A stretch of 47,209 bases of DNA, taken from the NCBI GenBank assembly GCA_016867335.1, contig VGJU01000006.1, positions 1 through 47,209 of the forward strand, given 5' to 3'. The notes under the pieces are model-generated. The model saw only the letters and a program-made list of their open reading frames with translations, was not told the origin of the DNA and did not search any database. The stretch is from Candidatus Zixiibacteriota bacterium (GTDB lineage Bacteria > JAAXHH01). The translations under genes and the position numbers were made by a program. Position 1 is the first letter of the stretch, and the number at the start of each line of letters is the position of its first letter. This document shows positions 1 to 47,209 of the stretch, piece by piece.

Positions 1-1343
1 CCACTTTGCGCGGTTACGCCCGTGACATGATCCAGCACGGACTGCGCGATGTTCAAATTGAATATAGACTGATGGTATTCCTGCCGCATTCGGGAGTACG
101 CCGTAAAGGCATTGAGCAGATCTGAACTGTCGCCTGTGATGTCGAAACCAATGGCGGCCGATGTAAGCCATGATTTGGCCGACCGCATCGCGCGGTCGCT
201 GTTGCGCACGTTCCCGTCGGCCTCCACCACATCCCGGTACGCCTGCTCCACTTCCAGCGCTATGGCGTTCATAGCCTGATTTTCCTTGCTCATGAGATCT
301 TCCAACTCGGCCTTTTGCGCCTGATATTTCGCATGGGTCAATCCGAAACTGAACTGTTGCCGCAATGTAATGACGCCTCCAGCACGAAAGAAATTGAACT
401 CGTCACGCAAAAACGGATTCTTGAATTGAGGCCGGTTGGGCGCAACACCCCACTGGAGCGATCCGATAAAGGCGATCTGGGGATAAAAATCGCTTCGTGT
501 TACTTTGAGCAGCGAACGCCGCGCCTGCAACCCCGCCCGTAGTTGTCTGACATCGGGGCGTGTCGCCTTGGCTCGGTTTACATACGCCTGCAGATTTTCC
601 AGTTCGACCGACACCGGCTCTGCCTCTTCCGGGACCGCAATGTCAACATCGGTAGCCGGATCGAGTTTCATGACGTTTTTCAACGCCGATTTGCCCATTT
701 CGATGGACTTCTCGGCGCGGGCAAGATTTTTGAGCACCTCGTACTCGAAAACGTCGATCTTGAGCACGTCGGACGAAGAAACATTGTCGGAGCCTTCCTC
801 AAGCAGAAGGTCTACCCGGTCACGCGCTTTTCCGACTTTGTCGCGGCCTTCGAGTACCACTTCGCGCAACGACCGAGCCAGCATGAGCGCATAAAAAAGC
901 CGTTTGGTCTGTAAAACGACATCCGCCCGTTTTTTGTCCACCCCCGCCTGTCCTGCGGCGACACCGTTTCTCGCCGCCTCTTTTGCGCCACCCAACTTGC
1001 CAAACGTATATACTGGCTGTACAAGATCGATCTGCGTTCTCGAAAAAACGCTCATGTCCGACAGATCGTTGCGAATCGACGCCAGACTGTCCGGGTTTCC
1101 CTTTACTCCGGGCGAAGGACCAAAACCATTGGTCCAAGTAAACTGGGGCAGTATGCTCGCAAACTTTGCCTCACTGAGCCGCGCTTCCAGTTGTCTGACC
1201 GCCAGTGCCGCCTGTTCCATGTCCGGGCTGACCATGAGCGCCCGGTCAATACACTGCTCAAGACTCATGCGGACCGGCTGCTCCTGCGCCGGCGTTTCCC
1301 CGGCGGTCAACAGCGCAAACACCGTCAACAAAAGAATGCGCAC
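1..1343 (-). CDS. TolC-family outer-membrane efflux protein (3' end outside window)
   Basis: This is an outer-membrane channel component of the TolC type, which works in tripartite efflux or type I secretion. The visible 447 codons begin with a signal peptide (residues 1-20, cleavage near TPAQ-E), followed by long amphipathic alpha-helices. Two stretches beginning MSLEQCIDRAL and VNRAKATRPDVRQL mark the two repeated TolC halves. The start is the GTG at 1343, preceded by a purine-rich GGGGGAGGGAG. The C-terminus is cut by the window edge. It is the last gene visible on the minus strand after the GT39-like gene. No adaptor or pump is in view, so the substrate is unknown. The family call is firm. 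Confidence 0.88.
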   Translation of the reverse strand, partial: MRILLLTVFALLTAGETPAQEQPVRMSLEQCIDRALMVSPDMEQAALAVRQLEARLSEAKFASILPQFTWTNGFGPSPGVKGNPDSLASIRNDLSDMSVFSRTQIDLVQPVYTFGKLGGAKEAARNGVAAGQAGVDKKRADVVLQTKRLFYALMLARSLREVVLEGRDKVGKARDRVDLLLEEGSDNVSSSDVLKIDVFEYEVLKNLARAEKSIEMGKSALKNVMKLDPATDVDIAVPEEAEPVSVELENLQAYVNRAKATRPDVRQLRAGLQARRSLLKVTRSDFYPQIAFIGSLQWGVAPNRPQFKNPFLRDEFNFFRAGGVITLRQQFSFGLTHAKYQAQKAELEDLMSKENQAMNAIALEVEQAYRDVVEADGNVRNSDRAMRSAKSWLTSAAIGFDITGDSSDLLNAFTAYSRMRQEYHQSIFNLNIAQSVLDHVTGVTAQS

Positions 1344-1461
1344 CCTGACTCCCTCCCCCTGCTTTTCCGTTCCGTACGACTCCTATAAATATCGTACTTC
1401 CGTCTACCATTATACGTGTCGTCTGGATGAAAGATGCATTTATTTCCTTAGGGAAAGCGAA

Positions 1462-3072
1462 TCAGGAAGAATTACGGCGGTATATATCGGCCCCGTTGAC
1501 GGTCGCTTCCTTGCGGTAGCCTTCGAGATGTTTTACTAGACGTGGATAACGCGACATCGGTTGATCTTCCCAATTGCTGGAAATGGGGGCCACATCGACG
1601 ATAAGTTCCGGCGGATGTTTTTCGAAATCCTCGTCCAGCATCTCCCAACTTCCCGGAACCACCCATTTCGATTCGTCGATGTCTTTGTGCGGCCTGCTGG
1701 CAAACATTCCCACCAGATATCCGCAAGTGGTAAGACGCACTGCCATTCGACGATTGGAAAAGCTATACAGATGCGGCGATGCGCCCCATACGAAAATACG
1801 ATCCGACGGTCTTGTTTGCATCGCAATATAATCGGTGATGGGCGTAAACGACAGGGTCTGTTTCCGGATGATATAGGCATATACGGTAAATCCGATGGCG
1901 GGAATCAGGGTCGCGGCGACAAAAAAGCGATGTATCCGCCGACGCCGCTCCGCCGTTTCTCCGGCAAGTCGGCCCATAAACGCCGTAAACGCGCGCCCGG
2001 CCAAAAGCGCCAACGGCGGCATCAACATCAAATGGTAGTGTCCCGGAAACCGCCATCCGGTAAACAGAGTAACATACGAGACCGCAAACCAGCCGAAAAT
2101 CAGCCATTCCTGAGCCGCCGACGCCGACCGGTCCCGGATCAGCGTCCGAGCGCTTGCGATAAATTGTCGAACACCGAAATACCAGATCAAACCCGCCGCC
2201 AGAATGACGGTCCCATGCACCAAAAACAACCGACGGACGACATAGGCGACGGTCGTGTCCACGTTGACAAATCGCATGGCGATCGTCCATGTCCAATATA
2301 CCATCTCCTCCCAGTTGCCGTTTATCTTGTGATAACCGATGACCGCTGCCGCGACGACGGAAAAGCCGGTCAACACCGTAAGCCCCTGGATAACCGTCGC
2401 TCGGAAAGACAAGGTGCGCGCGATCAAAAAGGCATAGGCAAAGTATCCGGCAAACACCCCCATCTGCGTGAGGCACGGCGTTCGGTGAAACCCTGCCAAT
2501 GCGCAAGACATTCCGCTCAACAGCAGATATGTCCACTTTCCGCTCCGCACGCCAAGAAAAAAACAAAGTACGCTCAGGGTCAGCGGAACCAGTGCGAAAA
2601 ATTCTACGTTGGCAGCAAGCGTATCACGCGGTAAATACGTGTGCGAGAAGACGATATACCCCACCGCTGCCCATCCGCCCGTCTGCGTCCCGGTGGTCAG
2701 ACATCCGATTTTGCGCACCATCAGCGCGGTCGCCAAAATATACCCGATGGCCACGACATGTACGGCCCACAGATTGTTCTGGCCAAACAGCAGAAAAACC
2801 GCGTAATACGTATAGTAGATAAACGGAGGCCGCATATCGACCGCCGTTACGTATATATCGCCACCGTACAGCATTTCCGAGGCGATAGCCCCGGAATACC
2901 CTTCATCGACCAAATACATCGAATCGAACAACGTGGGTGACCGCAAAATCAACACCAGCGCGAACAACGTGACATAGACACCGGGCGATTCGATCGCCCG
3001 CCGCATCCATTCGCCGCCGTACGCAAAGATAGTTTCCTTCTGTATGTCGGAAGAAGTCTCTCCCGGCGTCAT
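1462..3072 (-). CDS. GT39/ArnT-like polytopic membrane glycosyltransferase
   Basis: This 536-residue integral membrane protein has around eleven hydrophobic segments and a soluble C-terminal domain from about residue 420. The first periplasmic loop carries the acidic pair D56-E57 in VDEGYS and the later DMRPPF motif, both typical of GT39/GT-C enzymes such as ArnT that transfer sugars from polyprenyl-phosphate donors. The ATG at 3072 has a good ribosome site (GAGGAG, 5-6 nt away). It overlaps the upstream radical SAM gene, which ends at 3101 on the same strand, only if a longer start is used; with this start there is a 28-nt gap. The acceptor is unknown; a role in envelope glycolipid or glycoprotein modification is inferred from neighbours. 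Confidence 0.8.
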   Translation of the reverse strand: MTPGETSSDIQKETIFAYGGEWMRRAIESPGVYVTLFALVLILRSPTLFDSMYLVDEGYSGAIASEMLYGGDIYVTAVDMRPPFIYYTYYAVFLLFGQNNLWAVHVVAIGYILATALMVRKIGCLTTGTQTGGWAAVGYIVFSHTYLPRDTLAANVEFFALVPLTLSVLCFFLGVRSGKWTYLLLSGMSCALAGFHRTPCLTQMGVFAGYFAYAFLIARTLSFRATVIQGLTVLTGFSVVAAAVIGYHKINGNWEEMVYWTWTIAMRFVNVDTTVAYVVRRLFLVHGTVILAAGLIWYFGVRQFIASARTLIRDRSASAAQEWLIFGWFAVSYVTLFTGWRFPGHYHLMLMPPLALLAGRAFTAFMGRLAGETAERRRRIHRFFVAATLIPAIGFTVYAYIIRKQTLSFTPITDYIAMQTRPSDRIFVWGASPHLYSFSNRRMAVRLTTCGYLVGMFASRPHKDIDESKWVVPGSWEMLDEDFEKHPPELIVDVAPISSNWEDQPMSRYPRLVKHLEGYRKEATVNGADIYRRNSS

Positions 3073-3100
3073 ACGTCTCCTCGCATGTGACCGTTGCCGT

Positions 3101-4081
3101 TTATCCGGGGGTTCCCGCCGTTTTGGCCCGAAGATGCCCCAATGCTTCGCGCATACCAAACCGGAATGGATGGTTGTTAGCAAGCGATTCCGAAACCACG
3201 CAGTACACCCCGCATCCGGTCTGGCACTCTTTTTTGTAAAAGAAACTCTGAAGCAGTTCGGGCGTTACGTCCGTAAGGTCTATGTTGGGATGTCGGTTCA
3301 TGCTGCAAAGCCAGAATTTACCCTTGGCCGACACAAAAAAATACTTGTACCCGGCCACACAGGTCCAGTCGAGTGACTCTTCGTTGAGCAACGCCTGCTG
3401 ATATCTGAGGATGTGCCAGTTGGTATGAATTTTTTTGCCACGTTTTTTTTCCGCGACCTGAAGCCCAATCATAGCTTCAAGCGCTTCCTTTTCACCAGGA
3501 TCCGCTCCGTAGTGTTTGTCCGGCCCCGCGTGAATCAATCGTACATGCGCAGAAATGCCCTCGGAAAGCCCATAGTCCAACACGGCCTTCGACTCCGCCA
3601 GCGTTTCCTTGAACAGCACACCTGTAAGGTTAAACCGAAGCCCCGATTTTTTTAACAATTCCAGCTTGGGGATAACGGTTTTGAGCGATTTTCTTGTGGA
3701 AGGAATCGGTGTCATCCGATCCACCGAAATCTGCATCGAATCCAAACCGGCATCTTCAAGCCCCGCGATAAGTTCCGAACTCAGCAAAAATCCGTTGGTG
3801 GACATGCTGGTCCGCAAATCCGCCGATTTGCAATACCGGACGATCTCCACGATATCCGGATGCAAAAGCGGCTCCCCGCCCTGAAGACCGATACGGATAC
3901 ACCCCAATTCTTTGATTTTGTCGATCCACCTCTTCAGATCTTCCAGTGGCGGGTGCGGCACGCTGTTGTCGTACTCGGTACAGTACACACAATCCAAATT
4001 GCACCGATCCGTTACATAGAGATGACAGGCAATCGGTTTTTTATCGAACTCCCGTTTGATCATTTTCCACCAGAATCCCAT
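3101..4081 (-). CDS. Radical SAM protein with SPASM-like C-terminus
   Basis: A 326-residue radical SAM enzyme. The 4Fe-4S/SAM motif is C27-x3-C31-x2-C34 in DRCNLDCVYC, followed by GGEP at 68-71, the usual SAM-binding element. The C-terminus holds several more cysteines (WTCVAGYK, FWLCSMN, CQTGCGVYC), consistent with an auxiliary cluster of SPASM or twitch type. The ATG at 4081 follows GGAGG at good spacing. It probably forms an operon with the GT39-like gene downstream. Related proteins modify peptides or cofactors, but no precursor peptide is visible here, so the substrate cannot be named. Confidence 0.82.
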   Translation of the reverse strand: MGFWWKMIKREFDKKPIACHLYVTDRCNLDCVYCTEYDNSVPHPPLEDLKRWIDKIKELGCIRIGLQGGEPLLHPDIVEIVRYCKSADLRTSMSTNGFLLSSELIAGLEDAGLDSMQISVDRMTPIPSTRKSLKTVIPKLELLKKSGLRFNLTGVLFKETLAESKAVLDYGLSEGISAHVRLIHAGPDKHYGADPGEKEALEAMIGLQVAEKKRGKKIHTNWHILRYQQALLNEESLDWTCVAGYKYFFVSAKGKFWLCSMNRHPNIDLTDVTPELLQSFFYKKECQTGCGVYCVVSESLANNHPFRFGMREALGHLRAKTAGTPG

Positions 4082-4135
4082 CGCCGACCTCCGATTTATA
4101 TACTCCTGTTAAGCGCTTGTATAAGTCTGTCGCCT

Positions 4136-4214
4136 CGGTCCACGCCAGGGTCCAGCGGCTTTCGGGCGGCAAACGCTTACAAAAAGCGAATCCGGCTTGC
4201 GCCGGGATGACAAA
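4136..4214 (+). repeat. REP-like palindromic intergenic element
   Basis: Two short hairpins lie next to each other in the 189-nt gap between genes: CGCTT/AAGCG (4174-4188) and CCGGC-TTGC-GCCGG (4192-4205) followed by GATGAC. Upstream sits GGGTCCAGCGGC. The combination resembles dispersed bacterial REP elements of the kind GTCATCCCGGCGCAAGCCGG...TGGACCC. The copy looks degenerate. Only one copy is seen in the window, so the assignment rests on resemblance. Confidence 0.4.
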
Positions 4215-4270
4215 AGATAAGCGCCTCGCAGTCAGCCTCAGAACCGCTCTGCAATTTCCATGTCAACGGA

Positions 4271-5557
4271 TCACGACGCGGCTTCGCCCGAATAAGCTGC
4301 GGCGTGCAGGTTTTCGGGCGGTTGACGCCATAGCCACACCGCACGTATCCAGTGAAACAGTGCCGTCACGCCGGCCCATGCGGCTACCATTTCGAATGCC
4401 GTCAACGGAAACGAAAACAACGCACCGACCAACAACATGGGCACGTATATGTTCCGCCGACCGCTGATCTGACGGAAAGCGCGGTCCAACGCCGTATAAT
4501 CGAACAGTTCGACCTTGCGGCGCAACTTGAACAATCCGGTGGCGGCCCGGCCTGCAAAATACAGTACGGTAACGCCTCCGCTCAACGCCAGCGACCACGT
4601 TCCGTTGTCCCCGCTTTGGCTCAATACCCATCCCAACACCCAGTACCAAGACAATTCGTAGACGATGTCGAGGATGTGCTCAACCTGTCCGCCGACCCGG
4701 GAACACCGGACCGTCACACGAGCCAGTTTACCGTCTACCCCGTCGAGAACACCGACGAGCGCGGCGGCCACAAACCCGGCGATCAGCAGGCCCGACGCCA
4801 ACAGCCCGGTCGCAAAAAAGGCGACGACATTGGTCAGCACGGTCACCTGGTTGGGGGTAACGGCGGTCCTCGAAATCAAACGAACCAGCCGGTTTTCGAA
4901 CGGCGGATGTACATACTGTGCGGGCCAATCCAGCGCACCCTTCTGCGCGGCGTCGATAAGCCGGGCCTCTCCGGCGTGCGCATCCGCAGCCGAACGCACC
5001 GGAAGCCAAAAGGGCGGTAGGGTCCGGCGTAGATTGACGATATACGGGTTGATCGTCTGTATGTTCAACCGCCGAAGCAAAACCGGCGACATCTCCTCCA
5101 GTTGTTCCCAAAGCGTCGAAGCGCTCATTTCGGACGACACAAGCCTTTTCAGTGTGCCCGCGTCCAACAGCGCCAGCCGGCGCGACAACCCAATTTGCGG
5201 ATCGGCAAGCGCGGTGTTCGGACCGGCGGCGATTACGGCTTCGACAAGCCTCGGATCGTACAGATGATGCGCGTCGGCCAACAGACACGGGGCGGAAAAG
5301 TTATGGTTCCCCAAATCGTCCGTCTTTGCGTAGACTACGGCGGACAAGGAGGCAAGCCATCGCGCGTCGAACCGGTCCGGATGTTCGCGTAACGCCTCCG
5401 GCGTATCCCCGGATGGGCAGACTACCGTTACCGAACCCGCACCGAGCGAAGCGAAAACCCGCAAATGGCGTTCCAGCATGGAAACGCCGTACAACCGGAT
5501 TGTCGACCCTTCGAGGGAGGCTTTTTCATCCGCAAAAAGAAGGACATCAAAACTCAT
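4271..5557 (-). CDS. CDP-alcohol phosphotransferase with degenerate nucleotidyltransferase-like N-terminus
   Basis: A 428-residue protein in two parts. Residues 210-428 form a polytopic CDP-alcohol phosphatidyltransferase domain with TPNQVT (234-239) and the catalytic signature D272-x2-D275-G-x2-A-R280-x8-G289-x3-E293-x3-D297; the third acidic residue is Glu instead of Asp. Residues 1-190 align in layout with the cytidylyltransferase half of the 7163-8623 gene, but lack the GxGxR...PKPL nucleotide loop, so this half is probably inactive. The ATG at 5557 overlaps the flippase stop as ATGA and has a strong GGGAGGGGAGG site, implying translational coupling. It likely transfers a phospho-alcohol to a lipid or polyol acceptor; the substrate is unknown. 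Confidence 0.8.
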   Translation of the reverse strand: MSFDVLLFADEKASLEGSTIRLYGVSMLERHLRVFASLGAGSVTVVCPSGDTPEALREHPDRFDARWLASLSAVVYAKTDDLGNHNFSAPCLLADAHHLYDPRLVEAVIAAGPNTALADPQIGLSRRLALLDAGTLKRLVSSEMSASTLWEQLEEMSPVLLRRLNIQTINPYIVNLRRTLPPFWLPVRSAADAHAGEARLIDAAQKGALDWPAQYVHPPFENRLVRLISRTAVTPNQVTVLTNVVAFFATGLLASGLLIAGFVAAALVGVLDGVDGKLARVTVRCSRVGGQVEHILDIVYELSWYWVLGWVLSQSGDNGTWSLALSGGVTVLYFAGRAATGLFKLRRKVELFDYTALDRAFRQISGRRNIYVPMLLVGALFSFPLTAFEMVAAWAGVTALFHWIRAVWLWRQPPENLHAAAYSGEAAS

Positions 5558-7122
5558 GCCTCCCCTCCCGGAATCGTACGAAAAGCCTGCCACCTGCGTC
5601 GCAACATACCCGTCCCCCGCTCCCACACTTGGAGGTCTTCCATTTCCAACCCAAACTGTCGAAGCAACAGGATATAGGTGGGTAAGAATACGAGCGGAAG
5701 CGCGCCCATCCGCAACCAAGAAACGTCCGGCAACCCGGCGGAGACGACCGCGCCAAGCGCCAGCGCCCCCAATCCTGCCACTCCGGGTTTCCACCATGTC
5801 CGACGAAACGGATGGATACGATACAGATGATAGACCTCGATGATCCGAATCAACGTCAATAGCCCAAACGAGACCAAGGTGCTAAACGCGGCGCCGACCA
5901 TGCCAAAGGTCGGAATCAGCAACAGGTTGAGAAAAAAGTGAACAATAACAATAAACACCGTATTGACCAGATTGACGTACGGATGCCCGGACATGATGAG
6001 CATCATATCGCCCGCGCCGATGCTGGCATAGACTACCTGACTCAATGCCAGCAGGATCACAGTGGCAAGTCCGACACCGAACTCGGGTCCGAAAAGTCCG
6101 AGGACGTCCTTTCCCATCAGCAATACCATGCCGAAAAAGGCGATATTGACGGTCAGAATCCACCGAGCCACCAGTGCAAAATTGTGCTCCAGCCGTTCCA
6201 GTTCCCGCAGATGTTGAAGTTCAGCGATAATGGGGCCAAAAATGGGGTCGAACCACTGCCGTACCTTTTTTGTGGTCAACGCGATTTCGATGGCTATCGC
6301 ATAGATCCCCACCTGAAACGCCGGAAGAAAATATCCGACCATCAGCGCATCGAGCCGGATCATAAGCACATAGAGCAGATCGTACCCCATGACCGGAAGC
6401 GAAAACCGGGTGATGTCCGACCAAGGCCGTACCGAAGAAACGTAAGACAGACACGACCGCCACGAAAAAAATCGGGAAAAGATGTACAACGCGAAAACGG
6501 TTCCGCAAACAAGCGAGACGACATGCGCCAAGGCGATACCGACGATACGCCAGCCGATCAGAAACAACGCACAGGCAACGCCGAACATGATAAGCGGCTC
6601 CAGGATGCCTTTGATATACGCATCGTAGCGCATGATCTTATGGCCTCTGGTTACGCCAACCACGATCCATGTCAATGAAAGAAATGGTATGCCGGCCGAC
6701 AAGGCTTGGAGCATGGGCGTCATATCCGGCTTGTCAAAAATTCGATCCGCAATAAAGGGAGCGGCAAAAAACAGTCCCGTGCCGGTCGCAAGGCTTGCGG
6801 CAAAACCGAGTACGAAAGCATGCGCCAGCAATCGGTGCATCCGGCCGGGGTGCTCGTCGTGAAGATACTGTGGAACAAAACGAAGCGTTCCCTTGTCCAT
6901 GCCAAATGTGCCGAGCTTGCTGGTCAAGTCTATGACCGACCAGGAAAGGACGTATAACCCGAAAACCTCTGCGCCGAACAGTCGGGTGAGAATGATAAAG
7001 GCAATAGACTTTATCACCCGCGCGAGCGTGCCGAGGATATTGACACTTACGCCTCTGGCGATGACGGCGGCATCCGAGGTTCTGGGTGGCGACAGGGGTT
7101 TTGTAAGAGAGATTTCGCTCAT
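5554..7122 (-). CDS. Wzx/MurJ-like polysaccharide or lipid flippase
   Basis: A 522-residue membrane protein with 12 to 14 hydrophobic segments. It starts with a typical Wzx-like first helix region (GVSVNILGTLARVIKSIAF) and GAEVFGLYVLSWSV, as in polysaccharide biosynthesis (MATE/MOP superfamily) flippases that move undecaprenyl-linked glycans or lipids across the inner membrane. The start is uncertain: ATG 7122 lacks a clear ribosome site, while GTG 7185 would overlap the upstream gene by 23 nt. Its stop overlaps the next start (ATGA). Its position between two CDP-alcohol phosphotransferases suggests it exports a product made by them. Confidence 0.82.
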   Translation of the reverse strand: MSEISLTKPLSPPRTSDAAVIARGVSVNILGTLARVIKSIAFIILTRLFGAEVFGLYVLSWSVIDLTSKLGTFGMDKGTLRFVPQYLHDEHPGRMHRLLAHAFVLGFAASLATGTGLFFAAPFIADRIFDKPDMTPMLQALSAGIPFLSLTWIVVGVTRGHKIMRYDAYIKGILEPLIMFGVACALFLIGWRIVGIALAHVVSLVCGTVFALYIFSRFFSWRSCLSYVSSVRPWSDITRFSLPVMGYDLLYVLMIRLDALMVGYFLPAFQVGIYAIAIEIALTTKKVRQWFDPIFGPIIAELQHLRELERLEHNFALVARWILTVNIAFFGMVLLMGKDVLGLFGPEFGVGLATVILLALSQVVYASIGAGDMMLIMSGHPYVNLVNTVFIVIVHFFLNLLLIPTFGMVGAAFSTLVSFGLLTLIRIIEVYHLYRIHPFRRTWWKPGVAGLGALALGAVVSAGLPDVSWLRMGALPLVFLPTYILLLRQFGLEMEDLQVWERGTGMLRRRWQAFRTIPGGEA

Positions 7123-7162
7123 GGAAATAGCACGCCGGGCGTTTGGGGTAAGGCGGGGCCGG

Positions 7163-8623
7163 TCAGACGCTTCCGGCGGGTTCACCCTGCGTCTGCGTTT
7201 TCATGGCAACCGGGGAGGAAGCGGCGCGGTCTCTGGCGATCAGACGTCCCGTCGAAACAAATACGGCGATAGCCGTGGCAAACCCGCCTCCGGTTATCGT
7301 CCAGAACATCCAGTCAAGACGTCCTGCTGCCGCAAAGCACAGAAACAACATGGTAAAAAAGTCGCGTTTGCTCATCATTCTGAGGATGTCGAGCACGCGG
7401 GACATCAGGCTGGGACGGGATTTTTTCGCTCGGAACGCCTCGTTGTAGCGGACCAGGCTCCCGCCTTCTCCTGTAGCTGCCAGATAGTAATACATCAGCA
7501 AGATAGAAACGGCCACAGCCGCGAGGGATCCGCCGCCCAGAAGCCAAATACGCGGGGATGGGTCGGTATTTCCATACCCCCACAGCACACCGAGAAAAAA
7601 TGCAAGATACGTCAGGTTGTCGGTGACGGTATCCAGCCACGAACCGTACCGGGATTCCCGAAAGGTCAGTTTGGCGACTTCTCCGTCGCAACCGTCAAGG
7701 ACGGAGGAAAGCTGAAACAGCAACGCGCCCAGCAGGGTAGCTTGATACGAGCCTTCCGCGATCATGTAGGCGGAGACCAGCCCAGTGGCAAAAGTAACGA
7801 GTGTAACCTGATTGGGTGTAATGGGCGTGCGAACCAGCAACCGGCTGATCCGCGTGGAAATGGGGCGGTTGAGATAACGCGACACCCATCCGTCGGTAGG
7901 TTTGCGCAAACGGCGCAACAGGGTCCGCTCGGCGTGCGCCACCATGTCGGGCGTATCGACGTCCTGCCAAAAGCCGTCGCCGATGTCAAGCACCCGCATC
8001 CGCCCTTGCCGAGAAAGCGTCCGGATGCCGTCGCTGAGCGAGCATCCTTTCTCGGTCCGGCACGACTCCAGCGCATCGAACAACACCGGGGTACAGGCAA
8101 ACATGCCGGTGTCGATGGCATTGTATTCGTTCAGGTCTTTGCCGATTTCGGTCAGTCGGTCGCCTTCCGCACGGACCTTGGTCGCATCGTCTATATCGTA
8201 TATCTTGTCCGTGTTCCGGTCGACGGCCAGTACGCACTCTCCTGCGGCGACCGGAAGGTCGATCATGCTTTTCAGCGTCTTTTCTTCAAAAAGATGATCC
8301 GACATCATCAGGATGAAAGGCTCGGCCAGAAGAGGCCGGGCGGACAAGACGGAAACACCGTTGGGAAGCTCCCACTGGTCGTTGTGTACCCATTCGATAA
8401 GACCGACGAGTTGTGGGTCCGTATCGAGCGTGTTTCTGATCTGGTCCGCCGCATAGCCGGTGACCACGACAAAGCGCTCGATACCCGCCTTGCGAGCGGT
8501 CAGGATGATGCGTTTGATAAGGGGGACACCGGCAAGACGCAACAGCGGCTTGGGAGCCGCGCCGGTAACCTGCTGGAGACGGGAACCCGCGCCAGCGGCA
8601 ATGATAAGAGCGGTTTTGATCAC
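7163..8623 (-). CDS. Bifunctional cytidylyltransferase/CDP-alcohol phosphotransferase (IPCT-DIPPS-like)
   Basis: A 486-residue fusion. Residues 1-240 are a sugar-phosphate or inositol-phosphate nucleotidyltransferase with G11-A-G-S-R15, PKPL (24-27), a metal-binding MSDH near 107-110 and DVDTPD near 221. Residues 245-486 are a membrane CDP-alcohol phosphotransferase with TPNQVT and D310-x2-D313-G-x2-A-K318-x8-G327-x3-D331-x3-D335. This arrangement is that of inositol-1-phosphate cytidylyltransferase/di-myo-inositol phosphate synthase. All key acidic residues are present, so both halves look active. GTG start with AAAGG six bases upstream. No inositol-phosphate synthase gene is in the window, so the alcohol is inferred only by family. 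Confidence 0.85.
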   Translation of the reverse strand: MIKTALIIAAGAGSRLQQVTGAAPKPLLRLAGVPLIKRIILTARKAGIERFVVVTGYAADQIRNTLDTDPQLVGLIEWVHNDQWELPNGVSVLSARPLLAEPFILMMSDHLFEEKTLKSMIDLPVAAGECVLAVDRNTDKIYDIDDATKVRAEGDRLTEIGKDLNEYNAIDTGMFACTPVLFDALESCRTEKGCSLSDGIRTLSRQGRMRVLDIGDGFWQDVDTPDMVAHAERTLLRRLRKPTDGWVSRYLNRPISTRISRLLVRTPITPNQVTLVTFATGLVSAYMIAEGSYQATLLGALLFQLSSVLDGCDGEVAKLTFRESRYGSWLDTVTDNLTYLAFFLGVLWGYGNTDPSPRIWLLGGGSLAAVAVSILLMYYYLAATGEGGSLVRYNEAFRAKKSRPSLMSRVLDILRMMSKRDFFTMLFLCFAAAGRLDWMFWTITGGGFATAIAVFVSTGRLIARDRAASSPVAMKTQTQGEPAGSV

Positions 8624-8639
8624 AAAAAACCTTTATGCG

Positions 8640-10562
8640 CTAAAATATGGTCGAAAATCCAAGTGAGGCAGCGACATGCGACCGCGGCGTCAACTCTATC
8701 TCTTTAATATAGTCGAGCCGGACGACCAACGCCGCGCGGCGGGCCATAAATACCCGAACGCCTGCACCTCCATCCACCAGTACGGGATCGCGTCCCGGTC
8801 TTACCTCTACGCCTGCGCCCACGCTTACAAAGGGTGCTACGTTTTCACCCACTCCCGTCACATTATACCGATAAAAAGCACCCAATCGGATCACTTGATC
8901 GGGCTGAGGCGTATCTGCGGGCTGATTCACCTCGGAAATAGCCGCCGCCGCAAGACCCGTCGCGGAAATCGCCCCTATCGGGCGGGTTCGAACATGAGAT
9001 TCGTTTGCTTTAAACGCCAGTTGTCGCCCGGTTTCCTCGTCGGTAAACCGCTCACGAGACTCTATCACCGAAAAAACGCCTCCCAGTTCGTGTGTGCGGG
9101 TTACAAATACCCCGGCACGTACGGAAATCATACCGGGTATCCCCGACTTCGAAAGGGTATTGCCGACTCCTTCGACTTCGATCTGGCCCGGCTTCCACCT
9201 CAATTCCTGATAGGGTTGGGGAGACGGTCGCAACGAGGACGGCGCAAGACCGAGCGCCGCCGAGTCGAACGGAGTACGGGAAACCGGCTCGGATGTGTTG
9301 GGTAGGGTCGTCAAACCGGGACGAACTACATTTCCGGATCGCGCCGGCCAGACGGGTGTGGCATCGGCAACCGATGCGTTCGATTCCATACGCTCCGGGT
9401 TAAGGCGGTTTGCCGACGTCTCCGTCCGGGAAGCGGGCAGAACGGTTTCTGTCAAAAGACCGTCGGATAACCGAAGCGAGTAGGCAGGCGGAGTTCTGGG
9501 AGCCATATCTATCGAAAGCGGTGTATATACGGCCTCCGGAGGCAAATACCATACCCGCGCGACGGGTAAATGAAGTAGCGGGGTCACGCTCAAAACGGCG
9601 CACAGCACCAGCGGAACCACCGTACGGGGACCAAGGGCGTAGACGCGGCTGTCTACTTCTCCAAGCACGTCACGGATACGCTGCGCCGCCAGTGTGGCGG
9701 ATCGTGCCAGTTCCAACGCCCCTCGCCACGGCGCGTTTATCGCGCTCTCGGCTACCTTGAGCAGACTCGACGCATAGCTTCGGGGGCGCTGAGAAGCCTT
9801 GACGACGGCAATGTCGCAGGCACGCTCGGCCTCCACGGCAATACGGCGTCCCACCATCCAGGCGACCGGGTGAAAGAAAAAACATATACGGACCGCCTGC
9901 ACCAGCATCAGACTGATATGATCGCGTCGGGCATAATGAAGCAGTTCGTGAAGAAAAACCTGTCTCAGCTCCTGGGGTGAAAGCTGTATCAAACACCACG
10001 AGGGGACAACCACAAGAGGACGACCTACCCAGACGAGTGTCGGGCTGGCAAAATCGTCAGACATGCGTAACTCGACAGGGCGTCTGATGCCTGTGGCGAT
10101 TCGACATCGGTCAAAAAGCGCCTGCACCCAAGGGACCGGAATCGTCATGGTTTTGCGACTGTACAGTAACAACCGTATCAGACCGGCGGCGGTCCACCCC
10201 GTACCGATGGCTACAGCGATTCCCCAGAGCGTAAAAACGACCGCATAAGGATGTTCCAGCCAAATCGACAACATAGTCTGAGTAGGAACCGCTACGTCCG
10301 TTCCGACGACCCGCGTATCAAAGAGGTTGAGCGGAAGAGCGATCGGCCCTTGCCACGGAATGACAAGCGACAGCAAGGGTTTGACGGCGACAAGCAACCA
10401 CAGAATATGCCGGATGCGTGGCGCAGGCTCTCCATAGATTCGAATAAGCAACCAGACGACACAGGCCAGAGCAAGCATTTCAAGGCTGGGAATCAGCAAC
10501 GCCTGAAATACGCTGTGACCTATCTCGTCAAGCCGGGAAATCGCCTCGGCGGCGTTAGACAT
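8640..10562 (-). CDS. M56 (BlaR1/MecR1-type) metallopeptidase with beta-rich, outer-membrane-barrel-like C-terminus
   Basis: A 640-residue protein. Residues 1-335 match the BlaR1/MecR1 sensor protease: N-terminal membrane helices, the zinc site H205-E206-L-L-H209 in FLHELLHYARRDH, downstream EAERACD acidic residues, and a last helix near 313-335. Instead of a penicillin-binding sensor, residues 340-460 are Pro/Ser/Thr-rich and 477-640 are a beta-rich domain with alternating hydrophobic strands and Gly-rich turns, ending SLGFSTIF with a terminal Phe as in outer-membrane barrels. It is one uninterrupted frame. The ATG at 10562 overlaps the blaI stop by 8 nt with AGGA upstream. It is presumed to sense envelope state and cleave the BlaI partner. 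Confidence 0.83.
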   Translation of the reverse strand: MSNAAEAISRLDEIGHSVFQALLIPSLEMLALACVVWLLIRIYGEPAPRIRHILWLLVAVKPLLSLVIPWQGPIALPLNLFDTRVVGTDVAVPTQTMLSIWLEHPYAVVFTLWGIAVAIGTGWTAAGLIRLLLYSRKTMTIPVPWVQALFDRCRIATGIRRPVELRMSDDFASPTLVWVGRPLVVVPSWCLIQLSPQELRQVFLHELLHYARRDHISLMLVQAVRICFFFHPVAWMVGRRIAVEAERACDIAVVKASQRPRSYASSLLKVAESAINAPWRGALELARSATLAAQRIRDVLGEVDSRVYALGPRTVVPLVLCAVLSVTPLLHLPVARVWYLPPEAVYTPLSIDMAPRTPPAYSLRLSDGLLTETVLPASRTETSANRLNPERMESNASVADATPVWPARSGNVVRPGLTTLPNTSEPVSRTPFDSAALGLAPSSLRPSPQPYQELRWKPGQIEVEGVGNTLSKSGIPGMISVRAGVFVTRTHELGGVFSVIESRERFTDEETGRQLAFKANESHVRTRPIGAISATGLAAAAISEVNQPADTPQPDQVIRLGAFYRYNVTGVGENVAPFVSVGAGVEVRPGRDPVLVDGGAGVRVFMARRAALVVRLDYIKEIELTPRSHVAASLGFSTIF

Positions 10563-10950
10563 CGTCGATCCTATGGGCTTTGCGGTCGAGCAACTGCCGT
10601 AGTTCATCCGCCTCGGTCGCCGTCAGCGTGTCCGTCTCGATCAAATGCAAATACAAAGAACGCGGCGAACCGGCAAATAGTTTGTCCACCACCGCCGTTA
10701 CCGTGTCTCGGCGAACCCCTTCCGGTTCGATGACCGGATGGTATACATAAGCCCGACCCTGCGCCGTATATTTGACAAATCCCTTTTGCGTCAGAATCGT
10801 CAAAACCGTCTGTACCGTAGTATAGGCCAACGGGCGTTGCTCCTCCAGCGCGTCAACGATCTGACGCACTGTAGCCTGTCCGTACCGCCACACCACATTC
10901 ATGACGTCAATCTCCAAATCGGTCAAAAGCGAAAGTTTTTTTCTTGCCAT
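10555..10950 (-). CDS. BlaI/MecI-family transcriptional repressor
   Basis: A 131-residue winged-helix repressor of the BlaI/MecI/CopY family. The DNA-binding part includes LTDLEIDVMNVVWRYGQATV and the recognition segment AYTTVQTVLTILTQKG, and YHPVIE marks the conserved cleavage and dimerisation hinge of the family. It heads a minus-strand run whose second gene is its probable cognate M56 protease. The start at 10950 follows GAGGG; a longer in-frame start at 11028 is less likely. It probably represses its own promoter at 11064-11092. No beta-lactamase gene is nearby, so the regulon is probably the envelope genes downstream. Confidence 0.9.
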   Translation of the reverse strand: MARKKLSLLTDLEIDVMNVVWRYGQATVRQIVDALEEQRPLAYTTVQTVLTILTQKGFVKYTAQGRAYVYHPVIEPEGVRRDTVTAVVDKLFAGSPRSLYLHLIETDTLTATEADELRQLLDRKAHRIDDV

Positions 10951-11063
10951 CCCGCTACCCTCTGTCACCGGCCTGTGACGTTTGTAGACACCTGAAATGC
11001 CGGACAACAACTTCTCTCCGACACCCAACTATAACCTTAGTAGAAAACACCAGTATATTTTTA

Positions 11064-11092
11064 AAGATATATTTTTAAAAGACGCTTGTCAA
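11064..11092 (-). promoter_or_regulatory. Promoter of the blaI-M56 run
   Basis: On the minus strand, a perfect -35 TTGACA (11087-11092) and a -10 TATCTT (11064-11069) are separated by 17 nt. The promoter lies about 115 nt upstream of the BlaI start, and an AT-rich tract surrounds the -10. It sits in the 306-nt divergent gap 10951-11256, which otherwise contains only the lpxH promoter. A BlaI operator would be expected near it but none was identified with certainty. Confidence 0.65.
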
Positions 11093-11111
11093 CTTCGTTT
11101 GAGAAAAACCG

Positions 11112-11140
11112 TTGTTCCCGGTACGCCCGACAGCTATATT
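11112..11140 (+). promoter_or_regulatory. Promoter of lpxH
   Basis: TTGTTC (11112-11117) and TATATT (11135-11140) are spaced 17 nt apart on the plus strand, about 115 nt before the LpxH start. The blaI promoter lies just upstream on the other strand, so the two transcripts diverge from a shared region. Confidence 0.5.
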
Positions 11141-11256
11141 GGGGACCCATCCGGTGTTCTTTCTCCCCGCGTATTGCCGTTTGCGTCGAACCCGGTAAAT
11201 CCGACCGATCCGACGAATACCAGCACAGCCCTTTTACGACCGGCCTTTCTTTCCCC

Positions 11257-12051
11257 ATGCCCGATCCCGTCTATTTTCTGTCGGATGTCCATCTTGGCGC
11301 CGACACTCTCGAAAAAGAACAGTACAAGCGCGACAGACTTCTTGCCTTTCTGCGCCATCTACAAGGTCAAACCCCGCTTCTTTATATCGTGGGCGATCTA
11401 TTCGATTTCTGGTTCGAGTATCAAAGCGCGATCCTGAAACAGCATTTCGGGGTGCTTCGGGCGCTGAGCGAACTGGTCGAACGGGGTACCCGAGTGGTAT
11501 ATATCGCCGGCAACCACGACTTCTGGCTGGGCGATTTTTTACGCGAACAGATAGGTGTGGAAACCGTCTATGGCCCGCTTACCGTCGAACATCAAGGCAG
11601 ACGGCTGTTTGTCTGTCACGGCGACGGCATGATCGGAAGAGATTGGCGTTACCGGTTTATGAAAAGGATACTGCACAACCGCACCAGCATATGGCTGTTC
11701 CAACTGGTGCATCCCGACATGGGGGTGGCGTTGGGAAGGCTCGTTTCCCGGCTCAGCCGGCGACATGGAGGTCCGCTACGCTGGGATCCCAAACAGGCAT
11801 ACAGAACCCTTGCGCTCGATATGCTCGAAAAACAACGATATGATGCCATCGTGTTAGGACATGTACACAGCCCCGATCTGTATCGGCAGGACGAAAAAAC
11901 CTATCTCAACCTCGGCGACTGGGTATGTCATTTTACTTTTGGACGTCTTTCCGACGGTAGGCTTGAGTTGAGACGTTTTACGGAAACGCTTGCCGAGGAG
12001 GTCGTTTCATCTGTCGGCGAGCAGGTCGTCACGCCATCAGGGAAAGAATAA
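11257..12051 (+). CDS. lpxH: UDP-2,3-diacylglucosamine diphosphatase (LpxH-like)
   Basis: A 264-residue calcineurin-like metallophosphoesterase. Metal-binding motifs occur in family order: D10-x-H12 in SDVHLG, GDLFDFW near 46-52, GNHD at 85-88, HGDG near 121, and GHVHSP. The GDLFDFWFEY segment is typical of LpxH, which hydrolyses UDP-2,3-diacylglucosamine to lipid X in lipid A synthesis at the inner face of the inner membrane. The ATG at 11257 begins the conserved fold; no strong ribosome site is seen. Its 3' end overlaps the convergent sixA gene by 23 nt. Confidence 0.85.
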   Translation: MPDPVYFLSDVHLGADTLEKEQYKRDRLLAFLRHLQGQTPLLYIVGDLFDFWFEYQSAILKQHFGVLRALSELVERGTRVVYIAGNHDFWLGDFLREQIGVETVYGPLTVEHQGRRLFVCHGDGMIGRDWRYRFMKRILHNRTSIWLFQLVHPDMGVALGRLVSRLSRRHGGPLRWDPKQAYRTLALDMLEKQRYDAIVLGHVHSPDLYRQDEKTYLNLGDWVCHFTFGRLSDGRLELRRFTETLAEEVVSSVGEQVVTPSGKE

Positions 12052-12532
12052 GTTTCGGGGGAAGATAGTATAGCAACACCCCCTGACCCCGCTCGACACG
12101 CCCGGTACACTCGATACCGATCATCGCGCTTTTTCTGAAGTCGATATTCAACGACTCGTCGCATGTAAGTAGCGCGGAGGAAAATTCGCTCATATCGGGT
12201 TCGTGCCCCACACAGGCGACATGTGCATCCTTAGGAAAACGCCGGAGCCATTCGATAGCGCCTGCCACCGTAAACCCGCTTCCCCATACGGGCGTTATAT
12301 CGATGTTGCCGCCCCAGCCGATGCCTTTTGCTACAATCTCCGCCGTTTCGACCGCTCTTGTCAACGGACTGGAAGCCAACACATCAAACGCCAGCCCCAT
12401 CCGGCGCATCGCATCGGCAAGCGCCGCCTGTTCGCGGCGCCCCTTCTCGATCAACGGACGCAGACCGTCGTCCGGATACCGGCCGGCGTCGCGCTCCGCC
12501 GCCCTCGCATGACGTATCAACGTAATACGCAT
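12029..12532 (-). CDS. sixA: SixA-type phosphohistidine phosphatase
   Basis: A 167-residue histidine phosphatase superfamily member. It has the shortened RHA motif (LIRHARA, His8) in place of RHG, the second-half motif SSPLTRAVETAE, and GHEPDMS with the second catalytic His. The size and RHA motif match SixA, which dephosphorylates phosphohistidine on signalling proteins such as Hpt domains. AAGGGG upstream supports the ATG at 12532. It is convergent with lpxH and overlaps it by 23 nt. Confidence 0.87.
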   Translation of the reverse strand: MRITLIRHARAAERDAGRYPDDGLRPLIEKGRREQAALADAMRRMGLAFDVLASSPLTRAVETAEIVAKGIGWGGNIDITPVWGSGFTVAGAIEWLRRFPKDAHVACVGHEPDMSEFSSALLTCDESLNIDFRKSAMIGIECTGRVERGQGVLLYYLPPKLILSLMA

Positions 12533-12608
12533 TTTTTCTCACCCCTTGGCCAATCCTCGATCCCAAGGATGTTTATGTTTTCAATCCAAAATCTAAAATC
12601 CCCAAGCG

Positions 12609-13625
12609 TTATTCTTTTTTTCGGACGACACCCAGACCGGGTCTATCCGGCAGGATAAGCCGGCCTTCCCGAACTTTGACCCCCTCGAATGGGTCGTTTG
12701 CAATCAGCAGATGACCGTCGAGATCGGCATGGTCGGTGAGAGGCGACAGGTGCGCCGCTGCCGTTATGGCAACCGAAGACTCTATCATACACCCGATCAT
12801 CACCCGAAGCCCGTGCGCGCGTGCCGTATGGATCAGACGGAGCGCCTCGCGCAACCCGCCGCATTTCATCAGCTTGATATTGACTCCGTCCATACAGCCC
12901 GCAAACCTGGGTATGTCGGATGATACCTGTATGCTTTCGTCGAGAAAAATGGGCACTGGTGAGATATCGCGCAACATCCGCAGTCCATCGCGGTCATCCG
13001 GCGGCAGGGGTTGTTCTACCAACTCGACGTCGAAATCGGGAAGCAACCGGACCATCTCCTTCGCCCGTTCGCGTGACCACCCTGCGTTAGCGTCCACACG
13101 GAGCGTCGCATTTGTTGCGGTTCGGACGGTCTTCAGAATTTCCAAGTCGCGTTCCGTGCCGAGTTTTACCTTGAGAATTGGAAAGGAGGCGGCCTCGCGC
13201 ACCTTTTTTTCTATCGTCTCCGGGTCGTCGATGCCGATGGTAAACGAGGTAAGCGGCGCACGCGTGGGATCCAACCCGAACCAGCGGTAGAGCGGAATCC
13301 CAAGACGGCGGCCGGCCAGATCGTGAAGTGCCATGTCTATCGCAGCGCACGCGGCGCTCTGTCCGGGAAGCGCCGTGCGGAGTCTTTTATCGCCGATTTC
13401 CAAATCGAACGGATCGGTAGGGAGTATGACGTCCGGTCGGACGAGCGCCGCGTGCGCCGAGACGGCATCCTGACCGTAGTAGGCGGACGGAGCGGCCTCG
13501 CCCATCCCGGTAAACGCTCCGTCGGAAAGCGAGACCAGCACGTTTTCTTTATAGGCGCTGACAGACCGAGAGATGCGAAACGGATGGATCAGGTCGAGCC
13601 GGATGGTTTTTGCGGAAAGCAACAT
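12609..13625 (-). CDS. Dipeptide epimerase (enolase superfamily)
   Basis: A 338-residue muconate-lactonizing/mandelate racemase-type enzyme. Catalytic residues appear in family order: KVK (K152, K154), D178 in VDANAGW, E204 in VEQP, D229 in LDES, and NIKLMKCGG with the second catalytic lysine. GCMIESS and the late DLDG sequence match L-Ala-D/L-Glu epimerases, which act in murein peptide recycling. ATG 13625 has GGAAG upstream; an in-frame TTG at 13646 would overlap the preceding stop. It lies just downstream of the kinase remnant on the same strand. Confidence 0.85.
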   Translation of the reverse strand: MLLSAKTIRLDLIHPFRISRSVSAYKENVLVSLSDGAFTGMGEAAPSAYYGQDAVSAHAALVRPDVILPTDPFDLEIGDKRLRTALPGQSAACAAIDMALHDLAGRRLGIPLYRWFGLDPTRAPLTSFTIGIDDPETIEKKVREAASFPILKVKLGTERDLEILKTVRTATNATLRVDANAGWSRERAKEMVRLLPDFDVELVEQPLPPDDRDGLRMLRDISPVPIFLDESIQVSSDIPRFAGCMDGVNIKLMKCGGLREALRLIHTARAHGLRVMIGCMIESSVAITAAAHLSPLTDHADLDGHLLIANDPFEGVKVREGRLILPDRPGLGVVRKKE

Positions 13626-13642
13626 GACGCTTCCATCCGGAG

Positions 13643-15383
13643 TCAAGGTTTCTGTATATGGGAAGGTTCCGGGGCGTCCAGTTCTTCGCGGATTAGATGG
13701 AGCAGGGCGTTTGGGGTAAAAGGTTTCTGGAGGAGCGGAATACCGGTTCCGAACACGTTATGGCTGACCAGCGTTTCGTCGGCATAGCCGATGATAAAGA
13801 TGAGTCGAATGTGGGGATACGACTGGATCAAGCGCTGGACTAGTTCGTCGCCGTTCATCATAGGCATGATGACGTCCGTGATTACCAGATGCACCGAGTC
13901 TGCGTTACGTTCGAAAGGTGCCAGACCGTCCACTCCAGTGGCGGCATCGAGAACGGTATAGCCCGATCCCTGCATGATTTGGCGCGCGATTTCGCGCAGA
14001 TCGTCCTGATCTTCCACCAGCAGGATGGTTTCATGCCCTGACCTTGGGGGAGGGTCTGCGTGAGGTACATAGATCCCACTGCCGGATGCCTCTTCGTTAC
14101 CGTGCGAAACAGGCAGAAAAATATTAAACGACGTGCATTCACCCGGCGCGCTTTTTACCGTTATTTGACCGCCGCTTTGCGTGACGATGCCGTATACCGT
14201 CGCCAACCCGAGCCCCGTGCCTTTGCCCGGTCCTTTGGTGGTAAAAAACGGTTCGAAAAGATGAGCATGTACCGTGGCATCCATTCCCATGCCCGTGTCG
14301 CTGACCGTAAGCCGCACGTACGCGCCCGGCGGTATGCCCATGCTACGCGTCTGCAGTTCGTCCATCACCACCTTGGAGGTTTCGAAGCGAAGCACCCCCC
14401 CCGAAGGCATGGCGTCTCGCGCGTTGACCGCCAAGTTCATGATGACCTGCTCCAACTGGGTCTGATCTGCGAAAATGGGATCCAAATGGGCGTCCAAGTT
14501 GAACTCTACCTTGATGTTGTCCTGAAGAAGATGTTCGAGAAGGCTGTCCAAATGTAAATACTTCGTTGACCAGCAGAATGTCCGCCTTGAGTACCTGGCG
14601 TCGGCTAAAGGCCAGCAACTGCTGGATCATGGCCGCGGCACGATGACCGGTTTTTTGAATTTGCAGCGCGTTGCGTTGGAGAGGGCTGTCTTCCGGAAGA
14701 CGTTTCTCGATCAGATGGGCATATCCGACGATCGAGGTAAGCAGGTTGTTGAAGTCATGAGCAATACCACCGTCCAGACGCCCTATGGCTTCCATCTTCT
14801 GCGAGTGCAACACTTGTTCTTCTAGCCGTTCCCGCTCGAAAAACAGACCCAACTGGGCGGCAATCACCCTGAGCATCTGAATTTCGCTGTCGTTGGGCTG
14901 AGGCAACTGCTTATCGCATAGCTCCAGCACACCGGAAACCGCATCCCCGACGATGATCGGAAACGCTATGCCACGCAGAGGATAAACGCCGCTTTCGGTC
15001 ATGTATCCGGTTTCGGAAAGGTCAATCACCTCCTGACGTGTCGCCCAGACTTTCCCGGGAATACCGATTCCGGATTCGTATGTCATACCGCGATACTGGG
15101 CGGCAAACCGTTCGAGTTCCGGCGATGCCCCATGACAGACGGCGACGCAACGCAACACCGGCGCATATCGATCGGTCTGCCATAATGCACCAAACGAGCA
15201 ATCGAGGGTATCGCGTAGCGTAGTCAGTACGTGGGCCGCCGCCTGATCGACGGTAGTCGCCTCCGCCAGAATCCGTGTCACCGCATGTTGAGCCGCCAGC
15301 CGACGTGTTTCTTGGGTTTTTTCCCGGACCCCCGCTTTAAGATCGGAGTTGGCATCTTCCAATGCCTTGAGCAACTCCTTGTT
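13643..15383 (-). pseudogene. Hybrid sensor histidine kinase, split by nonsense and frameshift
   Basis: The kinase has a coiled linker, a GAF domain (about 15290-14840), a HisKA box with AHDFNNLL, an HATPase domain (N-box NLAVNARDAMP, DTGMGM, FEPFFTTK, GKGTGLGL) and a C-terminal receiver with Asp in TDVIMP. The coding frame breaks near 14552: the N-terminal part continues to a stop at 14343 in a meaningless frame, while the ATPase half continues in another frame from 14551. An in-frame TAA at 15384-15386 also separates it from the response regulator; removing that stop would give RRLEI-x-NKELLKALED, a continuous coiled coil. The receiver also has Ile where the switch Ser/Thr is expected (FIIGYADE). 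The most likely reading is a decayed gene. Confidence 0.72.
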
Positions 15384-15764
15384 TTATATCTCAAGCCGTC
15401 GTTTTTCTATGGCACGCATAACCGTAGGACGAATTCTCTGCGCCACATCGTCCGGCTTGCGAAGAAAATCGTATCCGCCGTTCCGGATCACCTCGATCGT
15501 CATTTCGAATGTACCGAAACCGGTAAAAACGATCACCACTATGGTAGGATCGAGCGCCTTGATGGCCTTCATCATCTGAATCCCGTCCATCTTAGGCATC
15601 TTGACGTCGGTAACCACAACGTCGAACTCGCCCATAGAGAAACTTTTCAACCCTTCTTCTCCGTCTCCGGCGACGGTGACTTCGTGACCGTCGTAGCGAA
15701 GAAAATCGGTGGCAAGTCTTGAAACAGTGGGATCGTTTTCAACGATCAGAACGCGGCCTTGCAT
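15384..15764 (-). CDS. CheY-like receiver domain (probably N-terminal part of the broken kinase)
   Basis: A 126-residue receiver with phosphoacceptor D53 in VTDVKMPKMDG, switch T81 in VFTGFG and K103 in FLRKP, so the domain itself looks functional. It ends at a TAA after MRAIEKRRLEI. The following codons, in the same frame, encode NKELLKALED, a natural continuation into the kinase linker. Either this is a free-standing response regulator co-transcribed with the kinase, or it is a piece released by a nonsense mutation (a GAA-to-TAA change would explain it). The start ATG has only a weak ribosome site. Confidence 0.75.
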   Translation of the reverse strand: MQGRVLIVENDPTVSRLATDFLRYDGHEVTVAGDGEEGLKSFSMGEFDVVVTDVKMPKMDGIQMMKAIKALDPTIVVIVFTGFGTFEMTIEVIRNGGYDFLRKPDDVAQRIRPTVMRAIEKRRLEI

Positions 15765-15857
15765 GGAAGCGTATCCGATTTCAATTTTGGATTTTGGATT
15801 GAGCTACCTGTTTTCTTCACCCTTCAAACTTCATTTTAAGAATATACCATAGAACCT

Positions 15858-16508
15858 TTAAGAAAACAGCTTAAAAATGATCTCGAAAAAAAACAGTGCC
15901 GGAACCGAAATCCATGTCTGGATCAGATTGAGCCTAAGAAAACTGTCCGCCATGATAAGCCCGATAAGCAGCATAGGGCCGTACATTTCGAGTTGGCTGT
16001 ACTGATAGGCTTGTTGCGCCGGAAGAAGACCGGCCACGACCCGCGAGCCGTCAAGCGGCGGAATCGGCAGGAGGTTGAAAAAGGCAAGACTCAAATTGAC
16101 GCGGATACCGGCCAACGCCATTTCCCGAAAAGTGCCCACCATGTTGTCGCTGGGAGGGACCACCGAAAGAATCCATCCGCAGACAAAGGCAAGAATCAGG
16201 TTGGAAACGGGTCCTGCAAGCGCGATCCAAAGCATGTCTTGACGGGGTCTTTTGAGATATCGGGTATCCACCGGGACCGGTTTGGCCCAGCCCAGCCCAA
16301 AACCCACAATCGCGGTAATGACGAGCATGACCGTGCCGACAGGGTCGAGATGCATGAGGGGATTAAGGGTAAGCCGTCCCTGAAGACGCGCGGTGGGATC
16401 CCCAAATTTGAGCGCCGTCCATGCGTGCGCAAACTCGTGAAAAGTCAACGCAAACAGAAGCGGTGGAAGCATGATCAAAAGAGTCAAAAGAGAGGTGATA
16501 TCGGGCAC
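15858..16508 (-). CDS. M50 site-2 protease-family membrane metalloprotease
   Basis: A 216-residue polytopic protein with the zinc motif H24-E25-F-A-H28 in the first conserved helix and NLLPIPPLDG in the later one, the two signatures of the small prokaryotic S2P/YwhC-type rhomboid-like M50 group. These proteases cleave transmembrane segments. GTG start at 16508 with an excellent AAGGAG five bases upstream. It lies 13 nt after the CCA-enzyme gene, so the two are probably co-transcribed. The substrate is unknown. Confidence 0.88.
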   Translation of the reverse strand: MPDITSLLTLLIMLPPLLFALTFHEFAHAWTALKFGDPTARLQGRLTLNPLMHLDPVGTVMLVITAIVGFGLGWAKPVPVDTRYLKRPRQDMLWIALAGPVSNLILAFVCGWILSVVPPSDNMVGTFREMALAGIRVNLSLAFFNLLPIPPLDGSRVVAGLLPAQQAYQYSQLEMYGPMLLIGLIMADSFLRLNLIQTWISVPALFFFEIIFKLFS

Positions 16509-16521
16509 GAAAACTCCTTTT

Positions 16522-17817
16522 TTATATGTCGGGTGCTATGATGCGTGTTTCGAGGGTCTTCCAGACGGTTAGCGCCCGGTGTCGTTCGTCATCCGCAGAT
16601 AGGACGACGCCGTCTATCTTTGCCGCAAGCACCGAATCCAAGATACGTCCGTAGACCGGTCCCTCAGGAATACCCAATTCGGAAAGCGTATTGCCGTCTA
16701 TGGAAAGCCGAACGTGACGATCCGTAAAATAATACGTCTCGCAACACGTCCGTACTACGGGATGATCGCTTGTCAGGGCGAAAAACAGCCCGGTGTCCGG
16801 GGACAGACGCCGAGCGTGTTCGAAAAAACCGGCGCGTGTTGTGATACGGTCTGCAACCACCCCCTCAGTAAGAGTCTTCATGTCCGGCAGATTTTTCAAC
16901 GCTTCGACAGTGCGCCGGTCCGGGTGCAGACGCTCCGTCAGTTTTTGCACCGTTTTGGCGGACAACGGCACTGCCAACCCCAAAAGCCCCAGCACAAAAA
17001 ACGTTTCGGAATCGAGCGCCATCTCCTGTCGTTTTGTACTCAGACGCTCGAAAATACGGGAAACCAATTCGCCAGCATCCAGAGCGGGATAGACCGCCCG
17101 CAAGACCCCCAGCGCTCCCAATCGCTCGATCACTTGGCAAGGGTATTTTTCCGCAAAAACGGTTCTAAGCTGTTCAAGAACCCGATGACCGGAAAGCCGG
17201 TCGATCATCCCCTGTGCGATCGCTTCCCGGAATAACTGCGCTGTATGTCTCTCCAGCCGAAAACCGAGCCGCTGTTCGAAACGTACGGCGCGAAAAAGCC
17301 GGGTCGGGTCGTCGATAAAACTACGGTCGTGAAGGATACGGATTACACCTGTTTGCAGATCCTTTATGCCGCCGTGCGGATCCACTACAAGTCCGTATCG
17401 CTTGGCGTTCAGACAGATCGCTATGGCGTTGACGGTAAAGTCGCGTCGAAACAGGTCGGCTTTGACAAGACCGGGTTGCACTACAGGCAGGGCTGCCGGG
17501 GCGAGATACTGCTCCGAGCGCGCCATGGCCACGTCGATTTTGCTTCCGTCTGCGAACGTAAGTGTCGCCGTACCAAACCGAAGATGCGACCGGCATGTCG
17601 CGTTTAGCAGGACGGTCAACCGCTTGGCAAACGCAATACCGTCTCCTTCGACCATCAGGTCCGCATCTGTCGTAGCGATGCCGGACAGGGCATCCCGCGC
17701 TGCACCGCCCACCAAATAAAGCACCGTTTCGGACCGGTCGGCCAGTTCTCCGGCCTGTTTCAACCGGTGCAACAGCACGCCGGGAAGCGTCTGAAGCGCC
17801 TGAACGCCGATTTTCAT
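16522..17817 (-). CDS. CCA tRNA nucleotidyltransferase / poly(A) polymerase family protein
   Basis: A 431-residue class II nucleotidyltransferase of the CCA-adding/poly(A) polymerase superfamily. The head domain has GGAARD (37-42) and the catalytic acids D51-x-D53. RRDFTVNA near 125 and the DDPTRLFRAVRF segment are the family's template-binding and neck motifs. The C-terminal half is helical with low conservation. It would add or repair the 3' CCA of tRNAs in the cytoplasm; sequence alone does not exclude an A-adding enzyme. Neighbours are a methyltransferase gene 41 nt upstream and the M50 protease downstream. Confidence 0.85.
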   Translation of the reverse strand: MKIGVQALQTLPGVLLHRLKQAGELADRSETVLYLVGGAARDALSGIATTDADLMVEGDGIAFAKRLTVLLNATCRSHLRFGTATLTFADGSKIDVAMARSEQYLAPAALPVVQPGLVKADLFRRDFTVNAIAICLNAKRYGLVVDPHGGIKDLQTGVIRILHDRSFIDDPTRLFRAVRFEQRLGFRLERHTAQLFREAIAQGMIDRLSGHRVLEQLRTVFAEKYPCQVIERLGALGVLRAVYPALDAGELVSRIFERLSTKRQEMALDSETFFVLGLLGLAVPLSAKTVQKLTERLHPDRRTVEALKNLPDMKTLTEGVVADRITTRAGFFEHARRLSPDTGLFFALTSDHPVVRTCCETYYFTDRHVRLSIDGNTLSELGIPEGPVYGRILDSVLAAKIDGVVLSADDERHRALTVWKTLETRIIAPDI

Positions 17818-17858
17818 CGCCCACCGATTTCCTTCCGTCCTTCGGAGCGTCGCCGTGT

Positions 17859-18542
17859 CTATTCACGCCCGCAAAATCGATGCACCGTTATCGTTTGGGT
17901 GTTTCCTTCGAAACGGACGATACGCGGCTGGGCCGAATATCGGTACGACATGGTTTTCATCCGTTCGACAAACTCGTTTGCGGCCCGCCGATTGGGGTCG
18001 CTCAAAAGCGCCGTACCGCCCGGTTCGAGCGTCTGTTCGATCAATTTGGCAACGGGCGCATGGTTGGAGCGCTCATAGAGGATGTCGGAGCCTATGATCA
18101 GCCCGAAACGCCGGTCTATTTCCGGTTTTCGCCAGTCCAGCAGTGAAAAACTCATGCGGTCCGACACGCTGTTGATCTGCGCGTTAAACGCGGCAAACGC
18201 CAAGGCGTCCGGCTCATAGTCGGTCGCCAGTACCGTCAGTCCGGCGATTGCTGCGGCGATACCTGCCACACCGATACCACATCCCAGTTCCAGTACCGTC
18301 GTGCCGGGTGCGACCCGATGCTCGAACAGCGTCAGCCCCAGCCCGATCGAGGAAGGCCATATCTCGGCCCAGTAAGGAAGTCGCTCGTCTTCTTCGAACT
18401 TTTCCGGATCCAGGGTATCGATCAACGCATCCGGATCGCGTACGGTCCACACCGAAAACCCAGATCCCGGACCTACGGGTATGGTTTTGCAACAGACTTC
18501 GTACTGCCGACGTAGAGATTCGGGAACGGAAATTTCGGTCAT
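17859..18542 (-). CDS. METTL21/ETFBKMT-like (Methyltransf_16) SAM methyltransferase
   Basis: A 227-residue class I SAM methyltransferase. The PYWAEIWPSS segment (57-65) and motif I ELGCGIG (85-91), followed by GSDILYE, are characteristic of the Methyltransf_16 group, whose known members methylate protein lysines such as that of electron-transfer flavoprotein beta. The start overlaps the stop of the upstream oxidoreductase as ATGA, so the two are translationally coupled. The substrate is not deducible here. Confidence 0.82.
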   Translation of the reverse strand: MTEISVPESLRRQYEVCCKTIPVGPGSGFSVWTVRDPDALIDTLDPEKFEEDERLPYWAEIWPSSIGLGLTLFEHRVAPGTTVLELGCGIGVAGIAAAIAGLTVLATDYEPDALAFAAFNAQINSVSDRMSFSLLDWRKPEIDRRFGLIIGSDILYERSNHAPVAKLIEQTLEPGGTALLSDPNRRAANEFVERMKTMSYRYSAQPRIVRFEGNTQTITVHRFCGRE

Positions 18543-19513
18543 GACATGACAACGACCGAGCCGGAGCGGGCGGCTTCGAAACTGGCAAAAATGACGTCTA
18601 TCGCCATGCGGGCTTCTTCAGGCGGAATCGGCGAGGCGGCGCCGTCCCGCACACATTGGGCAAACGCCTGAAGCGCTTCGTAATGTCCCATGTAGCCATG
18701 CCGTCCCCGGCTTACCGTATCTACCTGATAGCGAATTTCTTCCAGTTCGCAGCCCCAGAGTTTGAGACACCGAAACCGGTCTACCAGCGTAGCCCCTATC
18801 CCTTCTCCAAAAAGCTGTACGCTAAACTTGGATACGTGCGGGTTGACGCCTAACCCACCCAGCACGATCGAGGCGATGGCACCGTTGGGAAACGTCAGCG
18901 AAGAAATCAACTGGTCGATGCCGTACTGGGTGGATTCGAGGGTATCGGTATAGCGCGCACCTACGGCTCCAATTCTTTCGGGATGCCCACCGTTGACCCA
19001 GCAGGCCAGGTCCACCAGATGACACCCATTGTCGATAAGGCTGGTTCCCGCCTCGTCCATACACTGAACGACCGAAAGTCTGGGTGTTTCTACGATTTCC
19101 AGTGCCTTGCGCACCAGCGGCGCATACCGCAAACAATAGTCTGCCATGAGCGTTACGCCCGTGGTCCGAACTGCTTCGACCATTTCGTCACATTCCGCCG
19201 GGTCGGCGGCCATGGGTTTTTCGATAAAGATATGTTTTCCGGCGTTTGCCGCTGCCACCGCAATGTTGACGTGCGCGCGATTGCGCCACCCTGTGGCGAT
19301 GAGCACGGCATCGATCGAGGCGTCTTCCAGCACGCGATCCAGCCCCGTGGTCCAGTATTCGCCTGCCGGAGCGTCGGCGTACAGTTTTCCGGCGCGGTGT
19401 TCGGTCCGGTCTACAAACGCCACCACGTCCAACTCACGGATAAAACGTGAGTTGTGGGTGTGCAGACTGCCCATGCCGCCGCAACCGACAACGGCGGCTC
19501 GGATGCGTTCCAT
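18539..19513 (-). CDS. Gfo/Idh/MocA-family NAD(P)-dependent oxidoreductase
   Basis: A 324-residue dehydrogenase with an N-terminal Rossmann fold (VVGCGGMGSLH, glycine motif 10-15) and the signature EKP at 98-100, whose Lys is catalytic in this family. C-terminal residues include DNGCHLVDLACW with the active-site His. Typical substrates are sugars and inositols. ATG 19513 has GGGGAG upstream, and a longer start at 19552 is less likely. It is the first gene of a minus-strand run that continues into the methyltransferase by a 4-nt overlap. Confidence 0.87.
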   Translation of the reverse strand: MERIRAAVVGCGGMGSLHTHNSRFIRELDVVAFVDRTEHRAGKLYADAPAGEYWTTGLDRVLEDASIDAVLIATGWRNRAHVNIAVAAANAGKHIFIEKPMAADPAECDEMVEAVRTTGVTLMADYCLRYAPLVRKALEIVETPRLSVVQCMDEAGTSLIDNGCHLVDLACWVNGGHPERIGAVGARYTDTLESTQYGIDQLISSLTFPNGAIASIVLGGLGVNPHVSKFSVQLFGEGIGATLVDRFRCLKLWGCELEEIRYQVDTVSRGRHGYMGHYEALQAFAQCVRDGAASPIPPEEARMAIDVIFASFEAARSGSVVVMS

Positions 19514-19675
19514 TCGGGTTCTCCCCGTGTTGGGTATGTGTCCGTAACACACTTATAAAAATACGCTTTCAAGAAAAGTATAGGGCGGCCCCACAAGGGC
19601 GTCAACGTAAAAATCCGACTCCGAAGCGTCGGTCTTTCAGTGTGTAGCCGGTTTATCTTTTCTGTGAAAACGGGC

Positions 19676-19704
19676 TTGACACATTCCTGCCTCCGCGCTA
19701 TTAT
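19676..19704 (+). promoter_or_regulatory. Strong sigma-70-type promoter of the ferredoxin gene
   Basis: TTGACA (19676-19681) and TATTAT (19699-19704) are separated by 17 nt, 77 nt before the ferredoxin start, which itself has an AAGGAGG ribosome site. The rest of the 267-nt divergent gap shows nothing else clear. Confidence 0.75.
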
Positions 19705-19780
19705 AAGACCGTTCCGGCGGCTCCAAGACCAGATTTATGAAGACATACATGACTAAGACTTACCCGCTAAGGAGGATCGT

Positions 19781-20023
19781 ATGGCCTACATTATCGCAGA
19801 GCCTTGCCTTGACGTGATGGACAAGGCGTGCGTAGACGTTTGCCCGGTGGACTGCATTCATACGGCGGAAGGAGAGCGCATGCTCTTTATCGATCCGGAA
19901 GAATGCATAGACTGCGGAGCCTGCGAGCCGGAGTGCCCGGTAGAGGCCATTTTTGCCGAAGAAGATACCCCTGCGGAATGGAAAAACTATATCCAGATCA
20001 ACACGGATTTCTTCAAAAAGTAA
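19781..20023 (+). CDS. Seven- or eight-iron bacterial ferredoxin
   Basis: An 80-residue ferredoxin with the family opening MAYIIAEPC, cysteines at CVDVCPVDC and the second cluster motif CIDCGACEPECP. This cysteine pattern fits 7Fe (3Fe-4S plus 4Fe-4S) or 8Fe ferredoxins. It is a cytoplasmic electron carrier. It faces the korAB genes across a shared terminator, so it is a likely electron acceptor for the 2-oxoacid oxidoreductase. Strong promoter and ribosome site suggest high expression. Confidence 0.93.
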   Translation: MAYIIAEPCLDVMDKACVDVCPVDCIHTAEGERMLFIDPEECIDCGACEPECPVEAIFAEEDTPAEWKNYIQINTDFFKK

Positions 20024-20040
20024 ACGCTGTTTCCGGTATA

Positions 20041-20086
20041 AAAACACAAAGGGCGCTTTCTCGTTGGAAAGCGCCCTTTGTGTTTT
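20041..20086. terminator. Bidirectional rho-independent terminator
   Basis: A perfect 20-bp stem (20041-20060 paired with 20067-20086) with a 6-nt TCGTTG loop, flanked by A- and T-rich ends, lies between the convergent ferredoxin and korB genes. It can terminate both transcripts. Confidence 0.93.
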
Positions 20087-20101
20087 TATCTTGTGTGTCT
20101 T

Positions 20102-21016
20102 CTACGCAAACTGATCGAGCAACGTATCTACGGTTGCCATCTTCTCGCCTTGCGCCTTGGCGTATACCCCTTCCAGCTTTTCCATCAGCGTAGGTAGACG
20201 GGTTTTGTAGAAAACGCCGCTGTGAAATATCCCCTCGACGTTTTCGGTCATGGTTTTGGAAATGGCCGCCACCCGGTCGGTGATGTCCCAGTCTTCCGGC
20301 AACGCCACGAACGCTTCTTTCCAGGGATCGTAGGTGTTGTAAAAGGTCGGGCATGGACTCATGGCCTGGACAAACGAAAATCCGGGGTGATCCAGCCCTT
20401 GGCCGATCAGATCTGCCATTTCGGTAGCCTGACTGGAAAACGTGCGCGCGACAAAGGTAGCCCCGTAGACCAACACCATCGCCAGCATGTTGAGTTGGCC
20501 TTCGAGCACACCCTCGTAGGGGGCCATCTTGGGCATCGAAGTGCTGCGTTTTAACGCCGCCATTCCCGTCGGGGTGGTGGGAGAAGGCTGTCCCTTTGTC
20601 AAACCGTACACCTGATTGTCCATGACGATATAGGTGATGTCTACATTGCGCCGTACTGCGTGCGGCACATGCCCACCGCCGATGGCAAAGCCGTCGCCGT
20701 CACCACCGACCGCCACCACGGTAAGCTCCGGATTGGCGGTTTTGACGCCGAGTGCGGTGGGCAGCGCGCGGCCATGCACTACATGAAGACCGTAGGCGTT
20801 TACAAATTCGGGCAGACGCCCCGAACATCCGATGCCGGATACGACGACGATGTCCTTGGGGGCGAGATTGCGAGCGGCAAACGCCCGCTGAAGCGCGGAA
20901 AGTACGCCGAAATCGCCACAACCGGGACACCACGTCGGTTTTACTTCGCTACGATAGTCTTTTATCGTTCGTTGAACGGGCGGCTGAGCGGCGGATGTCG
21001 TGGCGGCCTCAACCAT
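20102..21016 (-). CDS. korB: 2-oxoacid:ferredoxin oxidoreductase, beta subunit
   Basis: A 304-residue TPP-binding subunit. Cluster ligands appear as WCPGCGD (C30, C33) and SGIGCSGR (C64), and GDGD (105-108) is the TPP/magnesium motif. With korA it oxidatively decarboxylates a 2-oxoacid (2-oxoglutarate or pyruvate type) to the acyl-CoA, reducing ferredoxin, in central anaerobic or microaerobic metabolism. Its start overlaps the korA stop by 8 nt. Substrate specificity cannot be fixed from sequence alone. Confidence 0.92.
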   Translation of the reverse strand: MVEAATTSAAQPPVQRTIKDYRSEVKPTWCPGCGDFGVLSALQRAFAARNLAPKDIVVVSGIGCSGRLPEFVNAYGLHVVHGRALPTALGVKTANPELTVVAVGGDGDGFAIGGGHVPHAVRRNVDITYIVMDNQVYGLTKGQPSPTTPTGMAALKRSTSMPKMAPYEGVLEGQLNMLAMVLVYGATFVARTFSSQATEMADLIGQGLDHPGFSFVQAMSPCPTFYNTYDPWKEAFVALPEDWDITDRVAAISKTMTENVEGIFHSGVFYKTRLPTLMEKLEGVYAKAQGEKMATVDTLLDQFA

Positions 21017-22742
21017 GATTCAGCACTCCTTCTATATATTGTTCGATCTCTCCGGCTTTGAACGGAAGACCGGTGTATTTGTTAAACCGACGAAGCGATA
21101 CGCACAGACGGCTCTGCAGATAGTTGGCAAACTGGCCGCTGGCATTGAGTTCGACCACCGACACGATCGGGGTCGATGCGATAAAAGCACGCGCCTCCTC
21201 TTCCGGTAGCGGGGAAAGCAGCTTGAAGATCAGCGCGGAAACCCGGCGTCCTTTTTTCCGAACTCTTTCCATAGCCTCCAAAATCGGTCCCTGCGACGAA
21301 CCCCAGCCGATCAACCCCATTTCCGGGTTCTCGTCTCCGAACCGCGTCACCATATCCGGTTCGCGGACGACAGCCTCCAACTTCCGGGCGCGTTTGTGCG
21401 TCATCCGTACATGTGCGTCGGGCGAATAGTCGATATGCGCGTGTTCGTCATGCTCCAAACCGGTCGCCACGTAGTTGAGCGCGTGCTTGCCGGGAAGCGA
21501 CATCGGCGAGATAAAATCTTCCGTCATCTCGTAGCGGTTGTAATCGTGCGCACTGCGGTTGTCGTCGGGAGCGGGTTGTTTGCGGTCGATAACGGTCAGG
21601 GCCGAAAGATCAGGCCGTATAATTCCCTGCGCGCGTTGCGAAAGATGCTGATCGCTGAGCACGATGACGGCGGTCTGGTATTTTTCCGCCAAATTGAATG
21701 CCTGTACGCTTGTATAAAAACAGTCTTCGGTATGGGTAGGCGCAATGACGATACGAGGGGCGTCTCCGTGTCGTCCGTAAAGCGCCAGATCGAGATCCGA
21801 TTGCTCGGTTTTGGTAGGCAACCCCGTGCTTGGCCCGCCCCGCTGTACATCGACAACGACGACCGGAATTTCCTCCATCGTCGCAAGACCTAGCGCTTCC
21901 ACCATGAGCGAAAGCCCCGGTCCCGCCGTGGCCGTCATGGCCTTGGCGCCCGTAAACGACGCCCCGATAACCGAGGTGATCGCCGCGATTTCGTCCTCGG
22001 TCTGCAAAATCACACCCCCTACCTTGGGCATCGACTTGGCCAGCGTTTCCATCACGTCGCTGGCTGGTGTGATCGGGTACCCCGCATAGTAGCGGCAACC
22101 CGCCGCAAGCGCTCCCATACACAGGGCGTCGTTACCGGTCAGAATCAACTGAGGCTTGCCGTTTCGTTTTTCTATCGGAAGACGAATACCCAGATCGATC
22201 CCCTCACCCGATACATACTCATACGCCTGTTTGAGCGCATTGATATTCGATTCGAGAAACTCTTTGCGACGTCCCCATCGGCTTTCTACAACCATCTGAC
22301 TGCCGGATTCGAACGGAACGCCGAGACAGGCGGTGAGCACGCCAAAGGCAAGCACGTTCTTCGACTTCATCACTTTGATGACGTCTTTGGTGATCTGTTC
22401 CAACGGCACGGGAATCTGACGCAGATCGCCGTTTTCTCCGACGGTGCACTCACCCGGATCGTAGAGTACTACACCACCGGGTTTTACCTCTCCGACATGG
22501 ATATCGTAGTTTTCCTGATTCCATGCCATCAAAATGTCAAGCGCATCCCCCGGAGACCGCACTTCGGCGTCTCCCACCCGCACCTGCACCATGGACGCGC
22601 CACCCTTGATTTCGGCAGGCAGATTTTTAAACGTATAGATGTGCAATCCCGACCGAGCCAACGCCTCGGCCAGTACATCCCCGACTGTAAGGACGCCTTC
22701 GCCGTTTTCTCCCGCGATCCGGATCGTCAGATCTACTGTCAT
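21009..22742 (-). CDS. korA: 2-oxoacid:ferredoxin oxidoreductase, fused gamma-alpha subunit
   Basis: A 577-residue fusion: residues 1-190 are the gamma domain (GENGEGVLTVGDVLAEAL, KGGASMVQVRV), and 200-577 are the alpha pyrimidine-binding domain (GNDALCMGALAAGC, YPITPASDVME). The fused layout is the KorA type common in Bacteroidota and relatives. ATG 22742 was chosen because it begins the conserved domain; a longer frame to 22853 would run into the divergent promoter region. It forms an operon with korB and is divergent from a LysR regulator. Confidence 0.92.
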   Translation of the reverse strand: MTVDLTIRIAGENGEGVLTVGDVLAEALARSGLHIYTFKNLPAEIKGGASMVQVRVGDAEVRSPGDALDILMAWNQENYDIHVGEVKPGGVVLYDPGECTVGENGDLRQIPVPLEQITKDVIKVMKSKNVLAFGVLTACLGVPFESGSQMVVESRWGRRKEFLESNINALKQAYEYVSGEGIDLGIRLPIEKRNGKPQLILTGNDALCMGALAAGCRYYAGYPITPASDVMETLAKSMPKVGGVILQTEDEIAAITSVIGASFTGAKAMTATAGPGLSLMVEALGLATMEEIPVVVVDVQRGGPSTGLPTKTEQSDLDLALYGRHGDAPRIVIAPTHTEDCFYTSVQAFNLAEKYQTAVIVLSDQHLSQRAQGIIRPDLSALTVIDRKQPAPDDNRSAHDYNRYEMTEDFISPMSLPGKHALNYVATGLEHDEHAHIDYSPDAHVRMTHKRARKLEAVVREPDMVTRFGDENPEMGLIGWGSSQGPILEAMERVRKKGRRVSALIFKLLSPLPEEEARAFIASTPIVSVVELNASGQFANYLQSRLCVSLRRFNKYTGLPFKAGEIEQYIEGVLNHG

Positions 22743-22831
22743 GCCCCAACCCTTCCGTTTATCGTGCGGATACCCGGAAACCCCATCCGATACCCGCCTA
22801 TGTGGTTTTCTCCCAACAGATGCAACCTTGA

Positions 22832-22860
22832 AAAATACACCTCTTGGCATCATAAGTCAA
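22832..22860 (-). promoter_or_regulatory. Promoter of korAB
   Basis: On the minus strand TTGACT (22855-22860) and TATTTT (22832-22837) are 17 nt apart, about 90 nt upstream of korA. It physically overlaps the divergent lysR promoter (22844-22872), the classical arrangement for LysR control. Confidence 0.6.
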
Positions 22861-22872
22861 ATCAATTATAAT
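22844..22872 (+). promoter_or_regulatory. Promoter of the lysR-type gene
   Basis: TTGGCA (22844-22849) and a perfect TATAAT (22867-22872) with 17-nt spacing, about 40 nt before the LysR start. The AT-rich tract between the two promoters, with CATAAG at 22851 and 22892, is the likely regulator site. Confidence 0.65.
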
Positions 22873-22914
22873 AATCATATCCATAAGCCATTTTTATTAT
22901 AAGGAGACCGATTC

Positions 22915-23835
22915 ATGGACCTGAAACAGTTGGAGGCATTCAAGAAAGTCGTGGAAACCGGCAGTTTTACCAAAGCCGCCGCGACGCTTTTTGTCACACA
23001 GCCGGCCATATCGCATCATATCCAACGGTTGGAAGCGGAGATCGGACAAGCGTTGTTTGAACGTTCGCGGCCACAACTCAAACTGACCTACACGGGTGAA
23101 GTGTTTTATATCTATACTCGACGTATTCTCAACCTGGTCGAAGAATCCAAAGCAGCGGTGCGCGACATCTCGGCGGGCGAACAGGGGCGGATCACCATGG
23201 CCGCAATCGGAACAAGCGCGATTTACATGCTTCCTGATTTTTTGTACCGGTTTCGTCAGCGCCACCCCCGCGTCCAAGTGGTGTTGTTGACCGTCGGCGG
23301 CGAGGAAATCCACACCATGGTACTCGAAGATCAGGTGGACCTCGGAATCGTCGGCTCGCATATCAATACTTCGGACCTTGAGACGATCCCGTTGTTCGAA
23401 GACCAAATCCGGCCATTGGTACATGCCCATCACCCCGCTGCCCATTCTCGCCGTGCGCTGCTTGCCGATCTTGCCAGAGAACCCTTTATCCAATTCGGAA
23501 GCTGGAAAGGCTGGAAAAACTACGTAGGGTCCATTTTTGGCCAGATCGACGCGGTTCCGCAGGAACAGTTTCAAGTGGACAGCATCGACGCCGTCAAACG
23601 GTTGGTGGAGCGCGGGTTGGGGTTTACCATCGCGCCGATCGCCGCCGCACAGGACGAGATCAACGCCGGCACGCTGGTTCCGCTCGAACTCGATGACATC
23701 CCTCCGGTATCGCGCCAGATCGTGCTGGTCTATCGCCGTGATAAATATATGACGCGATCCATTCAGATGTTTATCGACGAACTGATCGCGGCATACGACA
23801 AGAACGCTCAGGCCACTCCATTTCCGGAAGTCTAA
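22915..23835 (+). CDS. LysR-family transcriptional regulator, divergent from korAB
   Basis: A 306-residue LysR-type protein. The N-terminal helix-turn-helix is FTKAAATLFVTQPAISHHIQ; a periplasmic-binding-like effector domain follows from about residue 90. AAGGAG stands 8-9 nt before the ATG. By position it should control korAB and itself through the overlapping promoters; the effector is unknown. The 3' end overlaps the convergent oxidoreductase gene by 4 nt. Confidence 0.9.
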   Translation: MDLKQLEAFKKVVETGSFTKAAATLFVTQPAISHHIQRLEAEIGQALFERSRPQLKLTYTGEVFYIYTRRILNLVEESKAAVRDISAGEQGRITMAAIGTSAIYMLPDFLYRFRQRHPRVQVVLLTVGGEEIHTMVLEDQVDLGIVGSHINTSDLETIPLFEDQIRPLVHAHHPAAHSRRALLADLAREPFIQFGSWKGWKNYVGSIFGQIDAVPQEQFQVDSIDAVKRLVERGLGFTIAPIAAAQDEINAGTLVPLELDDIPPVSRQIVLVYRRDKYMTRSIQMFIDELIAAYDKNAQATPFPEV

Positions 23836-24905
23836 AACGCCGGTATCTTTACCGGAAGCCCGGTCCGGATCGACTCGTACGCGCAGATGGCTGGCGCGAT
23901 CGAGCGCGCGGCTTCGCGGGCGCAGATGGCGGCGGGCCGATCCTGACGGATGGCGTCTATCACGTCGCGCACCATGTGAATCTCGGACGAACCGTGTACG
24001 GAAGTGTCGTGTCCGGAACGCGAAGCATACGGAACCGCCAATTTTTCCATACGGTTCATGTACGGAATCTTCTCCGTAAAATAAATTCCTTCGAACGCCT
24101 GCCGCGACGTCTCGAATGTCCCTCTATCCCCAAACAGGTTAAAATACAGACAATACGGGCGTGTCATCGCATAGCTGGTCTCCACCTTGCTAAGCAGACC
24201 GGACGCCCCTTTGAGCAGCGCGATCGTGTTGGCAAGTTCCGGATGTCCTTGCACATACGGCACATTGCCGTATGCAAATACCTCGACCCAGTTTTTTTCG
24301 CTGGTAAGCCAACGCAGCGTATCGAAAGCATGAGGTCCACCGCCGAGAAACGTAGTCTGGGGCCGTTTTGGATCGAAACGCCAGTGCGGCTCGTCCGTCT
24401 CCGGTTCCCTGAGCCGATGGCCCTCCATCCGCAGATTGTGCAGATACCCCGCCTCGCTGTGAAAGATATTCCCCCAGAACCCTTCTTCCGCCATCTTTTT
24501 GGCCGCTTCCAGATACGGAAACCAGCGGACTTCGTTACCCATCGCATAAATGAGCCCCGTTTTTTCCTCCAAGGCCACAAGCCGTTCGAGCTCCAAGATC
24601 TCGTACGCCGCCGGAATCTCGCTAAGCACGTGTTTTCCCGCTTCCATCGCCTGAATCGCCTGTCCCGCATGGAGATGGTCCGGGGTACCGATAACCACGA
24701 GGTCGATGGTTTTGTCTTCCAACATCGCCTCAAAGGATGAGTAGGTACGCGATATCTCGTGTTTGTGAGCCGCCTGTTCCGCCCGATGCGGACGGATATC
24801 ACAGATACCCGACAACACAAGGTCGTCGAGAAAGGCGTCGCGGCAGTGGCGCATAAACAGCGCCCGCCCCGCGCCCACAATACCTACGCGAACCGGGTGG
24901 GACAT
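23832..24905 (-). CDS. Gfo/Idh/MocA-family oxidoreductase (EIP variant)
   Basis: A 357-residue protein with the N-terminal Rossmann motif VGIVGAGRA and the family layout, but with SEIP (95-98) in place of the usual EKP; the Lys position is Ile. A similar SEVP form is common in a large subgroup of predicted dehydrogenases. GGGPHAFDTLRW holds the conserved active-site His region. GGAGG precedes the ATG. It lies downstream of the DUF3500 gene on the same strand. The substrate is unknown. Confidence 0.83.
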   Translation of the reverse strand: MSHPVRVGIVGAGRALFMRHCRDAFLDDLVLSGICDIRPHRAEQAAHKHEISRTYSSFEAMLEDKTIDLVVIGTPDHLHAGQAIQAMEAGKHVLSEIPAAYEILELERLVALEEKTGLIYAMGNEVRWFPYLEAAKKMAEEGFWGNIFHSEAGYLHNLRMEGHRLREPETDEPHWRFDPKRPQTTFLGGGPHAFDTLRWLTSEKNWVEVFAYGNVPYVQGHPELANTIALLKGASGLLSKVETSYAMTRPYCLYFNLFGDRGTFETSRQAFEGIYFTEKIPYMNRMEKLAVPYASRSGHDTSVHGSSEIHMVRDVIDAIRQDRPAAICAREAARSIAPAICAYESIRTGLPVKIPAF

Positions 24906-24976
24906 AAAAAAACCTCCATAGCCACCATCACTCAGGTGGAGACGATCGATCTAAATCGCAATGGGCTTCCTTGATT

Positions 24977-26059
24977 TCAGTGTCCATGACCGGGACGCGC
25001 AGCGCGGTAATGCTGGGCAATGAGGTCCGCGCCAAAATCGTTTGCCGGATCACGCCAAACCGAATGGATGTGGTTGGCGTCGTTTTGCGTGTTGTCGTAT
25101 TCCACAAGAAAGCGGGGACTCTGGATCCGGTAATAGTGCGGTTGCCGTTTTTCCAGCCCACCCGCCCAAGCCAGATGAATAGACTCGATTCCCATACGGG
25201 AGAGTCGTTCGGATTCGAGTTCCGCCACAGCGTCAGGCATCCGATGGATGTATTCTCGAACAAGCGACCGGAGAATTTCTTTTTGGCCCGCGGTCATGGA
25301 CGCGGCGGAAAGTCCCTTGGGAGTGGTCGTGTAGCGTATGACCTCGTACGACATCGGGGTGCGGGATACCCGTTCGGCGGGAACGGTCGTTTCTACGACA
25401 AACGGTTGGTTGGCGGTGACGATGTCGGAAGGAGCGTCGGGCCAGAGAAGTGCGACGGCGCGCTGTCCCTCGTCGAGCGAACGAATCAGTTCCCGCGCCA
25501 CATCCTCCACGCCGGCCAGCGGGCGAAGCGCCGCTACCGCACTCAGCGCCGCCTCTCCCGGATTTGACCCGAAAAACGTAGGCGTCGGCGCGACGATCAT
25601 ACCTTGGGCTATCGTATAGTTGAGCGAGATGTGATGCCCTTCAAATTTCCAACCCCACAAACCGGTGTCGGACGGCGCGCCAAAAAGACTCAGAAAGTAG
25701 TTGCCTGTGTCACGTCCTTCGTGTGGGCGCGTCCATCCTTCGATCATGTCGAGCGCGGTCTCGATACCGATGATGGTAGAGGCCGTGATAAACCCGGAAC
25801 GGCTCAGCCCGGTGGAGACGAGTTTGAACGCCAACCGGCGCTGGGGATAGTCCATTTCGCCGATCGACAACCCCTTACGGTCCATCATGGGCACGTAGTC
25901 CCAGAACGTGCGCGTATCCTGATCGGCAAAATCAAACGTCGCCTTTGTGTGTTGGCCGGGAGACAGGGCAGATAGAAAGATGGCCGCAGCCTCTCCCATG
26001 CGTTCCGCCAGACGCCGAATGGCGTCGGTGGTCAGAAGATCGGTGTCGTAGGCGCTCAT
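24977..26059 (-). CDS. DUF3500-family protein
   Basis: A 360-residue protein recognised as DUF3500 by the general layout and the C-terminal VWRDPANDFGADLIAQHY segment, preceded by a His-rich LVEYDNTQNDANHIH. The family's function is not established. The ATG at 26059 has GGAG five bases upstream; longer starts are unlikely. It is followed 71 nt later by the EIP-type oxidoreductase on the same strand and is divergent from an M19 dipeptidase, which suggests a small catabolic group. Confidence 0.78.
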   Translation of the reverse strand: MSAYDTDLLTTDAIRRLAERMGEAAAIFLSALSPGQHTKATFDFADQDTRTFWDYVPMMDRKGLSIGEMDYPQRRLAFKLVSTGLSRSGFITASTIIGIETALDMIEGWTRPHEGRDTGNYFLSLFGAPSDTGLWGWKFEGHHISLNYTIAQGMIVAPTPTFFGSNPGEAALSAVAALRPLAGVEDVARELIRSLDEGQRAVALLWPDAPSDIVTANQPFVVETTVPAERVSRTPMSYEVIRYTTTPKGLSAASMTAGQKEILRSLVREYIHRMPDAVAELESERLSRMGIESIHLAWAGGLEKRQPHYYRIQSPRFLVEYDNTQNDANHIHSVWRDPANDFGADLIAQHYRAARPGHGH

Positions 26060-26120
26060 GTGTGCTCCGGAAGAAGGGGGAAAGGGTACATAATACCGAT
26101 TGGGGATTTTGCTCCCTGTA

Positions 26121-26149
26121 ATGATATGCTCCATACCGGAGATTGGCAA
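26121..26149 (-). promoter_or_regulatory. Promoter of the DUF3500 gene
   Basis: On the minus strand TTGCCA (26144-26149) and TATCAT (26121-26126) are 17 nt apart, about 60 nt upstream of the start. It is the only clear element in the 336-nt gap 26060-26395; no convincing promoter for the plus-strand dipeptidase was found there. Confidence 0.55.
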
Positions 26150-26395
26150 CGGAGGAATGGACGGATACGGTCTTCCTCGGCACTTTTCGCCGCTTGAGAT
26201 ATTCCACACATGCGGGTATATTGGGGTTTAGAGGGTATAGGCCGGATGCATACACAAACGCTGTTGGGGGTGGTGCAGGGCGATCGTTTTATCCCCGCGC
26301 TCCATTCGACCTTTTGAGGATGACCCAGTCTTTATGGAAGGGACTCTGATGTTGCGTAACAAGGATATAGCGGATCGTTATGGCGTGGGTTGTAT

Positions 26396-27355
26396 ATGGT
26401 AAACCTCTCTCCCCGCGCCCGTGCGATCCATGACGCCAGTACGATCGTGGTCATGCACGACCATCGTCCGGTTGCCGAAGACGCCCCGCGCATGATCGTC
26501 GGTGGCGTGACGGCCAAGGTGTACATGGTCGGCGTGGACGTGGATATCGGTCCGGATTTTATGGCAAGCGCCGCGATCCGAGACGGGTGGAGCGTCCGTG
26601 CCCGCGCCGAAATCGAGACGACGCTGGCCGTGATTTCCGCCGATCCGCATCTTGTGTCGGCAAATTCGGCGGCGAACATCCGTCGCGCCAAAGCCGACGG
26701 CAAAGCCGCCATCGTCCTCGGCGTCGAAGGTGGCAAACTGCTCGAAGGTCATCTTTCTTGGGTAAAGGAGTTTTACGACACCGGGCTTCGGCAATTCCAG
26801 CTTTGCTGGGCCGTTCCCAATCAGCTTGTCGAAACGGACCACCTGACGGATTTTGGCAAGACGGTCGTAAAGGAATGCGACCGGCTCGGTCTGATCGTGG
26901 ACCTGACGCATTTTCGTGAACGCGCGTTCTACGAGGTCATGGAGATCGTCGAGCGTCCCCCCATCGTATCCCACGGCGCGGGCGGAACCGACGGGCTGGA
27001 CGACCGCCGTATCGAGGCGATAGCCGCAAAAGGAGGCATGATCGGTATCCATTTCTACTCGTCGTATCTCGGTCCGTCTCCCACGGTAAACCACGTGGTG
27101 CAGGCTATCCAATATCTGACCGCGCGTGTGGACATCCGGCATGTCGGTTTTGGCATCGACTTCTTTCCTACCAAAGGCCCTTGGCGCGACTTTCAGCACG
27201 GACAAGGCACGACCGACGTATCGTGGGCCATCCCGGATCTGTCGCACATGCCGCTTGTTACCCAGTCACTCGTGGAAAACGGCTATACCGATACCCAGAT
27301 ATCGGGTCTGCTCGGCGGTCATTTTCTGGATTTGATGGAACGAGTGGCAGGGTGA
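26396..27355 (+). CDS. M19 (renal/membrane dipeptidase-like) metallopeptidase
   Basis: A 319-residue M19 amidohydrolase-fold dipeptidase. Metal-site motifs are HDH near residue 20, GVEGGK, LIVDLTHF, VSHGAGG and GFGIDFFP, in the family order, though several differ from the classical DGHND and SHS forms. No signal peptide is seen, so it is probably cytoplasmic. The ATG at 26396 is preceded by an in-frame TTG at 26390; neither has a good ribosome site. It is divergent from the DUF3500 gene. Substrates are dipeptides or related amides by family. Confidence 0.82.
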   Translation: MVNLSPRARAIHDASTIVVMHDHRPVAEDAPRMIVGGVTAKVYMVGVDVDIGPDFMASAAIRDGWSVRARAEIETTLAVISADPHLVSANSAANIRRAKADGKAAIVLGVEGGKLLEGHLSWVKEFYDTGLRQFQLCWAVPNQLVETDHLTDFGKTVVKECDRLGLIVDLTHFRERAFYEVMEIVERPPIVSHGAGGTDGLDDRRIEAIAAKGGMIGIHFYSSYLGPSPTVNHVVQAIQYLTARVDIRHVGFGIDFFPTKGPWRDFQHGQGTTDVSWAIPDLSHMPLVTQSLVENGYTDTQISGLLGGHFLDLMERVAG

Positions 27356-27363
27356 GACCGTAT

Positions 27364-27555
27364 AAAGTGAAATCAGCGTTGATCCTCGATAAGAAGCCGA
27401 CCCCGATTTCGCGGACAGCGTGTTCGATACGGATATACGAAGAAATCTTTATGACTCGATAGCTTGTCCTGATTATGCAGAAAACGAGTCGCCGTCTTCT
27501 TGCGGCGGAGCGCCAGTTGGAAGCAGGCGATTACGACTTTGCCAGTTCCCGTTAA
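27364..27555 (+). pseudogene. Relic of an MNT nucleotidyltransferase-HEPN gene pair
   Basis: Two short frames in the 334-nt gap before the serpin. The first ends in LDKKPTPISRTA and RIYEEIFMTR with TAG at 27460, like the C-terminus of a minimal nucleotidyltransferase. Thirteen nt later an ATG at 27475 opens RRLLAAERQLEAGDYDFASS, very like the N-terminus of HEPN proteins, but stops at 27553 where the family continues with the AYYA motif. Order and spacing match MNT-HEPN toxin-antitoxin operons. Only fragments remain. The assignment rests on pattern recognition of short stretches. Confidence 0.4.
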
Positions 27556-27574
27556 GGCATGGGAGAATGAAGAC

Positions 27575-27592
27575 CTATGGCCGTCGCCATAG
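27575..27592 (+). other. Perfect 7-bp hairpin upstream of the serpin gene
   Basis: CTATGGC and GCCATAG pair around a CGTC tetraloop. No T-run follows, so it is not an obvious terminator; it lies between the HEPN relic and the possible serpin promoter. Confidence 0.4.
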
Positions 27593-27596
27593 CAAG

Positions 27597-27626
27597 TTTA
27601 CAAATTTGTTGAGATCGTCCTATCTA
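27597..27626 (+). promoter_or_regulatory. Possible promoter of the serpin gene
   Basis: TTTACA (27597-27602) and TATCTA (27621-27626) lie 18 nt apart, about 64 nt before the serpin start. Both elements deviate from consensus, so this is a weak prediction. Confidence 0.3.
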
Positions 27627-27689
27627 TGGCTCTGTGTTGCGGGTCGAAAGCTTGAGTGCTAGCTTGATGCGTTGGAACGGAGTCGGCTC

Positions 27690-28922
27690 ATGCAAAACAT
27701 TAAATTTGCCCTTATCCTTCTCACCTTGCCCCTTCTCTTCACCCAATGCGGCAACGATCCCGTGTCGGCGCGGCAGGCGCTCGCATCGCTCAATGTCTCC
27801 GAGAAAAAGCTCGTCGCCTCCACCCATGTGTTCGGGTTCGATCTGTTTGGGCGGATCGCGGCCGCGCAACCCGGCAAAAATGTCTTTATCTCGCCGTTGA
27901 GCGCGTCGATGGCGCTTGGCATGGCCTTAAACGGCGCCGACGGAACGACCGAAACGGCCATGCGTGAGACCCTCGGTCTGACCGGGCTGTCCGCAGAAGA
28001 CGCCAACGCGGCTTACCGTCATGTCATCGACCTGTTGCTCAGCCTCGACCCAAAAGTGCAGATGGAACTGGCCAACTCGATCTGGTATCGCAAAGAATAC
28101 ACCTTTGAATCCGCGTTTTTGAACGCCAACAAAACCTATTTCAGTGCCCAGGTGCAAGGCTTGGATTTTGACAGTCCATCCGTAAAAGACACGATCAACA
28201 AGTGGGTAAGCGACCATACGCACGGACGCATCCCTGACATCGTAGACGGCATTTCGCCGCAAACCGTGATGTTTCTGATCAACGCCATCTATTTTAAAGG
28301 AACGTGGGCCTATCGCTTTGAGAAAAACGATACCCGTCAAGAATCGTTTTATCCGACGGACGATGTAACGATAAGCGTTCCTATGATGCGTCAGATGGGC
28401 CGGTTTGGGTATCTGGAAACGGAAAACTTTCAAGCGGTGGAGTTGCCCTATGGAAACAAAGAGTTTTGTATGACCGTCCTACTCCCCAACCCCAGCGTGG
28501 CTATCGACGACTTTATCGGGACGATCACCCCGGAGTTGTGGGACGACTGGACGAGCCGGTTGGTCGTGCGTGAGGCGGACATTGCGCTGCCTCGGTTCAA
28601 ATTCTCGTACGAGCGAACGCTCAACGACGATCTCATGGCGCTGGGCATGGGAGTCGCCTTTTCATCGACCGAAGCGGACTTTACACGCATGTATCCACCC
28701 GGAGAACTTTTTATCAGCAACGTCAAGCAGAAGGCGTTTGTCGAGGTAAACGAAGAGGGAACCGAAGCCGCTGCCGCTACGTCGGTGGAAGTCAGCGTTA
28801 CCTCCATCGGCGATACGGTGGCGATCCGCGTAGACCGCCCGTTTGTGTTCGCCATCCGGGAACGACAATCCGGCACGATCATGTTTGTGGGGCGGGTGAT
28901 ACATCCGAAGTTTGAAGGGTGA
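27690..28922 (+). CDS. Secreted or lipid-anchored serpin (serine protease inhibitor)
   Basis: A 410-residue serpin with an N-terminal hydrophobic signal ending LLFTQC (Cys20), a probable but non-canonical lipobox. Serpin landmarks include NVFISPLSASMALGMALNGA, LINAIYFKGTWAYRF, and the late DRPFVFAIRE with the shutter region. The reactive loop hinge EEGTEAAAATS (355-365) is the small-residue form of inhibitory serpins. Canonical spacing puts P1 at Thr371. ATG 27690 has GGAG upstream. It ends 37 nt from the convergent patatin-Omp85 gene. A periplasmic or surface role against proteases is inferred. Confidence 0.92.
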   Translation: MQNIKFALILLTLPLLFTQCGNDPVSARQALASLNVSEKKLVASTHVFGFDLFGRIAAAQPGKNVFISPLSASMALGMALNGADGTTETAMRETLGLTGLSAEDANAAYRHVIDLLLSLDPKVQMELANSIWYRKEYTFESAFLNANKTYFSAQVQGLDFDSPSVKDTINKWVSDHTHGRIPDIVDGISPQTVMFLINAIYFKGTWAYRFEKNDTRQESFYPTDDVTISVPMMRQMGRFGYLETENFQAVELPYGNKEFCMTVLLPNPSVAIDDFIGTITPELWDDWTSRLVVREADIALPRFKFSYERTLNDDLMALGMGVAFSSTEADFTRMYPPGELFISNVKQKAFVEVNEEGTEAAAATSVEVSVTSIGDTVAIRVDRPFVFAIRERQSGTIMFVGRVIHPKFEG

Positions 28923-28959
28923 AGAAAGTTTCAAGTTAAAAAGAGTTACGTGTTTATCC

Positions 28960-31584
28960 TTATAGCCTGTGTCCTAAGTTCACATACACCTCTCTTGCGC
29001 CAAAGCTGGCCGAGCCGTAGTGTACTTCCAGAGGTCCTAAGGGCGTGTCCAGCCCGATCCCGCCGCCGACGCCGTGCCGCAGGTCGTCCCAGCGGAAGTC
29101 CTGACGTTGCTGCCATACCCCGCCATAATCGTAGCGGGCTTCTGCAAACACCCTTGGATAAAGTCGGGCACGTAGCATCACGCTTCCCTGAAACAGATAG
29201 TCCCCCCGAAACTGATCCGCACGATACCCGTAAAAACTATCCATACCGCCGAGCGCGAACTGTTCCGAAAAGGGTATGTCACCCTCCCCAACCCCAAATA
29301 CTATCTTGGGGCGAAGGGTCAGTCGTTGGGCCAGCGTCCGATACCACTCGAAAGAGCCGTAACCGAGCAGAAAACGCTGATGTCCGCCAAACACCGCCCC
29401 TGCCGTTTCCAGTCGGGTTTCGTGCAGATGCCCGTTTGCAGGAAACGGATACCGGTCCAAATTGTCTACCTGCGATTTGACGATCAGGCTTCGGATGTCG
29501 CCGCGTCCTGAAGGCGCGCGTCCGGTGTACGGTCGGTCGGTCACCCCTTCGACGCGAGCCGTAAGCGATACGGCGCCAAACCGGGCGATCTGCTGTCCGA
29601 TGGTCGCACGGATGCCATGACGGGTTTCGCGAAAATCTCCCACTCGGCGCAATCCGTCGTATACGTACCGGTCGTGCTCGTGCCGATATCCGGAAAGACG
29701 ATAGGTCAGATAGGTTTTGAATACCCGGTCCGAACGCAAGTCAACGTCATAGTGTCGCCGTCTGTTACCATACAAGGCCCGATTGGCAAGAGACGCGCCG
29801 GTTCCGAACAGGTTGGCCTCGGTCAGCGCCAGAGAACCCTCGCCGTAGCGCTCCCTGTCGAACCGTGCTCCCAGTTTGACGATATGCGAAGGATGTTCCC
29901 GTAAGCGGATCATCACCACGGGGCGGTTGTTTTCTCTGACGATGTCGAGCGCCGCCGATTCGAAAAGCCCGGTTCCGTATATGGCGACGATACCTCGGTT
30001 CGCTTTGGGGGCATGATAGACATCTCCCGCCCGAAGCGGAAACTCGCGCAAGATGACCCCATCTCGCGTCCGGCGGTTGCCTTCGACGCGAACGGCGGCG
30101 ATACGGCCTTCGTTGATGACGGCGAGAACCTCCCCTGTAGCGGGATCGAGCGTAAAGGTTTCGAGACGGGCAAGCGTGCGACCTCGGTCGTGAAACCATT
30201 TGAGTATCGTGTCGCCGTCTTGTCGGAGTCGTTTTAGATCGACGGGCCGTCCGATGCGGGATTGCAGAAGTCCGACCAGCACGAACGAGTCGGTTACGGA
30301 AACCCCTTCCATCCTAAAACCCGTCAGCAAAGGCGTTTCGGTCACGAGGTAGCGGACGTGGCGGTCCTGCGGCGTACCGGTCACCTCGGCTTCCACATCG
30401 GCAAACGTCCCCAGTCCGTAGAGCATGGCCAAATCCTGACGGATCAGGTCGTTGGATGCCGGACCACCGGGTTGTACCCTAAGCGCGGCTTCCAGCCGTT
30501 TTTCGTCCTGCGGCGCGCACCCGGCGATCGACACTCGGCCTGCCGATTCGTCGTCCGAAACCGGTTTATGGTGCGTTTTCATGAACGCGCGAATCGCTGA
30601 AAGATGCGGTCCCACACTTTCGTATCCTTGACGGATCAACTCGTCGATACGGGTAAAGGAAGAGGAGGGATGATCGCCGATGGCCGGTGTGATCAGTAGG
30701 TCGGCGGCGGCTTTTTGGGTCTGGGAGGCGCGGATGACCGAAATCGAGATCACCTGATCTATGATGTCCCACGGAGCTGCCAACTGATCACGCGTGCGCA
30801 GTTCGTCCTGTGTGTTGACCGCCACGACGAAATCGCTGCCCATCTCTCTTGCCAGATCGACCGGAAGCGCTTCGACGATACCACCGTCCGACAGCAGACG
30901 GCATTCCCGTTCAACCGGCTGAAAGATGACCGGAACGGCGGAGGAGGCCCGCATGGCTTCGGCGAGGTTGCCATGATCCATCACGACTCGCTGACCGGAC
31001 GTCAGATCGGTTGCTACGGCTTTGAACGGGATGGAAAGCCGGGAGAAGTCGCCGGCGGCTCGATAATCAGCCGAAAGGACAAGCGAGGTAAAAAGATGTT
31101 GAAGTTTCTGCCCTACGGACAATCCGCCCGGAATCGAAAGTCGAAACCCTCGTATCCGGAATTCGATGGTATGGTCTGTCTGATCTGGCTTGCGTGTGAC
31201 AAACAGACTCTGCCGGGATGGGTCGTTCCGGAACAACTGCCCCCAGTCGGTATGAAGCGCCAAATGGCGCAGGCTGTCCGCCGGATAGCCTGCGGCGTAC
31301 AAACCGCCGATGACCGCCCCCATGCTGCTTCCGGCGATAAAATCTACCGGAATCCCGGCTTCTTCGAACGCTTTTAGCACGCCGATATGGGCAAATCCTC
31401 GCGCACCGCCCCCACTCAATGCCAGCCCTATCCGGGACCGCATCTCCGGAGACCGATGAAGCAGGTCTAACTTCTCGCCGACAGGGTTGAGCCGGACGGT
31501 CCGGGCGGGTGGAGTCTCTTGGGCGGTGGAAAGGTTCGCCTCAAGCATCACCCCGGCCACAAAGAGAATGAAAAAAAATTTCAT
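28960..31584 (-). CDS. Patatin-like phospholipase fused to Omp85 barrel (type Vd, PlpD-like)
   Basis: An 874-residue protein: signal peptide (1-22), patatin domain (about 50-340) with oxyanion motif GGGARG (58-63), nucleophile Ser87 in GSSMG and catalytic D233 in SDGG, POTRA-like repeats (about 380-530), and a 16-strand-type Omp85/BamA beta barrel (about 555-874) containing GGMDSFYGYR and TPLGPLEVHYG. This is the layout of type Vd autotransporters, in which the barrel anchors or exports a phospholipase A. The ATG has GGAG seven bases upstream. It is convergent with the serpin gene. Confidence 0.92.
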   Translation of the reverse strand: MKFFFILFVAGVMLEANLSTAQETPPARTVRLNPVGEKLDLLHRSPEMRSRIGLALSGGGARGFAHIGVLKAFEEAGIPVDFIAGSSMGAVIGGLYAAGYPADSLRHLALHTDWGQLFRNDPSRQSLFVTRKPDQTDHTIEFRIRGFRLSIPGGLSVGQKLQHLFTSLVLSADYRAAGDFSRLSIPFKAVATDLTSGQRVVMDHGNLAEAMRASSAVPVIFQPVERECRLLSDGGIVEALPVDLAREMGSDFVVAVNTQDELRTRDQLAAPWDIIDQVISISVIRASQTQKAAADLLITPAIGDHPSSSFTRIDELIRQGYESVGPHLSAIRAFMKTHHKPVSDDESAGRVSIAGCAPQDEKRLEAALRVQPGGPASNDLIRQDLAMLYGLGTFADVEAEVTGTPQDRHVRYLVTETPLLTGFRMEGVSVTDSFVLVGLLQSRIGRPVDLKRLRQDGDTILKWFHDRGRTLARLETFTLDPATGEVLAVINEGRIAAVRVEGNRRTRDGVILREFPLRAGDVYHAPKANRGIVAIYGTGLFESAALDIVRENNRPVVMIRLREHPSHIVKLGARFDRERYGEGSLALTEANLFGTGASLANRALYGNRRRHYDVDLRSDRVFKTYLTYRLSGYRHEHDRYVYDGLRRVGDFRETRHGIRATIGQQIARFGAVSLTARVEGVTDRPYTGRAPSGRGDIRSLIVKSQVDNLDRYPFPANGHLHETRLETAGAVFGGHQRFLLGYGSFEWYRTLAQRLTLRPKIVFGVGEGDIPFSEQFALGGMDSFYGYRADQFRGDYLFQGSVMLRARLYPRVFAEARYDYGGVWQQRQDFRWDDLRHGVGGGIGLDTPLGPLEVHYGSASFGAREVYVNLGHRL

Positions 31585-31596
31585 TTCTTCTCCAGT

Positions 31597-31636
31597 GGCA
31601 TGGAAACCCCATCAGCTTGCTGTGGGGAGGAATGCC
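31597..31636 (+). repeat. Nested hairpin, insertion-sequence-end-like (copy 1)
   Basis: An outer stem GGCAT/ATGCC (31597-31601 with 31632-31636) encloses CCCCA/TGGGG (31607-31611 with 31623-31627) around the loop sequence TCAGCTTGCTG. The core AACCCC...GCTTGCT..GGGG recurs in the same orientation 194 nt later (31801-31832). Subterminal hairpins in the same orientation, rather than inverted repeats, are the hallmark of IS200/IS605-type ends. Confidence 0.4.
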
Positions 31637-31644
31637 ATAAAGGG

Positions 31645-31669
31645 TTGACAGTGAGAAACCCACTGACAA
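31645..31669. promoter_or_regulatory. Imperfect palindrome, possible operator
   Basis: TTG-A-CAGTG and CACTG-A-CAA face each other around a 7-nt centre (31645-31653 with 31661-31669). It lies 61-85 nt upstream of the patatin-Omp85 start and could bind a dimeric regulator or form a hairpin. Confidence 0.35.
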
Positions 31670-31800
31670 ATAACGACCTGTTTTGTATGCTATGGATATG
31701 AAACTTACTATCTCCCTGAAACTTCTTCCAGCATCGCCGCGCAGAACATCCGCGGGGCCGCTATCAACCGGCCAATCGTGGACAACGCCTTTGGTGTTGA

Positions 31801-31832
31801 ACTACAAACCCCCTTGCTTGCTACGGGGTAGT
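31801..31832 (+). repeat. Hairpin, insertion-sequence-end-like (copy 2)
   Basis: ACTA and CCCC on the left pair with GGGG and TAGT on the right across CTTGCTTGCTAC. It shares the AACCCC...GCTTGCT..GGGG core and orientation with the hairpin at 31597-31636. No transposase gene is nearby. The rest of the 695-nt gap (31585-32279) holds two 9-bp direct GTGAGCCTG repeats (32054, 32070) and no convincing gene. Confidence 0.4.
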
Positions 31833-32279
31833 TGATACGCTCCACCCGAAGACAAGGGAGGTGGAAAACTCGAAGGGGTAAAGTTTAAAAAAATACCGTG
31901 TTGCTACAGACAAGAAACCTGTTGCACTTTCGCGACGCAAGCAGGTTTCGCAGGCCAGCGCGTTCGGGCGAGACGGCAATTGGCTTGAAACGGGATGTAT
32001 ATACTTATATACTGAGCACGGATAGAAAAAATGATTATGCCAGGCCGTTCGCGGTGAGCCTGCTGAGACGTGAGCCTGACGAACGGATGAGATCGCCGGA
32101 GCATCCCAAATAGTGACCGTCCTCAGTATAACTATGGACACGCGGGAAAAAAAGTTCTACATTCACGACAACACAGACAAGACACCTATCGGAAAGCCAG
32201 TTGCGTTAAACAAGGACAAGCCGGAGGGTGCCGGCGATACCGAGGCCGTTTTTCTTTACCCTACACCCATCAAACTTTT

Positions 32280-33644
32280 ATGTCTTCTTTTCATGACGAG
32301 ATCCGGGCGGTCGTTTCCGACTATGTACCGGTAGACGAAGAAACGCTGACGCAGTATGCGGTTGACGGCCTGACGCCGTCCGCTGTGGTCGCGCCGGACA
32401 GCTTGGAGTCGCTCTCCGGGCTCATGCGGCTGGCTTCGGAGCGTGGGTTGGCGGTCGTTCCGCGCGGCGGCGGAACTCGAATGAATATTGGGTTGCCGCC
32501 GGAAAGAGTGGATCTCGTGGTGTCGCTTGCCCGTCTGAATCGTATGACCGAACACGAGCCGGCGGATCAGACCGCTACGGCGCAGGCCGGTATGCGCATG
32601 ACCGATCTTCAAGAGACGCTAAGCCGTGCGGGACAGTATCTTCCGCTCGATCCGGCACACATGGATCGGTGCACGCTGGGCGGTGTGATCGCGTCCAATG
32701 CCAGCGGGCCGCTCCGCTGGACGTACGGCACGGCGCGTGACATGGTCATCGGAACAAAGATCGTCCAAGTCGATGGCAAAATCGTCAAATCCGGTGGTAA
32801 AGTAGTCAAAAATGTAGCGGGGTACGACCTAAACAAAATGTATATCGGTGCATTTGGAACGCTGGGTATCCTTGCCGAAATCACGCTCAAGTTGCAACCT
32901 TTACCTGAGACACGACAAGCGATGATCGGTCGTTTTCCATTTGTATCTTCTGCGATGGACATGGCGTTTCGTGTGTTAGAGTCAAACATCATGCCGGCTT
33001 TTCTGGAGATCGCCAATCCGGTCCCTGTGGGGATACTGGCTCGTAAGATGGGGGGAGGGCTGGGTGATGCGGGTTTTCCCCTGATCGTGGGGGTGGTAGG
33101 TGCGCAGGAGACGGTAGCTTGGCAGATGGCGGAAACGGAACGACTGTTCCGTCAGGCCGGAGCCCTAAAGATCATTCCGCTCGAAGACGAGCGATACCGG
33201 GTGGCGTTTGACGTGTTGCGGGAGTTTCCGTCGGGTGAAGTGGTTCCGCATGGCATGTCGCCGGGAATCACCTGCCGGATTGGCGTTCCTCCCGAACATA
33301 TAGGGACCCTATATCAGGCGATGGAAAACTATTGCCAAAAAGCGAGAATCGGTTGCGGCATGACGGGACATTTCGGCAACGGCACGTTGACCTTTGTCTT
33401 CTATCGGGAAACGTCTTTTATTGAGACAGATGTCGATACCCTCTCGGATATCGTAGAAGAGTTGCAACGTACCGCTTCCGGTTTGGAAGGTTTCTGCGTG
33501 GTGGAGCATGCGCCGGCGTTTCTCAGAAAACGTCTGGCGGTATGGGGTTCGCCGCGTCCCGAATGGGGACTCATGCGTACGCTCAAAGACCGTTTCGATC
33601 CCAAGCGTCTTCTCAATCCCGGTCGGTTTGTCGGGGGGATTTGA
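32280..33644 (+). CDS. FAD-linked oxidase of the glycolate oxidase/D-lactate dehydrogenase (GlcD/GlcE) family
   Basis: A 454-residue flavoprotein. The PCMH-type FAD domain contains PRGGGTRMNIG, HMDRCTLGGVIASNASGP and KNVAGYDLNKMYIGAFGTLG; the last is especially GlcE-like. The C-terminal half ends with the family's RFDPKRLLNPGRF. It would oxidise a 2-hydroxyacid such as glycolate or D-lactate, passing electrons to the membrane or an Fe-S partner. The ATG at 32280 starts the conserved N-terminus but has no good ribosome site. It precedes the LarA-like gene by 131 nt. Confidence 0.82.
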   Translation: MSSFHDEIRAVVSDYVPVDEETLTQYAVDGLTPSAVVAPDSLESLSGLMRLASERGLAVVPRGGGTRMNIGLPPERVDLVVSLARLNRMTEHEPADQTATAQAGMRMTDLQETLSRAGQYLPLDPAHMDRCTLGGVIASNASGPLRWTYGTARDMVIGTKIVQVDGKIVKSGGKVVKNVAGYDLNKMYIGAFGTLGILAEITLKLQPLPETRQAMIGRFPFVSSAMDMAFRVLESNIMPAFLEIANPVPVGILARKMGGGLGDAGFPLIVGVVGAQETVAWQMAETERLFRQAGALKIIPLEDERYRVAFDVLREFPSGEVVPHGMSPGITCRIGVPPEHIGTLYQAMENYCQKARIGCGMTGHFGNGTLTFVFYRETSFIETDVDTLSDIVEELQRTASGLEGFCVVEHAPAFLRKRLAVWGSPRPEWGLMRTLKDRFDPKRLLNPGRFVGGI

Positions 33645-33723
33645 GCGCTATGGTGAGCGCCATCTTTTCGACACGATCGCAAAGCCCCAAGACGCCCCGC
33701 AGCGTTTGTTAGAGCCATGGCGA

Positions 33724-33748
33724 AAGACTTGCACCGCGAGAGTCTTCA
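33724..33748 (+). other. Leader hairpin upstream of the LarA-like gene
   Basis: AAGACT and AGTCTT pair in the 131-nt gap before the LarA-like gene. There is no T-run, so it is not a clear terminator; transcription from the upstream oxidase may continue through it. Confidence 0.3.
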
Positions 33749-33775
33749 AAACCGTCTCCGTAGGGGGGTAGCATC

Positions 33776-35032
33776 ATGAAATTCCCTAAGTTCGTCCGCA
33801 TCCGCCAGCGTTTTGATGCTCCCGTCATTCGGGATATTCCGGCGACGACCGAGGCCGAGGTAGGCCGCATGATCGAAGAGACCGGTTTGCGTCCGGGTGC
33901 TTCTGTAGCGGTGGCCGCCGGTAGCCGGGGCATCGTAAACATCGGGACGATTGTAAAACATACCGTGGCGGCGTTTCAAAAAGCGCAGATGCGGCCTTTT
34001 GTCGTCCCTGCGATGGGAAGTCACGGGGGAGCGACCTCCGAGGGGCAACGCCGCATTTTGGAACATTACGGCATCCAAGAGGCGGAGATCGGATGTCCGG
34101 TATATTCGGATATAGAGCCGGAGCATATCGCCGAAACACCGGACGGGCTTCCTGTATACGTGGATCGGAACGCGCTGCGCGCCGATCATATCGTGGTCGT
34201 AAACCGTATCAAGCCGCATACCGACTTCGAGGGTAATATAGGCAGTGGTCTCATGAAAATGATGGCGATAGGTTTGGGTAAACAAAAGGGAGCAAGCTAC
34301 TATCATGCCGCTGTGTTCCAGTACGGTTTCGAGCGTATGATCACCTCGGTGGCGCGTGTGGTGATGGAAAAAACGCCGATCGCCTTTGGCATCGGGATCA
34401 TCGAGAACGCCTACGATGAAACCGCGCACATCGTGGGGATTCCGAAAGCCGACCTTGAACGCAAGGAACGCGAGTGGTTCGGGGAGGCAAAGCGGCTCAT
34501 GGCAAAACTTCCCTTTGACGAGTTGGACGTGCTGATCGTAGACGAGATGGGCAAGAACATCAGCGGGACCGGCATGGACACCAACATCATCGGACGACGG
34601 ATGCAGGATTTCGAGGCCGAGCCGGTTTCTCCGAAAATTTTACGGATCGTGGTGCGAGGGCTTACCGAAGAGAGCGAAGGCAACGCCACGGGCGTAGGAT
34701 TGGCCGACTTTACCACACGACGTCTGGTCGATCAGATCAACCATCGGTATACGTATATCAACTCGATTACGGGTATGGGGCCGCAAAAATCCCGTATCCC
34801 GATTTTTTTTGATACCGATCGAGAAGTGCTCGAAGCGGCTTTTTCGACGATCGGTATGATTCCGGCGGCGCACAGCCGCGCGGTGCATATCCGGAATACG
34901 CTTCATATCGGCGAGGTGGCGATATCGGAAAAACTTCTTGAGGCCGCTGCCGATCGGGACGATATAGAGGTGCTGGGTAAAACGGAAGATCTTGTTTTTG
35001 ACGACACCGGTGGACTGGCACCCGTTTTCTGA
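33776..35032 (+). CDS. LarA-like (DUF2088) nickel-pincer racemase/epimerase family protein
   Basis: A 418-residue homologue of lactate racemase LarA. The N-terminal DUF2088 domain includes AAGSRGIVNIG, the PAMGSHGGATSEGQ segment typical of the family and NRIKPHTDF. LarA enzymes use a nickel-pincer nucleotide to racemise lactate or related 2-hydroxyacids. No cofactor-synthesis genes (LarB, LarC, LarE) are in the window, and many homologues act on other hydroxyacids. The ATG has a GGGGG purine run 7 nt upstream. Placement after a hydroxyacid oxidase fits a lactate-type pathway. Confidence 0.82.
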   Translation: MKFPKFVRIRQRFDAPVIRDIPATTEAEVGRMIEETGLRPGASVAVAAGSRGIVNIGTIVKHTVAAFQKAQMRPFVVPAMGSHGGATSEGQRRILEHYGIQEAEIGCPVYSDIEPEHIAETPDGLPVYVDRNALRADHIVVVNRIKPHTDFEGNIGSGLMKMMAIGLGKQKGASYYHAAVFQYGFERMITSVARVVMEKTPIAFGIGIIENAYDETAHIVGIPKADLERKEREWFGEAKRLMAKLPFDELDVLIVDEMGKNISGTGMDTNIIGRRMQDFEAEPVSPKILRIVVRGLTEESEGNATGVGLADFTTRRLVDQINHRYTYINSITGMGPQKSRIPIFFDTDREVLEAAFSTIGMIPAAHSRAVHIRNTLHIGEVAISEKLLEAAADRDDIEVLGKTEDLVFDDTGGLAPVF

Positions 35033-35165
35033 TCCGACAAATGGAGTTGCGGTACCGATTTTGGATTGCGAAGATCAACCCTCTTGAATATCGGCGATCA
35101 GACGATAGGATATACGGTTTTCAGGATGGGAACGGGTATAAAATTCGCCGATGTGGATAAAAGTA

Positions 35166-35194
35166 TTGACAAGGATGGCTCGTTCGGGTATATT
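35166..35194 (+). promoter_or_regulatory. Promoter of the microcompartment shell genes
   Basis: TTGACA (35166-35171) and TATATT (35189-35194) are 17 nt apart, leaving an untranslated leader of about 100 nt before the first shell gene. The leader contains a GCGTCT/AGACGC hairpin near 35237-35266. The shell genes therefore do not depend only on transcription from the LarA-like gene. Confidence 0.7.
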
Positions 35195-35301
35195 GTGGGG
35201 CTGTTTTTAGTGGTTCCGGGATAAAAAACGGATCCTTGCAGCGTCTGTCGGGCGGCAAAAGCGGAGACGCGCCGGTCGCTGGCATCCATGGAGGTGGCGC
35301 T

Positions 35302-35577
35302 TTGGAAGCATTGGGATTAATCGAAACGAAAGGGTTGGTCGCTGCGATCGAGGCCGCCGATGCCATGGTCAAGGCTGCCAAGGTAAGTCTGATTGGCAAG
35401 GAAAAGATCGGCGGGGGGTATGTCACCGTGATGGTGCGGGGCGATGTGGGCGCGGTCAAGGCGGCGACGGATGCCGGCGCGGCGGCGGCGGCGCGGGTAG
35501 GAGAAGTCGTTTCGGTGCATGTCATTCCAAGACCTCATGCGGACGTGGAATCGATTCTTCCCATCTCCGTTGCATGA
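35302..35577 (+). CDS. BMC-H shell protein (PduA/EutM/CcmK type), TTG start
   Basis: A 91-residue single BMC domain with the canonical opening [19 protein letters not shown], the pore-facing KIGGGYV region, [14 protein letters not shown] and [12 protein letters not shown]. It forms hexamers tiling the facets of a bacterial microcompartment. The start is the TTG at 35302: GGAGGT lies at correct spacing, and starting there gives exactly the normal family N-terminus. An in-frame upstream start would add a non-conserved extension. It overlaps the second shell gene's frame region closely. Confidence 0.9.
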
Positions 35578-35600
35578 CAACGCTCCACAGGCAGGGTAAT

Positions 35601-36092
35601 ATGTCGGATGCGATCGGGATGATCGAGACGCGCGGGTTGGTAGGGGCCATAACAGCCTCGGACGCCGCGCTGAAAACCGCCGATGTGGCGCTCAAAGGCA
35701 CGGAACGGGTGGATCCGGCGCTGGTAACGGTAACGGTAACCGGCGAGGTAGCGGCGGTACGCGCGGCGGTGGACGCCGGCGCGGCGGCAGCCGAAAAGAT
35801 AGGCGAACTGATTGCTTCTCACGTCATTGCACGCCCTCACCCGGAAGTCGATCCTCTCTTCGGTTCTGCGCCGTCTGGTTCTTTTCCTGCCGAAAAACCC
35901 CAATCCCACGATACATCGTCTACCGGAAAAAATGTTCCCGATTTTTCGCGTCAGGATTTGGAAACCATGCCGGTTACGGAACTGCGACGCCTTGCCCGTC
36001 AAATAGCCGATGTGGGGTTGAGGGGCAGAGCCATTTCCGGAGCGACTCGTCAAGAACTCTTAAAGGTGTTGAGCCGTACCGCAAGGTCGTAA
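35601..36092 (+). CDS. BMC-H shell protein with C-terminal extension
   Basis: A 163-residue protein. Residues 1-85 are a BMC domain ([18 protein letters not shown] through [11 protein letters not shown]). A disordered Ser/Pro linker (86-115) leads to a helical tail (118-158) containing [11 protein letters not shown]-like residues and [10 protein letters not shown], resembling a Rho-N or SAP-type helical module or an encapsulation or scaffold peptide. ATG 35601 has AGGG upstream; an ATG at 35574 overlapping the previous stop is the alternative. The tail probably points to one face of the shell and binds cargo, another shell protein or nucleic acid; that role is inferred. Confidence 0.85.
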
Positions 36093-36138
36093 AGAGGGCG
36101 TACGCGCTGAGACCACAAACAAGGAGTCGGGAAAAAGC

Positions 36139-36996
36139 GTGAGTATATCTGCGAGAAGAACGTATTACCGGGAAGAAAGGTCGTTGGATCAGTATTTGCT
36201 GGAAATCGGAGATGTTCCGCTTTTGACAGCCGAAGAGGAAATCGAACTCGCCCGAAGCATTCGTAAAGGGGACGAAAAAGCCCTCGAAAAACTGACACAG
36301 GCGAATCTGAGATTTGTAGTCAGCGTTGCCAAGCAGTACCAGCATCAGGGGCTTTTTCTTGCCGATCTGATCAACGAAGGCAATTTGGGACTCATCAAAG
36401 CCGCCAAGCGATTTGACGAAACCAAAGGGTTCAAATTTATCTCCTATGCGGTGTGGTGGATTCGTCAGGCCATCTTGCAGGCACTGGCTGAGCAGTCACG
36501 TATCGTACGCCTGCCGCTGAATCGAGTCGGAAAACTTCATAAGATCGGCCGCATATCGAGCGATCTCGAACAGGAATTCGGTCGAGAACCAAGCACGGAT
36601 GAAATCGCCGAAGAGATGTCGCTGAGTTCGGGTGAGGTCACCGATACGTTGCGAATGTCCAGCCGGCACCTGTCGCTCGACGCGCCTTTCAGTCCGGGAG
36701 AAGACAACCGCCTGCTCGATCTGATCGAAGACGAACTCCAAGTATCGCCCGACGAGGCGCTGATGGAAGATGCGCTCAAGAGCGATATTCTTCACGCGCT
36801 CAATTCTCTTACCGAGCGCGAGTCCGAGGTGATTTCGTTGTATTTCGGTCTAAACGAAGACCGATCTTATACGCTCGAGGAAATCGGCGCTCGGTTCGGA
36901 CTTACACGGGAGCGTGTGCGTCAAATCAAAGAGAAAGCGATACGCCGTCTTCGTCACGCTTCCCGAAGCCAGAGGCTACGTTCTTATATGAACTAA
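36139..36996 (+). CDS. rpoD: RNA polymerase sigma factor, RpoD/SigA type (Bacteroidota-like, no region 1.1)
   Basis: A 285-residue group 1-like sigma factor. Region 1.2 is [16 protein letters not shown], region 2 contains [20 protein letters not shown] and [13 protein letters not shown], and region 4.2 is [18 protein letters not shown]. Its short length and sequence resemble the primary sigma factor of Bacteroidota and relatives. GTG start, with AAGGAG 12 nt upstream. Only 46 nt separate it from the second shell gene and no terminator is visible there, so read-through from the microcompartment promoter is possible. Confidence 0.92.
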
Positions 36997-37045
36997 AGAG
37001 CGGTCTTTGCATCGAAAAAAATTAAAAAAGAGATTCAAAAATCAG

Positions 37046-37074
37046 TTGACAAGGGTTTCCGTTTCCGGTATCCT
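37046..37074 (+). promoter_or_regulatory. Promoter of the structured leader and M23 gene
   Basis: TTGACA (37046-37051) and TATCCT (37069-37074) with 17-nt spacing, about 260 nt upstream of the M23 start. Transcription from here would produce the long leader described separately. Confidence 0.65.
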
Positions 37075-37082
37075 TGTATCGT

Positions 37083-37339
37083 CTTTTTCCCACGGTTCAA
37101 GCGGTCGTGCCGTATAACAAACCTGACCGCAGACTGTAAAATTCCTTAACTGAAGGTGTGCCAAGCGGTTTTGCTATCAGACCGCAAAGGGTCCGCCCCT
37201 ATTCTGGAGCATGATCACCCAGGCTCCGGGACGAACCCAGTCAAGGAATTTTTGTCTCGAAATCTTTCTAACATGTACACCATGTGCATACCGACTTAAC
37301 GGAGTGACTCCCAAGGTCGGCCCCCTGCGGGAGGTTAAA
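37083..37339 (+). ncRNA. Structured 5' leader or candidate cis-regulatory RNA before the M23 gene
   Basis: This untranslated stretch has a closing stem of 15 nt with one mismatch (37138-37152 with 37238-37252), an inner GCGGT/ACCGC hairpin (37165-37169 with 37181-37185) and GGAGC/GCTCC (37206-37210 with 37223-37227). Upstream, GCGGTC (37101-37106) can pair with GACCGC at 37125-37130 or with the second GACCGC at 37180-37185, giving mutually exclusive folds. More hairpins lie just before the ribosome site. No known riboswitch class was recognised. Known cell-wall-hydrolase leaders (ydaO, c-di-AMP) are a reasonable comparison but the conserved strings are not evident. Confidence 0.5.
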
Positions 37340-38242
37340 ATGGCCCTGCGCAAGCGACTGACACTTGTCCTGATTCCTCATAGCCACGCCCCTGTAAGGG
37401 AATTCGGATCGCTTGCGTTAATTTGCGGCGTTCTGCTGATCATGCTGACGGGTTACGGCATATTTGGCCACGCCGTTCCATACGCCCGGTCGCTGTGGGC
37501 GTCCCAAAATGGTACGGGGAACAGTGCCGGAAATCGGCCCTTGAGCCTCCAACTCGAAGAAATGAAAACATTGGTCGCCACCCTTAGAGCACAGATGGGC
37601 GAAATGGTCGAACGCGAACAGGCGGCCCGGCTGGCCGTCGGTCTGCCTCACATCGACCTGGATGTGCGCAAGGTAGGCGTCGGCGGTCCTGAGACGCCCG
37701 GATCAAAGGCTCCTGCCGGTACCGTCGGCCAAGTCCAAGCCGATCTCGAACAGTTGCTCCGCGAAGCCAAACTTCAAAATGCCAGCCTTCAATCCATTAT
37801 TCGAAAAGCACAGGCGGACAAGACCTACTGGCGACATATCCCCACAGTCCGTCCAGTAGAAGGAACCACAACCAGTACGTTTGGCATGAGAAGCGACCCC
37901 TTTACCGGTCTGCGCCGCATGCACGCCGGCTACGATATTGCCGCTCGGCCCGGTGAAAAAGTGCGAGCGACAGCCGATGGCGTAATCGTCAACATCGGTA
38001 TGGATGTAAACTACGGACGCTTTATCGAAATTGACCACCGTAACGGGTATATGACCCGTTACGGCCACCTGTCCAAAGTCATCGGAACGACGGGCGCGCG
38101 CACAAGCCGGGGCGATATCATCGGCCACGTCGGCAACTCCGGACGCGCCAGCGGGTATCATCTCCACTACGAGGTCCACCGTAATGGTCGTATCGTCGAC
38201 CCGGCAGCCTACTTCTTCCCGGAAAACGAAATCGTAGACTGA
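37340..38242 (+). CDS. M23 (LytM/lysostaphin-like) peptidoglycan endopeptidase, membrane-anchored
   Basis: A 300-residue protein. An N-terminal cytoplasmic segment (MALRKRLTLVLIPHSH) is followed by one membrane helix (about 24-43), a coiled coil (about 65-85 and 130-155) and a C-terminal M23 domain with the zinc-binding HAGYDIAA, GYMTRYGHLS and HLHYEVH motifs. It would cut murein cross-links in the periplasm. ATG 37340 has GGGAGG seven bases upstream, favoured over an upstream frame extension through the leader. Confidence 0.9.
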   Translation: MALRKRLTLVLIPHSHAPVREFGSLALICGVLLIMLTGYGIFGHAVPYARSLWASQNGTGNSAGNRPLSLQLEEMKTLVATLRAQMGEMVEREQAARLAVGLPHIDLDVRKVGVGGPETPGSKAPAGTVGQVQADLEQLLREAKLQNASLQSIIRKAQADKTYWRHIPTVRPVEGTTTSTFGMRSDPFTGLRRMHAGYDIAARPGEKVRATADGVIVNIGMDVNYGRFIEIDHRNGYMTRYGHLSKVIGTTGARTSRGDIIGHVGNSGRASGYHLHYEVHRNGRIVDPAAYFFPENEIVD

Positions 38243-38261
38243 ACCTGCTCCAACCGCATAC

Positions 38262-38309
38262 AAAATAAAAACGCCGGAGTTTTCACTTTCACTCCGGCGT
38301 TTTTATTTT
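38262..38309. terminator. Bidirectional rho-independent terminator
   Basis: A perfect 19-bp stem (38262-38280 with 38291-38309) around a 10-nt loop, with A-tract and T-tract ends, between the convergent M23 and asparaginase genes. Confidence 0.93.
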
Positions 38310-38358
38310 CTTCTTATCCCTGTCTTGCTATAATCCAACACTCAAAATTACCAATGGG

Positions 38359-39369
38359 TTACCCGACTTTCTCCAACGCAAAATCCACCTCTATCCGTCC
38401 TACCGTTTCTCCTCGCGTATTGAGCACTTCCGGAAACCCGGCATAGCTTTCCAGATTTTTCAGCGCAGTTCCGGAAAGTACATCGAGTTTACGCAGGACG
38501 GCCATCGTCACGGCCGGCGCATAGGTATAGTCGGCGTTTTCGATTTTGACGGCGATACCGATACCGCGTCCGGGCAACCCGACACACTGAAGCGCTGCGG
38601 CTCCGGATTTGCATACCACGCTACCGCCGGCCTCGCGCATGAGGTCCGTATCAAATCGGCGCGTACCCGCTACCATGTGCGGATGGCGCATCATGGCGTT
38701 TCCGAGCCGAGTCAATGCTTCGGACCGCGAATCTGAAAGCCCATCCGGTTGCGCCAATAGAGCAAAAGCGCGTGCCATACCCCGGATGGGTTTGGCAAAC
38801 ACCGGAACGCCGCAGCCATCCACCCCGATACGGATTTCCGAAACGGGACAGCCCGACAACTCGCTCAAGTTCTTCAGGATTTTCTGTTGAAGCGGGTGGG
38901 CCGGATCTCTATAGGTGGCGGTCGGCCAACCCAGGTGTCGGCTGCCGGCCAGCATACCCGAATGTTTGCCTGAACAGTTGCTGTAAACCCGGGTTGGCTC
39001 CTGATCGGCTGCCAACGTTTGTCGCGTAAAAGACCGATCCACCTCATGCGTCCCGCACTGCAAATCTTCTTCGGTCAACCCCGCTTTGCCCAAGATCGAA
39101 CGCACCGCGTCCGTATGAAAATCTTCCGCGTTGTGGGAAGCACAGGAGACGGCCAGTTCCGGCTCGCTAAGCCCGAATGCGTCGGCAGCGCCCGACTCCA
39201 CCAACGGCAGTGCCTGCAACGGTTTTGAAGACGACCGCCAGTAGGTAAGATAGGACGGATCGCCAAGGCTGTAGAGCAGACGTCCTTGCGTATCGACCAC
39301 GGCGATGTGGGCGCGATATATCGCTTCTACTATGTCTCCGCGGTAAGCGCGGACGGCTGCATTATTCAT
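38359..39369 (-). CDS. Asparaginase (Asparaginase_II, Rhizobium-etli-type)
   Basis: A 336-residue protein of the Asparaginase_II family, seen in the segments YWRSSSKPLQALPL, SCASHNAEDFHTDA, NCSGKHSGMLA and GVDGCGVPVFA. These match the R. etli-type L-asparaginase group rather than the E. coli AnsA/AnsB fold. It hydrolyses L-asparagine to aspartate and ammonia. The ATG at 39369 follows GGGGAAGAG. It lies downstream of the aminotransferase gene on the same strand, 77 nt apart. Confidence 0.87.
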   Translation of the reverse strand: MNNAAVRAYRGDIVEAIYRAHIAVVDTQGRLLYSLGDPSYLTYWRSSSKPLQALPLVESGAADAFGLSEPELAVSCASHNAEDFHTDAVRSILGKAGLTEEDLQCGTHEVDRSFTRQTLAADQEPTRVYSNCSGKHSGMLAGSRHLGWPTATYRDPAHPLQQKILKNLSELSGCPVSEIRIGVDGCGVPVFAKPIRGMARAFALLAQPDGLSDSRSEALTRLGNAMMRHPHMVAGTRRFDTDLMREAGGSVVCKSGAAALQCVGLPGRGIGIAVKIENADYTYAPAVTMAVLRKLDVLSGTALKNLESYAGFPEVLNTRGETVGRIEVDFALEKVG

Positions 39370-39446
39370 ACTCTTCCCCATAGGCAAGCGTCATCCCGTA
39401 GCATTCCGGCACGAGGGTTTGGTAGACCGCGAACGGGCTACCTCGG

Positions 39447-40772
39447 TTACGATTTGCATTCGGACAACGCCGCCTCGAAAATGTGGATGGCAAGATCAAT
39501 CTCGGCCGGCTCGATGATCAGCGGCGGCATAAACCGTATCGTGCTTTTGCCGCAAGTGAGGATCAACATCCCTTTTTGAAAACATCTTTCGATGACCCGC
39601 TGGGTCAAGTCGGGATCGGGGCGTCGTTCGTCGCGCACCAATTCGACGCCCACCATAAGCCCTTTGCCACGTACGTCGCCGATACAGGCATGCCGGCTCA
39701 TCAGCGTTTTCAGACCGGCCATGAGCCGTTCACCCATCTGTTTGGCATTGTCCATATATCGGTTTTGTACGAGCCGTATCGTCGCCAGCGCCGCCGCACA
39801 GGAAACGGGATTTCCGCCAAAGGTGCTGGCATGGGCGCCGGGCGGCCACGTCATCAGGTCTTGTCGCGCAAGGGTCACACCGAGCGGCATGCCGGAGGCA
39901 ATGCCTTTGGCTACCGCCACGATATCCGGCGAAACACCCCAGTGCTCAATGGCGAACATCGTACCGGTCCGCCCTATACCGCATTGCACTTCATCGGCGA
40001 TAAGCAGAATGCCGTGCCGGTCCGCTACTTCCTTGAGCGCCTGATGATATTCCGGTGGCGGGACGACATACCCGCCTTCACCCTGTATGGGTTCCACCAA
40101 GATCGCCGCCACCTCTTCGGGTGACGTTTCATACCGGAACAACGTATCTTCGATAAAAGATACGCAGGCATACTTACAGGAAGGATAGACAAGATTATAT
40201 GCACAATGATAACAGTTGGCGTAGGGGATATGTAGGACACCGGGGACCAGCGGAGCAAAGCCTTTGCGGTGAATCGGCTTGCTGGCGGTCAGCGAAAGCG
40301 CGCCGAGCGTGCGTCCGTGAAACCCGCCGTAAAACGCGATGATCTTTTGCCGTCCGGTAGCGTAACGCGCTAACTTGAAAGCGCACTCTATGGCTTCCGC
40401 TCCGGAGTTGGAGAAAAACACCCGCCGAGGACCGCCGCCGGGAGCCAATCGGGCAAGCGTCTCCGCCAGTTCGATCTGCGCGGGATAATAAAAGTCCGTC
40501 CCAGACATGTGGATGAGTTTTTCGGCCTGATCTCGAATCGCTTGAACGACTTCCGGGTGGCAGTGTCCCGTGGAACACACGGCCAATCCGGCACTGCAAT
40601 CGAGATACCGATTTCCGTCCACATCCCATACCCATACGCCTTCTCCGCGTTCCACCACGCAGGGATACGGACGGGTATACGACGGTGAGATGTACCGGTC
40701 GTCGCGGTGTATCCACGACTGCGCTTGAGGTCCCGGTGGGGGGGCGATGATTTGGGGAGAAGTGTAAGACAT
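39447..40772 (-). CDS. Class III aminotransferase (acetylornithine/4-aminobutyrate family)
   Basis: A 441-residue PLP-dependent aminotransferase. The PLP-binding segment FFSNSGAEAIECAFKLAR, the catalytic-site ADEVQCGIGRTG and the Schiff-base Lys in VAVAKGIASGMP appear in order. The closest family forms act on 4-aminobutyrate, acetylornithine or related amines. Between the two is an uncommon Cys-rich insert (YANCYHCAYNLVYPSCKYAC) with a possible metal-binding role. ATG 40772 was chosen at the conserved N-terminus. Confidence 0.88.
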   Translation of the reverse strand: MSYTSPQIIAPPPGPQAQSWIHRDDRYISPSYTRPYPCVVERGEGVWVWDVDGNRYLDCSAGLAVCSTGHCHPEVVQAIRDQAEKLIHMSGTDFYYPAQIELAETLARLAPGGGPRRVFFSNSGAEAIECAFKLARYATGRQKIIAFYGGFHGRTLGALSLTASKPIHRKGFAPLVPGVLHIPYANCYHCAYNLVYPSCKYACVSFIEDTLFRYETSPEEVAAILVEPIQGEGGYVVPPPEYHQALKEVADRHGILLIADEVQCGIGRTGTMFAIEHWGVSPDIVAVAKGIASGMPLGVTLARQDLMTWPPGAHASTFGGNPVSCAAALATIRLVQNRYMDNAKQMGERLMAGLKTLMSRHACIGDVRGKGLMVGVELVRDERRPDPDLTQRVIERCFQKGMLILTCGKSTIRFMPPLIIEPAEIDLAIHIFEAALSECKS

Positions 40773-40806
40773 GGCAGGGCCTTTCGTCCAAAGCACGACA
40801 AACCAA

Positions 40807-40834
40807 AGTATCAACGTCGAAGGTGGTCTGTCAA
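40807..40834 (-). promoter_or_regulatory. Promoter of the aminotransferase gene
   Basis: On the minus strand TTGACA (40829-40834) and GATACT (40807-40812) are 16 nt apart, about 35 nt before the start. It lies just downstream of the terminator of the HTH-receiver gene. Confidence 0.6.
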
Positions 40835-40842
40835 GCCGTGCT

Positions 40843-40885
40843 GCAAACAAAAGACCGGTTACGCCAGTGTCGCGCGTAACCGGTC
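40843..40885 (-). terminator. Rho-independent terminator of the HTH-receiver gene
   Basis: A perfect 12-bp stem (40853-40864 with 40874-40885) with a 9-nt loop, followed on the minus strand by TTTTGTTT. Confidence 0.85.
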
Positions 40886-40910
40886 CGAAAAGCAAGGTCG
40901 GTTATTCGAA

Positions 40911-41507
40911 TTACCGAACCGTACGTCGACGCGACTTGCGTGATTCGAACAACTTGTTCATACGCTCCTGAAGCACTTCGAGTTTGAACGGTTTGGCCAT
41001 CACGTCGTCGGCGCCGGCGGCCTTGATTTTTTCCGTGTTGCCGTCTTCCGGGTGGCCGGTAATCGCCAGTATTTCGATGTGATTCGTATCCTTGGATGCC
41101 TTGATTTTCTGGCAGACCTCAAACCCGTTCATCATGGGCATCATCAAATCCAGAATCACCACATCCGGCTCGAAGGCCATGACCTGCACACCGGCCTCGT
41201 AACCGTCGGTCGCCGAGGCGCAGTCATAACCACCTATATTGGTAAAATAATCGACGATGCTGGAAACGAGCGTAGTATCGTCGTCTACGACAAGCAGTTT
41301 GGGTTTGCGTCGATACGGCCAGTCGTACGCCGGCATGCCGTAACGCGCCAGAAAGTCGTCAAACTCGTCCATCAGTATCCGATGATGCCCGCCGGGCGTT
41401 TCGAAGGCTGGCAACTTGCCTTGTCTGATCCAATTCTTTACCGTTTCGTAGGTTACCTCACAATGTTCGGCAACCGTGCCTGTCGTGATCGAAGTTCGTC
41501 TCTTCAT
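40911..41507 (-). CDS. Response regulator with N-terminal MerR/excisionase-type HTH
   Basis: A 198-residue protein. Residues 5-50 are an excisionase or MerR-like helix-turn-helix (EHCEVTYETVKNWIRQGKLP, then the beta-wing TPGGHHRI); residues 65-190 are a receiver with phosphoacceptor Asp in ILDLMMPMMNG and the late KPF motif. Output HTH before receiver is the reverse of the usual order. The gene is divergent from the exopolysaccharide cluster, which is its most likely target, and has its own terminator. Confidence 0.88.
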   Translation of the reverse strand: MKRRTSITTGTVAEHCEVTYETVKNWIRQGKLPAFETPGGHHRILMDEFDDFLARYGMPAYDWPYRRKPKLLVVDDDTTLVSSIVDYFTNIGGYDCASATDGYEAGVQVMAFEPDVVILDLMMPMMNGFEVCQKIKASKDTNHIEILAITGHPEDGNTEKIKAAGADDVMAKPFKLEVLQERMNKLFESRKSRRRTVR

Positions 41508-41699
41508 GATGTCGCCCCGCTCTTAAAAACCGTTTTTCATGGTGAAGGATTTACGACCGTATAGATCGGGAAAATCTCCGCAAGTGAGTCTTCATGTTTG
41601 TCGATTCGGTCATGGATATACATATACTACTATAACTTATAAAGATATAAATATCCCATTTTTGTCAAGAATCATGGTGAAATTTCTTTCTACGCCAAT

Positions 41700-41717
41700 A
41701 TATACACCATATACACC
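41700..41717. repeat. Tandem 9-bp direct repeat upstream of the HTH-receiver gene
   Basis: ATATACACC occurs twice back to back (41700-41708, 41709-41717) about 195 nt upstream of the regulator start. Such repeats are typical of protein-binding sites; the binding protein is unknown. Confidence 0.45.
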
Positions 41718-41754
41718 GATAACGAAACGAAATTCAAGAAAATTTTATTTAAAA

Positions 41755-41898
41755 AATGTTTAATAAAATCGGACCGGTCATATAGTGCCACCCTACGGAT
41801 CGTCGCCCGCTCCATCTTCCTGTGATAATGTTTAATAAAATCGGACCGGTCATATAGTGCCACCCTACGGATCGTCGCCCGCTCCATCTTCCTGTGAT
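41755..41898. repeat. Exact 72-bp tandem duplication
   Basis: Unit 1 is 41755-41826 and unit 2 is 41827-41898. The two copies are identical along their whole length. They are in the 585-nt, partly AT-rich region 41508-42092 between the regulator and the exopolysaccharide genes. The unit includes GGACCGGTC, a near-palindrome. The length is a multiple of three, so a minus-strand frame stays open across both copies, but no gene is supported there. Confidence 0.97.
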
Positions 41899-41911
41899 GG
41901 GGATTTCGACG

Positions 41912-41941
41912 TTGACGTCTTTTGCTTGCCGTGTACATTAT
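41912..41941 (+). promoter_or_regulatory. Candidate promoter of the exopolysaccharide cluster, with palindromes over both boxes
   Basis: TTGACG (41912-41917) and CATTAT (41936-41941) are 18 nt apart. GACGT-TG-ACGTC (41908-41919) covers the -35 box and GTGTA-CATTAT-TACAC (41931-41946) frames the -10 box, so a dimeric regulator could block or assist polymerase. It lies 150 nt before the first gene. Confidence 0.5.
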
Positions 41942-42092
41942 TACACTCCCGCTTTGGTCGTCTTTTTTTAAGATGTTGCCTGACAGGCGTATGATGTCCA
42001 CAGAAACCGGCGCTCCGGATGTTTAACCCGCGTCCCGCGATCAGGCACGCGAGGCGCTTTACCAGCGTTTTTCCCGATGGGGACGCTGGAAA

Positions 42093-42611
42093 ATGCGGAT
42101 ACGTCACGTTCTTAGGAGCGTAGGCTGGCTGGTTTTCGTCCAGACCGTAGCTTCCGGAAAAAGGATACTGGAAGCCGTCCTATCGCTCACGCTGCTTATC
42201 GTTTTGTCACCTTTGTTTTTTCTGCTGACAACCGCCGTTTATCTTGCCGGAGGGCGACTGGAGCGCATCCCGTGCTTGGGTCGTTGGTGCGAGCCATTTT
42301 ACGAATATTGGTTTACCGCGCCCACGGGATTTTTCGGACGATGTGTGCTCCGGCGTTATTGAATATCCTCAAGGGAGACATGTCCTTTGGTCGGTCCGCG
42401 CGTTGTAGCGCCTGGCGAAATCAGCCCTCGCGAACAGACCGCAAGAAAACGATATAACGTCCGCCCCGGGCTGGTATGTCTGTGGTGGATAAGCAAACGC
42501 GCCAATATCGCCTACGGGTCCGAGGTGGAAGCGGATGGCGAATACGTCGATACTTTTTCGGTATGGGGCGATGTCGGCATCACGTTGCGGTCGATTCCTG
42601 CGATACTCTAG
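42093..42611 (+). pseudogene. Bacterial sugar transferase, broken by two frameshifts
   Basis: The N-terminal part (42093-42362) has one membrane helix and CLGRWCEPFYEYWF; the C-terminal part contains VGPRVVAPGEIS, NVRPGLVCLWWISKR and VWGDVGITLRSIPAIL, typical of the undecaprenyl-phosphate sugar-phosphate transferase family that starts exopolysaccharide synthesis. The frame shifts near 42340 (a base is missing), so ALLNILKGDMS is read in the second frame, and again in TTT at 42386-42388 (a base is extra), which returns to the original frame. Without correction a TGA at 42360 stops translation. A short in-frame loss between the parts is also suggested. Confidence 0.75.
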
Positions 42612-42620
42612 GGCGAAGGT

Positions 42621-43379
42621 GTGGCGACCGCGCCGGACGAGTTGACGATTCTCGATATACCCATCCACAACGTAACGATGACCGAAGCCATCGACACCCT
42701 TCGCCGATTTCTCGACGAACCCGTACCGCGTCAGGTATGTTTTGTCAATGCCGACGTTGCCAACAAAGCCTATCGGGACCGGGAATACCGGCAGACACTT
42801 CAGCAGGCGGCGTTTTCGCTTGCCGACGGGATCGGGCTGAAACTGGCGGGTAAACTCCTCGGCAGGGACATCAAACAAAATGTCAACAGAACCGATCTTT
42901 TTCCCCAGTTGTGCGAAGCGCTGGAAGGCTCGGGGCATGGCATTTATCTGCTTGGCGCAAAACCCGGTGTTCCCGAACTCGTGCGTGACCGGATGCTGGA
43001 GCGTTTTCCCGGTCTCCGGATCAGCGGAACGCAACATGGGTATTTCAACGAAGAGGAAGAACCCGGCGTGATAGACCGTATTGCCCGGTCAGGCGCTTCG
43101 CTCCTGCTCGTTGCCTTTGGTGCGCCGCGCCAGGATCTCTGGATTCGTACACATCTCGAAGCGACGGGGGTTCGCGTGGGTATCGGCGTGGGGGGGTTGT
43201 TCGATTTCTACTCCGGTCGTATGGCGCGGTCTCCCCAATGGATGCGCGAGATGGGCATGGAGTGGCTCTATCGGCTTTATCAGGAACCCGGTCGCATGTG
43301 GAAACGTTATGGAATCGGCAATGCGCTTTTTCTGTACCGCGTTATAAAGGAAAAATATTTGGGGGGTGTACCGTCATGA
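42621..43379 (+). CDS. WecG/TagA/CpsF-family glycosyltransferase
   Basis: A 252-residue intact glycosyltransferase of the WecG/TagA/CpsF family (GT26). The N-terminal half has FVNADVANKAYRDRE and FSLADGIGLKLAG, the C-terminal half has GAPRQDLWI and VGGLFDFYSG, in family order. It would add a sugar, often N-acetylmannosamine-type, to a lipid-linked precursor. GTG start. Its stop overlaps the next start as ATGA, so it was built as part of a coupled operon, but both operon neighbours are broken. Confidence 0.9.
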   Translation: MATAPDELTILDIPIHNVTMTEAIDTLRRFLDEPVPRQVCFVNADVANKAYRDREYRQTLQQAAFSLADGIGLKLAGKLLGRDIKQNVNRTDLFPQLCEALEGSGHGIYLLGAKPGVPELVRDRMLERFPGLRISGTQHGYFNEEEEPGVIDRIARSGASLLLVAFGAPRQDLWIRTHLEATGVRVGIGVGGLFDFYSGRMARSPQWMREMGMEWLYRLYQEPGRMWKRYGIGNALFLYRVIKEKYLGGVPS

Positions 43380-44864
43380 GGGCGGTCGTGTTTGCCACAG
43401 GTTTCAACAGGGCGCTGGAGCCGCTTACGGCGTGGTATCCGTCACCTCTTTTGCCTGTCGCGGACCGGTCGATCGCCCAGCATATCATCGAATTTCTGGT
43501 AGACCAAGGTGTTGTCGAGTTCGATTTTGTGTTGAGCCATTTACCCGAAAAGCTCGAAACCTTGCTGGGTGACGGGGCGCGATGGGGATGCCGATTTCGG
43601 TATCATCTGACCCGTGATCCGGAGCGTCCGTATGCTACGCTTCGCGCGATCTAGCTTGATGAAGCTCCGACGCTTCTTGTCCATGCAGACCGACTCCCGT
43701 CCGTAACGCTCTCCACCTATGCCGGGCAAGAAGTTTTGTTCTATACGGAAACCGGGGTGTCGGGTGCTCTCGAATGGACCGGATGGGGACAAATAAAACG
43801 CGAGATTTTGCTTCATATCCCCGAAGAGATACAGCAAACCGAGCTAGGAGGCTATCTGGCGTCGGTCATGCCGAAGGGTGCTACGGTGCAGACACCGCCC
43901 GGTCTGAGTGTTTGCTCTTTCGAGGCGCTGATCCGCGCCAACCGACAGGTGTTGCTGGGAGATTTTCCGGTTCGTCTTTTGGCCGGCACATAAACTGCCC
44001 CGGGGATATGGGTGGCGCGAAATGTAAGTCTTCATCCTACCGCACGTCTTTCCGCCCCTGTGTTTATCGGGGAAAACTGCCGGATCGGTGCGGGCACACA
44101 GATCGGTCCCGATGCCGTTATAGGACGTGACTGTATCCTCGACAATCGGTGTACGGTGGTGTCTTCGCTTGTTTTTCCAAACAGTTTTATCGGTGAATCG
44201 CTGGAATTGACGGATGCGATCGTAGACCGGAACCGGCTGATCAATACCCATGTCGGCGTGGCGGTTTCGGTAACCGACGATTTTATTCTGGGAAGCCTAT
44301 CTGAAAAATACATGAAACAGTGGAGCGGTCGCAAACTGTCGCAAACCTTTGGTATTGTGCTATTGGCCTTACTGTGGCCGGTGTTGGTTGCGACGGCGGT
44401 TTGGCTTCGTTTGACACGACGGGGGCCGGTGCTGTTCAAAACCGAGGCGGTGGCATTGCCCGCGGACTTGCAGGAATGGGAGTGGCGCACTTTTGTGGTA
44501 TGGCGTTTTAGCACCGAACCACCGGCGGTATTTCTTTCAAAGCGGCGATATTTTCGAAGTCTTCGACAAGCACTGATGTACGTATTGCCTGGGCTTGTCG
44601 GTATTGCAAAAGGGAAACAGTGGTTTGTGGGGGTCCTCCCCGGGCTAAGCAAGAGATACGTGCGCTTTCGCCCGACTGGAAAGCACTGTATCTGGGTTCC
44701 AAACCCGTGTGATTACCGAGGTGGACATTCAGCATTTTGGCGTTTTGCCCACTGAAGACGAAGCCTATTCCACCGAAGCGTTTTATGCGATACACGCAGG
44801 TCCGGTCTATGATGCGAAACTGCTCTGGAAGTATATCCGGATCGTTTTGAATCCCTTTGGATAG
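43376..44864 (+). pseudogene. Nucleotidyltransferase-beta-helix-sugar transferase fusion, with two stops and two frameshifts
   Basis: Original layout: a nucleotidyltransferase domain (ATG 43376), a left-handed beta-helix (HPTARLSAPVFIGENCRIG region), a membrane helix, and a sugar-transferase-like C-terminus. Defects: TAG at 43652 in the frame RAI-x-LDEAPTLLVHADR, TAA at 43991 in LLAGT-x-TAPGIWVARN, a missing base near 44632 (after FVGV the frame changes), and another near 44690 (SKP-x-VITEVDIQ). After these the frame continues to FYAIHAGPVYDAKLLWKY and ends with TAG at 44862. The residues on both sides of each defect make sense, so this is one decayed gene, not several. Confidence 0.8.
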
Positions 44865-44872
44865 GCGCTAAA

Positions 44873-45046
44873 ATGTTTCCAAAGCAACACCCCAAAATGG
44901 ACGATGATATGACCCTCATACGACGCCGGGAACGGTTAGTACGGGTGACGTACCGGCTCAATCGGGAAAGCGGTGTCGAGGAAGGATACATATCGAAAGG
45001 TTATGGAGCGAAACTTGGGCGGGAGGCGGTATGCGGATATTGGTAG
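44873..45046 (+). CDS. Small open frame of unknown function
   Basis: A 57-residue frame (MFPKQHPKMDDDMTLIRRRE at the start) between the pseudogene and the RsbU-like gene, overlapping the latter by 16 nt. The MTLIRRRERLVRVTYRLN segment faintly resembles the opening of a PilZ domain, but the rest of that domain is absent. There is no clear ribosome site. It may be a remnant or not expressed. Confidence 0.2.
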   Translation: MFPKQHPKMDDDMTLIRRRERLVRVTYRLNRESGVEEGYISKGYGAKLGREAVCGYW

Positions 45047-46233
45047 TAGATGATGATCCGGATATTCAGAGACTGCTTGCACGGATACTGCACAGTTGGG
45101 AGCATGAAGTGGTCACGGCAAACAACGGCCAGGAGGCGCTCGCCATACTGGAGCAGACCCCCATCCGTTTTGTGATCAGCGACTGGATGATGCCGGAGAT
45201 GGATGGACTTGAACTGTGTCACCGTATCCGAAACAGCGACTTGGGACGGTATATCTATCTGATCCTGCTAACGGCCAGAGATGCAAAAAACGATCTGATT
45301 CACGGTATGGAAGCGGGTGCCGACGATTTTGTCGTCAATCCTTTTAACCGGGGCGAACTCAAGGTACGTATTCGCGCGGGTGAACGGATTCTGGCGCTGG
45401 AGCAGAATCTCGAAGCGCAAAACGCCCGTCTTCAGCAAGCCAACGAGCAGGTGCGTCAGGCTTACGAGTGTATCAACCGCGATCTTGAAGCAGGAGCGGA
45501 AATTCAGCGCAGTCTGTTGCCGCCGCCCGACTTCAAACTCCCCGGGTTCAACGTCTCGTGGAGTTTCAGTCCCAGCGCACTGGTCGCGGGAGACATTTTC
45601 AACTTGTTTCAACTCGACGAACAACAAGTCGGTTTTTATCTGCTCGACGTAGCCGGTCATGGTGTTCCATCGGCCATGCTGTCGGTCACCTTGAGCCGAA
45701 TCCTTTCCCCGATCCCGGACAGCCCGCTCAAATACCGGATCCCCGGTAGCCCAAACTACGCGATCGCCACCCCGGCCAATGTTCTCAAAGAACTCAACCA
45801 GCGTTTTCCGGTCCAAGACGACACCATGCAGTATTTTACGATGGTATATGGCATCGTCAATCGAGCTACACAAACCCTGACGCTTTCTCCGGGCGGACAT
45901 CCGCCGTCGATTTTTGTGTCTGCAAAAGGCAAATTGACCTTGCTTGGTCTAAGCAGTATGCCGATCGGGTTGTGGCCGGAAACCGAATTTGAAACCGAAC
46001 ACATACGGTTTTGTTCTGGAGACCGGTTGTATCTGTATTCTGACGGGATTCCGGATTGTTTTAGCCCTGATATGGAGCCTTATTCGCAGGATCGGATGGT
46101 AAGTCGGCTGGTCGAGTGGCGGAAAAAACCGCTGGAGGAGGTGACCGGTGCGCTGGAGCAAGATTTGCGTAAGTGGCGTGGTCGTGACGGGTTTAGTGAC
46201 GATCTGACTTTGCTGGCACTTGAAATGATATAA
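45031..46233 (+). CDS. Response regulator with PP2C/RsbU-type serine phosphatase output
   Basis: A 400-residue protein. Receiver (1-120): D51 in ISDWMMPEMDG and T81 are present, but the conserved Lys is replaced by Asn103 in VVNPF. A coiled coil (120-155) links to a SpoIIE/RsbU PP2C domain with AGDIFNLF, LLDVAGHGVPSAML, SPGGHPP, YSDGIPD and DDLTLLALE, the metal-binding residues. These proteins dephosphorylate anti-sigma antagonist partners. GGGAGG precedes the ATG. It is followed by an Hpt gene. Confidence 0.9.
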   Translation: MRILVVDDDPDIQRLLARILHSWEHEVVTANNGQEALAILEQTPIRFVISDWMMPEMDGLELCHRIRNSDLGRYIYLILLTARDAKNDLIHGMEAGADDFVVNPFNRGELKVRIRAGERILALEQNLEAQNARLQQANEQVRQAYECINRDLEAGAEIQRSLLPPPDFKLPGFNVSWSFSPSALVAGDIFNLFQLDEQQVGFYLLDVAGHGVPSAMLSVTLSRILSPIPDSPLKYRIPGSPNYAIATPANVLKELNQRFPVQDDTMQYFTMVYGIVNRATQTLTLSPGGHPPSIFVSAKGKLTLLGLSSMPIGLWPETEFETEHIRFCSGDRLYLYSDGIPDCFSPDMEPYSQDRMVSRLVEWRKKPLEEVTGALEQDLRKWRGRDGFSDDLTLLALEMI

Positions 46234-46273
46234 CACCGAAATTGATTTTTCCGGTTCGGAAGGAGATGCTCGG

Positions 46274-46585
46274 ATGGAAGAAAGAATTACGGTATACATA
46301 GATGCCGATCTGGAAGATCTGATACCGGAATTTCTCGAAAACCGCCGGGAGGATGTGGAAACCATACGGGCGGCCCTTGGCAGAGAGGATTTCGATCTTA
46401 TCGGTCGTTTGGGGCACTCCATGAAGGGTGCGGGCGGCGGTTACGGTTTCGATGCGATAACGGATATCGGGCGGGTCATCGAGGAGGCGGCAAAGACATA
46501 CAAAAGCGAAGAGATCACTACCGCTGTCGCGTCGCTTTCTTTGTATCTGGATCGAGTAGATATCGTCTACGAGGAAGCCGAATGA
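46274..46585 (+). CDS. Histidine phosphotransfer (Hpt) protein
   Basis: A 103-residue Hpt domain, with the phosphorylatable H48 in GRLGHSMKGAGGGYGF. It carries phosphate between a sensor kinase and response regulators. AAGGAG at good spacing. Its stop overlaps the next start as ATGA. With the RsbU-like regulator upstream it forms a likely phosphorelay pair; SixA at 12 kb is a candidate phosphatase for such a domain. Confidence 0.88.
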   Translation: MEERITVYIDADLEDLIPEFLENRREDVETIRAALGREDFDLIGRLGHSMKGAGGGYGFDAITDIGRVIEEAAKTYKSEEITTAVASLSLYLDRVDIVYEEAE

Positions 46586-47209
46586 AAAAACCGCGTGTCG
46601 TCGTGGTCGGCAGTTCGAATACAGACATGGTGGTGACGGGTCCGCGTATTCCCGCGCCGGGGGAGACAGTTTTGGGCGGGGTGTTTGCGGTAGCCGCCGG
46701 TGGCAAGGGTGCCAATCAGGCGGTGGCGGCGGCGCGTTTGGGTGCGGAGGTCGTTTTTGTCGCCCGTGTCGGCGCGGACCGGTTTGGCGACGAGGCGCTG
46801 GAACAGTGCCGGGTCGAAGGCATTGACGTTTCTTTTATCGTGCGGGACACCCAAGCGCCGACAGGTATTGCGCTTATCATGGTCGATGCGCACGGGGAAA
46901 ACGCGATTGCCGTGGCCTCCGGAGCCAACATGCGTCTTTCACCCGAAGATGTGGACCGTGCCTACGACGCGATAGCGACGGCGGATGTGTTGATGCTCCA
47001 ACTGGAAGCGCCTATGGAGAGTGTACGCCGGGCGGTTTTGTTGGCCTCCGACGCGGGTGTACCTATCATCCTTAACCCGGCTCCGGCACAACCGCTTGAC
47101 GCCGACCTGCTTCACCGCATTGCGTATCTGACGCCTAACGAGTCTGAAACGGCGTTGCTTACCGGTTTTCGCGTTACCGACGACACCACGGCGGCACGTG
47201 CTGCCGGTG
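46582..47209 (+). CDS. rbsK: PfkB-family carbohydrate kinase, ribokinase-like (3' end outside window)
   Basis: The first 209 codons of a ribokinase-type kinase. The substrate-binding GSSNTDMVV and the AGGKGANQAVAAARLGA motif of the family are present, as is APTGIALIMVD and LNPAPAQPL before the cut. It phosphorylates a sugar (ribose type) with ATP. The catalytic GAGD region lies beyond the window. The start overlaps the Hpt stop. Confidence 0.87.
   Translation, partial: MKKPRVVVVGSSNTDMVVTGPRIPAPGETVLGGVFAVAAGGKGANQAVAAARLGAEVVFVARVGADRFGDEALEQCRVEGIDVSFIVRDTQAPTGIALIMVDAHGENAIAVASGANMRLSPEDVDRAYDAIATADVLMLQLEAPMESVRRAVLLASDAGVPIILNPAPAQPLDADLLHRIAYLTPNESETALLTGFRVTDDTTAARAAG

Follow-up and report, generated by a model that had tools for sequence, protein, structure and literature searches.

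The locus described here raises the question of whether a single polypeptide may link a protease of the inner membrane to a barrel in the outer membrane, and what such a protein would report to the cell. In the window, by which we mean the whole stretch of 47,209 nucleotides that was analysed, a minus-strand frame runs uninterrupted from an ATG at position 10562 to a stop at position 8640 and encodes 640 residues. An earlier note on this DNA had taken the frame as continuous from a protease through a linker to a beta-rich tail, a reading borne out by orthologues that are conserved at full length. The product, which we refer to as the receptor, has a three-part layout:

8640..10562, minus strand: the M56-barrel receptor gene, a single open frame of 640 aa with full-length orthologues
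9564..10562, minus strand: M56/BlaR1 membrane and zinc-protease domain, residues 1-333, assigned from PF05569 and a structural match to BlaR1
9186..9563, minus strand: disordered tether, residues 334-459, with pLDDT <50 over 334-478, low identity and near-constant length
8643..9185, minus strand: predicted eight-stranded outer-membrane barrel ending in Phe, residues 460-640, assigned from an AlphaFold2 (AF2) model, a match to OprF and an analysis of the strand faces

Within the same family and order, other genomes contain full-length orthologues, one each, at 38-47% identity. A profile of the barrel tail matched all 16 genomes examined of the phylum (Candidatus Latescibacterota), and in 15 of the 16 the M56 domain and the tail occur in one frame. 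Every full-length orthologue, across five genera, has this same single frame and the same chain end. In G013, a genome of low quality, the orthologue falls into two frames, with the break inside the barrel (G013:C397; L015 and L032), possibly through an assembly error or because the gene is broken.

The identity of the N-terminal half is clear from several lines of evidence. Peptidase_M56 (PF05569; E 1.1e-28, residues 26-276) is the sole Pfam match above cut-off in the receptor, and the full-length predicted model superposes on BlaR1 (8exs) with a Z of 17.2 and 3.0 A over 239 residues (VIA). The features within this half are:

9936..9950, minus strand: HELLH zinc motif, residues 205-209, with H205, E206 and H209 invariant in 13 orthologues
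9813..9827, minus strand: ExxxD motif, E246RACD250, invariant in the orthologue alignment
9561..9626, minus strand: last transmembrane helix, residues ~313-334, a hydropathy peak in 13 of 13 sequences and an AF2 helix at 312-326

The HELLH motif lies exactly where the earlier note had placed it, and its assignment of an inner-membrane M56 zinc protease is upheld by the Pfam match, the BlaR1 fold and the intact motifs. HExxH, ExxxD, D214, Y263 and R295 are all invariant in the orthologue alignment; H205ELLH209, E246xxxD250 and D214 match H201ExxH, E242xxxD and D210 of BlaR1, and the alignment makes Y263 and R295 candidate equivalents of Y261 and R294 (for the roles of these residues in BlaR1, see PMC9834060). 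Hydropathy peaks near residues 22-40, 50-68, 107-133 and 314-332 are consistent with the four-helix topology of BlaR1, and the last of the transmembrane helices places the C-terminal part of the chain on the periplasmic side. No transpeptidase domain was detected in the receptor by Pfam, and the NCBIfam model blaR1_generic aligned with residues 107-325 only, reaching 74 bits where its cut-off is 400. Judged by the sequence of its catalytic core and by its partner gene, the receptor belongs to the M56/BlaR1-type transducers; it is not a strict beta-lactam sensor, because the penicillin-binding domain is absent.

The segment that follows was expected to be a Pro/Ser/Thr-rich linker, and it is indeed rich in Pro, Leu, Ser, Ala and Thr and predicted to be disordered (pLDDT ~25-40 over 334-478 in the full-length model). 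Its sequence has turned over, with 16% identity between genera, while 11 of 13 sequences keep it at 121-131 residues and two close relatives have 160, a combination of steady length and sequence turnover that is the pattern expected of a spacer. By our own arithmetic, 123 residues at ~0.36 nm each would extend ~44 nm, which is sufficient to cross the periplasm.

For the C-terminal part we relied on an AF2 model of the tail, run on an alignment of 15 tails. The model has eight strands (residues 2-6, 18-26, 31-41, 96-107, 115-128, 134-146, 150-161 and 168-178 in tail numbering), in agreement with the proposal that the tail is a barrel and not some other fold. Its mean pLDDT of 60 is low because a long loop (43-93 in tail numbering, <50) pulls the average down, with most strand blocks at ~70-85; the last strands of the barrel are of low confidence in the full-length AF2 model. 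The closest structural neighbour was OprF (4rlc; Z 17.2, 1.7 A over 120 residues), followed by a Legionella porin, a designed transmembrane barrel, NspA, OmpA, OmpW and PagL (all VIA), whereas Foldseek searches of the PDB with the tail model gave weak E-values (~5e-3). Since none of the 15 tails matched any Pfam family at E values up to 1, and the tail sequence had no match in the PDB, the barrel assignment rests on the predicted model together with the strand patterns. Of the earlier description of this region, the terminal Phe stands and the barrel fold is supported, and the boundaries shift: the tail had been given as about 160 residues from position 477, and we set its start to 461, since a first strand (461-466, IEVEGV) precedes that position, which makes it ~180 residues long.

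The strand patterns are consistent with the model. On the hydrophobic face, presumed to point outward, 61% of residues are ILVFMA and 6% are charged, and on the other face 26% are charged and 21% are Gly. The conserved residues E586, R588, R603, R565 and D597 are all on the polar face. Alternation between the faces exceeds that of within-strand shuffles modestly (p = 0.02), so the fold is supported rather than proven. The chain ends in SLGFSTIF, and the terminal Phe is present in all full-length orthologues. Taken together with the model, these features suggest that the tail would sit in the outer membrane of the cell. The genome contains eight Omp85-family matches, from which it follows that barrel-insertion machinery is present; this and the lpxH-like gene beside the locus bear on an outer-membrane location only indirectly. 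Short turns alternate with longer loops in the predicted barrel, and with its N-terminus in the periplasm, the turns at 487-490, 568-574 and 607-609 would be periplasmic and the long loop would be outside:

8901..9059, minus strand: long variable loop (L2) between strands 3 and 4, residues 502-554, predicted to face outward, 15% identical, with little variation in length (49-58 residues)

As the earlier note had observed, a BlaI-type repressor is encoded next door; its gene is adjacent to that of the receptor in all nine loci examined, and in the window its end overlaps the receptor start by 8 bp. Upstream of it are a candidate operator and a promoter-like element:

10555..10950, minus strand: blaI repressor gene, 131 aa, Penicillinase_R (PF03965) E 1.2e-33
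11026..11043, minus strand: candidate BlaI operator CTACTAAGGTTATAGTTG, which has the form CWACTA-N6-TAGTWG upstream of blaI in four genera
11087..11092, minus strand: TTGACA, a -35-like element of the blaI promoter, found by reading

The BlaI protein aligns with MecI and BlaI over nearly its full length. MecI and BlaI are cleaved at Asn101-Phe102 (PMC9834060); in this scissile region our BlaI has His-Leu instead, and LHLI is kept in nine BlaI orthologues (L023 included). The receptor protease would, on our reading, cleave BlaI. In the genome of the window the 18-bp dyad is the only match. A pattern scan for exact matches gave it as unique in two of the four genera (G000 and G015), while G014 had two matches and G002 three, one of them in each case being the dyad before blaI. 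In the most sampled genus it is degenerate, retaining 8-10 of 12 positions. In eight of nine loci a TTGACA/T element is found 129-153 nt upstream of the blaI start. The position and conservation of the dyad suggest that it is the BlaI operator and that the circuit autoregulates its own operon. A second match in G002, the perfect palindrome CAACTAATTAATTAGTTG (L144, G002:C13, 2379-2396), is situated ~100 bp before another Penicillinase_R gene.

The genes around this pair are also conserved:

7163..8623, minus strand: nucleotidyltransferase and CDP-alcohol phosphatidyltransferase (inositol-phosphate type), by Pfam and NCBIfam, order kept in nine loci
5554..7185, minus strand: polysaccharide/lipid flippase of the MOP family, PF13440 and PF01943, order kept in eight loci
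11254..12051, plus strand: divergent lpxH-like UDP-2,3-diacylglucosamine diphosphatase gene, NF003743 E 5e-29, conserved in nine loci

The lpxH-like match is below the curated cut-off of that family. In nine loci the gene order is lpxH-like (divergent), blaI, receptor and nucleotidyltransferase/CDP-alcohol gene, with the MOP flippase next in eight. In the window the next gene starts 16 bp past the receptor stop, a gap short enough that an operon is likely, and on this spacing and order the nucleotidyltransferase/CDP-alcohol gene and the flippase gene are probable members of it. No beta-lactamase or PBP gene was found among the neighbours scanned.

The reading we favour, to which we assign a probability of about 0.6, is that of a membrane-bridging receptor in which the state of the barrel is relayed to the protease, and from there through BlaI cleavage to derepression of the operon. 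Four transmembrane helices and a zinc protease facing the cytosol would be held in the inner membrane, the disordered tether of ~125 residues would cross the periplasm, and the BAM machinery would insert the eight-stranded barrel into the outer membrane. Once anchored, the barrel would keep the protease in one state. If the barrel failed to insert, or moved with respect to the inner membrane, the M56 domain would switch state and cleave the neighbouring BlaI. Cleavage would derepress the operon headed by the CWACTA-N6-TAGTWG operator, which would comprise blaI, the receptor, the inositol-phosphate-type lipid-head-group transferase and the flippase. The earlier note had likewise proposed a protein reaching from inner to outer membrane that could sense barrel assembly or envelope spacing, with BlaI as output, and the three checks it put forward (structure prediction, comparison with barrel families, survey of M56 homologues) all favour that proposal.

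An alternative is that the barrel, although in the outer membrane, is a receptor for an external ligand (a glycan, an antibiotic, a phage or a host molecule), and that binding to its extracellular loops, rather than anchoring, drives the protease. BlaR1 itself senses a ligand on its own C-terminal domain (PMC9834060), and L2 would offer a surface of 49-58 residues. The distribution of conservation is the opposite of that expected for a shared ligand surface, however: between genera the barrel strands, the most conserved part of the receptor, are 60% identical, compared to 47% for the M56 domain, 16% for the tether and 15% for the loop at 502-554. Conserved strands with a variable loop fit a barrel with a structural or anchoring function better than one that shares a site for a ligand, and while a ligand specific to each lineage would still fit this pattern, we consider ligand sensing unlikely.

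It might also be proposed that the barrel mainly tethers the two membranes, with M56 and BlaI serving only to autoregulate the levels of the protein and of its operon, and that no specific stress is sensed. The conserved length of the tether is consistent with such a role, as is the fact that in two genera the sole exact match to the dyad precedes the receptor's own operon. Yet none of the catalytic motifs varies, and every locus examined keeps the BlaI partner, which suggests that signalling has been selected for, and we therefore regard pure tethering as distinctly improbable compared to the membrane-bridging receptor.

Still less probable, in our estimation, is that the eight-stranded barrel of the tail is soluble in the periplasm, similar to an avidin or lipocalin, and binds a small molecule in place of the penicillin-binding sensor. 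Avidin chains are among the structural neighbours of the tail model at Z ~10 (VIA), and no outer-membrane family was matched by sequence, but membrane barrels score higher (Z 17.2-14), and a hydrophobic face opposed to a conserved charged and Gly-containing face is better suited to a membrane barrel with a polar interior, as are the short turns alternating with longer loops and the Phe end in all full-length orthologues. Finally, the possibility that a sequencing or assembly error joined two genes, one for an M56 protease and one for a small outer-membrane protein, to which the unrelated folds of the two halves and their separation into two frames in G013 might be thought to point, is negligible and was rejected, because the fusion is conserved across the phylum with one frame and the same end in full-length orthologues of five genera, and a search of 384 genomes found the barrel nowhere as a protein of its own.

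How does a membrane-bridging receptor of this kind relate to known systems? With BlaR1/MecR1 and BlaI/MecI of Staphylococcus and Bacillus it has in common an M56 zinc protease with HExxH and ExxxD, inner-membrane helices, a predicted extracytoplasmic C-terminal domain, an adjacent BlaI-family repressor and a dyad before the repressor gene; it differs in that the penicillin-binding domain is absent, its place being taken by a disordered tether and what is predicted to be a barrel of the outer membrane. By analogy of layout, the nearest known architecture appears to be that of the Bacteroidota Dma anti-sigma factors, which consist of a regulatory domain, a membrane helix, a disordered tether and a C-terminal barrel and are described as occurring solely among the Bacteroidota (PMC13088901). 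In both, a single polypeptide combines a regulatory output in the cytosol, a helix in the inner membrane, a long disordered tether and a barrel at the C-terminus. In Dma, however, the N-terminal domain is of the anti-sigma type, there is a single transmembrane helix and the target is an ECF sigma factor, whereas the receptor occurs in another phylum, beside BlaI, and is not a Dma because its output comes from an M56 protease that has several membrane helices. Proteins in which an M56 domain is joined to TonB_C are similar in that the periplasmic domain may reach outer-membrane proteins, but TonB_C is soluble and periplasmic rather than an outer-membrane barrel, and the receptor tail has no Pfam match. 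In OprF and OmpA an N-terminal barrel is followed by a peptidoglycan-binding domain. The predicted barrel of the receptor has the same eight-stranded fold, as indicated by the 120 residues that superpose on OprF; unlike those barrels it is C-terminal, is attached to an inner-membrane protease and belongs to no recognised sequence family.

Single chains predicted in both membranes are rare, the Dma anti-sigma family being a recent example. It is an even bet, in our view, that the receptor represents a new trans-envelope class, which arose independently of Dma and in which a site-specific protease/repressor switch, physically connected to an outer-membrane barrel through a disordered tether of constrained length, reports outer-membrane assembly or membrane spacing directly to transcription and controls a surface lipid/glycan operon. 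If so, the same layout would have arisen in another phylum with an unrelated output module (protease and BlaI), and direct wiring of a barrel to a transcription factor would suggest a general solution to outer-membrane surveillance. The M56/BlaI family would also be widened beyond antibiotic sensing, and the threading of one protein through both insertion machineries would become a directly testable question.

To place the receptor among other M56 proteins we drew on two surveys: one covered 79 frames longer than ~410 aa, taken from 384 genomes spread over the domain, and the other 30 loci in a phylum represented by 82 genomes, about eight of which end before a stop; at least one gene is common to both. 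None of the ~108 other M56 proteins matched the barrel profile or had a barrel-like end; the survey of homologues proposed in the earlier note turned up other tails but no barrel. Among the 79, TonB_C was present in 15, and HEAT repeats, TPR, carboxypeptidase regulatory-like and secretin-type domains were also found (by Pfam, among the 25 commonest families, a scan that could miss an unknown barrel family). Stand-alone homologues of the tail were not detected outside the order in the 384 genomes, and the combination of M56 with an outer-membrane barrel was not found in the literature searched. A weak tail match in an 850-aa frame of G040 is to an unrelated protein and was judged to be chance, as were those in G003, G004 and G006 (E ~1e-4 to 1e-3), of which only that in G004 was inspected and is antisense to another open frame. 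The relative G014 has two further M56 proteins without the barrel tail (C52 and C175; L091 and L103).

Several other minus-strand genes in the window are of note. A second CDP-alcohol transferase (4271-5797) and a radical SAM protein (3101-4081) are possibly part of the same operon as the receptor, and positions 1462-3183 encode a predicted protein of ~560 aa without a Pfam or NCBIfam match. At 13643-15374, a GAF and HisKA frame (14343-15374) overlaps a HATPase_c and Response_reg frame (13643-14551), and the two are possibly a single hybrid histidine kinase split by a frameshift. The gene at 28960-31584 encodes a patatin-POTRA-Omp85 fusion (Patatin E 6e-32, Omp85 E 5e-26), which is arranged like a PlpD-type (type Vd) autotransporter.
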